A stretch of 56,689 nucleotides of DNA. Source: an uncultured Burkholderiales bacterium. GTDB lineage: Bacteria > Pseudomonadota > Gammaproteobacteria > Burkholderiales > Burkholderiaceae. Below the pieces are notes generated by a model. It did not search any database. It had not been told where the DNA came from and saw nothing but the letters and a program-made list of their open reading frames with translations. Where the stretch lies: assembly GCA_937891045.1 (NCBI GenBank), contig CALBEV010000032.1:1-56689 (forward strand). Reading direction: 5' to 3'. The translations under genes were made by a program, and so were the position numbers. Positions 1-56,689 of this stretch are shown here, piece by piece (within the stretch, counting starts at the first letter, position 1; the number at the start of each line of letters is the position of its first letter).

Positions 1-178
1 ACTTTAAACATGAACACTTAAGGGAGGATCTTCAAGCAACACACACCAGAAAATTGTTTTTTATCTCAAATTAACAACAACTTTTGGGTTAGAAACAAAT
101 CGCTTTACAAATTTTTTGTAATCAATTAAACTAAATCATCTTTTTTCATCAGCACCAATCACTTAATGGAGATATTTC
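1..178. other. AT-rich leader upstream of the pilin genes
   Basis: No coding sequence is convincing here. The stretch is much richer in A and T than the genes around it, as expected of a promoter-bearing leader for the first prepilin gene. A GGAGA ribosome binding site at 168-172 sits six bases before the ATG at 179. I could not identify a convincing -35/-10 pair. The window begins here, so regulatory sequence further upstream is not visible. Confidence 0.4.
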
Positions 179-817
179 ATGCAACCTATAGCAAACAAAA
201 TTGCCAAAAAACAAGCGGGTTACAGCTTGGTCGAACTGTCCGTGGCCTTGGCCATCGTGGCGGTCATCTTGGTCGGTGGCCTCATGGGCACCCGCCAAAT
301 CCTGTTGACCAACAACGTCAACAACCAACTCAAAGACTCGGCCCAAGTGATCGCCAAAATCACCCGCCAGTTTCAAAACGCTTTGACCACCAGCGGCGCC
401 ACCAATGAAAACCTGGTGCCCCTGTCTTATTGGCCCCAAGAACGCTTCACCAACACCCAGACCAAAAGTGGCACAGAAACCATTCTCAAGACGGAAGTGC
501 GCGGCGTGATTGCCGGCACCAAGGAACACATCTTTCCGAATTCGGCGGAAATCGGCAAACTCGGCGCAAATTCGGGCTTTGTCTATTACTTTGAGGATGT
601 ACCTTCTGCGGCCTGCGCCGACTTGGTCAGCGGCTTGGACAACATGGCCTATGCCATCTACGCTGGCAGCGCCAGTGGTGTCACGCCCTCAGGCGCAAAG
701 CCTGGCAGTAATGAAGTCAAAAAGCCCGATGACGCCACCATCAGTCCGACCGAACTGGGCAAAGGCTGCAGTTCCGTGAACCCACTGGTGGATATCGCGG
801 CCATCATCCGTTTGTGA
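179..817 (+). CDS. Type IVb prepilin (PilS-like major pilin), first of two
   Basis: This encodes a 212-residue type IV prepilin, secreted and assembled into a thin pilus. Residues 14-18 read G-Y-S-L-V-E, a class III prepilin peptidase site (cleavage after Gly, Glu at +5), followed by about 20 hydrophobic residues that form the N-terminal helix. Two cysteines in the C-terminal half fit the disulfide-bonded loop of type IVb pilins. The C-terminal layout (SGFVYY..., a Cys, a second Cys, a VDIA tail) is shared with the next gene, so the two are tandem paralogues. The ATG at 179 has a GGAGA site. Type IVb prepilin is firm; which copy is the major subunit is inference. Confidence 0.85.
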   Translation: MQPIANKIAKKQAGYSLVELSVALAIVAVILVGGLMGTRQILLTNNVNNQLKDSAQVIAKITRQFQNALTTSGATNENLVPLSYWPQERFTNTQTKSGTETILKTEVRGVIAGTKEHIFPNSAEIGKLGANSGFVYYFEDVPSAACADLVSGLDNMAYAIYAGSASGVTPSGAKPGSNEVKKPDDATISPTELGKGCSSVNPLVDIAAIIRL

Positions 818-843
818 ACCACGCCATCACCCAAGGAGTTCAC

Positions 844-1500
844 ATGAAATACACACACACAGGGCCACGTGCCCAACAACAAGGCTTCACCTTGGTCGAA
901 CTGGGCATCAGCATGGTCTTGATCGCCAGCATGGTGTTGGCCGGCTTTTATGTGGTCAAGCGCATCCGAACCGATGCCGCGATCAACGCTGCCATCGCCA
1001 GTGCCAATGTCAGCATGAACAAAGCAAACGCCGCCTTCTCTGGCAGCGACTCCACCGCAGGCGCCAACTTGACCACCTTGGCAGCCATGAATATCTGGCC
1101 CAAGGAGCGGCTAACCATCTCAGAGGTTAAATCGGGTACGGGCGCGAATGCAGTCGTTGTGTCCAGAGCGGTCACCAACATCAAGGGCCATTTCAGCGGC
1201 TCCGAAGAAATGATGTGGGCTGATGGCAACAACTCTACGCCAGCAAACAGTGGTTTCATTTACCACTTGTGGCGTGTACCCCAAGAAGCCTGCCTGCCCC
1301 TGATTAAAAACATGGCCTTGCATCCCACCACCAGGTCAATCCTTGCGGGCGCCCACAGCTCAACCAGACCAGTAGCTGGTTATGGTGTTGGCAAGGCGGC
1401 TGTCAAAACAGGCACTGGTGCTTTGAATTTGGCAGCTGCAGCCCAAGCATGCATGAAAGATCAAAGGGTCGACATCGCCGTGCAATTCGATAAATCCTGA
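844..1500 (+). CDS. Type IVb prepilin (PilS-like), second of two
   Basis: This is a 218-residue prepilin with a class III leader: basic start, then G-F-T-L-V-E and a hydrophobic helix. The start at 844 is chosen because AAGGAG (833-838) lies just upstream; an in-frame GTG at 814 would lengthen the leader and overlap the previous stop. The C-terminal half resembles the preceding pilin (SGFIYHL..., paired Cys, VDIAV tail), which points to a gene duplication. A strong hairpin terminator follows, so the two pilins probably form their own transcript, made in larger amount than the assembly genes downstream. Confidence 0.85.
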   Translation: MKYTHTGPRAQQQGFTLVELGISMVLIASMVLAGFYVVKRIRTDAAINAAIASANVSMNKANAAFSGSDSTAGANLTTLAAMNIWPKERLTISEVKSGTGANAVVVSRAVTNIKGHFSGSEEMMWADGNNSTPANSGFIYHLWRVPQEACLPLIKNMALHPTTRSILAGAHSSTRPVAGYGVGKAAVKTGTGALNLAAAAQACMKDQRVDIAVQFDKS

Positions 1501-1530
1501 GAACTGTTGACAGAGGGTTGACAGCTTTTG

Positions 1531-1567
1531 CCGCAGCCTGGGCCCCGGTCCTTGCTGCGGTTTTTTT
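1531..1567 (+). terminator. Rho-independent terminator after the pilin pair
   Basis: CCGCAGC at 1531-1537 pairs perfectly with GCTGCGG at 1554-1560 across a 16-base GC-rich loop, and seven T residues follow at 1561-1567. It lies 31 bases past the second pilin stop. The A/T-rich stretch 1568-1742 that follows has no gene; it carries two AAGTACT boxes (1654-1660 and 1686-1692) and probably holds the promoter for the assembly operon. Confidence 0.85.
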
Positions 1568-1742
1568 ATGCCGCCCAACAAGTCCCTAAAAAGAACTAAA
1601 ACAATAAAAACAACAAAAAACAAAACAAATACAAAGTATTCCATAACTACAACAAGTACTCAAAAAACTATAAAAAACACTGGATAAGTACTTTTAACGC
1701 TATTAAACTAGCTTCAGTTCACACAAAGAGGCCTTTAAGAGT

Positions 1743-2210
1743 ATGTATCACAGGCATTACAAATCATTAAGCAGTGCACTGTTGCTGGCTGTGGCCACCA
1801 GCTGTGCACTGGCTGCGCCGCTGAAAGTGGCAGACATGGAGAAAAAAATCGAGCTCGATGTCGAGTGGATCACAAGCCCCAAACCCACCATCCAGGCGGA
1901 CAACCCGCAACCTGGCGCGGCCCCCGTGTGGCCCGAAGAGCAATCCGCGCAATGGGAGATTCAACGGCTCGATAAAACCTTGTCCACCATGATGGCACGC
2001 TGGTCGCAAAAGGCTGGTTGGCAGTTGGTGTGGGACGCCGAGCGCGACTTTCCAATCGAAAACCACATCATGTTGGAAGGCACCTTTGTGCAAGTGGTGC
2101 AAACCGTCATGGACTCCTTGAACGACTCGGACTACCCGCTGCAAGCCGCCTTGAACCCCTCGACCCGGGTGATACGCATCACCCGCTATCTCGAACCGCG
2201 CAGAAAGTAA
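1743..2210 (+). CDS. TcpQ/PilL-like periplasmic pilus protein
   Basis: This 155-residue protein has an N-terminal signal peptide (cleavage probably after ...CALA) and a C-terminal domain of about 75 residues (WSQKAGWQLVWDAE..., then ...VVQTVMDSLN) typical of the TcpQ / PilL C-terminal family. In toxin-coregulated and R64 pili such proteins stabilise and localise the outer-membrane secretin. It is short for a full PilL, having only the conserved end domain. It opens the assembly operon, with pilN starting five bases after its stop, which suggests a secretin partner. Confidence 0.75.
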   Translation: MYHRHYKSLSSALLLAVATSCALAAPLKVADMEKKIELDVEWITSPKPTIQADNPQPGAAPVWPEEQSAQWEIQRLDKTLSTMMARWSQKAGWQLVWDAERDFPIENHIMLEGTFVQVVQTVMDSLNDSDYPLQAALNPSTRVIRITRYLEPRRK

Positions 2211-2215
2211 ACACC

Positions 2216-3767
2216 ATGAACAAGTTGCAACATGTGCTGGTCTTGCTCGTCGCTTTGTCGGTGATGGGCTGCGCCAGTGTCTATGAGAAAAAAGCCGAAG
2301 CCGACCACAGCGGGGTGCTGGAGCGCTCGAACAAAGCCAATGCGCAATTGCGGGCCAACCAAGACAAACCACAGTTGGTGGTGCTCGACAACGTACCGCG
2401 TTTCACCCGCCAGTCGATCCCGTTTCAAAACACCCAGTTGCTGCCCGCGCACATCGGTCGGGTCACGCTGCGCATGCCGGGGCGGCAAAACCTGCCGACC
2501 ATTGCCAACCTGATCGAACGCTTGACCGGCATTCCTGTCACCGTGGCAGCCGATGCACTGCTGCCCCTGAGTCAATTCGCGCCGCAAGCTGAATCAGGGA
2601 ATGCGCCTGGCGGACCCGCCGCCGCCCCTGCTGTGCCCACCACCAAGACCAAGTCAGAAGCTGCCAAGCTGCAATCTGCCGCCCAAGGCATTCAAAAAGC
2701 CAGTGGGCCCAAGCAATGGATGGATATCGATGAAAACGAACCGGGTTTGGAACTGAATTACCAAGGCAGCTTGGCAGGCTTGCTTGATTTGGTGGCCACG
2801 CACAACGACCTGCAATGGCTGTATGCCAACGGCAAGATCCATCTCTACCGCGTGGTGACCCGCACCTTGTTGGTGAAAACCTTGCCCGCTGGCAGCGCTG
2901 ATGCCAGCGCAGGCGGCAAAGAATAGGGGGGGGGAGGGTATGACGTCTTGAGCGGTGTGGAGAAAACCATGCGCGGCATGTTGTCGCGCCACGGCCGCTT
3001 GCAGCTCGATGCCAGTTTGGGCTCCATCACGGTCAGCGACTCCTTCACCAATGTGCAAGCCATGGAGCGGCACTTGGACAGCATCAACCGCCAGCTCAGT
3101 CGGAAAGTGGCGCTCACGGTCGAAGTGCTGCAAATCACGCTCAGCAATGAAAACCAATCCGGCATCGACTGGAACTTTGTCACCAACACCGTCAAGCTGG
3201 GCACCCTCAGTTTCAATGGCCCCGGTGGATTGCCGACGGGCCCTCGAAAAATTTGGCCGTGTCAGCACCTCTTACTCCAGCGTCATCACCACCATGAACC
3301 GCCAAGCCGTGCCGCTGGGCTCGGTCAGCACGCAAAGTTATTTGAAGCAAAGCACACCGGCCATCACCGCCTCGGCCAGCGGTGTGCTGGTGGTCGGTCA
3401 ATCGGGCCTCACCCCCGGCGAGTTCACCACCGGCTTCACCTTGAACCTGTTGCCCATCGTGCTCGATTCCAAAAATGTGCTGTTGAAAGCGGGCATCACC
3501 CTGAGCACGCTGAAAGAGCTCGCTACTTTCACCAGTGGCGAAGGCAGCGCCAAGCAATCGATTCAACAACCGAATATTTCCCAGTTCACGACCCAGCAAA
3601 AAATGATGGTCAAGTCGGGCGACACGATTGTGCTGAGCGGTTTTGAAAACGAAAGCACGGAAAGCCGCCAAAGCGATTTGGTGCGCAAAACCGTGCCCGG
3701 CACCAAGGACAGCAACCGCAACAAAAGCACCTTGGTGGTTTTGATCACCCCCCGTTTGTTGAACTGA
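2216..3767 (+). pseudogene. pilN: pilN-type secretin gene, interrupted by a stop and a frameshift
   Basis: Intact, this would encode the lipoprotein secretin of a type IVb pilus, the outer-membrane pore. The start at 2216 gives a lipoprotein signal with lipobox VMGC. The frame runs 236 residues to an in-frame TAG at 2924-2926, next to a run of nine G (2926-2934), and continues in the same frame (YDVLSGVEKTM...). Near 3240-3255 it must move +1 to reach the secretin C-domain (GRVSTSYSSV..., ending ...LVVLITPRLL and TGA at 3765). The shift could be one extra A in the A5 tract 3247-3251. The total length, 1552 bases, is not a multiple of three. The family is clear from the C-terminal secretin signature; whether any pore is made is doubtful. 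Confidence 0.8.
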
Positions 3768-3781
3768 AGCGGGCCAAGACC

Positions 3782-5224
3782 ATGTCCTTTGTGCAAACCT
3801 TGAAAGCCTTGTTTGTCAAGCCGCCAAAGTCGTTGGCGGATGTGTTGAGCGCACCAGCTGCGCCTGCGGCCAAACCCATCACGCCAAGCGCGGCACCCGC
3901 TGCAAAAACAGCAGCGAACACAGCTGCACCAGATTGGCAGAACAACCAAGCCCGGCGCATCGTCATCGAGCAAAAGCAATACATCTTTGGCTTGGATTGG
4001 CGTTTGTTGCCACCCACCCGCACCTTGGCCCGCAGCATGAAATTGGCCAAGCAAGAAGGCATGGGCTTTTATGTCTTGTCTGACATGGAAGACTTGATGG
4101 GCAGCACCACCGCGCTGCCCAAAACCCGCGGCACCAAGTATTCAGCCGCGATGCACTTGGCCAGCAAGATGTCGCAAGGCGGCCTCGAGTTGTACGCCTT
4201 CGCCCTGCCCAAAGGCGCGTATGCGGTGGTGGCCATCAATGAATCGCGTCCGATTCCAGGCTTTGACTATGTCGGCCCGTTTGCGCCTGCGAAAGAATTG
4301 ATCGAAGAGTTTCAAGCCATTCAGGCCGGGCACCCGGTGCGGGGTGTGGGCAATGCCGGTTTGATCGAGGGTGAAGAAACCATCGAACCCGAAGACATCT
4401 TCGGCGAACCAGCCAAACAAGCCCGCATCAAAGCCATCCCGGGCACCCGCAGCACCACCTGGCTCATCGGTTTGGCGCTGCTGTTGGCAATAGGCTTTGC
4501 CGCAGCCATGTACTGGTTGGAAGCACAACGCGAAGCGGTGATGCAAGAAGTCAAGCGCGATGAGGTCAATCCAGTCATCGCCTACCGCACCAGCTTGCAA
4601 CAAGCCTTGCAGGCCTTGCCGCCAAGCGGCCCGGGCCTGTTGAAAAACTGGTTGACCACCATCAACAACATCCCCGTCACCAACCAGGGCTGGCGTCTGA
4701 CCAAAGTCGAATGCAAGCCCAGCAACTGCAACGCCCAATGGGAGCGTGTGTTTGGTTCTTAAGCCGATTTTCACAAGCACTTGCCACCCTACACCGACAG
4801 CGTGAAAGAAGTGCAGGCCGGTGCAGACCCTTTGCAAGCCAGCATCCTCACCACCCACAGCTTGCCCCCCAGCGCGGGCGCAACAGCGCCACCCACCAGC
4901 AGCTTGCTCTACAGCGTCTTGCCCAGCCAGCAACAGGGCTTGCGTGAACTCTCCAGCCAGTTTCAAGAACTCGCGCTGCTCGGGCCCATGAAAGCCAGCC
5001 TGACACCGCCCCAGTTGTTTGGGGGCAGCGGTCAGGTGGATGAAGTGAAAGAAGTCGTGGCCAGTGGCGACTGGGCCGTGGAGCACGAACTGTGGGTGTT
5101 GCCCGAAATCAGCATCGCCCCCTACATGGTGACCAAAAGCTTGGTGATGAATTTCGCCACAGACAAAGGTCAAACCACCACCTCTTACCGATTGGAAGGA
5201 AGCTACTATGTTCAACAGCGTTGA
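3782..5224 (+). pseudogene. pilO: pilO-type pilus assembly gene with an internal TAA
   Basis: PilO is an inner-membrane accessory protein of type IVb pili with a cytoplasmic actin-like N-domain, one membrane helix and a periplasmic tail. Here the first 326 residues include a membrane segment near residues 226-247. They stop at TAA 4760-4762, and the same frame stays open for another 154 codons to TGA 5222. The downstream part (ADFHKHLPPYTDSVKEV...) reads as the expected periplasmic domain, and the joined length, about 480 residues, fits the family. The stop is one base from TAT or TAC (Tyr). The truncated product keeps its membrane anchor but loses the tail. The 3' end overlaps pilP by 17 bases. 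Confidence 0.75.
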
Positions 5225-5808
5225 TGCACATGCGCGTTGTGTTGCCGCCATTTTGATGATGGGCAGTGTGCACATGGCCATGGCACAGCCCAGCAGCGTG
5301 GGCGAGTTGATTGCAAAAAAGCAAGGCCCTCAAAACCCAAGAGTTGCAAGGTGCAACCCCGCCCAAATCAGCCAGCCCCAGCAGCAACAAAACCAAGGCC
5401 AAACCTGTGCCTGCCAGCAAGCCCAAACTCTGGTCCATCACCGGGGTGGATGCGCAACTCACTGCGGTGCTGCTGCACCAGCAAAAAGCCTACACGGTGC
5501 ACAGCACCCAACTGCCTGCCGATGTGGGTCCGTGGCAGGTGACGGACATCAGCGACCAGCAGGTTTGGCTGGTTGAGACCAAGGCGGTGGCCAATAAGCG
5601 CCAAGTGCTGGTGTTGCAAGCCCCGGACCAAGACACCAAGTTGGATGGCTATTTGCAAGCCCTGCAAAAAAACACCACCCACGATGAAGGCTTGGCAAGC
5701 TTGCTGTCGCGTCCGCCCAAACCACAAGCGTCCCCTTTGCCCCAAGCCTTGGACAAAAGTGCAGACGATGTTGCGCCTGCAGCCAGCAGCCAACCCGCAA
5801 CACCATGA
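5208..5808 (+). pseudogene. pilP: pilP-type pilus assembly gene with a +1 frameshift
   Basis: PilP is a secreted pilus accessory protein. The ATG at 5208 follows a GGAAGGAAG site and encodes a signal peptide (...HMAMAQPSS) and the family motif VGEL. The frame then changes at an A6 tract (5315-5320): the remainder (KSKALKTQELQG..., WSITGVDAQLTAVL...) is read in the +1 frame to TGA 5806-5808. Removing one A restores a single frame of about 199 codons. The total, 601 bases, has one extra base. The ATGA overlap with pilQ suggests translational coupling, which the shift would disturb. Identification rests on position, signal peptide and VGEL motif. Confidence 0.7.
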
Positions 5809-7511
5809 ACACCACGGCGTCAGCACCCAAGGCCAGCCTGCGCAACTCGGGCCACATCCATGACTACACGATGCTGCCAGCGTTCGTGAAAATTTTGTCG
5901 CACGGCGAAACCCCCAGCATTGAGCTGCAAAAGGCCAAACACAAAGCCATGGCCGCCATGGCCACAGCACAAAACACGTTTTTTGTACTGAGCATCCAAG
6001 GTGAAAACGGCAGCACCGCATGGTTTCATTTGATCGAGCAGGGCAAGCGCTTGGGTTTGGGGTTTGCCGGCGCCTACACCTGCACCGCCGAAATTTTGCA
6101 CACCTTGCTGCAAGAGCATGTGTATGAAAAAGACGCCATCAAAGCCAACAAACTCAAGGAAGAAGAACGCCTGGTTTTGCAAACCATGGTGGCCGACTCC
6201 ACACCCATCGATTGGTTGAAAACCACGGTGGCGCGGTGCTTGAAATTGGATGCGACCGACATCCACTTTGAAGTGCAAAACGACTATGCCCGTTTGCGGA
6301 TTCGCCGTGACGGCATCATGCGCAAGGTCACGCACTTTCCCTCGCGCGTGGTCAACAACGGCTTGGCGGCCGGATACACCATCTTGGCCGAAGAAGGCTC
6401 GCGCTCGGAAGTGGCTTTCAACTCCTTGGCGGTGCAGTCGGCCATGATTCCGCTGGAGGTGCATGGCCAAAAAGTGTTGCTGCGCTACCAAAGCCATCCC
6501 ACGGTGGGCGGCTATGACGCCATCATGCGGGTGTTGCGTGTGGGGGACGCCCACAAAACCCGCTTGCCCAGTTTGGAGGGCTTGGGTTACACAAGGTGGC
6601 AACTCGAACGCATTCAAGAAGCCACCGCCTCGGCTTGGGGCGGCGTGTTCGTGGCGGGCATCACCGGTTCGGGCAAAACCACCACGCTCAGTTCTTTGCT
6701 GAGTCAACTGGCCAAAGACGGTCAACGCAAAATCATTTCGATCGAAGACCCGGTGGAATACCAGGTGCCGGGCGTCAACCATTTTTCGATCCGCCGCAAA
6801 ACCCACGACCCCAAGGCCAACCCCTTTGAAGAAGCCATGCTGGCGTTTTTGCGCATGGACCCGGATGTCGGCATGTTTGGCGAGATCCGCGATCAAATGT
6901 CGGGCCACATGGCGCATGCCGCCATCCAAACCGGCCACAAGCTGCTCACCACGGTGCATGCCACCTCGGCCTTGGGCATCATCGCGCGATTGACCTCGCA
7001 GCACATTGGTTTGATCCGCGATGACGTGTGCACGCCCGACTTCTTGTCCATCTTGGTCTACCAGGTGTTGGTGCCCAAAAACTGTGTGCATTGCAGCGTG
7101 CCCGCCTTGCAGGTGATGGACCCGCAGGCTTTGGCGGCCTACGAAAAATACTTCAAGCTCGACCCGAGCCAGTTCCGCTGCGCCAGCGACAGCGGTTGCA
7201 CGCATTGCCAAGTGAATGGTTTGGAAAACACCGACAACGTGCATGTCGGTGTCCACGGCGTCAAGGTGTGTGCCGAGGTGATTCCGATCACCACCGAGTT
7301 GATGCACCTGATGCGCAAACGCGAAGACATTGAAGCCCGCGAACTGTGGTTGTCGCAGCGTCAATCGCGCTTTGATGAAGAAGACATGCTGGGCAAAGAA
7401 GCCTGGGGCCATGCTTTGTATGAAATGTCGCGCGGTGTGTTGGATCCCTATCACTTCGAGCGCACCTTCGGCCCACCCGCCATCTTGGCCTCTTCACGCA
7501 ATATCCACTGA
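5805..7511 (+). CDS. pilQ: PilQ-type pilus assembly ATPase (GspE/T2SE family)
   Basis: This 568-residue cytoplasmic ATPase would power pilus assembly. It has an N-terminal domain of about 270 residues, Walker A GITGSGKTTT near residue 285, the Asp box SIEDPVEY, and a Walker B region near FLRMDPDVGMFGEIRD, the T2SE signature. Two CxxC pairs (CVHC near 425, CTHC near 465) form the zinc-binding insert of GspE-like ATPases. The ATG at 5805 overlaps the pilP stop by four bases, and pilR starts three bases after its stop. The frame is intact, unlike the three genes before it. Confidence 0.9.
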   Translation: MNTTASAPKASLRNSGHIHDYTMLPAFVKILSHGETPSIELQKAKHKAMAAMATAQNTFFVLSIQGENGSTAWFHLIEQGKRLGLGFAGAYTCTAEILHTLLQEHVYEKDAIKANKLKEEERLVLQTMVADSTPIDWLKTTVARCLKLDATDIHFEVQNDYARLRIRRDGIMRKVTHFPSRVVNNGLAAGYTILAEEGSRSEVAFNSLAVQSAMIPLEVHGQKVLLRYQSHPTVGGYDAIMRVLRVGDAHKTRLPSLEGLGYTRWQLERIQEATASAWGGVFVAGITGSGKTTTLSSLLSQLAKDGQRKIISIEDPVEYQVPGVNHFSIRRKTHDPKANPFEEAMLAFLRMDPDVGMFGEIRDQMSGHMAHAAIQTGHKLLTTVHATSALGIIARLTSQHIGLIRDDVCTPDFLSILVYQVLVPKNCVHCSVPALQVMDPQALAAYEKYFKLDPSQFRCASDSGCTHCQVNGLENTDNVHVGVHGVKVCAEVIPITTELMHLMRKREDIEARELWLSQRQSRFDEEDMLGKEAWGHALYEMSRGVLDPYHFERTFGPPAILASSRNIH

Positions 7512-7514
7512 ACC

Positions 7515-8609
7515 ATGTCGCAACTCCTGGACAAGATCAACCTGTACTTGGCGCGTCGCGACCTGCACCGGCGGCGTGCCGCGTTTTATTACGACTTGGG
7601 CGCCACCTTGCAAGACCGGGTGCCACTGGTTACCACCTTGAACAAATACCACACGCGGGCGCGCAGCCGCAAACCCACCACCGCCTTGATGTACCTGACC
7701 ATGCTGCGCGGTTTGCAAATGGGTTCCTTGTCACAAGCCTTGTCGGGCATTGCTTCACCGGTGGAGCAAACCCTGATTGACGCCACCCAGGCCTCAGGGG
7801 ACGCCACCATGGCCGAAGGCTTGGTGTTCATGTCGATGACGGTGGAGAAAACCGACGCGATGGTGTCGACCATGCGCAAAGCCGTGGCCTACCCGCTGAC
7901 CTTGCTCACCATGTTCTTGGCCATGATGGTGGGTTTTGCGGTCACAGCGGTGCCCATCTTGGCCGAGATGATGCCGCCAGAAAAATGGCCACTGTTGGGT
8001 CGCATGCTCTATAGCGTGTCCATGGTCATCACCAACTACGGTGTTTGGATTGGCTTGCTGTTGGTGAGCTTGATCACCGCTTTTTTAGTCGCTTTGCCGC
8101 GTTGGACTGGCCCTGTGCGCATGCGCCTGGACCGCTATTTGCCTTTCAGCATTTACCGCGATTACGCCAGTTCCTTGTTGCTGATTTCCTTGTCCTCCAT
8201 GATGCGCTCGGGCGTGTCTTTGCGCTCGGCGCTGGAGCGCAGCATGAAGTTCAGCTCGCCCTGGTTGCGCTGGCACATCCGCAAAATCATGGCGAACCTG
8301 TCCAAGCCAAACACGCCTTTTTTCGGCCAAGCTTTCAGCACCGGTGTGATGAGCCAAGAGATGGAAGACCGGGTGCAAGACGCCTCCGAGCGGCGCGATC
8401 CGGTGGAAGCCTTTGTGCGCATGGGTGTGGGTTCGATCGACCGCATGGTGGTGGCCATGGAAGACCGCGCCAGCATCCTCAGCCGTGGCATGGTCATGGT
8501 TTGCGGCCTGATCTTGGCCTTCATGATGGCAGGTTTTTTCTCCACCACCATGGCGCTGCAACAAGGCATCAAAGAGTCCACCCGCGAGATGCAGGTTCAG
8601 CAGCCATGA
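7515..8609 (+). CDS. pilR: PilR-type inner-membrane pilus platform protein (GspF family)
   Basis: This 364-residue polytopic protein resembles the GspF/PilC/PilR platform that couples the ATPase to pilin extraction. It has a basic cytoplasmic N-terminus, a hydrophobic hairpin at about residues 128-155 and 172-195, a second cytoplasmic domain, and a last helix (MVMVCGLILAFMMAGF) near the C-terminus, which is the usual GspF arrangement. Its stop overlaps the next start (ATGA at 8606-8609). The frame is intact. Confidence 0.85.
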   Translation: MSQLLDKINLYLARRDLHRRRAAFYYDLGATLQDRVPLVTTLNKYHTRARSRKPTTALMYLTMLRGLQMGSLSQALSGIASPVEQTLIDATQASGDATMAEGLVFMSMTVEKTDAMVSTMRKAVAYPLTLLTMFLAMMVGFAVTAVPILAEMMPPEKWPLLGRMLYSVSMVITNYGVWIGLLLVSLITAFLVALPRWTGPVRMRLDRYLPFSIYRDYASSLLLISLSSMMRSGVSLRSALERSMKFSSPWLRWHIRKIMANLSKPNTPFFGQAFSTGVMSQEMEDRVQDASERRDPVEAFVRMGVGSIDRMVVAMEDRASILSRGMVMVCGLILAFMMAGFFSTTMALQQGIKESTREMQVQQP

Positions 8610-9724
8610 AACAGCACGCCCAAACGGGCTTCACCTTGCTCGAGTTGACGGTGGTGATCGCCTTGCTGAGCGCCCTGGTGGTGTCGCTCACCATGGGCAT
8701 GAACGTGTACTACAAGCGGATGCAAACCCAGTTGGTGGGCAAGCAATACCAACTCGTCAATGCGGCGGTGGGCGACTACATGGGTGTGCACTACCAAGCA
8801 CTGAGCGCCTTGCCTGCCGACTGCGGGCAGATTGCTTTGGCCAAGGACAACTCGTTGGCCGATACGGACAGTATTCGTGATGGCCTTTGCAGCCTCAGTC
8901 TGCCGGTGGCGGCAAGCGCGGTGAACCTGGTCAACGGTTTACAGCCGACCTTGGAAGAATTGAAAAACCTGCGCCTGCTGGACCGCGCCACCAACACCAG
9001 TTTGATGCTGCCTTCCTTGGAGGTGGTGGCCACCTCGGTGTCAGGCGTGGCCAGCAGCACCATGGCAGCACGCAGCTTGGCCGTGCAAATCACCAAAACC
9101 TGTCCGACCCCAGACTGTGCGGCGGGGGTGCAACTCAGCAGCCTGGTGTTCAACGCCCAGCCCTATGTGTTTGGCAGCGACAAGCTCAAGCGCTATGGTT
9201 TTGATCTGGTGGATGAGTTGCTGATCGCCGCTGGCGCCGACGCTGCTTTTTCGCACTCTGTGGCCGAGGGAGAGAGCAGCGAGCTGCGTGCCAGCCAAGA
9301 CCTGTATGTGATGAACAACCCGATCCGCGACCACAGCACCACCCGCTCCAGCGCCTTGGGATTGCCCGGCATCTTGGCCGTGCGCAATGGCTTTGGCAGC
9401 AGCACCTTGGCCCAGTACGCCCGACGCGATGGCACCAGCAAAGTCACAGGCCGTTGGGACTTTGACGGCAACCCCATCATCGGTTTGAGCAGCTTGTCGG
9501 CCTCGGGTGTGAGCAGTGTCACCAGCAGCACCACCAGCTTGGCCGTGAACGGCACGGCGCAGGTGCAAAGCCTGCAAGCCCACAACATCTCGGCCCAGCA
9601 ACTGAAACTGCCGGCCGCCGTCGCCGATGCCGAATGCAACCCCACCCTGGAGTCGATGGGCCTGTCGAGCGCCCACCAAATGCTGGTGTGCGTCGACAAC
9701 AAATGGACCATCTACACCCCTTGA
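8606..9724 (+). CDS. PilV-like tip pilin/adhesin with prepilin leader
   Basis: This 372-residue protein has a very short leader (MKQHAQTG) and a class III prepilin site G-F-T-L-L-E followed by a hydrophobic helix. It is much longer than the two pilins upstream. Its second half has PilV hallmarks: a WDFDGNPIIG segment, low-complexity Ser/Ala/Val stretches (LSASGVSSVTSS...), and a C-terminal Cys-bounded domain (ECNP...VCVDNKWT). PilV proteins are minor tip pilins that set binding specificity. R64 varies this end with a shufflon, but no invertible repeats or recombinase are seen here, so the adhesin looks fixed. Confidence 0.75.
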   Translation: MKQHAQTGFTLLELTVVIALLSALVVSLTMGMNVYYKRMQTQLVGKQYQLVNAAVGDYMGVHYQALSALPADCGQIALAKDNSLADTDSIRDGLCSLSLPVAASAVNLVNGLQPTLEELKNLRLLDRATNTSLMLPSLEVVATSVSGVASSTMAARSLAVQITKTCPTPDCAAGVQLSSLVFNAQPYVFGSDKLKRYGFDLVDELLIAAGADAAFSHSVAEGESSELRASQDLYVMNNPIRDHSTTRSSALGLPGILAVRNGFGSSTLAQYARRDGTSKVTGRWDFDGNPIIGLSSLSASGVSSVTSSTTSLAVNGTAQVQSLQAHNISAQQLKLPAAVADAECNPTLESMGLSSAHQMLVCVDNKWTIYTP

Positions 9725-9743
9725 ACCGCATGGAGACACCACC

Positions 9744-11702
9744 ATGAATGCCATCCGAGAATTGCTATCCAATCCGTTGTTGAAGCCCGAGAGTTTGTTT
9801 CAAGACCAGCATCTGGGCATGGGCATCCAGTTGCAATTTCGCACCCTGCGGGTCCTGATCACCCACGCCATGCCCCTGACACATCCGCTGGTGCCGGGGC
9901 AGTTTGTGTTTGGCGTCATGGCCAAGGTCAACCCCTCGTCGGGTGCGGCTTTGTGCGCGGCGCATTTGGCGCAAGACCACATCTTTGTGTTGCGCATCCA
10001 AGACTTGGAAGCTTTGCCCGAGCCCGGCAGCCGTGAACACGCCTTGTGTCAACGCCTGTGGCCGCAGGCCATTCCCCCGTTGGAAGAGTCCTTGGGGGTG
10101 ATGCGCTGCGAGGTGTTGGGTGCGTTTGAAGCGGGCAGCTTGCCCGGTGACCCGCCGAGGTTTTCCAGCACCATGCATGTGCAAGATGTGGCGCACCGCA
10201 TGCATGTCTACCGCGCCGACCGCGCGGTGATGGAGACCCTGGTCAACAGCACCGTGCCGCCCAAAGGCCGGATCAATTTTGGTTTGGTGCGGGCAGGCGA
10301 AGACAAAAGTTATTTGGCCGACCCGCACAACGCCTACATCTCGATGATGGATATTCGGGGCAAACGCACCGCCATGTTTGGCAAAACCCGGTTGGGCAAA
10401 TCGAATGTGGTCAAGCTCATCGTGCAAGGCATGTTGGAAGTGACCGCGCAAGACCCGCATGTGGGCCAAATCATTTTTGACGTGAACGGTGAGTACGCCA
10501 ACACCAACCCGCAAGACGGCGACTCGGCGATTGCCACGGCTTACAAAGACCGATGCTTGCCGTATTTTTTGAAAAACATGGACGGCAACCCTGATGCGCT
10601 GCTGCTGCGCTTTAATTTTTACGAGCGCACCCACGATGCCTTCGAGGTGTTGCAGCAACTGTTGCCGCCAGAGGTCAACCAAGTGGACGCGCTGCGCAAC
10701 CTCTACACCTGCAGCCTGCCCAAACTCGAGCGCTATGAGCACGAGCACGAAGCGCAATTGCAACGTCGCTTGCGCAAGGTGATGATTTTTTGGGCCATTT
10801 TGCACACCGCTGGTTTTGAAAGCGACACCTTGAAGATCAAGGCCTGGTTGCAGTCCTTGGGTTTGAGTCAACCGTTCAACCCTTGCTTTTCACAAAACCT
10901 GCGCAAAGCGGCGTACTTGGCCCACACCAAATTGCCGCCGCCATCGGCCCCGTTCAACTTCACCACCATGGCTTATGAAATGCGCACGATTGCCAGCTTC
11001 ATGCAGCAATACCCGAACGACCCGAGCTTGAACAGCAATGGTTATTTCATCTTCGATGAAGACGAGCAAATCATGTGCAAATTCTTGTGCGCCGGTTTGG
11101 GCGAAGGGCCCGATTTGTTGCGCACTTGCTTGGAGTTTCACAGCCCGTCGGCCACCGACTTCACCACCGACATCATCGATGGCTTGAGCGCCGCCAAAAC
11201 CGTGGTCATCAATTTGGGCAGCGCCAACGAGCAAATCATCCGCTACTTTGCCAAGAGCATTTGCTTGTCCATCTTCCGCGAGCAAGAGCGCAAATTTGTC
11301 AGCAACCAACTGAACGGGCGCTATGTGCAAATTTACTTTGAAGAAGCGCACATGATTTTTCCGCCCAATGCCGGGACCGTGATTGACGTGTATTCGCGCT
11401 TTGCCAAAGAGGGCGCCAAGTTCAATATTGGCATCGTCTACAGCACCCAGTCGCCCACCACGGTCAACCGCGACCTGTTGTCGCAAACCGAAAACTTCTT
11501 CATCGGCCACTTGTCCAGCGAAACCGAAGCCGACTACCTGAGTTCGGTGCAATCGGCCTTCAAGGGTCGCGAAGACACCATCATGCGCAACCGCACCCCG
11601 GGCTGGATGCAAATGCTGACCTATTCGCACCGTTATGTGGTGCCGATCCAGGCGTATCGGTATGAAGGGCGGCAGCAGTTTGTGTTGCCGTCGCAGGTTT
11701 AA
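9744..11702 (+). CDS. HerA-type ATPase (DUF87 family) in the pilus operon
   Basis: This 652-residue protein is a HerA/FtsK-superfamily ATPase. Walker A is GKTRLGKS at 213-220, the strand-2 motif IFDVNGEY is at 244-251, and the Walker B EEAH is near 533, a combination typical of DUF87/HerA DNA-pumping hexamers. The first 170 residues may be a barrel-like N-domain. The start at 9744 has GGAG upstream and lies 19 bases after the tip pilin stop, on the same strand. Partners of HerA such as NurA are absent. Family members move DNA or act in defence and conjugation; a role in pilus-linked DNA transfer is inference from context. The 3' end overlaps moaC on the other strand by a few bases. Confidence 0.75.
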
Positions 11703-12169
11703 GCCACAAAACTCCCGCTCTTACCGCCATGCTTTTCCAGCAGCTTCACGCTGGTGATGGTCATGCCGCGGTCCACGGCTTTGCACATGTCATAAACAGT
11801 CAGCAAAGCCACTTGCACAGCGGTGAGGGCTTCCATTTCCACGCCGGTTTGGCCATGCGTTTCCACGGTGGCGGTGCAGCGCACGCTTGGTGGGTTGTGC
11901 GCCATTTCAAAGTCCAGCGCCACGCGGGTCAGGGCCAGCGGATGGCACAGCGGAATCAGGTCGCTGGTTTTCTTGGCGGCCTGAATGCCGGCGATGCGGG
12001 CAATGCCAATCACATCGCCTTTTTTGGCGTTGCCGCCCTCAATCAGCGCCAGGGTGGCGGGCAGCATTTGAATCTCGCCGCTGGCCACAGCGATGCGGTG
12101 GGTGGTGGTCTTGGGGCCAACGTCCACCATGTGGGCTTGGCCTTGGGCGTCAAAGTGGGTCAGGGACAT
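11699..12169 (-). CDS. moaC: Cyclic pyranopterin monophosphate synthase MoaC
   Basis: MoaC converts the MoaA product to cyclic pyranopterin monophosphate in molybdenum cofactor synthesis. The 156-residue length is typical. Conserved features are [10 protein letters not shown] (active-site His), VEMEALTAV and [11 protein letters not shown] (catalytic Asp and Lys). ATG 12169 is preferred over the in-frame TTG six bases earlier. No other moa gene is adjacent. It runs tail to tail into the HerA gene and is divergent from the M48 protease gene. Confidence 0.95.
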
Positions 12170-12268
12170 GGGCAATCGTTTTCAAGGGTGAAACTGTGAG
12201 GGCTGGGTGGCGCAAGTGCCGCCAGTTAACATCGTTCCCCCATCATACGGTCCCGCCCTCTCGCAGCC

Positions 12269-13810
12269 ATGACACCCTTTGCCCGTTTGCGCCCCATCGC
12301 CCTTGGCTTGGCCTTGGCGTGCGCGGTGCCAAGCTGGGGGGTGCAGGCCCAGCCGAATGCATCCCGCTTGCCCAACATCGGCGACGGCAACAGCATGAGC
12401 GTGGCGCAAGAGCGCCGTTTGGGCGAGTCCATCATGCGCCAGCTGATGACGGATGCCGACTACCTGGACGACCCCGTGTTGGTCGATTACTTGAAAGGCA
12501 TTTGGTGGCCGCTGCGTGACGCGGCCAGTCAACTCGGCCAAATGCCGCCCGAACTGGCAGACGCTTTCTCGTGGGACCTGCTGCTGGTGCGTGACAAAAG
12601 CGTGAACGCGTTCGCGCTGCCGGGTGGTTACATGGGGGTGCACCTGGGGCTGATCGCTGCCGTGTCCAACCGCGACGAGCTCGCCTCGGTCATGGGCCAT
12701 GAACTCAGCCACGTCACGCAACGCCACATCGCCCGCATGCAAGACCAGCAAGGCAAGCAAACGCCGTTCTTGGTGGGCGCGATGATCTTGGGCGTGCTGG
12801 CGGCCAGCCGCAGCCCGGACGCGGCCAATGCCCTGATCATGGGTGGCAGCGCGGGTGCGGCGCAAGGCCAGTTGAATTTCTCACGGGACATGGAGCGTGA
12901 AGCCGACCGCTTGGGCTTCAACGTCATGAGCCAAGCCGGGTTCAACACCCAAGGCATGGTCGGCATGTTTCAAAAGCTGGGCCAAGCGGCCCGATTGAAC
13001 GACAGCGGTGGCTTTCCGTATTTGCGCAGCCACCCGCTCACCACCGAACGCATTGGCGACATGCAGTCGCGCATCGGCTTGAACCCGTCCCAAGCCAGCC
13101 CCACCAGTTTGGAACACGCCATGATGGCCGCGCGGGCGCGGGGCTTGTTGGCCACGCGGGTCGACGCGGTGCAAGTTCTGGTGTTGGCCTTGGAAAAAGA
13201 TTTCAAACCCGAGTTGCCCTTGGCGCAACAAGCTGGTTTGTTGTATGCCGGTGCCATGGCCTATGCCCAGCAAGGCGAGGCGGCGAAGGCGCGGGATGCG
13301 GTGACGCGTTTGCTGGCGTTGAGTCGTGAAGACCCGGCCGGTGCCCGCGCCGCGCAATGGTTGGCGCAAGACACCGAGCGCCGCTTGGGCAACCCGCAAG
13401 GCTGTGTGCAAGCCCTGCCTGCACAAACTGAAAACAGACCGCTGTTGCTCTTGCGCACCCAATGCCAGTTGGCCTTGCAACAAGCACCTGCGGCGAAAAG
13501 CGCGTCTGACGCCATGCAACGCTGGTTGGCCGAGCACCCGCGCGATGGCTTGGCCTGGGACTTGGCCACCCAGGCCCTGAACCAAACCGGTGAAGGTTTG
13601 CGGGCCTTGCGCGCTGATGCCGAGTCTCGTGCGGTGCGCTGGGATGAAAGTGGCGCCATTGACCGTTTGCGGGCCGCGCAAGCCTTGTCCAAACGCCTGA
13701 GCCAAGAGGGCCGTTTGGACCGCGCAGGCCAAATGGAATCTTCCATCATTGACAGCCGAATGCGCAGTTTGGAAGCGCAGCGGCGTGAACTCTTGCGCCC
13801 GCAAAATTAA
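12269..13810 (+). CDS. bepA: BepA-like periplasmic M48 metalloprotease with TPR region
   Basis: BepA-type proteins assist outer-membrane protein assembly and degrade stalled LptD or BAM substrates. The 513-residue product begins with a signal peptide (to about ...VQAQP). The M48 zinc motif HELSH lies near residue 145, with the third ligand in MEREADRLGF near 210. The preceding FALPGGYMGVHLGL is the family strand. The C-terminal 250 residues are Ala- and Leu-rich helical repeats matching the TPR part. The next gene follows after six bases and may be co-transcribed. Confidence 0.88.
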   Translation: MTPFARLRPIALGLALACAVPSWGVQAQPNASRLPNIGDGNSMSVAQERRLGESIMRQLMTDADYLDDPVLVDYLKGIWWPLRDAASQLGQMPPELADAFSWDLLLVRDKSVNAFALPGGYMGVHLGLIAAVSNRDELASVMGHELSHVTQRHIARMQDQQGKQTPFLVGAMILGVLAASRSPDAANALIMGGSAGAAQGQLNFSRDMEREADRLGFNVMSQAGFNTQGMVGMFQKLGQAARLNDSGGFPYLRSHPLTTERIGDMQSRIGLNPSQASPTSLEHAMMAARARGLLATRVDAVQVLVLALEKDFKPELPLAQQAGLLYAGAMAYAQQGEAAKARDAVTRLLALSREDPAGARAAQWLAQDTERRLGNPQGCVQALPAQTENRPLLLLRTQCQLALQQAPAAKSASDAMQRWLAEHPRDGLAWDLATQALNQTGEGLRALRADAESRAVRWDESGAIDRLRAAQALSKRLSQEGRLDRAGQMESSIIDSRMRSLEAQRRELLRPQN

Positions 13811-13816
13811 GCACCC

Positions 13817-14251
13817 ATGAGCAGCATCCACATCACCGACATCGAGTCGGCCATCAACCATTGGCGGGCTTTGAAACCCTCACCCGATGGCGTGACCTTG
13901 GCACCCGAGTTGCGTGCTTTGGCCGAGGTCTATGCCTTGATGATTTACCACCGCCAAGACGAGGCAGCCGAAAAAGGCTTTCCGGCCAAAGCCTATGCGG
14001 CTTGGCGGGCCTGGTATGACACCACGGCCGATACGCCGTGCATCGCGATTTGCTCGACCAGCCAAGGCGACCCGTTGTGCAAAGGCTGTGGCCGCACCTT
14101 TGAAGAGGTGCAGTACTGGACCGAGATGAGCCCCGGGGCCAAGCGCCAAGTGTGGCGTCGCATCACCTTGCATGGGGATTCGTGGCGCTTCAACCGCTAC
14201 GCCGAACGCGCCCCCGATGTGCAAGCGGTCATGCCGCCTGCAGGGGCCTAA
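13817..14251 (+). CDS. DUF3717 + DUF1289 protein
   Basis: This 144-residue protein joins two small domains of unknown function. Residues 1-45 (ITDIESAINHWR...) resemble DUF3717, which is largely restricted to Burkholderiales. The C-terminal half has CIAICSTSQGDPLCKGCGRT, a four-cysteine DUF1289 motif that probably binds a metal. It follows the M48 protease gene by six bases. A role is not known; the cysteines suggest zinc or an Fe-S site, which is inference. Confidence 0.8.
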   Translation: MSSIHITDIESAINHWRALKPSPDGVTLAPELRALAEVYALMIYHRQDEAAEKGFPAKAYAAWRAWYDTTADTPCIAICSTSQGDPLCKGCGRTFEEVQYWTEMSPGAKRQVWRRITLHGDSWRFNRYAERAPDVQAVMPPAGA

Positions 14252-14266
14252 AGCGCTGTAACTCCT

Positions 14267-15697
<1,431 letters not shown>

Positions 15698-15772
15698 CTA
15701 GGCTGTGCTTTTGTGGGTTTCGTGCAAGCTTGGGTCTATAAAATGCGGGCTCAGCCACAACCATGAGTTCCC

Positions 15773-16387
15773 ATGAAATTGATAGGTGCAGTGACCAGCC
15801 CGTATGTGCGCAAAGTGCGCATCGTCATGGCCGAGAAGAAACTCGAATACCAATTCATTCTTGAAGATGTGTGGGCCGCCAACACCACCATCGTGCAATC
15901 CAACCCCTTGGGCAAAGTGCCATGCTTGGTCATGGAAGGCGGCGAGGCCTTGTTCGACTCACGCGTCATCGTCGAGTACCTGGACACTTTGTCACCGGTG
16001 GGCAAACTGATTCCCCAAAGTGGCCGTGAACGCACCGAGGTGAAAACCTGGGAAGCTTTGGCCGATGGCTTGCTGGACGCCGCCATCACAGCTCGCTTGG
16101 AGGCGCATTGGGTGGGTCGCTCGGAAAGCGAACGCAGCCAAGTTTGGATTGATCGCCAACTGGGCAAGGTGCACGACAGCTTGGTGGCCATGGGCAAAGG
16201 CTTGGAAGAAAAAGCGTTTTGCACCGGCAACCACATGAGCTTGGCTGACATTGCCGTGGGCTGTGCGTTGGGTTATTTGGATTTCCGCTTTCCCAACATC
16301 GATTGGCGCGGTGCGCATCCCAACCTCGACCGCTTGCATGAGAAGCTGATGCAGCGGGCCAGTTTTGTGGAAACGCTCCCCAACTGA
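15773..16387 (+). CDS. Glutathione S-transferase family protein (YibF-like)
   Basis: This is a 204-residue GST. The N-terminal thioredoxin-like domain shows TSPYVRKVRI (active-site region), NPLGKVPCLV (cis-Pro) and DSRVIVEYLD (glutathione-binding Ser-containing motif), followed by an all-helical C-domain with SLADIAVGCALGYLDFR. The pattern resembles the YibF subgroup. The substrate cannot be told from sequence. It is divergent from purB and a single-gene unit, followed by the palindromic element at 16417-16490. Confidence 0.85.
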   Translation: MKLIGAVTSPYVRKVRIVMAEKKLEYQFILEDVWAANTTIVQSNPLGKVPCLVMEGGEALFDSRVIVEYLDTLSPVGKLIPQSGRERTEVKTWEALADGLLDAAITARLEAHWVGRSESERSQVWIDRQLGKVHDSLVAMGKGLEEKAFCTGNHMSLADIAVGCALGYLDFRFPNIDWRGAHPNLDRLHEKLMQRASFVETLPN

Positions 16388-16416
16388 ATGAGGTGGCGGC
16401 CAAACCGCCAATTTCC

Positions 16417-16490
16417 CCGCCACGACGACTCGTCCGCCGCTCACCGCCGCAAGCGGCAACGTTCGCTACGCGTTCGAGTCATCATGGCGG
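16417..16490. repeat. Palindromic dispersed element, copy 1
   Basis: Outer arms 16417-16432 and 16475-16490 are 16-base inverted repeats with two mismatches. Inside lie CGCCGCTCACCGC (16435-16447) and GCAACGTTCGCTACGCGTT (16456-16474), separated by a short variable spacer that forms GCCGC-AA-GCGGC. The same two core blocks recur at 33638-33678 with different outer arms that are again complementary to each other. A conserved core with covarying arms suggests a mobile or RNA-structured repeat. It lies between the convergent GST and NTF2-like genes, so it could also act as a terminator. Confidence 0.6.
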
Positions 16491-16515
16491 TGTGACGAAG
16501 GTTTTGGTGCGACGA

Positions 16516-16965
16516 TCAGCTGTTGACTCTGTTCTTCAGCCAGCGCATCAAGCTGCCCACCAGCGGGAACTTCTCGTACATCTCTTCTGCTGCGTCCCAG
16601 TAGTCGCGGTGCAGGTCAATGCGCCACACGCCGTCAGCGCCTTGCTTGAACATCAAATGCGAGCCGCCGCGAACACATTGATCAACACCGCGCTGCATGG
16701 TTTTGAAGCGGAACAAAAAATCCCACACCACAAAACACTGCTCGCCTTGCACGATGCGGGTGGTTACTACAAAGCGGGGGTTCTCAAGCGCCTCGAACAT
16801 GTGCTGAAAAATATGCTGCACCTCATTCAAGCCTTGCACTTCTTTGAACGGGTCTTTGAAGCGCACCTCGGGGGTGTACCAGTCGTGCAGTTGCGGCAGA
16901 TGGCTGGGCTGCAGGTGTTCAAACAGGTCGATGATCTCGTGCACACGTTGTTCAGGCATGCTCAT
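16516..16965 (-). CDS. NTF2-like/SnoaL-like protein
   Basis: This 149-residue protein has an NTF2-like fold pattern: an N-terminal helix pair (EQRVHEIIDLFEHL), then LHDWYTPEVRFKDPF and late strands ending in WRIDLHRDYWD. Such proteins are small pocket enzymes or binding proteins, often next to short-chain dehydrogenases in cfa/DUF1365 clusters. It is the last gene of the minus-strand lipid operon, 15 bases after the SDR. ATG 16965 follows GGAGACC. The specific reaction is unknown. Confidence 0.7.
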   Translation of the reverse strand: MSMPEQRVHEIIDLFEHLQPSHLPQLHDWYTPEVRFKDPFKEVQGLNEVQHIFQHMFEALENPRFVVTTRIVQGEQCFVVWDFLFRFKTMQRGVDQCVRGGSHLMFKQGADGVWRIDLHRDYWDAAEEMYEKFPLVGSLMRWLKNRVNS

Positions 16966-16980
16966 GCAGGGTCTCCAAGT

Positions 16981-17763
16981 TCACATGCGGGTGGCGCGGC
17001 GCACCAGCGGGAAATACCAACGGTAGGGCAAGACCCGCAGCAGTTGCAGCCAGCGGGTGAAGCGCTTGGGGAAGTGGATTTCAAACACGCCCTCACGCCA
17101 GCCTTGCAGCATGTGTTGCGAGGCTTGCGCAGGCGTCAAGAGGGCTGGCATCTCGAATTTATTTTGCGAGGTGAGCGGTGTGGCGACAAAGCCGGGGTTG
17201 ACCACGCTCACACCAATGCCGATGTCTTGCAAGTCCATGTAGAGGGCTTCACTCAAGTTGTTGAGCGCCGCTTTGGTGGGGCCATAGGCCAGGCTTTGCG
17301 GCAAACCCCGATAGCCCGCCACACTGGAGATGAAACTCAGGTGGCCGCTTTGCTGTTGCAGCATGAAGGGCAACACCGCGTCGAGCAACAACAAAGCGCC
17401 GTCGTAGTTCACCAGCCAATGCTTTTGCATCTCGGGCAGGGCATAGCGTTCGGCGCGTTGGGCCTTGTAATAACCGGCGCAATACACCACCACATCCAAG
17501 CCTTGCTGCGCATGCAGTTGTTGGGCCGCGGCCTTCATGGCCGCCGCATCGGTCACATCCAAAGGCAGGGCGATGCTGCCCGGATGCGACGCCACAAATT
17601 CGTCGAGCAGCGCGGCTTGTCGGGCTGAGACACACACTTTGGCGCCTGCGGCATGCAGGGCTTGCGCACAGGCCAAGCCAATGCCACTGGACGCACCCAC
17701 CAACCAGACACTGCGACCGCGCCAGTCGGTGATGGGGGTGTTCAGGGGTTTGAAAAAAGCCAT
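16981..17763 (-). CDS. Short-chain dehydrogenase/reductase
   Basis: This is a 260-residue classical SDR. The nucleotide motif is GASSGIG near residue 25, and the catalytic residues are Ser in SFISSVAG and the YxxxK of AYGPTKAAL. The C-terminus ends in a hydrophobic/basic stretch (LLRVLPYRWYFPLVRRATRM), compatible with membrane association. ATG 17763 is used; a TTG at 17772 would overlap the DUF3833 stop (TTGA), so translation is probably coupled. Within this cluster it likely acts on a lipid or fatty-acyl substrate, by inference. Confidence 0.85.
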   Translation of the reverse strand: MAFFKPLNTPITDWRGRSVWLVGASSGIGLACAQALHAAGAKVCVSARQAALLDEFVASHPGSIALPLDVTDAAAMKAAAQQLHAQQGLDVVVYCAGYYKAQRAERYALPEMQKHWLVNYDGALLLLDAVLPFMLQQQSGHLSFISSVAGYRGLPQSLAYGPTKAALNNLSEALYMDLQDIGIGVSVVNPGFVATPLTSQNKFEMPALLTPAQASQHMLQGWREGVFEIHFPKRFTRWLQLLRVLPYRWYFPLVRRATRM

Positions 17764-17768
17764 GGCGC

Positions 17769-18305
17769 TCAAGCCCGCTTGGTGAAGGACAGCGTGACCT
17801 CGCCCAAGAAGATGCCGAACTTGCTCATGCTGGCTTTGTTGAGCATGACGCGTTCACTCATGAGGTACATCCAGTCGTCAAACTGCACATGCCAAACCTG
17901 ACCATCCACTGGTAGCGCCAAGGTGTAGGCCCAATTGAAGGCGTTGCCTCGTGTGCGGCCACTGGCTTGGCCCACCACATCATCGGCGCGGCCCACATAG
18001 CGGCCCTCGCCTTGGTGGGTGAGTCGCCAAATCCGTTTTTGTGTGGTGCCGTCCGAATACACAAAGTCTTCGTCCAACACGCCTTCCTCGCCCTTCCAAC
18101 TGCAGTTCATGACGACGGTGAAACTTTTCACCACTTGGCCCGAGCGGTCGGTGAACACGCCCCACGCATCAACCACGCCATTGAAGTACTGGCGCAAATC
18201 CAGCACGGGTTCGGTTTGAATGTGCTTGTCCAGCGATGGACTGGCGCAGCCCACCGTGGCCAAGGCGGCGGCAGCGGCAGAAGAGAGCATCAAGCGACGT
18301 TTCAT
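17769..18305 (-). CDS. DUF3833 lipoprotein
   Basis: This 178-residue lipoprotein has a signal ending ATVGC (lipobox Cys near 20). The body carries DUF3833 features: LRQYFNGVVDAWGVFTDRSG, NCSWKGEEGVLDEDFVYSDG and a late FDDWMYLM segment. DUF3833 proteins recur with cfa, DUF1365 and FAD oxidoreductases in stress-inducible operons; the biochemical role is unknown. Its start overlaps the MFS stop by four bases (ATGA). Confidence 0.85.
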   Translation of the reverse strand: MKRRLMLSSAAAAALATVGCASPSLDKHIQTEPVLDLRQYFNGVVDAWGVFTDRSGQVVKSFTVVMNCSWKGEEGVLDEDFVYSDGTTQKRIWRLTHQGEGRYVGRADDVVGQASGRTRGNAFNWAYTLALPVDGQVWHVQFDDWMYLMSERVMLNKASMSKFGIFLGEVTLSFTKRA

Positions 18306-19588
18306 GGGGGAACCTCAGCAGCGTTGAAATGGGAAGGAGATTTGTACAGCAGCCACCAAGCAGCGGCTTTGAGCAAACAGGGCAACAAGCCATAAGCCAG
18401 GCTCAAGGCCAATAAGGCCGGTGCGTCTTGGGCGCCCGCAGAATAGCCCAAAGCTTGCAACAAGGGCAGGCTGACACCGGCAGCCAGTGCCAGGTTGAAT
18501 TTGCTGGCAACTTGCCACCAACCAAAGTAGGCGCCGGGCGGGCTGCTTTGCGCATCAGGGCGTTGCAACAAGCCATTGAGCAAAGCCCCCGGCGCAATCA
18601 GGTCCGAACCCAGCGCCACGCCAGACAAGATGCAGATGGTCAGAAACGACAACTCGTCACCGGCCGACAAGGCCAGCGTCCAGATGAACACCGCGATGGC
18701 CAAACCCATGCCCCACAGCCAACAGCGGCGCAAACCCCAGCGGGCCATGGCCCGCAACCACAAGGGCATGGACAGCGCAGCGGCGATGAAATAAGCCGCC
18801 ACAAACACCGTGGTTTGCGCATTGCTCATTTGCAATCGGTCTTGCACGAAAAACAAAATCAGCGTGGCAGGCACCGCAGACGCGATGCCATTGAGCATGA
18901 AGACTTGCAGCAAGCGGCGAAAGCCCACATGGCCCCAAGGCAGCAACAATTGGCGCCACAGCGAACCACTGTTGACCGCAGCAACCACCGTGGGGCGTGG
19001 TGCCCACCACCATGCCCACAAGCCCAGCGCCAACAACAGCACAAACACGGTGACCAAGACCGGCAAGCCCCACAAGCCCGGCAACACCGACGCGCTGATG
19101 AAGCCCAGCAGCCCCAAGCCTTCGCGCCAACCGACCAAGCGGCTGCGCTCGGTGTTGTCACCTGCAATGCCTGCGCCCCAGGCTTGCAAGGCGATGTTCA
19201 AAAAACTGTAGGCCAGGTAGGCGCACAACAACAACACCGTCATCACCACCAACAAGGCGTCCATGGTGAGCGTGGGCCCCAACAACCATTGCGGGAAAAA
19301 CAGCCAAATGAAAGACAGTGCCAACACCATCCCGGCCAACAGGCAGCGCCGAAGCAGCGTGGCCGCACCTTTGACCAACAAGCCATCGACCGCATGACCG
19401 ATGAGCGGATCGAGCAAGCCATCGAGCAAGCGCACCACAAACAGCAAGCCCCCTAAGAGACCCAGGGACAGGCCAAAGTTGGTGGCCACGTGGTGCGGCC
19501 AAACCATGTACAAAGGCAAGGCCACAAAAGCCAGTGGCAGCGCGGGCAAACCCAAGCGTGCCAGGGCCAGCGAGGACTGACGTGTCAT
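18302..19588 (-). CDS. MFS transporter (GPH-like, 12 membrane helices)
   Basis: This is a roughly 428-residue polytopic protein with about 12 hydrophobic segments. RLLDGLLDPLIGHAVD early in the protein is the hallmark of the GPH (glycoside-pentoside-hexuronide cation symporter) branch. Start 19588 is chosen because it overlaps the cfa stop as ATGA; the open frame upstream is extra. MFS/GPH proteins of this kind often accompany cfa-DUF1365 clusters, where a lipid or precursor rather than a sugar may be the cargo. The substrate is not known. Confidence 0.8.
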   Translation of the reverse strand: MTRQSSLALARLGLPALPLAFVALPLYMVWPHHVATNFGLSLGLLGGLLFVVRLLDGLLDPLIGHAVDGLLVKGAATLLRRCLLAGMVLALSFIWLFFPQWLLGPTLTMDALLVVMTVLLLCAYLAYSFLNIALQAWGAGIAGDNTERSRLVGWREGLGLLGFISASVLPGLWGLPVLVTVFVLLLALGLWAWWWAPRPTVVAAVNSGSLWRQLLLPWGHVGFRRLLQVFMLNGIASAVPATLILFFVQDRLQMSNAQTTVFVAAYFIAAALSMPLWLRAMARWGLRRCWLWGMGLAIAVFIWTLALSAGDELSFLTICILSGVALGSDLIAPGALLNGLLQRPDAQSSPPGAYFGWWQVASKFNLALAAGVSLPLLQALGYSAGAQDAPALLALSLAYGLLPCLLKAAAWWLLYKSPSHFNAAEVPP

Positions 19589-20817
19589 GCGGGTTTGCGC
19601 AAAGTGAACTGCACCACGTCGGTGTTGCGTTCGGCGAAGGCGGCTTCGCAATACGCCAAGTAGAACAACCAGGTGCGCTCAAACTGGGTGTCAAAACCCA
19701 AGTTGGGCAAATCGGCTTGCACTTGCAAAAACGCGACACGCCAACGCCGCAGTGTTTCGGCATAGTCTTGGCCGAATGCAAATTCGTCGATGACTTGCAA
19801 ACCTGCTGCTTGGGCTTGTGCTTTGAACGCGCTGGTGCTGGGCAAGAAGCCGCCGGGGAAGATGTACTGCTGAATGAAGTCGGTGCCCATGGCGTAGCGC
19901 TCAAACAAGGCGTCGTCGATCACGATGCTTTGAATGCAGGCCTGGCCACCGGGCTTCAACAAACGCGCAATGGTTTGGAAATACGTGGGCCAGTAATCAC
20001 GGCCCACGGCTTCGATCATTTCAATGGAGCAAATGGCGTCATAGGGACCGTCGTTGGTGTCGCGGTAGTCTTGCAAGCGCAAATCGGCATGCATGCTTTG
20101 GGCATGCAAACGCTCGGTGGCATAGGCGAGTTGCGCTGGGCTCAAGGTGATGCCGGTCACATGGGCGCCCATGTCGCGGATGGCGATTTCCGCCAAACCG
20201 CCCCAGCCGCAGCCAATCTCCAACACGCGTTGGTTGGGTCCTTGGCCGACCCCAGCCATGCGCAGCGCACGGCGCACCTTGGCTTGTTGCGCGGCCGCCA
20301 GTTCCTGGCTGTGGTCGCCATCAAACCAAGCGGAGGAATAGGTCATGGTGTGGTCTAACCACAGGCTGTAAAACGCGTTGCCCAAGTCGTAATGCGCATG
20401 GATGTTTTTGCTGCTGTTGGCCTTGGTGTTGCGCCGCATCCAATGCCGCAACTGGTAAGCCAAGCGGCCCCACCAGGTGCCAAAAATCATGTCGTCCATG
20501 GGCCGCCGGTTGACCACCAAAAGCTGCAACAAAGCCGTGAGGTCGGGCGTGTCCCAGTCACCCGCGATGAAGCTTTGTGCAAAGCCAATGTCGCCCGAGC
20601 GCAGTGCCGCCCCAAACACCTGCCAGTTGTGCAGTTGCAAAGTGGCTTGTGGGCCGCTCGTGTGGCCAAAGAAAATGGTTTGACCATCGGGCAGTTGCAA
20701 ATGCAAGCCGCCCACCTGCAAAGACTGCAACATGCGCAGAGCGCGTTTGGCTGGGGAAGGCACTTGTTTGCCCAACAGGGGCAAAGGCAAATTGGAAGTG
20801 TTCAAAGTGGTGGTCAT
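19585..20817 (-). CDS. cfa: Cyclopropane-fatty-acyl-phospholipid synthase family methyltransferase
   Basis: Members transfer a methylene or methyl group from SAM to unsaturated acyl chains of membrane phospholipids. The protein (about 410 residues) has the family motif HYDLGNAFYSLWLD...MTYSSAWF and the SAM loop VLEIGCGWGG about 40 residues later, then a lipid-domain C-terminus. ATG 20817 is used; a TTG at 20832 would give TTGA overlap with DUF1365. The clustered DUF1365 and FAD oxidoreductase are the usual partners of Cfa-like enzymes that make modified (cyclopropane, methylated or furan) fatty acids. Which of these is made is open. Confidence 0.92.
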   Translation of the reverse strand: MTTTLNTSNLPLPLLGKQVPSPAKRALRMLQSLQVGGLHLQLPDGQTIFFGHTSGPQATLQLHNWQVFGAALRSGDIGFAQSFIAGDWDTPDLTALLQLLVVNRRPMDDMIFGTWWGRLAYQLRHWMRRNTKANSSKNIHAHYDLGNAFYSLWLDHTMTYSSAWFDGDHSQELAAAQQAKVRRALRMAGVGQGPNQRVLEIGCGWGGLAEIAIRDMGAHVTGITLSPAQLAYATERLHAQSMHADLRLQDYRDTNDGPYDAICSIEMIEAVGRDYWPTYFQTIARLLKPGGQACIQSIVIDDALFERYAMGTDFIQQYIFPGGFLPSTSAFKAQAQAAGLQVIDEFAFGQDYAETLRRWRVAFLQVQADLPNLGFDTQFERTWLFYLAYCEAAFAERNTDVVQFTLRKPA

Positions 20818-20828
20818 GTCAAAGGCAT

Positions 20829-21602
20829 TCAAGCGTCAGCTCGCGAAGTAAATTCAGTGGGCGGTGCGGGTTTGCGCACCAAGGGGACACGTTTGAGCCA
20901 CAGGCCCAAGGCTTGCCAGTGGATGCGCCATATGACGCCCAGGCTGTGCATCGGGTGTTGCCAAAATGCGCGGCGCAACCCAGCAGCGGTGAGTGGCTGC
21001 AGCTGGCCGCTGACGCTGGTGCGGATCAGCATGCCGCCGTCATCGCTGTGGTCGATGCGCACCACGGTGCGCGGTGTGTCGCCTTCGGTGCGCATGAAGC
21101 GAAATGCATAACGGCCGTGCACTTCGCAAAACGGTGACACATAAAAAACCTTGTCGGCTTGCATGGTTTGGCCGTAGTGCGGTGCGGGCAGCACATAGCA
21201 ATGGCGTTCGCCAAACGTGTTGTTCACCTCGGCCACGATGGCGGCCAAGCTGTTGTCAGCCCGGTGGCAATACCAAAAACTCACCGGCTTGAACACATAG
21301 CCCAGGACCCTCGCATAGGTGTGCAGCCACACCTCGCCTTGGGCGTCCGAGATGCCTTGCGCAGCCAGCAATTCGTCCAACCAAGCCAAAGCGCCACCGG
21401 CTTCGGGGCCACGGCCATCGCCATGGTCTTGGTCGTGAAAAGAAATCCAAGCGCGGCGGTTCACCGCCAAGTCGCCCGCACCATGCAAAGCCATGTGGCG
21501 CATCGGCAGCATGACAAACCAGGTGGGATAGGCAAAGCCATGCTTTGATGGCCGCAGCCGCGTGTGCCGCACCTGGCCGGTGCCGATCATCGGCGTGTTC
21601 AA
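20829..21602 (-). CDS. DUF1365 protein
   Basis: This is a roughly 257-residue DUF1365 protein. Family features are VRHTRLRPSKHGFAYPTWFV, ISFHDQDHGDG, the LGYVFKPVSFWYCH core and FYVSPFC. The TTG start at 21602 is preferred because AGAGG lies seven bases upstream and it overlaps the previous stop (TTGA); ATG 21590 is the alternative. DUF1365 co-occurs with Cfa-type methyltransferases and FAD amine-oxidase-like proteins in photo-oxidative-stress operons. No catalytic role is proven to my knowledge. Confidence 0.88.
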   Translation of the reverse strand: MNTPMIGTGQVRHTRLRPSKHGFAYPTWFVMLPMRHMALHGAGDLAVNRRAWISFHDQDHGDGRGPEAGGALAWLDELLAAQGISDAQGEVWLHTYARVLGYVFKPVSFWYCHRADNSLAAIVAEVNNTFGERHCYVLPAPHYGQTMQADKVFYVSPFCEVHGRYAFRFMRTEGDTPRTVVRIDHSDDGGMLIRTSVSGQLQPLTAAGLRRAFWQHPMHSLGVIWRIHWQALGLWLKRVPLVRKPAPPTEFTSRADA

Positions 21603-22900
21603 ACGACGACCTCTTGGTGAATCAGGGTGAGCACACCATTGGCGGCAGCCTTGCCCGCTTTGAAACCATCTTCGTGAAAGCCATAGCCCATCCAAGCCCC
21701 GGCAAACCAAGTGTGTTGCTGGCCTTGCAGTGGCGCGAGTTGGCGTTGCGCTTGAATCGCGTTCAGGTCAAACACCGGATGGTCGTATTCGAATTCACCC
21801 AGCACCTGTTGTTCATCGATGGTCGTGATGGGGTTCAAAGACACGAACACATCTTGGTTGAACGGCAGCGGCTGTAATTTATTCAGCCAGTAGTGCAAAC
21901 ACACATGGGCGTTTTCGGTGTGGGCGGCACTGCGCTCATAGTTCCAAGCGGCCCAGGCCAAGCGCTTGTTCGGCATCACGCTGGTGTCGGTGTGCAGCAC
22001 GGCGCGGTTGGCTTGAAAACGAATTTGGCTGAGCACGTCTTGCTCGGGTGCGCTGGGCTGGCTCAGCAGGCGCAGCGCTTGATCCGCATGGGTGGCGATG
22101 ATGACTTCATCAAACGCTTCCACACCTTGGGCGGTGAGCAAGCGCACGCCGTCTTCATCCCGCTGAATGCCTTGCACCGGCGCGTTCAAACGCTTGTCGT
22201 CAATGTGCTGGGTGATGGCTTGCACATAGTGCTTGGAGCCGCCTTGCACTGTGAACCACTGTGGCCGGTTGTTCACCTGCAAGAGGCCGTGGTTGTCACA
22301 AAACCGCACCATGGTGGCAGCGGGAAATTGCAGCATTTGCGAAGTGGGACAACTCCAAATGCAGCCCAGCATGGGCAGCAAATAACCATCACGGAAGGTG
22401 TTGCCAAACCCATGTGTGTCTAAAAAATCTTGCAGCGGTTGCATCAAAGCACCGTCGTTGTGCGCTTGGGCCAGCGTGGTGGCCAGTTTGTTGAATCGCA
22501 CAATGTCAGCCAACAAGCCCCAAAACTTCGGGCGCAACAAGTTGCTGCGCTGCGCGAACACGCTGTTGAGGTTGGCGCCGTTCCATTCGAGTTTTTGGCC
22601 ACTGTGGGGCCAAGTGGACTGCACCGAGAAGGACATGTCCGAGTGCGCGGTTTGCACACCCAACTGCTGGAACAAATCAATCAGGCCGGGGTAGGTGCGT
22701 TCGTTGTAAACCAAGAAGCCGGTGTCTACGCCGTGGGTGGTGTTGCCTTGTGGGCCTGGCAAAGTGATGTCGACCGTGTGGCTGTGGCCGCCGAAATAGC
22801 TGCCCGCTTCAAACAGGCTGATGCGGGCGTGGCCCCGCAGATGGTGCGCCGCCGACAAACCGGCAATGCCCGAGCCGACGATGGCCACACGCTTGTGCAT
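21599..22900 (-). CDS. FAD-dependent amine-oxidase-like oxidoreductase
   Basis: This 433-residue flavoprotein has the dinucleotide-binding motif IVGSGIAGLSAAHHL at the extreme N-terminus and the following FEAGSYFGGHSHT, typical of NAD(P)/FAD amine-oxidase-like proteins. A second FAD contact lies near the C-terminus (WFAGAWMGYGFHEDG). These proteins pair with DUF1365 and Cfa and are candidates for fatty-acyl desaturation or oxidation. The ATG is one base after the glutathione peroxidase stop, and the stop overlaps the DUF1365 start. Confidence 0.87.
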   Translation of the reverse strand: MHKRVAIVGSGIAGLSAAHHLRGHARISLFEAGSYFGGHSHTVDITLPGPQGNTTHGVDTGFLVYNERTYPGLIDLFQQLGVQTAHSDMSFSVQSTWPHSGQKLEWNGANLNSVFAQRSNLLRPKFWGLLADIVRFNKLATTLAQAHNDGALMQPLQDFLDTHGFGNTFRDGYLLPMLGCIWSCPTSQMLQFPAATMVRFCDNHGLLQVNNRPQWFTVQGGSKHYVQAITQHIDDKRLNAPVQGIQRDEDGVRLLTAQGVEAFDEVIIATHADQALRLLSQPSAPEQDVLSQIRFQANRAVLHTDTSVMPNKRLAWAAWNYERSAAHTENAHVCLHYWLNKLQPLPFNQDVFVSLNPITTIDEQQVLGEFEYDHPVFDLNAIQAQRQLAPLQGQQHTWFAGAWMGYGFHEDGFKAGKAAANGVLTLIHQEVVV

Positions 22901-22901
22901 G

Positions 22902-23498
22902 TCAGGGGGTTTGCGCGGCCACGAGTTTGTCCACTTCGCTCAAAAAGCCTTTGCTCAAGGGGTCGGTGGTGCTGTTGAAACTTTGCACCTTCTGGCCGTC
23001 GCGGCTGATCAGGTATTTGTAAAAGTTCCACTTGGGCGCGGTGTCGGTGAGTTTGGTGAGTTGCTTGAACAAGGGTGAGGCCTCGCTGCCACGCACCGTG
23101 GTTTTGCTGAACATGGGGAATTTCACACCATAAGTGTTCTCGCAGAAGTCGGCAATCTTTTTGTTGTTGTCGGGCTCTTGTGAAAAATCGTTGGATGGAA
23201 AACCCAACACCACCAAGCCCTTGTCTTTGTAGCGGGCGTGCAATTCTTCCAAGCTTTTGTACTGGGGCGTGAAGCCGCAAAAGCTGGCCGTGTTGACCAC
23301 CACCACCACTTTGCCCGCGTATTGACACAGGTTTTGGGGCTTTTCGTCTTGCAAGCGATCCGCGGTGTGTTGCAACACGGCAGGGCAAGCCGCGGTTTTG
23401 CTGGTGTCTGCCCAAGCTGTGCTGCCCCAAGCAAGACACGCCAAGAGGGCAGAGTAAGACAAAAAGCGGACAGGGTTTCGGGTTTGTGTGGATTTCAT
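22902..23498 (-). CDS. Secreted glutathione-peroxidase family protein
   Basis: This is a thiol peroxidase of the GPx family reducing (lipid) hydroperoxides. The active-site Cys is in NTASFCGFTPQY, and the Gln/Trp parts of the catalytic set lie in FPSNDFSQEP and WNFYKYL. An N-terminal signal peptide (...LACLAWGSTAWAD) predicts a periplasmic location, unusual for GPx. A 30-residue segment with two Cys precedes the core. ATG 23498 is used; ATG 23510 in frame is also possible. It is the first gene of the minus-strand operon, one base from the FAD gene. Confidence 0.88.
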   Translation of the reverse strand: MKSTQTRNPVRFLSYSALLACLAWGSTAWADTSKTAACPAVLQHTADRLQDEKPQNLCQYAGKVVVVVNTASFCGFTPQYKSLEELHARYKDKGLVVLGFPSNDFSQEPDNNKKIADFCENTYGVKFPMFSKTTVRGSEASPLFKQLTKLTDTAPKWNFYKYLISRDGQKVQSFNSTTDPLSKGFLSEVDKLVAAQTP

Positions 23499-23510
23499 AA
23501 GTTCAATCAT

Positions 23511-23577
23511 GCGTTAATTTCAGGGAAGTTGTCTATGACATCTCAAAAAACCATCCAATACCACTGACAATCTTCCC
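23511..23577. promoter_or_regulatory. Divergent promoter region of the lipid operon and the B12/MerR regulator
   Basis: These 67 bases separate the glutathione peroxidase gene (minus) from the regulator (plus), so both promoters must lie here or in the gene starts. The palindrome TGTCTATGACA at 23530-23540 is a candidate operator. TTGTC at 23529 and TGACAA at 23565-23570 form a wider inverted pair. MerR-type regulators usually bind palindromes in long-spacer promoters, so this fits, but I cannot assign -35 and -10 boxes with confidence. Confidence 0.4.
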
Positions 23578-24513
23578 ATGAATCCAAACATGCCACATTC
23601 CCAGCCCCATTTGTCCATCGCTGCCGTGGAGCGCGACACCGGCATCGGCAAAGACACCTTGCGGGTTTGGGAGCGCCGATATGGCTTTCCCCAGCCACTG
23701 CGCGACGAGTTCGATGAACGCAGTTATCCGCTGTCCCAAGTGGAGAAATTGCGCACCATCAAACGCTTGCTCGACCAAGGCTTTCGCCCAGGCAAGGTGG
23801 TGGCCATGCCGCTGGAGGATTTGCAGCGCATCAGCATGGCTGAATTGTCCATGCCCAAACGCGTGTCAGCGCACACGAACAGCGCGATCGATCTGCATCT
23901 TTTTTTGGACTGCTTGCATGTCCATGACCTGACAGGTTTGCGCGGGCGCTTGCACCAAGCTGTTGTCGATTTGGGCGCCGCCAAGTTTGTCACCGATTTG
24001 GTGGCCCCCTTGAGCGCCCTCATCGGCGAGACCTGGATACGTGGCGAACTTGAAGTGTTTGAAGAGCACCTCTACACCGAATGCGTCACCACGGTGCTGC
24101 GCCAAACCATTTATGAGCAAACGTTGACCATTCCAGCCCACCCACCGGTGGTTTTGCTCACCACGTTTCCGCAAGAACAGCATGCCCTGGGCTTGCTGAT
24201 GGCCGAATGCTTGCTGGCATTGAACGGCTGTCGCTGCATTCCGCTGGGCGTGCAAATGCCCGTGGCGGATATCGCCAAAGCAGCGCATGCCCACCAAGTT
24301 AACTTGGTGGCCTTGAGTTTCAGCAGCAGCTTGAATGCCAACCATGTGCTTGACGGCTTGAAAGAATTGCGTCAATTGCTGCCCGCGACCACAGGCATTT
24401 GGGCTGGCGGTGGCAATGCTGTGTTGCAAAGACGCCCACCCGAGGGCGTGGTGGTGCGCGACTTGGAAGACATCGGCCAACAGGTGCAGGCATGGCGTTC
24501 ACGCCAAGCTTGA
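23578..24513 (+). CDS. MerR-family regulator with B12-binding domain (CarH/LitR type)
   Basis: This is a 311-residue transcription factor. Residues 11-80 are a MerR winged helix (LSIAAVERDTGIGKDTLRVWERRYGFP). A four-helix segment (about 100-180) and a cobalamin-binding Rossmann domain (about 190-305) follow. W153, E163 and H164 reproduce the W-x9-EH motif that encloses the adenosyl group in CarH photoreceptors. H202 in ExHxxG is the expected lower cobalt ligand. The residue after W153 is Ile, not the His seen at CarH position 132. CarH/LitR proteins repress target promoters in the dark and release them in light. Divergence from the operon makes that operon the likely target, by inference. Confidence 0.88.
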   Translation: MNPNMPHSQPHLSIAAVERDTGIGKDTLRVWERRYGFPQPLRDEFDERSYPLSQVEKLRTIKRLLDQGFRPGKVVAMPLEDLQRISMAELSMPKRVSAHTNSAIDLHLFLDCLHVHDLTGLRGRLHQAVVDLGAAKFVTDLVAPLSALIGETWIRGELEVFEEHLYTECVTTVLRQTIYEQTLTIPAHPPVVLLTTFPQEQHALGLLMAECLLALNGCRCIPLGVQMPVADIAKAAHAHQVNLVALSFSSSLNANHVLDGLKELRQLLPATTGIWAGGGNAVLQRRPPEGVVVRDLEDIGQQVQAWRSRQA

Positions 24514-24560
24514 GGGCCAAGGCATGCAAAACGGGGTACGTGGCCCAAGCGGCTGATCGC

Positions 24561-27245
24561 TCAGTGAAAGACAGCTGACCAGACGGCTTGGATGGCGCTG
24601 CTGTGACCCTGCATAGGGGCGTCGTCGCTGCGGCCCACTTGTTCATCCAGCCGTGCTTGGTGCTGCAAGTGGCGCAGTTCCCGGTAGGCGTCAGCGGCCG
24701 CCACCCCCAAGCCTTTGGGCAATAAACCCGCGGTTTCGGCGCGATGGAGCAAAGCGATGTTGCCCATGTTGTCTTGCAAACTGGGGTGGGCATGGGCATG
24801 CGCCAAGACCAAAAATTGCACCGCAAACTCCAGGTCAATCATGCCGCCGGCACTGTGCTTGAAGTCGAACAAGCCAGCGGGCACGCTGTGGGCGGTGCGC
24901 ATTTTTTCTCGCATCGCCATGATGTCCAAGGCCAGTTGTGCCAAGTCACGCGGCGCACACAACACTTGGCGGCGCACCGCTTCAAATTGCGCACCCAGCT
25001 GCCTGTCGCCAACGCAAAACCGCGCACGGGTCATGGCTTGGTGTTCCCAGACCCAAGCACTGTTGCTGCCCCTTTGTGCTTGGTACTCGGCAAAGGCATC
25101 CATGCTGCTGACCAACAAACCGGCGCTGCCATTGGGCCGCAGCGCGGTGTCGATTTCGTAAACATCTCCTTCACCGGTTTTCAGGGTCAACCACTGGATC
25201 AATTTGCGGGCAAACAGGGCGTAGATTTCAGGTGCTTGCGGATGCTCGTCTTGGAACACAAACACGATGTCCAAATCGCTGCCGTAGCCCAGCTCTTTGC
25301 CGCCCCACTTGCCATAGCCAATGACCGCAAAGCAAGGTGTTTCACGGTGCCTTGTTTTGACCAGTGGCCAGGCCCAGGAGGCCGCCACTTCAACGATGGC
25401 GTCAGCCAAGGCGCTCAAGTCATCGGCCACCTGCTCGACCGACAAGTGGCCTTCCAGGTCGCGCGTCAAGGTGAGAAACAACTCGGCATGGTGGGCGCGG
25501 CGCAGCAGATTCAACAGGCTTTCATCGTCATCGGCTTGGGCCGATTGCAAAGCCTGGTAGCGGGTTTGCAGGTTTTGTTTGAACAGGGGCGCGTCAAAGC
25601 GCTCGTTCAACATGCTGGGGTCGGCCAGCTCGTCGATCACGCCCGGGTGTTTCATCAGGTACCGCGCTGGCCAACGCGCCGCGCCCAACAAGCGCAGCAG
25701 CTGCGCATGCACCGAGGGACGCTCTAGCAACAAGGCCAAGTAGGTTTCGCGCCGCAGCAGCGGCTCCATCCAATCGCTCCAGCGCACGGCCGCGGTTTCA
25801 CTGATGACGCCTTGGGTGACCCACGATTGGGTGCGTTGCACCAGCTTCAACAAGCGCTGCAAGGCTTCATCGCGCAGGGCCAGCACACGCGGCAGTTCCG
25901 CCCAGCGGGCAATGCGGCCATGCAGCTCGGGGCTCAAGCCCTCGAGCAGCATCTCAAAGTCGGTGGGTGTGCTGCTTTGGGCCGTGTTCGGACTGTCGTC
26001 TTCGTTGCGCAGCAAGCGCTCGAACTCTTGTGCTACCGCGTCGCGGTGTCGTTGCAGCTTTGCTTGCAAGCCCGTGTTGTCGGGCAGCCCCAAGGACTGT
26101 GCAATCCAATGCAAATCCTCGTTGTTCGTGGGCAGTTGGTGGGTTTGTTGGTCGTCCAAATACTGGATGCGGTGCTCGACTTGGCGCAAAAACACATAAG
26201 CCTCTTGCAGGGCCAGCGCAGTCTCGGCGGGCATCAGTCGCGCTTGCACCAAGGCCGTCAAGGCTTGCAGCGTGGGGCGCATGCGCAGCTCGGGGAATTG
26301 ACCACCGCGCACCACTTGCAAGAGCTGCACCGTGAACTCGATTTCACGAATGCCACCGCGCCCCAGCTTCACATCGTTGGCGCGTTCGGGCCGCGTGGCA
26401 CTGCGGCGTTGCGATTGCAAGCGGATTTGCTGGTGCAAGACCCGCAGCGCCTCGAACACGTTGTAGTCGAGGTAGCGGCGAAACACAAACGGCGTGATGA
26501 TGTCGCGCAAAGCAGGCACCTGGTCGATGCAGGCGGCGGGTGCCACCACCCGCGCCTTGAGCCAGGCCAAGCGCTCCCACTCGCGGCCCTGCACTTGGAA
26601 ATACTCTTCCAGTGCGGCCAGCGACACCACGCTGGGCCCGGATTCGCCATTGGGGCGCAGTGCCAAATCCATGCGAAACACAAAGCCGTGCTCCGTGGTG
26701 TCGCCAATCAGGGTGTAGAGCTGTTTCACCACCCGATCAAAAAACACCTGGTTGTCGACCACGCCGCTGCCATCAGCCAAACCTTGTGTCTGACCCTCTT
26801 CGTCATAGATGTAGATCAGGTCGATGTCGCTGGACACGTTCAATTCGGCCGCGCCCAGCTTGCCCATGCCCACGATCCACAGTTGCGCAACATTCCCTTG
26901 CGGTGTGCGTGGCAAGCCATGGCGCAGCGCCACGCGTTGCGTGGCTTCTTGCAAAGCCATGTCCAGACTGAACTCGGCCAACCAGGTCATGGTTTGAGTG
27001 ACCGTTTGCAACGGCGCTTGCTGTTCGCAGTCCAGCACCACCAGCCGCTCCATCACCAGCTGCCGCAACACACGCAAAGCATCTGCAGGATCAGACCATT
27101 CGATTTGCAAACTGGAGAAACATCTGGCCAACATCTCGGGGTTGGGTGTCCCGGCTGGCAACTGCAACAGGTGTGCCGCATAGCGACGGCGCAAACGCTG
27201 CACCAGTCGAGAGCCTTCAGCGCGGGGATCGAGGGAGTTGTTCAT
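24561..27245 (-). CDS. glnE: Bifunctional glutamine synthetase adenylyltransferase/adenylyl-removing enzyme
   Basis: GlnE adds and removes AMP on glutamine synthetase in response to PII and glutamine. The 894-residue protein carries two nucleotidyltransferase domains: DIDLIYIYDEEG in the N-half (deadenylylase) and SDLDIVFVFQDEHP in the C-half (adenylyltransferase), each with the catalytic Asp pair. GMGKLGAAELN and GYGKWGGKELG are the matching glycine motifs. The length is close to the E. coli enzyme. It converges on the B12 regulator and is divergent from yhdP. Confidence 0.95.
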   Translation of the reverse strand: MNNSLDPRAEGSRLVQRLRRRYAAHLLQLPAGTPNPEMLARCFSSLQIEWSDPADALRVLRQLVMERLVVLDCEQQAPLQTVTQTMTWLAEFSLDMALQEATQRVALRHGLPRTPQGNVAQLWIVGMGKLGAAELNVSSDIDLIYIYDEEGQTQGLADGSGVVDNQVFFDRVVKQLYTLIGDTTEHGFVFRMDLALRPNGESGPSVVSLAALEEYFQVQGREWERLAWLKARVVAPAACIDQVPALRDIITPFVFRRYLDYNVFEALRVLHQQIRLQSQRRSATRPERANDVKLGRGGIREIEFTVQLLQVVRGGQFPELRMRPTLQALTALVQARLMPAETALALQEAYVFLRQVEHRIQYLDDQQTHQLPTNNEDLHWIAQSLGLPDNTGLQAKLQRHRDAVAQEFERLLRNEDDSPNTAQSSTPTDFEMLLEGLSPELHGRIARWAELPRVLALRDEALQRLLKLVQRTQSWVTQGVISETAAVRWSDWMEPLLRRETYLALLLERPSVHAQLLRLLGAARWPARYLMKHPGVIDELADPSMLNERFDAPLFKQNLQTRYQALQSAQADDDESLLNLLRRAHHAELFLTLTRDLEGHLSVEQVADDLSALADAIVEVAASWAWPLVKTRHRETPCFAVIGYGKWGGKELGYGSDLDIVFVFQDEHPQAPEIYALFARKLIQWLTLKTGEGDVYEIDTALRPNGSAGLLVSSMDAFAEYQAQRGSNSAWVWEHQAMTRARFCVGDRQLGAQFEAVRRQVLCAPRDLAQLALDIMAMREKMRTAHSVPAGLFDFKHSAGGMIDLEFAVQFLVLAHAHAHPSLQDNMGNIALLHRAETAGLLPKGLGVAAADAYRELRHLQHQARLDEQVGRSDDAPMQGHSSAIQAVWSAVFH

Positions 27246-27307
27246 CGCTGCTCAGTGGATACGTGTTTGCCTGTGATAATTCAAATTGCTTAAACCATTC
27301 GCCCGCC

Positions 27308-30300
27308 ATGCCCGACACAACGTCACTGCCCAAGCCCCTGCCCGCTGGACTGCGCTGGTATGTCAGGCTGTCCAAATGGATGCTGGGCGTGGCCTTGTCT
27401 TTTTGGGTGCTGTTGTTGCTGGCCAGTCTCGCTTTGCACTTTTTGATTGTGCCGCGAATCATCGACTGGCGAACCGAAATAGAAGCCGCTGCCTCCAAGG
27501 CCTGGGGCGTGAAGGTCAGTATTGGTCAATTGACGACCGTCTCGGATGGTTTGGTGCCCTCGGTCGAAGTCAGCGATTTTGTGTTGCGCAACGCCCAAGA
27601 CCAAGAGGTTTTGCGACTGCCCAAACTGCGTGCGAGTTTGTCACCAGCCTCGTTGCTGAGCCTGAAACTCGAACGCATAGAACTCGACGCCCCAGAGTTG
27701 GAAGTTCGGCACAACGCGGATGGGTCTTGGCAGGTGGCCGGTTTGGCCCTTGGCGCCTCAGACTCCTCGGCATTCGCCGATTGGCTGCTGCGCCAACCCG
27801 AGTTTCAAATCCACCAAGGTCGGCTGCGCTGGGTTGACGATTTCAATCAGCAACCAGCGGTGGCCTTCAGCGATGTCAGCCTGTTGATGCACAACGGCTT
27901 GCGCAGCCACGAATGGCGTTTGGATGCAACGCCGCCTCCAGACTGGGGCCAGCGGGTGAGTCTGCAAGGCCAGTTCAAGCAGGCGCTGCTCAACCGCCAC
28001 GCCAGTGACATCAGCACATGGCAAGGCCGTCTCTACGCTGAAATGCCGCAAATTGATTTGGCCAAGTTGTCGGTTTACGGCCAAGCCTGGCGTGGCGTTG
28101 CCCTGACCCAAGGCCAAGGCTGGCTGCGTGCTTGGGCCGATTGGGACCGTGGCGTGTGGCGACAGCCGACCTTGGATCTGGGTTTGCAGCAAGTCAAGTT
28201 GCAATGGTCGCCTGAGGTCGTGCCCCTTGAATTGCAAGCGGTCAGCGGTCGCCTGCATTTCAATGTGTGGACAGAAGGCCTGGGTCATGAACTGCGCACC
28301 CAAGATGTCCAACTCACTTTGGATGATGGCCAAACCTGGACCAGTGGCAACAGCCGCTTGGCTTGGCACAACGAAGGCCCTCGCTTGGCGCAAAAGGGAG
28401 AGTTGCAAATTGACAGTGTCAACTTGGCCGTGCTGGGCCGTTTGGGTGAGCGTTTGCCCCTGCCTGTTGATTGGCGGCAACTGCTCGACCAAGCCAAACC
28501 ACAAGGTCAATTGACCCAGCTTGACTTGCGATGGTTTGATGTGAACACCCCGGCTGTTCAATTCAACGTCAAAGGTCAACTCGATGGCTTGAGCTTGCAG
28601 TCTTCGGCTCCCAACAGCCCAGCGCAGGCGCTGTGGTGGCCGGGGGCACAAGACGCGCAATTGCAGTTTCAATTCAACGAACATGGCGGCAAGGCGCAGG
28701 TGGCCATCGACAACGGCAGCTTGAGCTTGGTCGATTGGTTGGCAGAACCGCGGATTCCACTGCAACAAGCCAAGGCCGAATTGGCCTGGGAGCACAGGGA
28801 CCAGCGCTGGGTCTTGCATGTCCACAAAGGCCAATTGAAAAACGATCTGGCCCAAGGCGACTTCAGTTTGACTTGGCGCCAGGGCGAGGCCAAGAAACCT
28901 TTGGGCGATCTGGATTTGAAGGTCGATATCCAGCGCTTGGATGCACGTGCTTTGCACCGCTACTTGCCCCAAGCCATGGACGCATCGGTGCGCCAGTATG
29001 TGCGGGAGGCGATTGGGGCAGGTGTCTTCAGCCAAGCCAAGTTGGTGTTGCAAGGCCCCATCGATCTGTTCCCGTTTGCCAAAAGCAGCGACGGCGTGTT
29101 CACCATCAACGCGCCCTTTCAACAAGCGCAGTTTCAGTACGTACCCAACCCCAGCACCAACTTGAACCGCAAGCCCTCCCCATCTTGGCCGGGCTTGCAG
29201 CAGTTGTCAGGCGAGTTGCAAATCAACCGCAACCGCTTGCAAGTCAAATCCGGGTCGGCTCGCATGGGGCCCGCCGGGATGTTGCAGGTCTCCAAGCTGG
29301 ATGTGCAAATCAATGACATGAACGACCCGGTGGTCGACATCAATGCGGTGGTGAAAAGCCAGTTGATGGACGCCTTGCAAATGGTGCGCAGCACGCCGTT
29401 GGTGGACCAATTGGGCAACACCTTGGACGGTGTGCAAGCCACCGGCGTGGCTGAACAGCAGTTGCGCATTGCCGTGCCCTTGAGCAAGCCCAGTCTGGCG
29501 CGGCTGCAAGCCAACCTCAAGCTCGATGGCAACGATCTGCAATGGGCGCCGCATCTGCCGCGTTTGTCCAAGCTGCGCGGCAATCTGATTTACAGCGAGT
29601 CGGGTGTGCTGGCCAACGGCGTGCGGCTGCGGGTGCTGGGCTCGGACGCCAAGCTTGATGGCGGTTTGCGTTTCAACGACAGCCTGACCGATGGACCGAC
29701 CCGCTTGATCTTGCAAGGCGGGGTCAGTGCCGAGGCCTTGCAACAAGCCCCCGAGCTGGGCAGCTTGGCCAGTGTGGCGGGGCTGCTGCGCGGCAGCACC
29801 TCGTATGTCGCCAGCTTGGGCTTGCGCAATGGTCAAGTTGAATATGCCCTGAGCAGCAACCTGCAAGGCATGGCCTTGGAATTGCCCGAGCCCCTGAACA
29901 AACCGGCTGCTGCTGCTTGGCCCTTGCGGGTCGACAGCCAGTTGCTGCGCAGTGCGGGCAAGTCGGCCCCGCTGGAACAACTCAGCTTCACCATGGGCTC
30001 GGTGTTGTCGGTCAAGTATGTGCGCGATGTGTCGGCCGCCAGCACCCAGGTGCTGGGCGGATTGCTGCAACTGGGCACGGTGGTTGAGAGCAAAGACCAA
30101 CCGGACAAAATGGTGTTGGCCCAAATCCGGCACCCCAAGTTCAATGTGGACGAGTGGCAGCAGGCCTTGAGCCCGTGGACCGATGCCGAGCCTGAGAAAG
30201 GGGGCGCACCGCGCCAGGTGCTGGCCGTGCACGCGCCCAGCCGCATTGAACTCAACACGCCCGAGCTGACCTACCTCGGGCGCAACTTCAAACAAGTGCA

Positions 30301-31345
30301 AGCGGTAGCCGAGAAGCAGGCCAAGCTGTGGCGCATCCAGGCCAAGGCCACGGAATTGCAAGGCACTGCCGAGTTCCGTCCGGCCCAAGACAGCACGTCA
30401 GCCAGGGTGGTGGCGCGATTGAACTACCTGGTGGTCCCGCCATCGGTGTTGGAGGAGGTGGAAACCTCGATGGCCGAATCGCCCAAAGACATGCCTGCCT
30501 TGGACATCGTGGTTGACAACCTGGAAGTGCGCGGCCTTGCCTTGGGTCGCGTCGAGATCGATGGCTTTGCCCGCACCAACCTCACCGGCGGTCGCGAATG
30601 GGTGCTCAACAAATTCAACCTGAGCACGCCCGAGGCCAAGTTCCAAAGCAAGGGCCAATGGGGCGGCCCCGGCAAAGCCGCGGCCAAACGCTCGCAACTC
30701 GACTTCACCTTGGAGATCCAAGACTCGGGAGAATTGCTGGAGCGCTTTGGCCACAAAGGCGCGATTCGCGATGGCAAGGGCCGCATGGCCGGTCAAGTGG
30801 GCTGGCAAGGGTCGCCGTTTTCGCCCGACTACACCACCATGGCCGGGCAATTCACGGTCAACATCGAGCGCGGCCAGTTTTTGAAAGCCGACCCCGGTGT
30901 CACCCGCTTGTTGGGCGTGTTGAGCTTGCAGTCCTTGCCACGCCGCTTGACCTTGGATTTCAAAGACTTGTTCAGCGAAGGTTTTGCCTTCGACTTTGTG
31001 CGCGGCGATGTGTTCATCGCGCAAGGCATTGCCAGCACCAACAACTTGCAAATGAAAGGCGTCAGTGCCGCCGTGTTGATGGAAGGCCGCGCCGATATTC
31101 AGCGCGAAACCCAAGACATCAAGGTGGTGGTGGTGCCCGAGTTGAATGCGGGCACGGCATCGTTGGTGTACTCGGCCATCAACCCGCTGGTCGGACTCAC
31201 CAGCTTTTTGGCGCAGTACGTGTTGCGCCGCCCCCTGATGAAATCCAACACCCAAGAGTTTCGGGTGGAAGGCTCTTGGAAAGAACCGAAGGTGACAAAA
31301 GTGGAGCCTGCGTCTGGCAAGAAAGAACCGGAGACCAAGCCATGA
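27308..31345 (+). CDS. yhdP: YhdP-family AsmA-like envelope protein
   Basis: This is a 1345-residue protein with one N-terminal membrane helix (about 20-45) and a very long periplasmic region of repeating beta-rich segments, the AsmA/YhdP arrangement thought to carry phospholipid from inner to outer membrane. The C-terminal block (GVTRLLGVLSLQSLPRRLTLDF, ...NAGTASLVYSAINP) is the family signature. ATG 27308 is chosen at the start of the membrane helix; upstream codons overlap glnE antisense. The stop overlaps the nitrilase start (ATGA). Confidence 0.9.
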   Translation: MPDTTSLPKPLPAGLRWYVRLSKWMLGVALSFWVLLLLASLALHFLIVPRIIDWRTEIEAAASKAWGVKVSIGQLTTVSDGLVPSVEVSDFVLRNAQDQEVLRLPKLRASLSPASLLSLKLERIELDAPELEVRHNADGSWQVAGLALGASDSSAFADWLLRQPEFQIHQGRLRWVDDFNQQPAVAFSDVSLLMHNGLRSHEWRLDATPPPDWGQRVSLQGQFKQALLNRHASDISTWQGRLYAEMPQIDLAKLSVYGQAWRGVALTQGQGWLRAWADWDRGVWRQPTLDLGLQQVKLQWSPEVVPLELQAVSGRLHFNVWTEGLGHELRTQDVQLTLDDGQTWTSGNSRLAWHNEGPRLAQKGELQIDSVNLAVLGRLGERLPLPVDWRQLLDQAKPQGQLTQLDLRWFDVNTPAVQFNVKGQLDGLSLQSSAPNSPAQALWWPGAQDAQLQFQFNEHGGKAQVAIDNGSLSLVDWLAEPRIPLQQAKAELAWEHRDQRWVLHVHKGQLKNDLAQGDFSLTWRQGEAKKPLGDLDLKVDIQRLDARALHRYLPQAMDASVRQYVREAIGAGVFSQAKLVLQGPIDLFPFAKSSDGVFTINAPFQQAQFQYVPNPSTNLNRKPSPSWPGLQQLSGELQINRNRLQVKSGSARMGPAGMLQVSKLDVQINDMNDPVVDINAVVKSQLMDALQMVRSTPLVDQLGNTLDGVQATGVAEQQLRIAVPLSKPSLARLQANLKLDGNDLQWAPHLPRLSKLRGNLIYSESGVLANGVRLRVLGSDAKLDGGLRFNDSLTDGPTRLILQGGVSAEALQQAPELGSLASVAGLLRGSTSYVASLGLRNGQVEYALSSNLQGMALELPEPLNKPAAAAWPLRVDSQLLRSAGKSAPLEQLSFTMGSVLSVKYVRDVSAASTQVLGGLLQLGTVVESKDQPDKMVLAQIRHPKFNVDEWQQALSPWTDAEPEKGGAPRQVLAVHAPSRIELNTPELTYLGRNFKQVQAVAEKQAKLWRIQAKATELQGTAEFRPAQDSTSARVVARLNYLVVPPSVLEEVETSMAESPKDMPALDIVVDNLEVRGLALGRVEIDGFARTNLTGGREWVLNKFNLSTPEAKFQSKGQWGGPGKAAAKRSQLDFTLEIQDSGELLERFGHKGAIRDGKGRMAGQVGWQGSPFSPDYTTMAGQFTVNIERGQFLKADPGVTRLLGVLSLQSLPRRLTLDFKDLFSEGFAFDFVRGDVFIAQGIASTNNLQMKGVSAAVLMEGRADIQRETQDIKVVVVPELNAGTASLVYSAINPLVGLTSFLAQYVLRRPLMKSNTQEFRVEGSWKEPKVTKVEPASGKKEPETKP

Positions 31346-32148
31346 AAGCCGCCTTGTTGCAAATGGTGTCGGTCACCGACATGCCCGCCAATTTGGACGC
31401 GGCCGAACGCTTGCTGGCGCAGGCTACCCAAGCCGGTGCCGAGCTGGCCGTGTTGCCCGAGTATTTTTGCCTGATGGGCCGCCAAGACAGCGACAAACTC
31501 GCCATCGCCGAACGCTTTGGCGAAGGCGTGATGCAAACACGTTTGGCCCGCATGGCCGCGCAATACGGTGTGTATTTGGTGGCGGGCACCATGCCCTTGG
31601 CCATCGACGGAGACGACTTGCATGTGCGCAACGCCAGTTTGGTGTTCGGGCCGCAAGGCCAGTGCCTGGCCCGCTACGACAAGATCCATTTGTTTTATTT
31701 CGACAACGGCCAAGAGCGCTACGACGAAGCAGCCGTGCTGCAGGCCGGTGACACCCCCGTGTGTTTCGATCTGCCATCCAAAGACGGCCACACGTGGCGC
31801 ATCGGTTTGAGTGTGTGCTTCGATGTGCGTTTTCCCGCGCATTACCAACAGCTTCGCGCCATGGGTGCCGAGTTGTTGCTGGTGCCCAGCGCCTTCACCC
31901 ACACCACCGGCTCGGCGCATTGGGAGGTGTTGTTGCGGGCCCGCGCCTTGGACAACCTGGCTTGGGTGGGCGCGGCGGCGCAAGGCGGTGTGCACGAGAA
32001 CGGTCGACAAACCTGGGGCCATTCGATGTGGGTGGATCCTTGGGGTCGGGTGCAAGCGGTGCAACCCACTGGCGAGGGCTGTGTCATCACCGAACTCGAC
32101 ATCGCCGCGCTGCACCAACGTCGGCTGCAATTGCCCGCCGTGCTTTAG
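31342..32148 (+). CDS. Nitrilase-family carbon-nitrogen hydrolase (Nit2-like)
   Basis: This is a 268-residue CN-hydrolase with the catalytic triad Glu40 (LPEYF), Lys114 (YDKIHLF) and Cys159 (SVCFDVRFP). The pattern and length fit omega-amidase or deaminated-glutathione amidase (Nit1/Nit2) relatives. It is translationally coupled to yhdP through an ATGA overlap, a frequent arrangement in Burkholderiales. The substrate is not fixed by sequence. Confidence 0.9.
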   Translation: MKAALLQMVSVTDMPANLDAAERLLAQATQAGAELAVLPEYFCLMGRQDSDKLAIAERFGEGVMQTRLARMAAQYGVYLVAGTMPLAIDGDDLHVRNASLVFGPQGQCLARYDKIHLFYFDNGQERYDEAAVLQAGDTPVCFDLPSKDGHTWRIGLSVCFDVRFPAHYQQLRAMGAELLLVPSAFTHTTGSAHWEVLLRARALDNLAWVGAAAQGGVHENGRQTWGHSMWVDPWGRVQAVQPTGEGCVITELDIAALHQRRLQLPAVL

Positions 32149-32258
32149 TCGGGGTCTTTGTCGTCGGGCTTGTTTTCGCTGCGCCCCGACATGGTCCACC
32201 ACACGATCAAGACCAGAATCAAACCGGCCCCCAAGGCTTCAAGCAAAATCAACCACAT
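32145..32258 (-). CDS. 37-residue single-helix membrane peptide
   Basis: A small gene: ATG 32258 after AGGAAAC, stop TAA overlapping the nitrilase stop on the other strand. Residues 2-22 (WLILLEALGAGLILVLIVWW) form one hydrophobic helix and the tail is charged (SENKPDDKDPD). The good ribosome site, helix and charged end argue that it is real. Small proteins of this kind sit near cell-wall or envelope genes; I have no function for it. It is divergent from mltA. Confidence 0.6.
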   Translation of the reverse strand: MWLILLEALGAGLILVLIVWWTMSGRSENKPDDKDPD

Positions 32259-32379
32259 GTTTGTTTCCTGTTCAGCAAGCCGCACTGTAAATCGCTTCCA
32301 ACACTGGGGCTTGCCGCATGGGCTTTCGGCCCTGCGTGATGGGGCTTCATTGGCCAGGATTGAACCCACCTGGTTTGGC

Positions 32380-33582
32380 ATGTGGGCGTGGTCTTTCCAT
32401 CGTGTGGTGCTGGCTGTGGGTGTGTGTGGTGCGCTGTGGTTGGCGGGTTGCGCCGCGCCGCGTGTGTTGCCAGAACCTGCCCCTGTGTCCAGCCCTGCCG
32501 CCGAGCCTGTGCCCAGTGCCGCACCCACCGCGCCGCCCCCGCTTAGCCTGCCTGCGCCCAGTGCCAAGCCGCCGCCACCTCCCCCCGAAGCTTTTGGCAA
32601 AGACGTGCGCAAAAGCCGATGGGTGCCGGTGGGCTGGGACGAGTTGCCTGGCTGGGGCAGCGACCCGATGGGCGAGGCTTGGGGCGTGTTGCTGGCCAAT
32701 TGCGAGCGCCCGGGCAGCAGCATGGCGCCGCTGTGCCCCGACATTCGCCGCCTGAGCATCGCCAGCGAAAAAGAACAAAGCCAGTGGCTGATGCAACGGC
32801 TGCAGCCGCACCGCTTGGAGAGCTGGGAGGGCGAGGCCAACGGTTTGCTGACTGCCTATTACGAGCCGATATTCGAGGCGCAACGCCTGCCCAGCGACAA
32901 CTTCGCCACGCCCTTGTACGCCGTGCCCGCCGGTTTGAAGCCGGGGCAGCCGTGGTTCACCCGGCAAGAGATCGACACCTTGCCGGCGGCGCAAAACGCC
33001 TTGAACGGCAAAGCCATTGCGTGGCTGGCCGACCCGATTGACGCCATGGTGCTGCACATCCAGGGCTCGGGTCGCTTGCGCGTCACCGAGGCCAATGGCC
33101 AGGTGCGCACGGTGCGCATCGCGTATGCCACCAACAACGAGCAGCCCTACCAAAGCATTGGCCGCTGGCTGTTGGACAAGGGCGAGCTGAAGGATGCCTC
33201 CTGGCCGGGCATCAAGGCTTGGCTGCAGCGCAACCCGCAGCGGGCGCAGGCGCTGCTGTGGCAGAACCCGCGCTATGTGTTTTTCCGCGAAGAAGCATTG
33301 CCCGATCCGCTGGTGGGGCCGCGCGGGGCCCAGGGCTTGCCGCTGACGGCGGGGCGTTCCATCGCTGTCGATCCGCAAAGCCTGCCCTATGGCACGGCGC
33401 TGTGGCTGGTGTCGCCCGGCCCCACCCAGCAGCTGCAACGCTTGGTGGTGGCGCAGGACACCGGCAGCGCCATCGTTGGCGCGGTGCGGGCCGATTGGTT
33501 TGCCGGTACCGGCTTGGCCGCTGGCGAACTGGCGGGGCGCATCAAGCAGCCGCTGCGGATGTGGGTGCTCTGGCCCAAGTAA
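32380..33582 (+). CDS. mltA: Membrane-bound lytic murein transglycosylase A
   Basis: MltA cleaves peptidoglycan strands to 1,6-anhydro-muropeptides. The 400-residue protein starts with a lipoprotein signal ending LAGC, then a Pro/Ala-rich linker. The MltA core includes ANGLLTAYYEPIFEA, QGSGRLRV and AYATNNEQPYQSIGRW. The C-terminal 3D domain (AQDTGSAIVGAVRADWFAGTG) holds the catalytic Asp region. ATG 32380 is chosen for the lipobox; no strong ribosome site is seen. The stop codon lies inside the first REP-like repeat (33581-33602). Confidence 0.92.
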   Translation: MWAWSFHRVVLAVGVCGALWLAGCAAPRVLPEPAPVSSPAAEPVPSAAPTAPPPLSLPAPSAKPPPPPPEAFGKDVRKSRWVPVGWDELPGWGSDPMGEAWGVLLANCERPGSSMAPLCPDIRRLSIASEKEQSQWLMQRLQPHRLESWEGEANGLLTAYYEPIFEAQRLPSDNFATPLYAVPAGLKPGQPWFTRQEIDTLPAAQNALNGKAIAWLADPIDAMVLHIQGSGRLRVTEANGQVRTVRIAYATNNEQPYQSIGRWLLDKGELKDASWPGIKAWLQRNPQRAQALLWQNPRYVFFREEALPDPLVGPRGAQGLPLTAGRSIAVDPQSLPYGTALWLVSPGPTQQLQRLVVAQDTGSAIVGAVRADWFAGTGLAAGELAGRIKQPLRMWVLWPK

Positions 33583-33602
33583 TTGGGGTCAGATTCCAAT
33601 TA
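33581..33602 (+). repeat. REP-like repeat, copy 1
   Basis: A 22-base unit of form AATTGG-N9-CCAATT plus A, identical to the copy at 33706-33727 and inverted at 33754-33774. It begins inside the mltA stop codon (TAA 33580-33582), so insertion or growth of the repeat touched the gene end. Units of this GGGGTCAGATTCCAATT type are common beside Y1/RAYT transposases in this order; no transposase is in this window. Confidence 0.7.
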
Positions 33603-33613
33603 AGTCACCGCGA

Positions 33614-33699
33614 CTTGCCCGCCGCGCTGGGCCCAAACGCCGCTCACCGCAGCGGAGCTGCAACGTTCGCTACGCGTTTGACCCAGCCCGTCGGTCAAG
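33614..33699. repeat. Palindromic dispersed element, copy 2
   Basis: Arms 33614-33639 and 33675-33699 are complementary at 21 of 25 aligned positions with one gap. The inside holds CGCCGCTCACCGC at 33638-33650 and the shared core GCAACGTTCGCTACGCGTT (33660-33678), both also in copy 1 (16417-16490). The spacer between the blocks is 9 bases here and 8 there. It lies between REP-like copies 1 and 2. Confidence 0.55.
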
Positions 33700-33705
33700 C
33701 TGAAC

Positions 33706-33727
33706 AATTGGGGTCAGATTCCAATTA
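33706..33727 (+). repeat. REP-like repeat, copy 2 (left arm of a perfect hairpin)
   Basis: Identical to copy 1. With copy 3 it forms a perfect 22-bp inverted repeat (33705-33726 with 33754-33775) around a loop of about 27 bases, the paired arrangement seen in bacterial interspersed mosaic elements. Strong hairpins here could terminate mltA transcripts or protect their 3' ends. Confidence 0.7.
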
Positions 33728-33753
33728 ATTCACGCCTGCTTGCCGACCAAAAC

Positions 33754-33774
33754 AATTGGAATCTGACCCCAATT
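33754..33774 (-). repeat. REP-like repeat, copy 3 (inverted)
   Basis: The exact reverse complement of copies 1 and 2 over 21 bases. It is the right arm of the hairpin with copy 2. Its inner part (33728-33753) contains CGCCTGCTTGCCGACC and shows no other structure. Confidence 0.7.
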
Positions 33775-33949
33775 GCTTGCGAAACGTGATACAAGAAAAC
33801 AGCAAAACTTTGAATTTATGTATCATAAAAACGGCTGCAAGCCCCGCCCCTGCTGACCACCACCTCAAAACAAGCCCTTTTTTGGCAGGCGAAACCAGGC
33901 CATGGTTCAAGTATCTTAATATCCAGCTTGCACCTCCAAGGACGCCCTC
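33775..33949. other. Non-coding spacer before the hydroxylase-YhhN gene
   Basis: Together with the repeats this completes the 367-base gap between mltA and the next gene. It carries TGATACA (33787-33793) and a matching TGTATCA about 25 bases on, an inverted pair that may be part of an operator. The last 50 bases before ATG 33950 include AAGGA upstream of the start. I see no open reading frame of note and no confident promoter. Confidence 0.4.
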
Positions 33950-35695
33950 ATGAGCTTTGTCATCGTGCTGGCCGCGCCAGTGTTTTTCCTGCTGATCTTG
34001 GCCGAATGGCTGTGGGGCCTGCGCTTGGCGCGACAAGGCCAGGCCAACGCCCAAAGCTATCGGCTGGACGACGCCATCAGCAGCATTTCGCTGGGCATGA
34101 TCAGCCAAATCAGTGCCATCTTCACCCGCTTGCTGCGCATCGGTATCTACACCTTGGTGTTCGAGCAACTCAGCTTGTTCCCCGAGCAAGCCTGGTGGAA
34201 CACTTGGTACGGCTATGTGCTGGCGCTGGTGTTCTACGACCTCTGCTACTACTGGTTTCACCGCGTCAGCCACGAGGTGGCTTGGTTTTGGGCGGGCCAC
34301 GCGGTGCACCACCAAAGCCACCACTACAACCTCTCGACGGCGCTGCGCCAGTCCACTTCTGGTGCGCTGCTGGGCTGGATTTTTTACATCCCGATGGCGC
34401 TGGCCGGTGTGCCGCCGCTGGTGTTTGGCATCGTGGCGCTCATCGACTTGCTCTATCAATTCTGGGTGCACACCGAGCATGTGGGCCGCTTGGGCTGGTT
34501 TGACCGCTGGTTTTGCTCGCCGTCCAACCACCGGGTGCACCACGCCGTGAACGACGCCTATGTGGACCGCAACTACGGCGGCATTTGGGTGGTGTGGGAC
34601 CGCCTCTTTGGATCGTTTAAAGAAGAAGACCCCAAGCAGCCCTGCGTTTACGGCACCCGCACGCCGCTGCACAGCTGGGACCCGCTGTGGGCGAATGTGC
34701 AGGTGTACGCCGCCTTGGCGCACGACAGCTGGCACGCCCAACGCTGGCAAGACAAGCTGATGGTTTGGCTGCGGCACCCCGGCTGGCGCCCGGCCGATGT
34801 GGCCGCGCGTTTCCCCAAACCGGACTTCAATTTGCTGCAGTTCACGCCCTACCAACCGCGCCAAACCCGCAGCGTGCTGGTGCAAGCCACGGCCTGGTTT
34901 GTGCTGTTGCTGGGTGCCACCATGAAGCTGTTGTGGCACATGGACGACATGGTTTGGGGCCAAGCCGCCACCTGCGTGCTGGCGGTGAGTGCCGGTTTGT
35001 GGGGTGTCAACACCTTGCTGCAAAACCGCATCAGTGGCGTGATGTGCGCTTTTGTGCAACTGGCCGCTTTGGCGGTGGCCAGCGATGTCTGCGGCTGGCA
35101 AGAGCTGTTTCATATGGCCAAACCGCTGGCCATGTTGGCGCTGATCTACGAGGCCTGGTCGGCCAGCCACATGCCGCCGCGCATCCAACGTTGGTTGGTG
35201 TGGGCGCTGGGTTTGTCTTGGGTGGGCGATGTGCTGTTGCTCTACCCGGCCATGTTTTTACCGGGCTTGCTGTCGTTCTTGGCCGCGCATGTGTGCTTCA
35301 TCGTGTTGCTGAGCCGCGACGCGCCATGGCTACACAGCCGCCGCGCCTTGGCGGTGTTCATCTCGGTGGCGGCGCTGGTGTTTGTGGTGCTGGACCAAAA
35401 CGGTTTGCCGCCCGAGCTGCGCCTGCCCGTGGCCGCCTATGTGCTGGTGATTGCCACCATGGCCGCGCAAGCCTGGGGCCGCGCCAAGCACCTGGGCAGC
35501 GCAGGCAGCCGCTGGGTGGCCTGGGGCAGCGTGCTGTTCATGCTGTCAGACGCTTTGCTGGCGCTGGACAAATTCGTCAGCCCCCTGCCGCTGGCCGGTT
35601 TGTGGGTGCTGGCGAGTTATTACTTGGCGCAAGGCTTGATCGTGCAGGGCAGGTTGAGTTTGGAGCCTTACCCCAAGGCCTTCAAAGCAGCTTGA
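33950..35695 (+). CDS. Fatty acid hydroxylase/sterol desaturase domain fused to YhhN-like domain
   Basis: This is a 581-residue membrane protein. The N-half (about 1-300) has the diiron hydroxylase histidine boxes HRVSH (104-108), HAVHHQSHH (117-125) and HRVHH (194-198) with HTEH at 174, like the fatty acid hydroxylase / alkylglycerol monooxygenase group. The C-half (about 375-575) is multi-helical with GDVLLLYP and LFMLSDALLALDKF, the YhhN/TMEM86 (lysoplasmalogenase) pattern. AGMO and lysoplasmalogenase relatives both cleave ether-type lipids, so a joint role in ether-lipid breakdown is possible but inferred. The 3' end overlaps the HTH gene tail to tail by 28 bases. Confidence 0.8.
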   Translation: MSFVIVLAAPVFFLLILAEWLWGLRLARQGQANAQSYRLDDAISSISLGMISQISAIFTRLLRIGIYTLVFEQLSLFPEQAWWNTWYGYVLALVFYDLCYYWFHRVSHEVAWFWAGHAVHHQSHHYNLSTALRQSTSGALLGWIFYIPMALAGVPPLVFGIVALIDLLYQFWVHTEHVGRLGWFDRWFCSPSNHRVHHAVNDAYVDRNYGGIWVVWDRLFGSFKEEDPKQPCVYGTRTPLHSWDPLWANVQVYAALAHDSWHAQRWQDKLMVWLRHPGWRPADVAARFPKPDFNLLQFTPYQPRQTRSVLVQATAWFVLLLGATMKLLWHMDDMVWGQAATCVLAVSAGLWGVNTLLQNRISGVMCAFVQLAALAVASDVCGWQELFHMAKPLAMLALIYEAWSASHMPPRIQRWLVWALGLSWVGDVLLLYPAMFLPGLLSFLAAHVCFIVLLSRDAPWLHSRRALAVFISVAALVFVVLDQNGLPPELRLPVAAYVLVIATMAAQAWGRAKHLGSAGSRWVAWGSVLFMLSDALLALDKFVSPLPLAGLWVLASYYLAQGLIVQGRLSLEPYPKAFKAA

Positions 35696-35937
35696 GGCGC
35701 TTTGTCCAAAATTTTCAACAAAGCTGAAGCCGCGCCAGTGGGTTTGCGTTTGCCTTGTTCCCAATTGCGAAGTGTGTCCAAGGGCACGTTGATGCGCAGG
35801 GCAAAGTCGGGCTGCGAGAACCCCAAGTGTTCGCGAATGCCGCGCACATAGGCCGCACCATCGGCCTTGGCTTGCAAGGTGTCCATGCGTTGATGTTGGC
35901 GAATTTGCGCCTCTGTGGTGGCGTCCACCTTGGCCAA
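35668..35937 (-). CDS. HTH (XRE-like) antitoxin-type regulator, no toxin visible
   Basis: This 89-residue protein has a C-terminal XRE helix-turn-helix (VRGIREHLGFSQPDFALRINVPLDTLRNWEQGKRKPTG), the style of HigA/BrnA antitoxins. Only TTG is available at 35937; the same frame stays open upstream to about 36024 with no ATG or GTG. A toxin gene would normally lie just upstream, but that space is the vapBC promoter region. It may be a lone regulator or a remnant. It overlaps the hydroxylase-YhhN gene end. Confidence 0.6.
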   Translation of the reverse strand: MAKVDATTEAQIRQHQRMDTLQAKADGAAYVRGIREHLGFSQPDFALRINVPLDTLRNWEQGKRKPTGAASALLKILDKAPQAALKALG

Positions 35938-36110
35938 ATTGACGCGACCAATGGTGCGTGGCGCAGATGGTTTGGTGTTAGCGGATTGAGTTCTGGGTTC
36001 TGAATTCGTGAGTTCCGAACAAGGGTGAATTCATCAAGCAGGCGGAAAATCGGCCTGTAAACCTTTCCAAGCCGAACCAGAAAGTAAACTTTCAAATGCA
36101 TTTGTTATGA

Positions 36111-36122
36111 TGTACGCGTACA
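36111..36122 (+). promoter_or_regulatory. vapBC operator palindrome with overlapping -10
   Basis: TGTACGCGTACA is a perfect 12-base palindrome 17 bases before the vapB start, the usual place for VapB autoregulation. A TATGAT -10-like box (36106-36111) abuts it, so binding would block the promoter. No good -35 is seen. GGAGG lies four bases before the ATG. Confidence 0.6.
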
Positions 36123-36138
36123 CACATCCGGAGGAGCC

Positions 36139-36375
36139 ATGACCATCACAAGGTTGTTTAAGAACGGCAATTCGCAAGCAGTTCGCATCCCTGCGGAGCT
36201 CGCATTTCCAAGCAACGACATGGAGTTGGTGATCGAGCGGGTTGGCGATGAATTGCGCATCCGGCCAGCTCAAAGGCGCATGGTGAATGTCATGCAAGCC
36301 TTGGCCAGTTTCTCCCCAGACTTCATGGCCAATGGGCGCGGCGATCAAGAGCAAGCCGAACGCGAGGCCCTCTGA
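36139..36375 (+). CDS. vapB: VapB antitoxin (AbrB/SpoVT fold)
   Basis: This 78-residue antitoxin has the swapped-hairpin DNA-binding start MTITRLFKNGNSQAVRIP and a C-terminal toxin-binding tail rich in Gln/Glu (DQEQAEREAL). It would neutralise VapC and repress its own promoter with it. A strong GGAGG ribosome site precedes it. The TGA overlaps the vapC ATG by one base (TGATG). Confidence 0.88.
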   Translation: MTITRLFKNGNSQAVRIPAELAFPSNDMELVIERVGDELRIRPAQRRMVNVMQALASFSPDFMANGRGDQEQAEREAL

Positions 36376-36782
36376 TGGCCCGCTACATGCTCGACACGAA
36401 TATTTGCGTTTACCTGATGAATCACCAGCCGCCTGAAGTGGCTGAGCGGTTTGCGAAGTGTTACGTGGGTGATGTCGTGATCTCTGCCATCACACAGGCC
36501 GAGTTGGAATATGGCGTGGCCTGTTCGGGTGAACAGCAGTCGCGCAACCGCAAAGCCTTGGACACTTTTTTGCAGGAAGTTCTCGCAGTGCCGTTTGATG
36601 GTGCAGCTGCTGCGGTCTACGGCCCCACCCGTTTAGCCACACGACAGAAACAACGTGATGCGTTGGACAAACTCATTGCCTCACACGCCCTAGCGATGGG
36701 GGTGACCTTGGTCACCAACAACCTGTCAGATTTTTCAGCCTATGAAGCATTGAAGCTTGAAAACTGGGTGGGTGGTCACTGA
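36375..36782 (+). CDS. vapC: VapC toxin (PIN-domain ribonuclease)
   Basis: This is a 135-residue PIN-domain RNase that probably cuts tRNA or rRNA when VapB is lost. Metal-binding acidic residues are Asp7 (MLDTNICV), Glu43 (TQAELEYG), the Asp of RDALDKLIASHA and the Asp of VTNNLSDFS, so the site looks complete. It is the second gene of the module, ending just before gatB on the other strand. Confidence 0.9.
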   Translation: MARYMLDTNICVYLMNHQPPEVAERFAKCYVGDVVISAITQAELEYGVACSGEQQSRNRKALDTFLQEVLAVPFDGAAAAVYGPTRLATRQKQRDALDKLIASHALAMGVTLVTNNLSDFSAYEALKLENWVGGH

Positions 36783-36821
36783 AGACCCACCAAGCAAGGC
36801 CTGACCTTCACAACCCGCCCA

Positions 36822-38303
36822 TCACCCCAACTTCTTCAACAACAACGCATTCACCTGCGCCGGATTGGCCTTGCCCTTGCTGGCTTTCATGATGGGTCCG
36901 ACCAAGCCGTTCAAGGCCTTGGTGTTGCCCGCTTTGAACTCTTCCACGTTCTTCGGATTCGCGGCCAACACCTCGTCAATGAGGGCTTCCAACGCACCGG
37001 TGTCGTTCATCTGCTTCAAACCTTTGGCGTCAATCAGCGCGTCAATGGTGGTCAAGGCATCTGCATCGGCTGATGCTTTGGCTTCGCTCCACAGCGCTTC
37101 AAACACTTGCCGCGCCGCGCTGTTGCTGATGGTGTTGTCGGCAATGCGGGTGATCAAACACGCAAGCAGCGCTGAGCTGACAGGGATGTTCTCTAACGTC
37201 ACTTCACCGCTGTTCATGCGGCGCGACACTTCGCCCATGATCCAGTTGCTGGCCAGTTTGGGTTGACCACAGGCTTTGGCGGCGGTTTCGAAATACGCAG
37301 CCATGGCTTTGCTTTGCGTCAGTTGCGTGGCGTCGTACTCGGGCAGGCCATAGTCGCGCACAAAGCGCTCGGCCATCACGCGTGGCAACTCGGCCATGTC
37401 ACCTTGCACCCGCGCCACCCACTCGCGTGAAATCAGCAGCGGCGGTAAATCGGGGTCGGGGAAATAGCGGTAGTCGGCGGCGTCTTCTTTGGTGCGCATG
37501 GCGCGGGTTTCGCCGGTGTCGGGGTCGAACAAAACCGTGGCCTGTTGAATCGCGTGGCCGTCTTCAATTTGTTCGATCTGCCAACGCACCTCGAAGTCGA
37601 TGGCTTGCTGCATGAACTTGAAGCTGTTCAAGTTTTTGATTTCACGGCGTGTACCCAAAGGCGCACCGGGTTTGCGCACCGACACATTGGCATCACATCG
37701 AAACGACCCTTCTTGCATGTTGCCGTCGCAAATGCCAATCCAAGTCACTATTTTGTGCAACTCTTTCGCATACGCCACAGCCTCGGCGCTGCTGCGCATG
37801 TCGGGCTCGGTGACGATTTCTAGCAGCGGTGTGCCCGCGCGGTTCAAGTCGATGCCGCTTTGCCCAATGAAATCTTCATGCAAAGACTTGCCTGCGTCTT
37901 CTTCCAAATGCGCCCGCACCAAGCGCACGGTTTTATGCACAGTTTCTTGGCCCATCTCGAGGAAGAAAGACACCTCGCCACCTTGCACCACCGGTATTTC
38001 AAACTGGCTGATTTGGTAGCCCTTGGGCAGGTCGGGGTAGAAATAATTTTTCCGCGCAAAGATGCTGCGCTCGGCGATGTGCGAGCCCAGTGCCAAACCG
38101 AGTTGAATCGCGCGTTCAACCGCGCCTTTGTTCATCACCGGCAAGGTGCCGGGCAAGGCCAGGTCCACCGCGCAAGCTTGGGTGTTGGGTTCGGCGCCAA
38201 AAGCGGTGGAAGCGCGGCTGAAAATTTTGCTGTGCGTGGACAGCTGCGCGTGGGTTTCAAAGCCGATGACGACTTCGTAGCCGTGAACCAGTGGGGCGCT
38301 CAT
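36822..38303 (-). CDS. gatB: Asp-tRNA(Asn)/Glu-tRNA(Gln) amidotransferase subunit B
   Basis: GatB, the kinase-like subunit of the transamidosome-type amidotransferase, activates Glu-tRNA(Gln) or Asp-tRNA(Asn) for amidation. The 493-residue protein begins [13 protein letters not shown] and includes [27 protein letters not shown] and the C-terminal YqeY-like domain ([17 protein letters not shown]). The start overlaps the gatA stop (ATGA). Confidence 0.97.
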
Positions 38304-39816
38304 GCGGCACCTCCGGGTGTTTGCAAATGGTGTTGCGTGTGCAATTGAAACTGGTGCGCCACATTCAACAACTGGGCCTCTTGCAGGTAGTTGCCCATGA
38401 GTTGCATGCCCACGGGCATGTTGGCTTCACCCAAGCCCACGGGCAGGCTCATGCCGGGCAAGCCCGCCAAGGAGGCTGGCAGCGTGAAGATGTCGGCCAA
38501 ATAATTCGCCAAGGGGTCGTCGGATTTGTCGCCCAACTTCCAAGCTACTGTGGGGGCCACGGGCCCGGCGATCACATCACATTGTTGAAACGCGGTTTGA
38601 AAATCATCGGCGATCATGCGGCGGATTTTTTGCGCTTGCAAATAGTAGGCGTCGTAATAACCATGCGACAACACATAGCTGCCAATCATGATGCGGCGTT
38701 TCACCTCGTCACCAAAACCTTCAGAGCGAGTTTTCTCGTACATGTCGGCCAGGTCTGTGAAGTCTTTGGCGCGGTGGCCAAACTTCACGCCATCAAAACG
38801 CGAGAGGTTGCTGGAGGCTTCGGCGGGCGCAATGATGTAGTACACCGGAATAGACAACTCGGTGCGCGGCAAGGCGATGGGCACCAAGTGGGCGCCCAGC
38901 GTTTCCAGTTGTTTCAATGCAGCGTCAATGGCGCTTCGCACATCCTGGGCCAAGCCATCGCCAAAAAATTCTTTCGGAATGCCCACCTTCAAAGCCCCGC
39001 CATCCTTGCCCGCTTTGGCCAGCGGTTTGTCGCCTTGGGGTTGGCGCAGCAAACGAGAAAAATCTTCGGTCGCCACATTCAGCGACGTGGAATCGCGGTC
39101 TGGGTCGGGGCCGCAAAGCGCCGACAACAAGAGTGCGCAATCTTCGGCGCTGCGGGCCATCGGACCAGCTTGGTCCAGGCTGGAGGCAAAGGCCACCATG
39201 CCATAGCGCGAGGCGCGGCCATAGGTGGGCTTGATGCCGGTGATGCCGCAAAACGCTGCAGGTTGACGGATCGAGCCACCGGTGTCGGTGCCAGTGGCCG
39301 CCGGGGCCAAGCGTGCAGCCACAGCCGCTGCACTGCCGCCTGAAGAGCCGCCCGGGATGCGCGACATATCCCAAGGGTTGGTGACAGCTTGTGGGTTGCT
39401 GGCGGGCACGGCGATGTTTTCATTCGCCGAGCCCATGGCGAATTCATCGCAACTGAGTTTGCCGATGGTGACCATGCCGGCATCGGCCAAGCGCTGCACC
39501 ACGGTGGCGTCAAACGGCGAGCGGTAGCGTTCCAAGATGCGCGAACCAGCGGTGGTGGGGAAGTCGCGGGTGACAAAAATATCTTTGTGCGCGATGGGCA
39601 ACCCCAACAAGGGCGATGTGTCGCCGGCGTCAATGCGCTGTTGCGCGGCAGCGGCCTGAGCCAACGTGGCTTCTTCGTTGAAGGCCAGAAATGCGTGGTG
39701 CGTGTCGGCTTGAGCGCGTTGTAAAAAATGCTGGGCCACGTCGGTGGCGCTGAGTTGTTTGCTCGCCAAGTTGGCACGCAATTCAACCAAGGACTGTTGA
39801 TGCAAGGCTTGGTCGC

Positions 39817-39820
<4 letters not shown>
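38300..39820 (-). CDS. gatA: Asp-tRNA(Asn)/Glu-tRNA(Gln) amidotransferase subunit A
   Basis: This 506-residue amidase subunit generates ammonia from glutamine. The amidase-signature triad is Lys79 (IAHKD), Ser159 (GGSSGGS) and Ser183 (TGGSIRQP). It overlaps both gatC (ATGA) and gatB, giving the gatC-gatA-gatB order usual in this order of bacteria. Frame and length are complete. Confidence 0.97.
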
Positions 39821-41284
<1,464 letters not shown>

Positions 41285-42202
41285 ATGCCACTCGGCACGC
41301 TTGACCGCTCACCGCCGCCTTTTTTCAAACAAGGCATATCGGCGCTGACCAAGCTGCTGCTCTTTAGTGCCATCTCTGTGGCGCTGATGTTCGCGGATCA
41401 ACGCTACAACATTGTTCAGCCCGCGCGTTGGGCCTTGTCACTCGTCATTTACCCCGTTCAGTGGCTTGCCTTGCGCCCGCAGGTGTTGTTGGATCACCTG
41501 GACAATGCTTTTCTGGGTCGACAAGAAGCCCTTGAACATGTGGAACAGGCCAATGCCAAGGTGTTGTCCCAGGCGATTCGCACCAGTCAACTTGAACAAC
41601 TCTCTTTAGAGAATAAAAACCTGCGCGAACTGCTGTCGCTGCGCGATAGGCTGGGCTCCACAGCCATGGCGGCCGAAGTCTTGTACCAAGCGGCCGACCC
41701 GTTCACCCGCAAATTGATCATCGACAAAGGCGCCAACAATGGCGTGAAAACCAGTTCGCCGGTGATGGACGAGCAGGGCATCATTGGGCAAGTCACTCGT
41801 GTGCATCCGATGGTGAGTGAAATCACCTTGGTCACGGATCGAGAGCATTCGATCCCTGTGCTCAACACCCGAACAGGTGCGCGGGGTGTGGCTTTTGGCG
41901 AGTCCGGGGGCGCACCTTTGCTCGAGCTGCGCTACATGGCCACCAACGCCGACATCGAGGTAGATGATGTCTTGACCACCAGCGGTGTCGATGGGATTTA
42001 CCCGCCGGGCATTCCTGTGGCCAAAGTGGTCAAGGTTGAGCGCCGCGCTGATTCCGTGTTTGCCAAGATTTTGTGCGAGTCCTTGGCGCGGGTGCAAGGA
42101 GCGCGTCATGTCATGGTGATGGAGCCTGTGCACTCCAACATGCCCAATTTCAACGACCTGCCGCCCGAGCCTCAACCCCTGCAAAAAGGTGGTCGCCGAT
42201 GA
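41285..42202 (+). CDS. mreC: Rod-shape determining protein MreC
   Basis: This is a 305-residue bitopic protein: an N-terminal membrane helix (about 20-40), a coiled coil at about 70-110 (EALEHVEQANAKVL..., LEQLSLENKNLREL), and the periplasmic beta domain (ADPFTRKLIIDKGANNGV, ...VDDVLTTSGVDGIYPPGIPV). It scaffolds the elongasome. The stop overlaps mreD (ATGA). Confidence 0.95.
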   Translation: MPLGTLDRSPPPFFKQGISALTKLLLFSAISVALMFADQRYNIVQPARWALSLVIYPVQWLALRPQVLLDHLDNAFLGRQEALEHVEQANAKVLSQAIRTSQLEQLSLENKNLRELLSLRDRLGSTAMAAEVLYQAADPFTRKLIIDKGANNGVKTSSPVMDEQGIIGQVTRVHPMVSEITLVTDREHSIPVLNTRTGARGVAFGESGGAPLLELRYMATNADIEVDDVLTTSGVDGIYPPGIPVAKVVKVERRADSVFAKILCESLARVQGARHVMVMEPVHSNMPNFNDLPPEPQPLQKGGRR

Positions 42203-42729
42203 TCATGCCGCGCGGCCACCAGTTGCTGCTGCCTGCCAATCCGATGTTCATGCTGTTCAGCTTGGCCTGTGCCTTGCTCCTGGACATGTTGCAAAGCATG
42301 CTCTGGTTTGGCAATGCAGCCTGGTCGCCTGATTGGTTGGCCTTGGTGTTGGTTTTTTGGGCCATTCACCAACCGCTCAAAGTCGGTGTGGGCATCGCTT
42401 TTTTATTGGGCTTGTTGACCGATGTCCATCAAACCTCGTTGCTGGGCCAACACGCGCTCACCTACACGGTGCAAGGCTTCTTGGCCACCATGATCCATCG
42501 CCGCATTCTGTGGTTTGATGTGCCTTCCCAAGCCTTGCAAGTCTTCCCCGTTTTCTTGGCGGCTCAGGTGATTGAGCTCACAGTGCGCATCACCGCGGGC
42601 GGGGTGTTTCCTGGTTGGTCGATGATGATTGCGCCTGCTATTCAGGCTTGTTTTTGGCCAGTCATCACCGTTTTGTTGCTGGCGCCGCAGCGCCGGGCGC
42701 CTGACCCCGACAAACACCGTCCCCTATGA
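42199..42729 (+). CDS. mreD: Rod-shape determining protein MreD
   Basis: This 176-residue hydrophobic protein with about five membrane helices matches MreD (start LLLPANPMFMLFSLACALLLDM, then GLLTDVHQTSLLGQHALTY). It overlaps mreC and mrdA by ATGA junctions, giving tight coupling of the elongasome genes. Confidence 0.93.
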   Translation: MIMPRGHQLLLPANPMFMLFSLACALLLDMLQSMLWFGNAAWSPDWLALVLVFWAIHQPLKVGVGIAFLLGLLTDVHQTSLLGQHALTYTVQGFLATMIHRRILWFDVPSQALQVFPVFLAAQVIELTVRITAGGVFPGWSMMIAPAIQACFWPVITVLLLAPQRRAPDPDKHRPL

Positions 42730-44720
42730 GCTTGTTGCGCAACGTCGAATACGACCTTCGACGCTTTCGTGCGCGGGTTCTGGTGGCCTCGATGTTCGTG
42801 TTGTTTATTTTTAGCTTGCTTTTTTTGCGCCTGGTGTATTTGCAACTGTGGCGCTACCAGGAGTTCATCGCCCAGGCCGAAAGCAACCGCACGGCCATCG
42901 TGCCCATCGTGCCCAACCGGGGCTTCATCATGGACCGCAATGGCGTGGTCTTGGCCACCAATTACTCGGCTTACACGCTGGAGATCACGCCATCCAAAGT
43001 CACTGAACCAATCGACGAAGTGATTGAGAAGCTGGGGCAATTGATTGACATCCAAGGCCGTGACAAGCGACGTTTTCGCAAGTTGCGAGAAGAGTCCAAA
43101 AGCTTTGAATCGGTGCCGATTCGCACGCGCTTGAGCGATGAAGAGGTGGCGCGTTTTGCCGCGCAGCGCTACCGCTTCCCCGGGGTCGAAATTCGCGCTC
43201 GTTTGTTTCGCAACTACCCTTACAGCGAGCTTGCCAGTCATGTGATTGGCTACATCGGGCGCATCAACCAAGCTGAAAAAGAAAAGTTGGAAGAGTCTGA
43301 CCATGCGGGCAATTACCGCGGCACCGATTACATCGGCAAACTGGGCATTGAGCAAAGTTACGAAAGCCAATTGCACGGTCACACGGGCGTGCATGAAATG
43401 GAAACATCTGCGGGCGGGCGGGCGGTGCGCCGCTTGCGCAGCAGTCCGGCCACCCCGGGCAACACGGTGGTGCTTTCCCTCGACATCAAGTTGCAAAAAC
43501 TGGTGGAAGATTTGTACGGCAACCGGCGTGGCGCATTGGTGGCGATGGACCCTCGAAACGGCGAGGTGTTGGCCTTTGTCAGCAAGCCCACGTTCGACCC
43601 GAATTTGTTCGTTGAAGGCATTGATACCGACAATTGGCAAAAGTTGAACCAGTCGCCCGACAAACCGCTGCTCAACCGCGCCTTGCGTGGTTCTTACCCA
43701 CCCGGCTCCACCTACAAGCCCTTCATGTCGATGGCGGCATTGAACTCGGGCAAACGATCCGCAAGCTATGTGATGAGCGATCCAGGCTACTTCATGTTTG
43801 GCAACCATCGTTTTCGCGATGACAAAGAGGGTGGTCATGGCACGGTCGACATGTACAAATCGATTGTTCAGTCTTGTGACACCTACTACTACACCTTGGC
43901 GCGTGACATGGGCGTGGACATGATGCATGAACAGATGCGACTGTGGGGCTTTGGGCAAATCACAGGCATTGATATTCAAGGCGAATCGCGCGGCATCTTG
44001 CCGTCCACCGAATGGAAGCAAAAAAGCTACAAGCGCCCCGAACAAAAGCGCTGGTATGCGGGCGAAACCATCTCTTTGGGGATTGGTCAGGGTTACAACA
44101 GTTTCACCATGCTGCAGTTGGCGCAAGCCACCGCCACGTTGGCCAACAACGGGGTGCGCAATCGGCCGCATTTGGTGCGTGAAGTGGTCGATGTCGAGAC
44201 CAAAGACAAGCAAACCAAGGGCTTGGTGGTCACTGAAAAATTGCAGTTCAAGCAGGAAGACTTGGATGTGGTCAAGGCCGCCATGGTGGGCGTGAACCTG
44301 GAGGGCACTTCCGCCTCTAGCTTCATCAATGCGCCCTATACAAGCGCCGGTAAAACGGGGACATCGCAGGTTTTTTCCATCAAACAAAACGAAAAATACG
44401 ATGCCAGCAAGATCGACGAACGATTGCGCGATCACGCTTTGTATGTGGCCTATGCACCTGCAGAGAACCCCACGGTGGCTTTGGCATTGATTGTTGAAAA
44501 CGCGGGGTTCGGGGCGCAAAATGCAGCACCTATTGCCCGTCGCGTATTCGATTTTTTGTTGATGGGTTTGTATCCCTCACAAGAGGATATTGAAGCGGTT
44601 CAAAAAGGCTTGGCCACCCGCCCGATCGGCAAACAACGCCCTGTGGCCAGCATGCCTTGGCCGCCCAAGGTCGCCGTGGTGCCCGACGAAACCGCACTCG
44701 ACGACAGCTCAGAGCGCTGA
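42726..44720 (+). CDS. mrdA: Penicillin-binding protein 2
   Basis: This 664-residue class B PBP is the transpeptidase of the elongasome. It has a membrane anchor near residues 18-40, a dimerisation region (NRTAIVPIVPNRGFIMDRNG), the active Ser in PPGSTYKPFM, SxN in the region of the QSCDTYYYTLA stretch, and KTG in SAGKTGTSQVF. The C-terminus is an extended tail of about 50 residues (...PIGKQRPVASMPWPP). Its last 12 bases overlap the TSUP gene on the other strand. No rodA follows directly. Confidence 0.96.
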   Translation: MSLLRNVEYDLRRFRARVLVASMFVLFIFSLLFLRLVYLQLWRYQEFIAQAESNRTAIVPIVPNRGFIMDRNGVVLATNYSAYTLEITPSKVTEPIDEVIEKLGQLIDIQGRDKRRFRKLREESKSFESVPIRTRLSDEEVARFAAQRYRFPGVEIRARLFRNYPYSELASHVIGYIGRINQAEKEKLEESDHAGNYRGTDYIGKLGIEQSYESQLHGHTGVHEMETSAGGRAVRRLRSSPATPGNTVVLSLDIKLQKLVEDLYGNRRGALVAMDPRNGEVLAFVSKPTFDPNLFVEGIDTDNWQKLNQSPDKPLLNRALRGSYPPGSTYKPFMSMAALNSGKRSASYVMSDPGYFMFGNHRFRDDKEGGHGTVDMYKSIVQSCDTYYYTLARDMGVDMMHEQMRLWGFGQITGIDIQGESRGILPSTEWKQKSYKRPEQKRWYAGETISLGIGQGYNSFTMLQLAQATATLANNGVRNRPHLVREVVDVETKDKQTKGLVVTEKLQFKQEDLDVVKAAMVGVNLEGTSASSFINAPYTSAGKTGTSQVFSIKQNEKYDASKIDERLRDHALYVAYAPAENPTVALALIVENAGFGAQNAAPIARRVFDFLLMGLYPSQEDIEAVQKGLATRPIGKQRPVASMPWPPKVAVVPDETALDDSSER

Positions 44721-45488
44721 CAACTGCTGCCAACTGCGCCAAGCGTCCCAACCTGTTTTCAAGGTGAGCGCGGCCACCACGACAATGAACAACCAGCGCA
44801 CAAAGCGAGCGCCATGTTGCAAAGCCATGCGGGTGCCCAACACACTGCCCGCCACATTCGCCACCGCCAAATAAATCCCGACTTGCCACCAGACATGGCC
44901 TTGCCAAGCCAACAAGCTGACAGCGGCCAAGTTGCTGGCCAAGTTCATGACTTTGCTGTGCGCCGAGGCTTGTAAAAAATCAAAACCCAAGACTCGCACC
45001 AGCAAGAACACCAAAAAGCTGCCGGTGCCCGGACCAAAAAAACCATCGTACAAACCCATGCTGCCACCCACCGCCGCCATCGCCCACAGCTGGGCGCTGC
45101 CTGTAAAACGCGGCGCATGGTGCTGACCCAAATTTTTCTGCCACAAGGTATAGAGCAACAGCGCCAACAACACCACCGGCAAACCCAAGCGCAAATACGT
45201 GGGCGACACCAGGGTGAGGATGTAGGCACCGACAAACGAGCCCGCCAAGGCCATCAGGCTGCCTGCCGCCAAGGGCCGCCAAGCCATGTGCACTTGGCGT
45301 TGGTAATGCGCGGCGGCAAACAAGGTGCCCCACACCGACGCCGATTTGTTGGTGCCCAACAAAGTGGCCGGGTGCACCCCAGGGTAGGTGGCAAACAAGG
45401 CAGGCACCAAGATCAGGCCACCACCGCCCACCACCGCATCGACAAAACCTGCCAAGCCAGACAACAAGGTAACGATCAGCAGGTCCAC
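44709..45488 (-). CDS. TSUP-family (TauE/SafE-like) membrane transporter
   Basis: This 259-residue protein of about eight membrane helices has the TSUP pattern GLAGFVDAVVGGGGLILVPAL at the N-terminus and VGGSMGLYDGFFGPGTGSFLVF in the second half. Family members export sulfite, sulfonates or similar anions; the substrate is unknown here. It overlaps mrdA at its end. GAAAGAATC precedes the start. Confidence 0.87.
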   Translation of the reverse strand: MDLLIVTLLSGLAGFVDAVVGGGGLILVPALFATYPGVHPATLLGTNKSASVWGTLFAAAHYQRQVHMAWRPLAAGSLMALAGSFVGAYILTLVSPTYLRLGLPVVLLALLLYTLWQKNLGQHHAPRFTGSAQLWAMAAVGGSMGLYDGFFGPGTGSFLVFLLVRVLGFDFLQASAHSKVMNLASNLAAVSLLAWQGHVWWQVGIYLAVANVAGSVLGTRMALQHGARFVRWLFIVVVAALTLKTGWDAWRSWQQLSAL

Positions 45489-45506
45489 ATGATTCTTTCG
45501 GTCGAA

Positions 45507-45534
45507 AAAAAAGCACCGTTGTGCGGTGCTTTTT
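45507..45534 (-). terminator. Bidirectional hairpin terminator after the GMC oxidoreductase gene
   Basis: AAAAAGCACCG (to 45518) and CGGTGCTTTTT (45524-45534) form an 11-bp stem around TTGTG. On the minus strand it is followed by a run of eight T, so it ends transcripts coming from the GMC/mmsA genes (45653-48832) before the TSUP gene. On the plus strand the T run also permits termination. The segment 45535-45652 has no gene. Confidence 0.8.
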
Positions 45535-45652
45535 CCATATCACGCTGCGCTTCGGATGAAGTTTGCGTTGTTTGTCTCCTCAGACCCTCAAACATGAGGC
45601 CACAGGCCCATGCGAGTGGCTGAACTTTAGAGCGCGAGGATGGGTTTGTGAC

Positions 45653-47314
45653 CTAGGACTTTCCCGAGGCTTTTTTGTCTGCTTGGATCAAGAGTTCGGC
45701 CGCCCGTTCGGCCAGCATCAGCACCGGGCTGTTGGTGTTGCCACTGGTGATGGTGGGCATGACGCTGGCGTCCACCACGCGCAAGCCTTGCACCACGCCG
45801 CAACAGCCATCGCGCACCCGCAGCTCGCTGTCGACCACCGCCAGTGGGTCGTCCAAGCGGCCCATGCGGGCCGTGCCCACCGGGTGAAAAATGGTGGTGC
45901 CAATGTCACCTGCCAAGCGGGCCAAGTCGTCGTCAGTTTGAAACTGCGTGCCCGGCTTCCATTCCTCAGGTTGGTATTTGGCCAGCGCTGGTTGGGCCGC
46001 AATGCGTCGTGTGACACGCAAGGAATCGGCCGCCACTTGGCGGTCGGCATCGGTGGCCAAGTAGTTCGGCGCGATGCGGGGTGCTTGGGTGTGGTCGGCG
46101 CTTTGGATGTGCACCGTGCCACGGCTGGTCGGGTTCAGGTTGCACACACTGGCCGTGAAAGCAGGGAAGGGATGCAGCGGTTCGCCAAACGCATCCAGGC
46201 TGAGCGGCTGCACGTGGTATTCGATGTTCGGCCACGGCTGGCTCGGGTCGCTGCGGGTGAACGCGCCCAACTGCGATGGCGCCATGCTCATCGGGCCGCT
46301 GCGGTGCAACAGGTACTCCAAGCCGATGGCGGCCTTGCCCCACCAACTGTTGGCCAAGGTGTTGAGGGTTTTCACACCCTTGACTTTGAACACAGCGCGG
46401 ATTTGCAAATGGTCTTGCAGGTTCTCGCCCACACCTGGCAAATCAATGACCGGCGTGATGCCGTGTTGTTGCAGCAAGCCTGCTTGGCCAATGCCAGACA
46501 ACTCCAGCAGTTGCGGTGAGCCAATGGCACCTGCGCACAGCAGCACGGCTTTGTCGGCTTGTGCGCTCACCAGTTCATGGCCGTTCCACACCTGCACACC
46601 CGTGCAACGTTGGCTGCCATCAGCTTCGGTTTGCAGCAACAAGCGCTTCACGTGTGCGCTGGTCCACATTTCAAAATTCGGGCGTCCGTAGCAGGTGGGG
46701 CGTAAAAAAGCTTTGGCGGTGTTCCAGCGCCAACCGTTTTTCTGGTTCACCTCGAAATAGCTGACACCTTCGTTGCTGCCGCGGTTGAAATCGTCGGTGG
46801 CTGGAATACCGGCTTGCACCGCCGCTTGCGCAAAGGCGTCCAGTACATCCCAGCGCAAGCGTTGTTTGTCGACCCGCCATTCACCGCCTGCACCGTGCAA
46901 CTCGTCGCCGCCTTGGTGGTGGTCTTCATGGCGTTTGAAATAGGTCAAGGCCTTGTCCCAGCGCCAACGGGCGTCGCCTGTCACCTCGGCCCAGTGGTCG
47001 TAATCGCGCGACTGACCACGCATGTAAATCATGCCGTTGATGCTGGAGCAGCCCCCCAAGACCTTGCCGCGCGGATAGCGCAGACTGCGCCCATTCAAAC
47101 CTTCAGCGGGCTCGGTGTGGTAGAGCCAATCGGTGCGCGGGTTGCCAATGCAATACAGGTAGCCCACGGGAATGTGCACCCAGTGGTAATCGTCTTTGCG
47201 GCCTGCTTCAATCAGCAACACGCTGTTGCGACCGCTGGCGCTCAAGCGGTTGGCGAGCAAGCAACCAGCGGTGCCTGCACCCACGATGATGTAGTCGAAC
47301 TGCGTGTCGGACAT
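45653..47314 (-). CDS. GMC-family FAD oxidoreductase (choline-dehydrogenase-like)
   Basis: This 553-residue GMC flavoprotein has the FAD motif IVGAGTAGCLLANRLS at the N-terminus, the GMC signature RYPRGKVLGGCSSINGMIYMRG and a C-terminal HPVGTARMG, which holds the catalytic His. It starts seven bases after the mmsA stop, so the two form an operon. The alcohol substrate is not deducible; BetA-type, pyridoxine-type and other alcohol oxidases share this form. Confidence 0.9.
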   Translation of the reverse strand: MSDTQFDYIIVGAGTAGCLLANRLSASGRNSVLLIEAGRKDDYHWVHIPVGYLYCIGNPRTDWLYHTEPAEGLNGRSLRYPRGKVLGGCSSINGMIYMRGQSRDYDHWAEVTGDARWRWDKALTYFKRHEDHHQGGDELHGAGGEWRVDKQRLRWDVLDAFAQAAVQAGIPATDDFNRGSNEGVSYFEVNQKNGWRWNTAKAFLRPTCYGRPNFEMWTSAHVKRLLLQTEADGSQRCTGVQVWNGHELVSAQADKAVLLCAGAIGSPQLLELSGIGQAGLLQQHGITPVIDLPGVGENLQDHLQIRAVFKVKGVKTLNTLANSWWGKAAIGLEYLLHRSGPMSMAPSQLGAFTRSDPSQPWPNIEYHVQPLSLDAFGEPLHPFPAFTASVCNLNPTSRGTVHIQSADHTQAPRIAPNYLATDADRQVAADSLRVTRRIAAQPALAKYQPEEWKPGTQFQTDDDLARLAGDIGTTIFHPVGTARMGRLDDPLAVVDSELRVRDGCCGVVQGLRVVDASVMPTITSGNTNSPVLMLAERAAELLIQADKKASGKS

Positions 47315-47320
47315 GCCGTC

Positions 47321-48832
47321 TTATTTGGAGGTCGGCATGACGAACTCGGCACCCTTGGGCGTGCTTTCCGGCCAACGCTGCATGATGGATTTTTGCTTGG
47401 TGTAAAAACGCACGCCTTCTTCGCCATAAGCGTGCATGTCGCCAAACAAAGAGCGCTTCCATCCGCCAAAGCCATGCCACGCCATGGGCACAGGAATCGG
47501 CACATTGATGCCAACCATGCCCACTTGAATACGCCGACTGAATTCACGCGCCACGTTGCCGTCGCGGGTGAAACAAGACACGCCATTGCCAAACTCGTGG
47601 TCGTTGATGATTTGCACAGCGGTGGCGAAATCAGGGACACGCACACAGGCCAGTACCGGGCCAAAAATTTCTTCCTTGTAAATCCGCATGTCGGTGGTGA
47701 CCTGGTCGAACAGCGTGCCGCCCATCCAAAAACCCTTGTCGCAGCCCGCACCAGCTTGTGCGCCTTGGAAGCCACGTCCATCCACCAACAACTTGGCACC
47801 TTCGCTCACACCTTGTGCGATGTAACCGCTGATGCGATCAAGCGCGGCTTGGGTGACGATGGGACCCATTTCGGCCGCCAGGTTCTCGCCGTTCAAGACC
47901 TTCAAGGCTTTGGTGCGCTCGATGAGTTTGGGCATGACTTTGTCAGCCACATCGCCCACCAACACCGCCACACTGATGGCCATGCAACGCTCTCCAGCCG
48001 AGCCGTAGGCCGCGCCAATCAGCGCATCCACCACTTGGTCCAGATCGGCATCGGGCATGACCACCATGTGGTTTTTAGCGCCACCCAAGGCTTGCACACG
48101 TTTGCCGTGGTGGGCGCCAGTCTCGTAGATGTAGTTGGCAATCGGCGTGGAACCGACAAAGCTGATGGCTTTCACATCGGGGTGTACCAACAGTGCGTCC
48201 ACCGCTTCTTTGTCGCCTTGCACGACGTTGAACACGCCATCGGGCAATCCAGCTTGCTTGAGCAAGTCGGCCAGCATCAGCGCTGGTGTCGGGTCGGTTG
48301 GGCTGGGTTTCAAGACAAAGGTGTTGCCTGCGGCGATGGCCACGGGAAACATCCACATGGGCACCATGACCGGAAAGTTGAACGGCGTGATGCCAGCCAC
48401 CACACCCAAAGGTTGACGCAGTGTCCAGTTGTCGATGCCGGTGGCCACTTGCTCGGTGTAATCGCCCTTGAGCAGTTGCGGAATGCCGGTGGCGAACTCG
48501 ACGATGTCGATGCCACGAGCCACCTCGCCTTGGGCATCGGTGAACACCTTGCCGTGTTCGGCGGTGATGGCATGCGCCAAGGCATCTTTGTGCTGGTTCA
48601 GCAATTCCAAAAACTTGAACATGACCCGGGCACGGCGCAGCGGCGGCGCATCGGCCCAAGCGGGAAATGCGGCTTGCGCAGCGGCCACGGCTTGGCCGAC
48701 ATCGGCAGCGTTGGCCAGGGCCACGTGGCCGGTGACGGCACCCGTGGCGGGGTTGGTGACGGCTAGGCTGCGTTTGGAACTGCCAGCGGTGGTTGTGCCA
48801 TGGATGTGATGGTGGATGGGGTTGGTGCTCAT
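47321..48832 (-). CDS. mmsA: CoA-acylating methylmalonate-semialdehyde dehydrogenase
   Basis: MmsA oxidises methylmalonate or malonate semialdehyde to propionyl- or acetyl-CoA in valine, beta-alanine and inositol breakdown. The 503-residue protein has the aldehyde dehydrogenase core [16 protein letters not shown], the catalytic Cys in [10 protein letters not shown] and the MmsA mark [13 protein letters not shown] 48832 (MSTNPIHHH) is preferred over an earlier in-frame codon. It probably acts with the GMC enzyme. Confidence 0.94.
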
Positions 48833-48932
48833 GGCGGTTTCTCGTGTTTTCAAGCTTAGATTATTGCGTGCTGCAAATTTGATGGTCGCGCGGGCAATCA
48901 GGCCATGCTGGCCGTGTCAACAGTTGGTGTCA

Positions 48933-49688
48933 TCAACGACCGCCCGAGACATCCACCAAGCTCATGGTGGTGTAACTGGCTGCGTCACTCAGCAACCACA
49001 CGATGGCTTGCGCCACTTCGTCGGCGGTGCCGCCGCGTTGGGCCGGAATCAAATGCTGCAGGTCTTTCACCCGATTGGGCTTGCCACCCGAGGCGTGAAT
49101 CTCGGTGTCAATCAGACCCGGTCGCACCGCGTTCACCCGAATACCTTCAGCCGCCACTTCCTTGGCCAAGCCCAGCGTGAACGAGTCGATCGCCCCTTTG
49201 GCAGATGCGTAATCGACATACTGGCCGGGTGAGCCAATGCGTGAGGCGGCGCTGGACACATTGACGATGCTGCCGCCGTTGCCGCCGTGTTTGGGGCTCA
49301 TGCGCCGAACGGCTTCGCGGGCGCAAATGAAGCTGCCCAGCACATTCACATCGAACATGCGCTTCAAACGGGCCACACTCATTTCATCCACCCGCGCGTA
49401 GACATCCACCACGCCAGCGTTGTTGACCAAGCCCGAGACGCGCCCCATGTGTTGGTCAATGGCCGCAAACATGGCCATCACCTGGTCTTCATCTGCCACA
49501 TTGGCTTGAAAGGCTTGGGCCTGACCGCCTTGTTCGGTGATGTGCTTCACCACCTGGGCCGCGGATTGCGCGTCTTGCGCATAGTTCACCGCCACCGCCC
49601 AACCTTGCTGGGCAGCCAAAATGGCTGTAGCGGCACCAATGCCGCGACCGCCCCCGGTGACGAGAAGAATGCGCTGCGTAGATGCCAT
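48933..49688 (-). CDS. Short-chain dehydrogenase/reductase (FabG-like)
   Basis: This is a 251-residue SDR. Its cofactor loop VTGGGRGIGAATA is at residue 9 onward; NNAG, catalytic Ser (NVSSAASR) and YASAK follow. VRPGLIDTEIHASGG and the C-terminal TTMSLVDVSGGR match FabG-like 3-oxoacyl or sugar reductases. Start 49688 is chosen at the beta-strand before the loop; the long upstream frame is not coding. It is divergent from the isomerase gene. Confidence 0.9.
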   Translation of the reverse strand: MASTQRILLVTGGGRGIGAATAILAAQQGWAVAVNYAQDAQSAAQVVKHITEQGGQAQAFQANVADEDQVMAMFAAIDQHMGRVSGLVNNAGVVDVYARVDEMSVARLKRMFDVNVLGSFICAREAVRRMSPKHGGNGGSIVNVSSAASRIGSPGQYVDYASAKGAIDSFTLGLAKEVAAEGIRVNAVRPGLIDTEIHASGGKPNRVKDLQHLIPAQRGGTADEVAQAIVWLLSDAASYTTMSLVDVSGGR

Positions 49689-49790
49689 CGTGTCTCCAAC
49701 GTGCAGGCCGCGCCTGCGCAAAATAGGTAGGATGCCGCTGATCGTCAGCAGCTTTGCAACCGAAAAAGATAACACGACCGAAAGAACAGC

Positions 49791-50396
49791 ATGTCCCTGA
49801 CCATTGATTACTTCCTGGCCCCGCAAAGTCCTTGGACTTACCTCGGCCACCAACGCCTGAGTGACATGGCCCAAGCTCATGGCGCAAAGGTGCGGGTCAA
49901 GCCCGTGGACATTGGCGGGCAAATTTTCCCAGCCAGCGGCGGCTTGCCGGTGGGCCAGCGTGCACCGCAACGCCAAGCCTATCGCTTGGTCGAATTGAAA
50001 AGGTTTTCAACGTTCCTCAAATTGCCTTTGAACCTGCACCCCAAGTTTTTTCCGGTGCCCGGTGACGACGCCTCGCGCCTGATCATTGCCGTCGACCAGC
50101 ATGATGGTGCGCAAGCCGCCATGCGCGTGTGCGGTGCTATGTTGGCCGTGGTTTGGGCGCAAGAGCGCAATTTGGCCGATGCGGCAGTCTTGGCCGAAGT
50201 GCTGCTCGAGCAACAACTGCCGTCTGAGCGCTTGCAGCAATCGCAGCAAGCCGATGTGCAAGCGCTTTACCAAGCCCATACCGAAGAGGCCCTGAAGCGG
50301 GGTGTGTTTGGGGCGCCCACCTTTGTGGTCGAAGGTGAGTTGTTTTGGGGTCAAGACCGCTTGGACTTTTTAGAGCGTCGCCTGCAACAAGGCTGA
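49791..50396 (+). CDS. 2-hydroxychromene-2-carboxylate isomerase/DsbA-like protein
   Basis: This 201-residue DsbA-fold (kappa GST-like) protein has IDYFLAPQSPWTYLGHQRL at the N-terminus, Ser in place of the DsbA CxxC, a helical insert and GVFGAPTFVVEGELFWGQDRLDFLE at the end, the HCCA isomerase pattern. HCCA isomerases work in naphthalene and related degradation, but many relatives are of unknown role. The dienelactone hydrolase follows after ten bases. Confidence 0.87.
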   Translation: MSLTIDYFLAPQSPWTYLGHQRLSDMAQAHGAKVRVKPVDIGGQIFPASGGLPVGQRAPQRQAYRLVELKRFSTFLKLPLNLHPKFFPVPGDDASRLIIAVDQHDGAQAAMRVCGAMLAVVWAQERNLADAAVLAEVLLEQQLPSERLQQSQQADVQALYQAHTEEALKRGVFGAPTFVVEGELFWGQDRLDFLERRLQQG

Positions 50397-50406
50397 GGGA
50401 GAGGGC

Positions 50407-51099
50407 ATGGGACAGTTGATTGATTTGCGTGCAGCTGACGGCCACCTGGGCGAAGCCTACGTGGCGCAACCCAAGGGCACACCACGCGCTGCCATCGTCA
50501 TCTTGCAAGAGATTTTTGGCGTCAACAAACACATCACCTCGGTGGCCGATGGTTTTGCCATGGCGGGCTTTTACGCCATCGCCCCAGCCACGTTTTCAAG
50601 ACTGAAAAACGATGTGCACTTGGGCTACACGCCTGAAGACATCGCCCAAGGCCGCGCCCTGAAAAACCAAGCCGAAGCCCTGCCAGCACCGGGTGTCCTG
50701 GCCGATGTGCAAGCGGCGGTGGACCATGCTTCTAAAGCAGCCCATGGTTTGGTTGGTGTGGTGGGCTACTGTTGGGGCGGCTTGTTGACCTGGCGGTCTG
50801 CCGAGCAAGTCAGCGGTTTGAGTGCAGCCGTTTGTTATTACGGTGGCGGCATGACGCTGTCGCCAGAACTGCATCGGCAAGCAAAGTGCCCGGTGCTGGC
50901 GCATTTCGGCGAGCACGACAGCCTCATTCCGATGGACACGGTGCAAGCCTTCAAGCTTGCCCAGCCTCATGTAGAAACGCACGTGTACAACGCCGACCAC
51001 GGTTTCAACTGCGACCACCGGGGCTCTTACAACGCCGAGGCCGCCGACTTGGCGCTCGAGCGCACACTGGGCTTTTTCATCCAGCACCTGGGCGTGTAA
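50407..51099 (+). CDS. Dienelactone hydrolase family protein
   Basis: This is a 230-residue alpha/beta hydrolase of the DLH type. The nucleophile Cys is in VGVVGYCWGGLLT, the Asp in FGEHDSLIP and the His in YNADHGFNCDHR, giving the Cys-Asp-His triad of dienelactone hydrolases. It follows the HCCA isomerase-like gene and may act with it on aromatic breakdown products, by inference. It converges on hemB. Confidence 0.9.
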   Translation: MGQLIDLRAADGHLGEAYVAQPKGTPRAAIVILQEIFGVNKHITSVADGFAMAGFYAIAPATFSRLKNDVHLGYTPEDIAQGRALKNQAEALPAPGVLADVQAAVDHASKAAHGLVGVVGYCWGGLLTWRSAEQVSGLSAAVCYYGGGMTLSPELHRQAKCPVLAHFGEHDSLIPMDTVQAFKLAQPHVETHVYNADHGFNCDHRGSYNAEAADLALERTLGFFIQHLGV

Positions 51100-51102
51100 G
51101 CC

Positions 51103-52611
<1,509 letters not shown>

Positions 52612-52616
52612 ACCGC

Positions 52617-53735
52617 ATGCCACCACCCAAGCAACGCACCACTGCATGGACGCTGGCTTGGTTGTGCGTGCTGGTCACGGTCTACGCCAGCCTCTACCCA
52701 TTTGACGCTTGGCGTAACCAAGACATCCCACCTTGGTCGTTTGTCTCGGCCCCTTGGCCCAAATACCTGACCGCGTTTGACTTGTGGGGCAACTTCTTGG
52801 GCTATGTGCCCTTGGGTTTTTGGCTTTGCTTGGCCGCACTGCGAACAGGCCATGCCCGCTGGCCAGCCCTTGTCTTGGCGTGGGTGTTGACCAGCAGCTT
52901 GGCATTCAGCTTGGAAAGTTTGCAAAGTTTTTTACCTGTTCGGGTGCCTTCGCAAGTCGATTGGCTTTGCAATACGGCGGGGGGCTTGCTTGGCGCCATA
53001 CTGGCCGCCACCTTGGAGAGGCGAGGGTGGCTCTACCACTGGGTGCAATTTCGCCAAAACTGGCTAGCCCAAGATGCCAGGGGGAGCTTGGTGCTGATGG
53101 CTTTGTGGCCGCCAGCCTTGCTCTTTCCAGTGGCTGTGCCGCTCGGCCTGGGTCATGTGTGGGAGCGGTTGCGCAGCCATTGGCTGGACATTTTTCCCGA
53201 TTGGTTGTGGCTGTATCAATTTCCGCCTGATGGTTTTTTTCAATCCCTGTCACCGCGCATGGAGCTTTTGTGTGTTGCCCTGGGTTTGTGGATACCGACT
53301 TTGTTGGGCCAAGGCGTGTTGCGTCGCTCGGGCCAACGTCTGGCTTGGGCGTTGATTGTGTTGTTGGTCGCGGTGCTTTTCAATGCCTTGTCAGCCGCCC
53401 TCACATACGGTCCAGAACATGCCTGGTTTTGGGTGAACGCGCAGGTTTTTGGTGGTTTGGCGGTGGGTTTGCTGTTGTCTGTTGCAAGCATCAAGCTGAG
53501 CTTGCGTTGGAATCTGGGCCTGATGGTGCTGGCCCAGTTGATTTTGCTGATGTGGTTGAACCAACTCGATGCCAGCACCTACTTGGCGCAAACCGTGCAA
53601 ACCTGGGAGCAGGGCCGGTTCATTCGTTTTCACGGGCTGAGTCAGTGGCTCAGTTGGTTGTGGCCTTGGACCTTGTTGGCATGGGGGTTGACATGCTGGG
53701 TTCGCCTGACGCTCCACAAGACACCTGCCGCCTAG
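52617..53735 (+). CDS. VanZ-like membrane protein
   Basis: This 372-residue multi-helix protein contains FDLWGNFLGYVPLGFWLCLAAL and SLESLQSFLPVRVPSQVDWLCN, the VanZ pattern. VanZ homologues alter resistance to lipoglycopeptides or act on the envelope; function here is unknown. It is larger than simple VanZ because of a second half of about six extra helices. ATG 52617 is used; TTG 52608 would overlap hemJ as TTGA. Confidence 0.75.
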   Translation: MPPPKQRTTAWTLAWLCVLVTVYASLYPFDAWRNQDIPPWSFVSAPWPKYLTAFDLWGNFLGYVPLGFWLCLAALRTGHARWPALVLAWVLTSSLAFSLESLQSFLPVRVPSQVDWLCNTAGGLLGAILAATLERRGWLYHWVQFRQNWLAQDARGSLVLMALWPPALLFPVAVPLGLGHVWERLRSHWLDIFPDWLWLYQFPPDGFFQSLSPRMELLCVALGLWIPTLLGQGVLRRSGQRLAWALIVLLVAVLFNALSAALTYGPEHAWFWVNAQVFGGLAVGLLLSVASIKLSLRWNLGLMVLAQLILLMWLNQLDASTYLAQTVQTWEQGRFIRFHGLSQWLSWLWPWTLLAWGLTCWVRLTLHKTPAA

Positions 53736-53745
53736 AATCCAGCCC

Positions 53746-54081
53746 ATGGAATCTGCCAGCTACTTCAAACGCCACGTGTTTTTTTGTCTCAACCAACGCG
53801 AGGGACCGCGCGAGTGTTGTGCCAATCATCAGGCCCAAGAGGCCTTCAAGCATTGCAAAGCCAAAGTCAAAGAACACAACCTGTCCGGGGCTGGCGCCGT
53901 TCGCATCAACCAAGCGGGTTGCTTGGACCGCTGCGCGGGCGGACCGGTCATGGTGGTCTACCCCGAAGCAGTTTGGTACACCTATGTGGACCACAGTGAC
54001 ATTGATGAAATCATCGAGTCACACCTGATCAAGGGACAAGTGGTGGAGCGACTTCGCTTGCCAGATGATGTTGGGCACTGA
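53746..54081 (+). CDS. (2Fe-2S) ferredoxin, thioredoxin-like
   Basis: This is a 111-residue shethna-type/thioredoxin-like 2Fe-2S ferredoxin. Cluster cysteines appear in HVFFCLNQ, the PRECC pair, and GCLDRCAGG. The fold matches the NuoE-like ferredoxin family. It follows the VanZ gene by ten bases. The electron partner is not evident. Confidence 0.85.
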   Translation: MESASYFKRHVFFCLNQREGPRECCANHQAQEAFKHCKAKVKEHNLSGAGAVRINQAGCLDRCAGGPVMVVYPEAVWYTYVDHSDIDEIIESHLIKGQVVERLRLPDDVGH

Positions 54082-54217
54082 GGCCTGCTGGCACCTCGCC
54101 CAAGAGCTTGGTGCCCAGTGAGGGTCATTTCTTTCATGGACAATGGGCGATCCTGAAATCTCCGGTCTTGCGCCATCTCTGTGCTTGAACAGCCAACAAC
54201 TTCATTCAACGGTTTCC

Positions 54218-55366
54218 ATGAAAAAAAAGGTCTTCATTTGGTGCTTGGGTTTTTTCTTGTCGGCGGCCAGCGCACAAATGCCCCAAGCGCCCGAGGTGGC
54301 GGCCCGCGCTTATTTGTTGTTTGACATCAGCGCCAACCAGGTGCTGGCGCAACGGGACGCCGATGTGCCTGTTGAACCGGCCTCGCTCACCAAGTTGATG
54401 ACGGCCTATCTGGTGTTTGATGCGCTTCGGACGAAAAAAATCAGTTTGCAGCAAGCCTTGCCGGTCAGCCCCAAGGCATGGAAGATGCCAGGCTCGCGCA
54501 TGTTCATCGACCCCAAAATGCAAGTTCCCGTCGAGGACCTGATCAAAGGCATGATCGTGCAGTCAGGCAATGACGCCACCATGGCCTTGGCTGAAGCCGT
54601 TGGCGGCACTTCAGAGCATTTTGTGGAGATGATGAATGCCCAAGCCAAGGCCTTGGGCATGAACAGCACGGGCTATAAAAATCCCGAAGGTTTGGGCGAG
54701 TCCGGCCACATCACGACGGCACGCGATTTGTCGATATTGGCCACCCGCTTGATGCAAGACTTTCCGGAGTTTGTGGGCTACTACGCGATCAAGAAATACC
54801 GATACCCGGGCACGCCAGCCGCCAACGACAGCAACCGCAACCTGCTGCTGTTTCGCGACCCCACCGTGGATGGTTTGAAAACAGGCCATACGGATGCAGC
54901 AGGATATTGTTTGGTTGCCACCGCCAAGCGCGACTTTCCCAATTTGCAAGGCCGCCGCTTGCTGGCCATCATTTTGGGCGCTGGCAGTGAAAACGCCCGT
55001 GCCGAAGAGGCCCAAAAACTGCTCAACTGGGGCTATATCGCTTATGACGGCGTGAAATTGTTTGAAGCCAACCAAGCCGTGGTGACGCCTGCCATTTACA
55101 AAGGCCGGGACAACCAAGTGGGATTGGGGCGCCCCCAGCCGATCGTGGTGGCCGTGCCCCAGGGCCAAGCCACCCGACTGAAAACCTTGGTCACCCGCCC
55201 TGATCCTTTGTTCGCCCCCTTGGTGAAAAACCAACCGGTGGCCACCTTGAAGGTGATGTTGGACCAAGCCCCGCTGACTGAAATCCCTTTGTTGGCCCTG
55301 GCTGGCGTCGAGGAGGCTGGGTTTTTCGGCCGCACTTGGGATGCGCTGACCTTGTGGCTGAAATGA
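54218..55366 (+). CDS. dacA: D-alanyl-D-alanine carboxypeptidase (PBP5/6-type)
   Basis: This 382-residue serine-type carboxypeptidase trims the pentapeptide of peptidoglycan. It has a signal peptide (to about SAASA), SxxK in EPASLTKLM, SxN in [14 protein letters not shown] in [12 protein letters not shown] and a C-terminal amphipathic helix (WDALTLWLK) for membrane docking. ATG 54218 is chosen for the signal. A hairpin overlaps its stop. The 136 bases before it (54082-54217) show no gene. Confidence 0.93.
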
Positions 55367-55385
55367 ATACTTGCCTATTCATTTT
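55361..55385 (+). terminator. AT-rich hairpin at the end of dacA
   Basis: AAATGAATA (55361-55369) and TATTCATTT (55376-55384) make a perfect 9-bp stem around CTTGCC, including the dacA stop codon, and end in a short T run (55382-55385). It is weak by GC content, so termination is only possible, not sure. Confidence 0.45.
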
Positions 55386-55424
55386 GCGGATCATTTAATT
55401 TTTTCTGAGCCAGACGAGCTTCAC

Positions 55425-55433
55425 TGCTATACT
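55425..55433 (+). promoter_or_regulatory. Extended -10 promoter of the str operon
   Basis: TGC-TATACT (TGn followed by a 5/6 match to TATAAT) lies 52 bases before the rpsL start, the right place for the start of the ribosomal operon. No good -35 is seen, which is usual for extended -10 promoters. A run of T lies upstream (55400-55405). Confidence 0.55.
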
Positions 55434-55484
55434 GTTGGGCTTTTCGGAATTACCGAATACCCCCCCTTTGTTAGGACATTCTCA

Positions 55485-55862
55485 ATGCCAACCATCAATC
55501 AATTGGTGCGCCACGGACGCGAAGTCGAAAAGACCATGTCCAAGAGCCCAGCGATGCAAAACTCGCCACAGCGTCGTGGTGTTTGCACCCGCGTGTACAC
55601 CACCACCCCTAAAAAACCTAACTCCGCCCTGCGTAAAGTGGCCAAAGTGCGTTTGACCAACGGCTTTGAAGTCATTTCCTACATTGGCGGCGAAGGCCAC
55701 AACCTGCAAGAACACTCTGTGGTGTTGGTGCGCGGTGGTCGTGTCAAAGATTTGCCCGGTGTGCGTTACCACATCGTGCGCGGTTCACTCGACTTGCAAG
55801 GCGTGAAAGACCGCAAGCAGTCACGTTCCAAATACGGCGCTAAGCGCCCCAAGAAAGCCTGA
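55485..55862 (+). CDS. rpsL: 30S ribosomal protein S12
   Basis: This 125-residue S12 acts at the decoding centre. [13 protein letters not shown] has Lys43 and the later [13 protein letters not shown] has Lys88 and Asp89, the streptomycin-sensitive wild-type residues. It is the first gene of the str operon (rpsL, rpsG, fusA). Confidence 0.98.
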
Positions 55863-55874
55863 TGTACATCAGGT

Positions 55875-55991
55875 GTTTTGCAGGCTCTGGCTGGGCTTGC
55901 AAAACAAAGATCCGTTAGAGCAAACCTGTAGTTTGCGCGGGTCGAGTAAGTGGAGGTCTTGATGGCCTTCGCGGATGTGCCCAGCACATCC
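55875..55991 (+). promoter_or_regulatory. Structured rpsL-rpsG intercistronic region
   Basis: Three hairpins follow one another in the 152-base spacer: GTTTTGCA/TGCAAAAC (55875-55882 with 55898-55905), GCAAAC/GTTTGC (55920-55925 with 55931-55936) and GGATGTGC/GCACATCC (55973-55980 with 55984-55991). In E. coli, S7 binds the rpsL-rpsG spacer to control its own synthesis. A similar role here is inferred from the position, not from a sequence match. Confidence 0.45.
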
Positions 55992-56014
55992 AACTGAAAC
56001 ACAAAGGAAGAAAC

Positions 56015-56485
56015 ATGCCACGTCGTCGCGAAGTCCCGAAACGGGAAATACTGCCTGATCCCAAATACGGCAACATCGAGCTGTCCAAATTCATGAACGT
56101 TGTCATGGAAAGCGGCAAAAAAGCGGTTGCCGAGCGCATCATCTACGGTGCCCTGGAACAAATCCAAGCCAAATCTGGCAAAGACCCCCTCGAGTTGTTC
56201 AGCCACGCCATCAACAATGTCAAGCCCATGGTCGAGGTGAAATCCCGCCGCGTCGGTGGCGCCAACTACCAAGTGCCTGTTGAAGTGCGTCCTGTTCGTC
56301 GCTTGGCTTTGTCCATGCGTTGGATCAAAGAAGCCGCTCGCAAGCGTGGCGAAAAATCCATGGCCTTGCGTTTGGCCAATGAATTGCTGGAAGCGGCCGA
56401 AGGCCGTGGCGGTGCCATGAAAAAGCGTGACGAAGTTCACCGCATGGCTGAAGCCAACAAGGCGTTCTCACACTTCCGCTTCTAA
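56015..56485 (+). CDS. rpsG: 30S ribosomal protein S7
   Basis: This is the 156-residue S7, a primary 16S rRNA binder that nucleates the 30S head. [19 protein letters not shown] and [18 protein letters not shown] are diagnostic. AAAGGAAG lies before the start. Confidence 0.98.
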
Positions 56486-56576
56486 AAGCACCCGCATCGC
56501 GGGTCTCATGTGTGGCTGGGGTTGTCGGCGCGATGTCACGTATTTTTCGCACAACCTCTTTAGACTCAGACCCGCT

Positions 56577-56607
56577 CGCTACCCACCACAAGTGGTGTAG
56601 CGATTTT
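56577..56607 (+). terminator. Hairpin with T tract between rpsG and fusA
   Basis: CGCTAC-CC-ACCAC (56577-56589) pairs with GTGGTG-TAGCG (56592-56602) with a small bulge, then T6 (56604-56609) and more T after one G. It looks like an intrinsic terminator or attenuator 31 bases before fusA. A second hairpin ACCCGC/GCGGGT sits at 56490-56504 without a T run. Confidence 0.55.
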
Positions 56608-56639
56608 TTGTTTTTAACTGAATTCCCAAGAGGTTGACC

Positions 56640-56689
56640 ATGGCACGCAAGACTCCTATCGAGCGCTATCGCAATATTGGTATTTCTGC
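56640..56689 (+). CDS. fusA: Elongation factor G, 5' end (partial)
   Basis: Only 16 codons are in the window: MARKTPIERYRNIGIS, the normal EF-G start leading to the first GTPase loop (HIDAGKTT), which lies beyond the edge. It follows rpsG in the usual str operon order. Confidence 0.9.
   Translation, partial: MARKTPIERYRNIGIS

Follow-up and report, generated by a model that had tools for sequence, protein, structure and literature searches.

What does a CarH/LitR-type regulator control when it faces genes for membrane lipids instead of pigments? The question is raised by a locus in the window, the whole 56,689-nucleotide stretch of Burkholderiales DNA that was analyzed, where such a regulator lies divergent from eight closely spaced genes (16516–23510, − strand). 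The initial annotation described a MerR regulator with a cobalamin domain facing an eight-gene operon, and Pfam searches confirm this, with all nine genes present on the strands it gave. The tight packing also holds: operon neighbors overlap by 4 bases or are separated by 1–15 bases with the start codons chosen (TTG was taken for the DUF1365 and Cfa-like genes).

23578..24513, + strand: CarH/LitR-type regulator, 311 aa; MerR HTH, four-helix B12-binding_2, and Rossmann B12-binding domains (Pfam PF13411, PF02607, PF02310)
23529..23541, unstranded: predicted operator palindrome TTGTCTATGACAT; consensus TTGTC-NNN-GACAA
23506..23535, − strand: candidate operon promoter TAGACA-18-CATGAT; −35 falls within the predicted operator
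22902..23510, − strand: exported Cys glutathione peroxidase-like protein (GPx); PF00255, E 5e-33; start perhaps 23498
21599..22900, − strand: FAD oxidoreductase, UfaD-like; Amino_oxidase PF01593, E 2e-18, and NAD_binding_8; gene context as in PMC7380195
20829..21602, − strand: DUF1365 protein, UfaO-like; PF07103, E 4e-78
19585..20832, − strand: Cfa/CMAS-like methyltransferase, UfaM-like; PF02353, E 2e-75; S/A/Q at E. coli Cfa C139/H240/H266
18302..19588, − strand: MFS_2 (GPH-type) membrane transporter; PF13347, E 1.5e-39
17769..18305, − strand: DUF3833 protein, probable lipoprotein; PF12915, E 2.7e-68; Cys following a hydrophobic leader, read from the sequence
16981..17763, − strand: short-chain dehydrogenase (SDR); PF00106, E 3e-38
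16516..16965, − strand: SnoaL/NTF2-like protein (SnoaL_2); PF12680, E 1.5e-12

The reading favored here, to which we give a probability of about 0.56, is that the regulator is an AdoCbl photoreceptor–repressor that releases furan-lipid synthesis in the light. In the dark, the regulator would bind AdoCbl, oligomerize, and occupy the intergenic palindrome, shutting off the promoter of the operon and probably that of its own gene as well. Light would break the Co–C bond and take the regulator off the DNA, and the operon would be transcribed. The UfaM-, UfaD-, and UfaO-like enzymes would then methylate, desaturate, and oxidize phospholipid acyl chains to give furan fatty acids, which would scavenge singlet oxygen and radicals. 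Lipid repair or movement could be aided by the GPx-like protein, which is exported, and by the accessory proteins of the membrane.

Operon enzymes and predicted product

By family, gene order, and residues, the core of the operon appears to correspond to ufaD–ufaO–ufaM, the furan fatty acid pathway of an FAD desaturase, a DUF1365 oxygenase, and a Cfa-like methylase (PMC7380195). The set is complete in the operon. The earlier suggestion that these proteins make modified fatty acids is supported (PMC7380195).

That suggestion allowed for cyclopropane or furan acids. In the Cfa-like enzyme, C139, H240, and H266 of E. coli Cfa are replaced by S, A, and Q, and E239, I268, and Y317 are retained, whereas paralogous cyclopropane synthases keep the lost residues (7 genes entered this residue comparison twice, one locus having been retrieved two ways); we take C139, E239, H266, I268, and Y317 to be the bicarbonate-site residues, with H240 adjacent. 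H240A and H266Q occur together in 21 of 21 operon Cfa-like enzymes, ChrR-linked ones included, and not in Cfa paralogues, from which the operon enzymes form a separate clade. Little about the enzyme suggests a canonical cyclopropane synthase, and its operon and residues suggest a UfaM-like protein. Because these active-site residues are lost, furan acids are expected, and cyclopropane acids were rejected as the main expected product.

Control might operate as proposed with a product other than a furan fatty acid, such as an acyl chain with a methyl branch or another kind of ring. This is the most probable of three alternatives considered, although itself unlikely. It draws on the fact that the pathway assignment comes from family, gene order, and residues, and on the behavior of Halomonas ufaM in E. 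coli, which gave a furan intermediate with cyclic acids also detected (PMC12089945). The presence of the whole UfaD/UfaO/UfaM trio argues against it, as do the two substitutions that set the operon enzymes apart from Cfa paralogues.

The GPx-like protein was initially annotated as a periplasmic enzyme for lipid-peroxide removal, placed first in the operon. It belongs to PF00255, its sequence shows a hydrophobic stretch at the N-terminus, and the nearest solved relative is HYR1, but the usual resolving Cys and Gln are missing. The gene is indeed at the head of the operon, although the ATG at 23498 may be its start rather than 23510, and it is the operon's least constant member (31 of 47 relatives).

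B12 motifs of the regulator

The MerR HTH, B12-binding_2, and B12-binding domains are all detected by Pfam, PF02607 and PF02310 barely above their cut-offs (E 1.4e-8 for PF02310, the Rossmann B12 domain). The best solved-structure match is Thermus CarH (TtCarH 5c8d, E 2e-25), and TtCarH is also the top Foldseek match (5c8e, E 1.2e-15) of an AF2 model with pLDDT 84. CarH is defined by two motifs, Wx9EH and a cobalamin-ligand motif (PMC8156234). The regulator keeps the first, at the residues initially annotated (W153, E163, H164). The second, ExHx2Gx41SxV/Tx22-27GG, is found as E200, H202, G205, S247, and GG277-278, with spacings of 41 and 27 and one conservative change, Ser249 where Val or Thr is usual. 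W153, E163, H164, and H202 are conserved positions, and the further homologues, 81 of 81, all share TtCarH W131, E141, H142, E175, and H177. A CarH-type regulator with both B12 motifs intact is supported, and it may be expected to bind B12, respond to light, and repress.

Some features set the protein apart. Ile occupies the TtCarH His132 position (A, M, L, V, I, S, or T in the homologues, and His in 0 of 81), which rejects a Thermus-type bis-His switch. Three of the four SignatureFinder elements (GxxW, EH, GxxH, GxxxP) are present, with GxxH reading QxxH. The score against NCBIfam NF052513 (CarH equivalog) is 114.7 bits, below the cut-off of 400, so the regulator falls outside that model's narrow group and is filed just as a CarH/LitR homologue. 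Class II LitR identity was also rejected, since it requires that no Rossmann B12-binding domain be recognizable and PF02310 is present.

The replaced histidine gives footing to a second and slightly less probable alternative, that the regulator reports B12 status and not light, repressing when AdoCbl is plentiful and releasing at shortage. The B12 motifs are intact while the photoswitch residue is replaced throughout the homologues; His132 was found important for tetramer break-up, although an earlier report cited there disagreed, and TtCarH H132A is mostly tetrameric even in light (PMC10442372). However, CtMerR is photoreactive despite an Arg at this position (PMC11796333), every homologue keeps Wx9EH, which caps the adenosyl group, and the rhodopsin link described below, together with the light or singlet-oxygen role of such operons elsewhere, points to light. 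Least probable of the three is a vestigial B12 domain in a regulator that answers to a different photosensor or a partner protein, in the manner of class II LitR with a short LOV protein or Myxococcus CarA with CarS: class II LitR control ufaM without B12 (PMC9758184) and CarA–operator binding needs none (PMC8156234), but class II proteins lack a recognizable Rossmann domain (PMC9758184) and CarA lacks Wx9EH (PMC8156234), both kept by this regulator family, and a Pfam scan of ten window proteins found no LOV domain.

Linkage, predicted operator, and the link to rhodopsin

For comparison across relatives, 80 loci were taken as the best matches, of at least 531 confirmed, to a close-homologue alignment, with kin of the window over-represented. 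The linkage goes beyond chance. Where 9.9 kb or more lie upstream of the regulator (47 relatives), the FAD, DUF1365, and Cfa-like genes are on the divergent strand in 46; the operon is absent upstream of the regulator in three relatives with at least 3.6 kb there (L049, L051, L053). A fairer sample comes from 100 family genomes drawn separately: 41 of them bear the regulator, and in 33 of these it lies within 6 kb of DUF1365. In 38 of 59 genomes of this draw DUF1365 is present with no regulator, whose absence was scored as the lack of a match to alignment A1 at E 1e-20. All counts are raw, without phylogeny correction. Regulator homologues in Comamonas endophytica and on a Caballeronia plasmid have different neighbor genes.

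The palindrome TTGTC-NNN-GACAA is found upstream of the regulator gene, with at most one mismatch, in 69 of 81 regions (the 80 relatives and the window), where base shuffles expect 0.3. In genomes lacking the regulator, 20 of the 38 loci were covered, and the palindrome precedes the operon at only 1 of these 20. Its conservation backs control of the regulator–GPx intergenic region. The candidate promoter TAGACA-18-CATGAT is the sole match of a promoter consensus scan (shuffles mean 0.2); by the analysis's own score it ranks second to TTGAGA-18-TGAAAT just upstream. Promoter registers vary: the palindrome overlaps or adjoins the predicted operon −35 in many regions, 12 relatives share the register of the window, and, apart from these two, 8 regions have their best −35 some 50–55 bases distant. 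A second palindrome site lies 62–64 bp from the first in 13 of 68 regions, and the window is without one. The CarH operators described to date consist of direct repeats of 11 bp (PMC8156234), whereas, judged from the conserved site alone, the site here is a 13-bp inverted repeat in place of the tandem nAnnTnnACAn of Thermus and Bacillus.

Among four rhodopsin-bearing Polynucleobacter-group genomes, the palindrome precedes the rhodopsin gene in two, and exactly those two have the regulator, which suggests a link to light independent of the operon. Across 101 Polynucleobacter-group genomes the pattern occurs in 32, near the level of a reversed control, and eight further loci there, two of which surrounded a non-palindromic match, show no rhodopsin or operon gene and come from genomes without the regulator; the pattern alone thus says little in genomes that lack the regulator. 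An operator at photolyases was rejected for the one photolyase type covered, with no palindrome in promoter position at 30 Limnohabitans-group loci (best-scoring matches from the 60 of 61 genomes having one). One-mismatch sites there comprise five within the gene at one fixed place and a sixth 366 bp upstream. Of 60 palindrome sites examined in 200 family genomes, 22 lie closest to a gene for a regulator, an FAD protein, or a GPx; a crude ORF picker found none of these at the other 38, and a wider regulon is therefore not established. Single sites neighbor a lipocalin, an Rrf2 regulator, an EAL protein, and an FAD enzyme, which are not claimed as members. Some regulator-less genomes carry a distant ufa-like set adjoining a ChrR-type gene.

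The CarH motifs and fold, the palindrome, the linkage, and the ufa trio with its non-Cfa active site, all seen in the sequence, speak for an AdoCbl photoreceptor–repressor, as do the rhodopsin link and the Pseudomonas LitR–ufaM precedent. The absence of His132, QxxH, the NF052513 score, the inverted-repeat operator, DUF1365 without the regulator, and the photolyase result speak against it.

Comparison with known systems

New here are the regulator-linked palindrome, the regulator–DUF1365 linkage, the ChrR-adjoining ufa-like sets, and the palindrome at rhodopsin. A broader proposal, held only tentatively, is that a Burkholderiales family of B12 photoreceptors, which uses a palindromic operator and lacks the bis-His residue, controls furan lipids and, in some freshwater Polynucleobacter, the rhodopsin operon, with related ufa sets under either the photoreceptor or ChrR and lipid defense wired to light or light damage. 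If true, a B12-type LitR would target membrane lipid and not carotenoid (no such case was found in the literature searched), and a photoswitch would work without His132. The operator would allow a sequence-based search for the light regulon in common freshwater bacteria carrying the regulator, and relatives whose lipid sets may answer to light or singlet oxygen would offer a direct route to what furan fatty acids protect against.

The Thermus thermophilus and Bacillus megaterium CarH proteins share domain order, fold, Wx9EH, and the cobalamin-ligand motif with the regulator; Thermus CarH differs in adjoining carotenoid (phytoene synthase) and photolyase genes and in having His132 (PMC8156234, PMC10442372; L210), and the operators of both differ in being direct repeats (PMC8156234). 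The Rhodobacter sphaeroides ufaD–ufaO–ufaM enzymes match the operon core, but that pathway is raised in chrR mutants as part of a singlet-oxygen system, the available text reports no GPx, GPH, or DUF3833 set (PMC7380195), and ufaM is located away from ufaD and ufaO (PMC12089945). The Shewanella RpoE2 regulon likewise places an exported GPx (PgpD) and a Cfa-like operon under one photo-oxidative regulator, with the differences that control is by ECF sigma/ChrR and the genes are in separate operons (PMC4336711).

The closest parallel is Pseudomonas PplR/PmlR, class II LitR with a light-inducible, B12-independent ufaM operon (PMC9758184). Together with R. sphaeroides it supports the initially annotated tie of such operons to singlet-oxygen or light responses (PMC7380195, PMC9758184). 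The supposition that the set may be undescribed survives in part: a B12-type LitR paired with a lipid operon was not found in the open literature searched, which did not include the two J. Bacteriol. papers closest to the subject, but light-induced ufaM under a B12-independent LitR is published (PMC9758184). PplR/PmlR do not require B12, have an unrecognizable Rossmann B12 domain, and receive light through a short LOV protein; their operator is T(G/A)TACA-N12-TGTA(C/T)A against TTGTC-NNN-GACAA here, and their operon carries phrB, with no GPx named in the available part of the report (PMC9758184). The likenesses are a MerR-type LitR near a polycistronic operon with an FAD oxidoreductase, SDR, ufaM, and unknown proteins, and operator placement, with one Pseudomonas site covering the −35 and another falling between the start site and the start codon (PMC9758184). 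The window locus is a variant of this published arrangement.

A CarH-type regulator facing a probable lipid gene set

The arrangement described in the initial annotation, a MerR/B12 regulator divergent from a tight set of eight genes, is real, and all nine genes lie on the strands it gave. All eight operon members overlap or are separated from their operon neighbours by no more than 15 bases. Both flanks look like ordinary housekeeping genes, with what we take to be purB (14267-15688) and a GST gene (15773-16387, by Pfam) on one side and presumably glnE (24561-27245) on the other.

Regulator and operon genes in the window (minus-strand genes are operon members)
16516-16965, minus, SnoaL_2
16981-17763, minus, SDR
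17769-18305, minus, DUF3833
18302-19588, minus, MFS_2 transporter
19585-20832, minus, Cfa/CMAS-like
20829-21602, minus, DUF1365
21599-22900, minus, FAD oxidoreductase
22902-23510, minus, GPx
23578-24513, plus, MerR/B12 protein (regulator), divergent from the operon

Elsewhere in the window, YhhN (PF07947) and a fatty acid hydroxylase domain (PF04116) are joined in a single 581-aa protein (33950-35695), a further lipid-enzyme fusion. There is also a VapC-like PIN-domain protein (PF01850, 36375-36782) with unrelated genes on either side and a type II/IV secretion ATPase (PF00437, 5805-7511) amid pilus-looking genes.

The regulator matches Thermus CarH (TtCarH) across both the DNA-binding and B12 domains (E 2e-25). 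The W-x9-EH residues W153, E163 and H164, singled out in the initial annotation, are conserved along with H202 in a 31-sequence alignment, and all of 81 further homologues share W131, E141, H142, E175 and H177 of TtCarH. Judged by sequence, the protein is a CarH homologue under the published definition, in which both motifs are present (PMC8156234, excerpt). TtCarH is the top solved structure for its AlphaFold2 model (pLDDT 84; 5c8e, E 1.2e-15). In this predicted model the cobalamin domain alone gives TM-scores of 0.74-0.83 (on target) for most entries; full-length chains reach just 0.5-0.6, with rmsd of 15-22, because the two domains are set differently.

TtCarH position 132, a light-state ligand (PMC10442372, excerpt), is Ile in the window regulator and His in none of the 81 homologues. 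One of the four SignatureFinder elements (PMC11796333, excerpt) is altered, and the narrow NCBIfam CarH model gives 114.7 bits against a cut-off of 400. CtMerR carries Arg at this position and is photoreactive all the same (PMC11796333, excerpt), so replacement of His132 would change the expected switch and is compatible with a response to light.

Linkage and a predicted operator

Among 47 relatives having 9.9 kb or more of sequence ahead of the regulator, the divergent strand carries FAD oxidoreductase, DUF1365 and Cfa-like genes (the trio) in 46, and SDR in 47, SnoaL in 43, DUF3833 in 40, MFS in 37 and GPx in 31. The SDR match at locus L053 is weak, and apart from it this regulator homologue has no other operon genes upstream; two more homologues (L049, L051) have no operon within the shorter stretch of upstream DNA examined. 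An even draw of 100 genomes from the family of Limnohabitans Jir61 held the regulator in 41 and DUF1365 in 75. DUF1365 occurs in 37 of the 41 regulator-bearing genomes versus 38 of the 59 others (Fisher p 0.004, kinship not corrected), so the operon is common without the regulator too. The two genes lie within 6 kb of each other in 33 of the 41.

The predicted operator between regulator and operon is the palindrome TTGTC-NNN-GACAA. Across the window and 80 relatives (the best 80 of at least 531), it stands 5' of the regulator without mismatch in 42 of 81 and with one mismatch in 27 of 81, against a chance level of 0.3 of 81 from base shuffles of the same regions. The window copy, TTGTCTATGACAT (23529-23541), has one mismatch. 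As a control, regulator-less genomes (those lacking a match to the regulator alignment at E 1e-20; 20 of 38 loci) have the palindrome, with up to one mismatch, in the 400 bp 5' of the operon at 1 of 20. A 15-base form is found in 48 of 200 family genomes and its reversed control in 3 of 200.

Among the regions having a site (at most 68), the -35 of the best predicted operon-ward promoter starts 10-14 bases from the palindrome centre, abutting it, in 17 and 0-4 bases from it, inside the palindrome, in 12. The window candidate TAGACA-18-CATGAT overlaps the palindrome; another, TTGAGA-18-TGAAAT, scored slightly higher by an in-house score. A second palindrome copy lies 62-64 bp off in 13 of 68 regions, and the best regulator-ward promoter has its -35 at about 62-64 bp in 22. 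Known CarH operators are direct repeats (PMC8156234, excerpt) and Pseudomonas LitR sites read T(G/A)TACA-N12-TGTA(C/T)A (PMC9758184, excerpt), so the palindrome is of a type unlike both.

A lipocalin gene in one genome (PF08212, L134:2405-2956) has a perfect palindrome 45 bp away. Operator-like palindromes also stand just 5' of rhodopsin genes at L081:637-1513, L153 and L154 (two Polynucleobacter-group genomes). Polynucleobacter cosmopolitanus has a perfect copy 36 bases ahead of a bacteriorhodopsin-family gene in its longest reading (PF01036, E 2e-45), and next on the same strand is a 310-aa gene that we take to resemble a prenyl synthase. Rhodopsins of this type occur in 4 of 61 Polynucleobacter genomes. 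The palindrome precedes the gene in two (L153, TTGTCTTAGACAA; L154, TTGTCGTAGACAA) and is absent in the other two, and the regulator is present in exactly the two carriers that have it. The L154 site matches the open form only and is missed by the stricter pattern search. The rhodopsin link is a small number, two related genomes, and common descent may explain both palindromes, since their flanks are alike.

Operon enzymes and their likely product

The initial annotation tied the trio to modified fatty acids, either cyclopropane or furan. Its members belong to the families of UfaD, UfaO and UfaM, which jointly convert phospholipid vaccenic acid to the furan acid 9M5-FuFA (PMC7380195, excerpt), and a furan acid is the likelier of those two products. 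E. coli Cfa C139, H240 and H266 give way to Ser, Ala and Gln in the Cfa-like enzyme of the window and in 28 of 28 operon rows of relatives (21 distinct genes); Cys, His and His are retained by five non-operon Cfa paralogues (four of ten genomes searched). At the 20 loci from regulator-less genomes, A240 and Q266 are invariant and residue 139 is Ser in 17, Cys in 2 and Ala in 1. In a tree, these 20 enzymes group with that of the window in a single clade (97/93) that excludes E. coli Cfa and two presumed Cfa paralogues; the deep part of this tree suffers from long branches, and its root is only for drawing. Given the changed residues and the separate clade, a standard cyclopropane synthase is unlikely.

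The GPx-like protein (22902-23510) has the peroxidatic Cys and carries Ser and Asp at the Cys and Gln of yeast HYR1 (FPSNDF versus FPCNQF), leaving neither the resolving Cys nor the Gln in place. The FPS-type motif appears in 40 of 51 GPx matches of relatives; in the other 11, the regular expression landed elsewhere in the protein.

Other wiring and known systems

In 3 of the 20 regulator-less operon loci (L248, L249, L252), a ChrR-type cupin gene, an anti-sigma gene, lies within ~1 kb of a more distant trio. Matches to the sigma E form in print, TGATC-N16-18-CGTAW (PMC5241685, excerpt), lie between trio and neighbour at L248, L249 and L250. At all three loci they face the side opposite the trio, which at L248 and L249 is that of the chrR gene. 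They may therefore serve the chrR-side regulator and do not demonstrate control of the trio. These trios, 36-48% identical to that of the window, are related gene sets next to a different regulator, which falls short of proving that a single orthologous operon changed regulators. For the closer operons of other regulator-less genomes, the only recognised neighbours among the nearest ORFs examined are TetR genes at two loci (L254, L260). In genomes without the regulator, a ferritin-like gene recurs 5' of the operon: at L255:4099-4968 (weak FA_desaturase_2/AurF match), with similar ORFs at L251, L256, L257 and L261. Three loci closely resembling freshwater Burkholderiales ones (L003, L030, L055) come from MAG records titled Bordetella parapertussis, and these titles may be wrong.

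The reading of regulator and operon as a light-controlled lipid set seems mostly sound, with confidence slightly lowered because the sigma E-form sites face away from the trio and the L154 rhodopsin site fits the open pattern only. The suggestion that such control may be undescribed stands in part. Light control of ufaM through LitR is published: in P. mendocina, ufaM is light-induced 25- to 33-fold, along with its neighbours, under a class II LitR together with a LOV protein, without B12, and P. putida ufaM shows similar induction, also without B12 (PMC9758184, excerpt). Among the matches listed, drawn mainly from open literature, none deals with a LitR of B12 type placed over either a ufa operon or a rhodopsin gene, which does not prove absence. 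V. cholerae MerR/ChrR (PMC5241685, excerpt) and Shewanella RpoE2 (PMC4336711, excerpt) are cousins of the window system. The Pseudomonas class II LitR likewise sits over furan-lipid genes (PMC9758184, excerpt); the window regulator differs in being a predicted B12-type sensor. As predicted from sequence, the window system is an instance of the known LitR control of furan-lipid genes. Its new features are a sensor of B12 type, a palindromic operator unlike those known and the absence of the bis-His residue.
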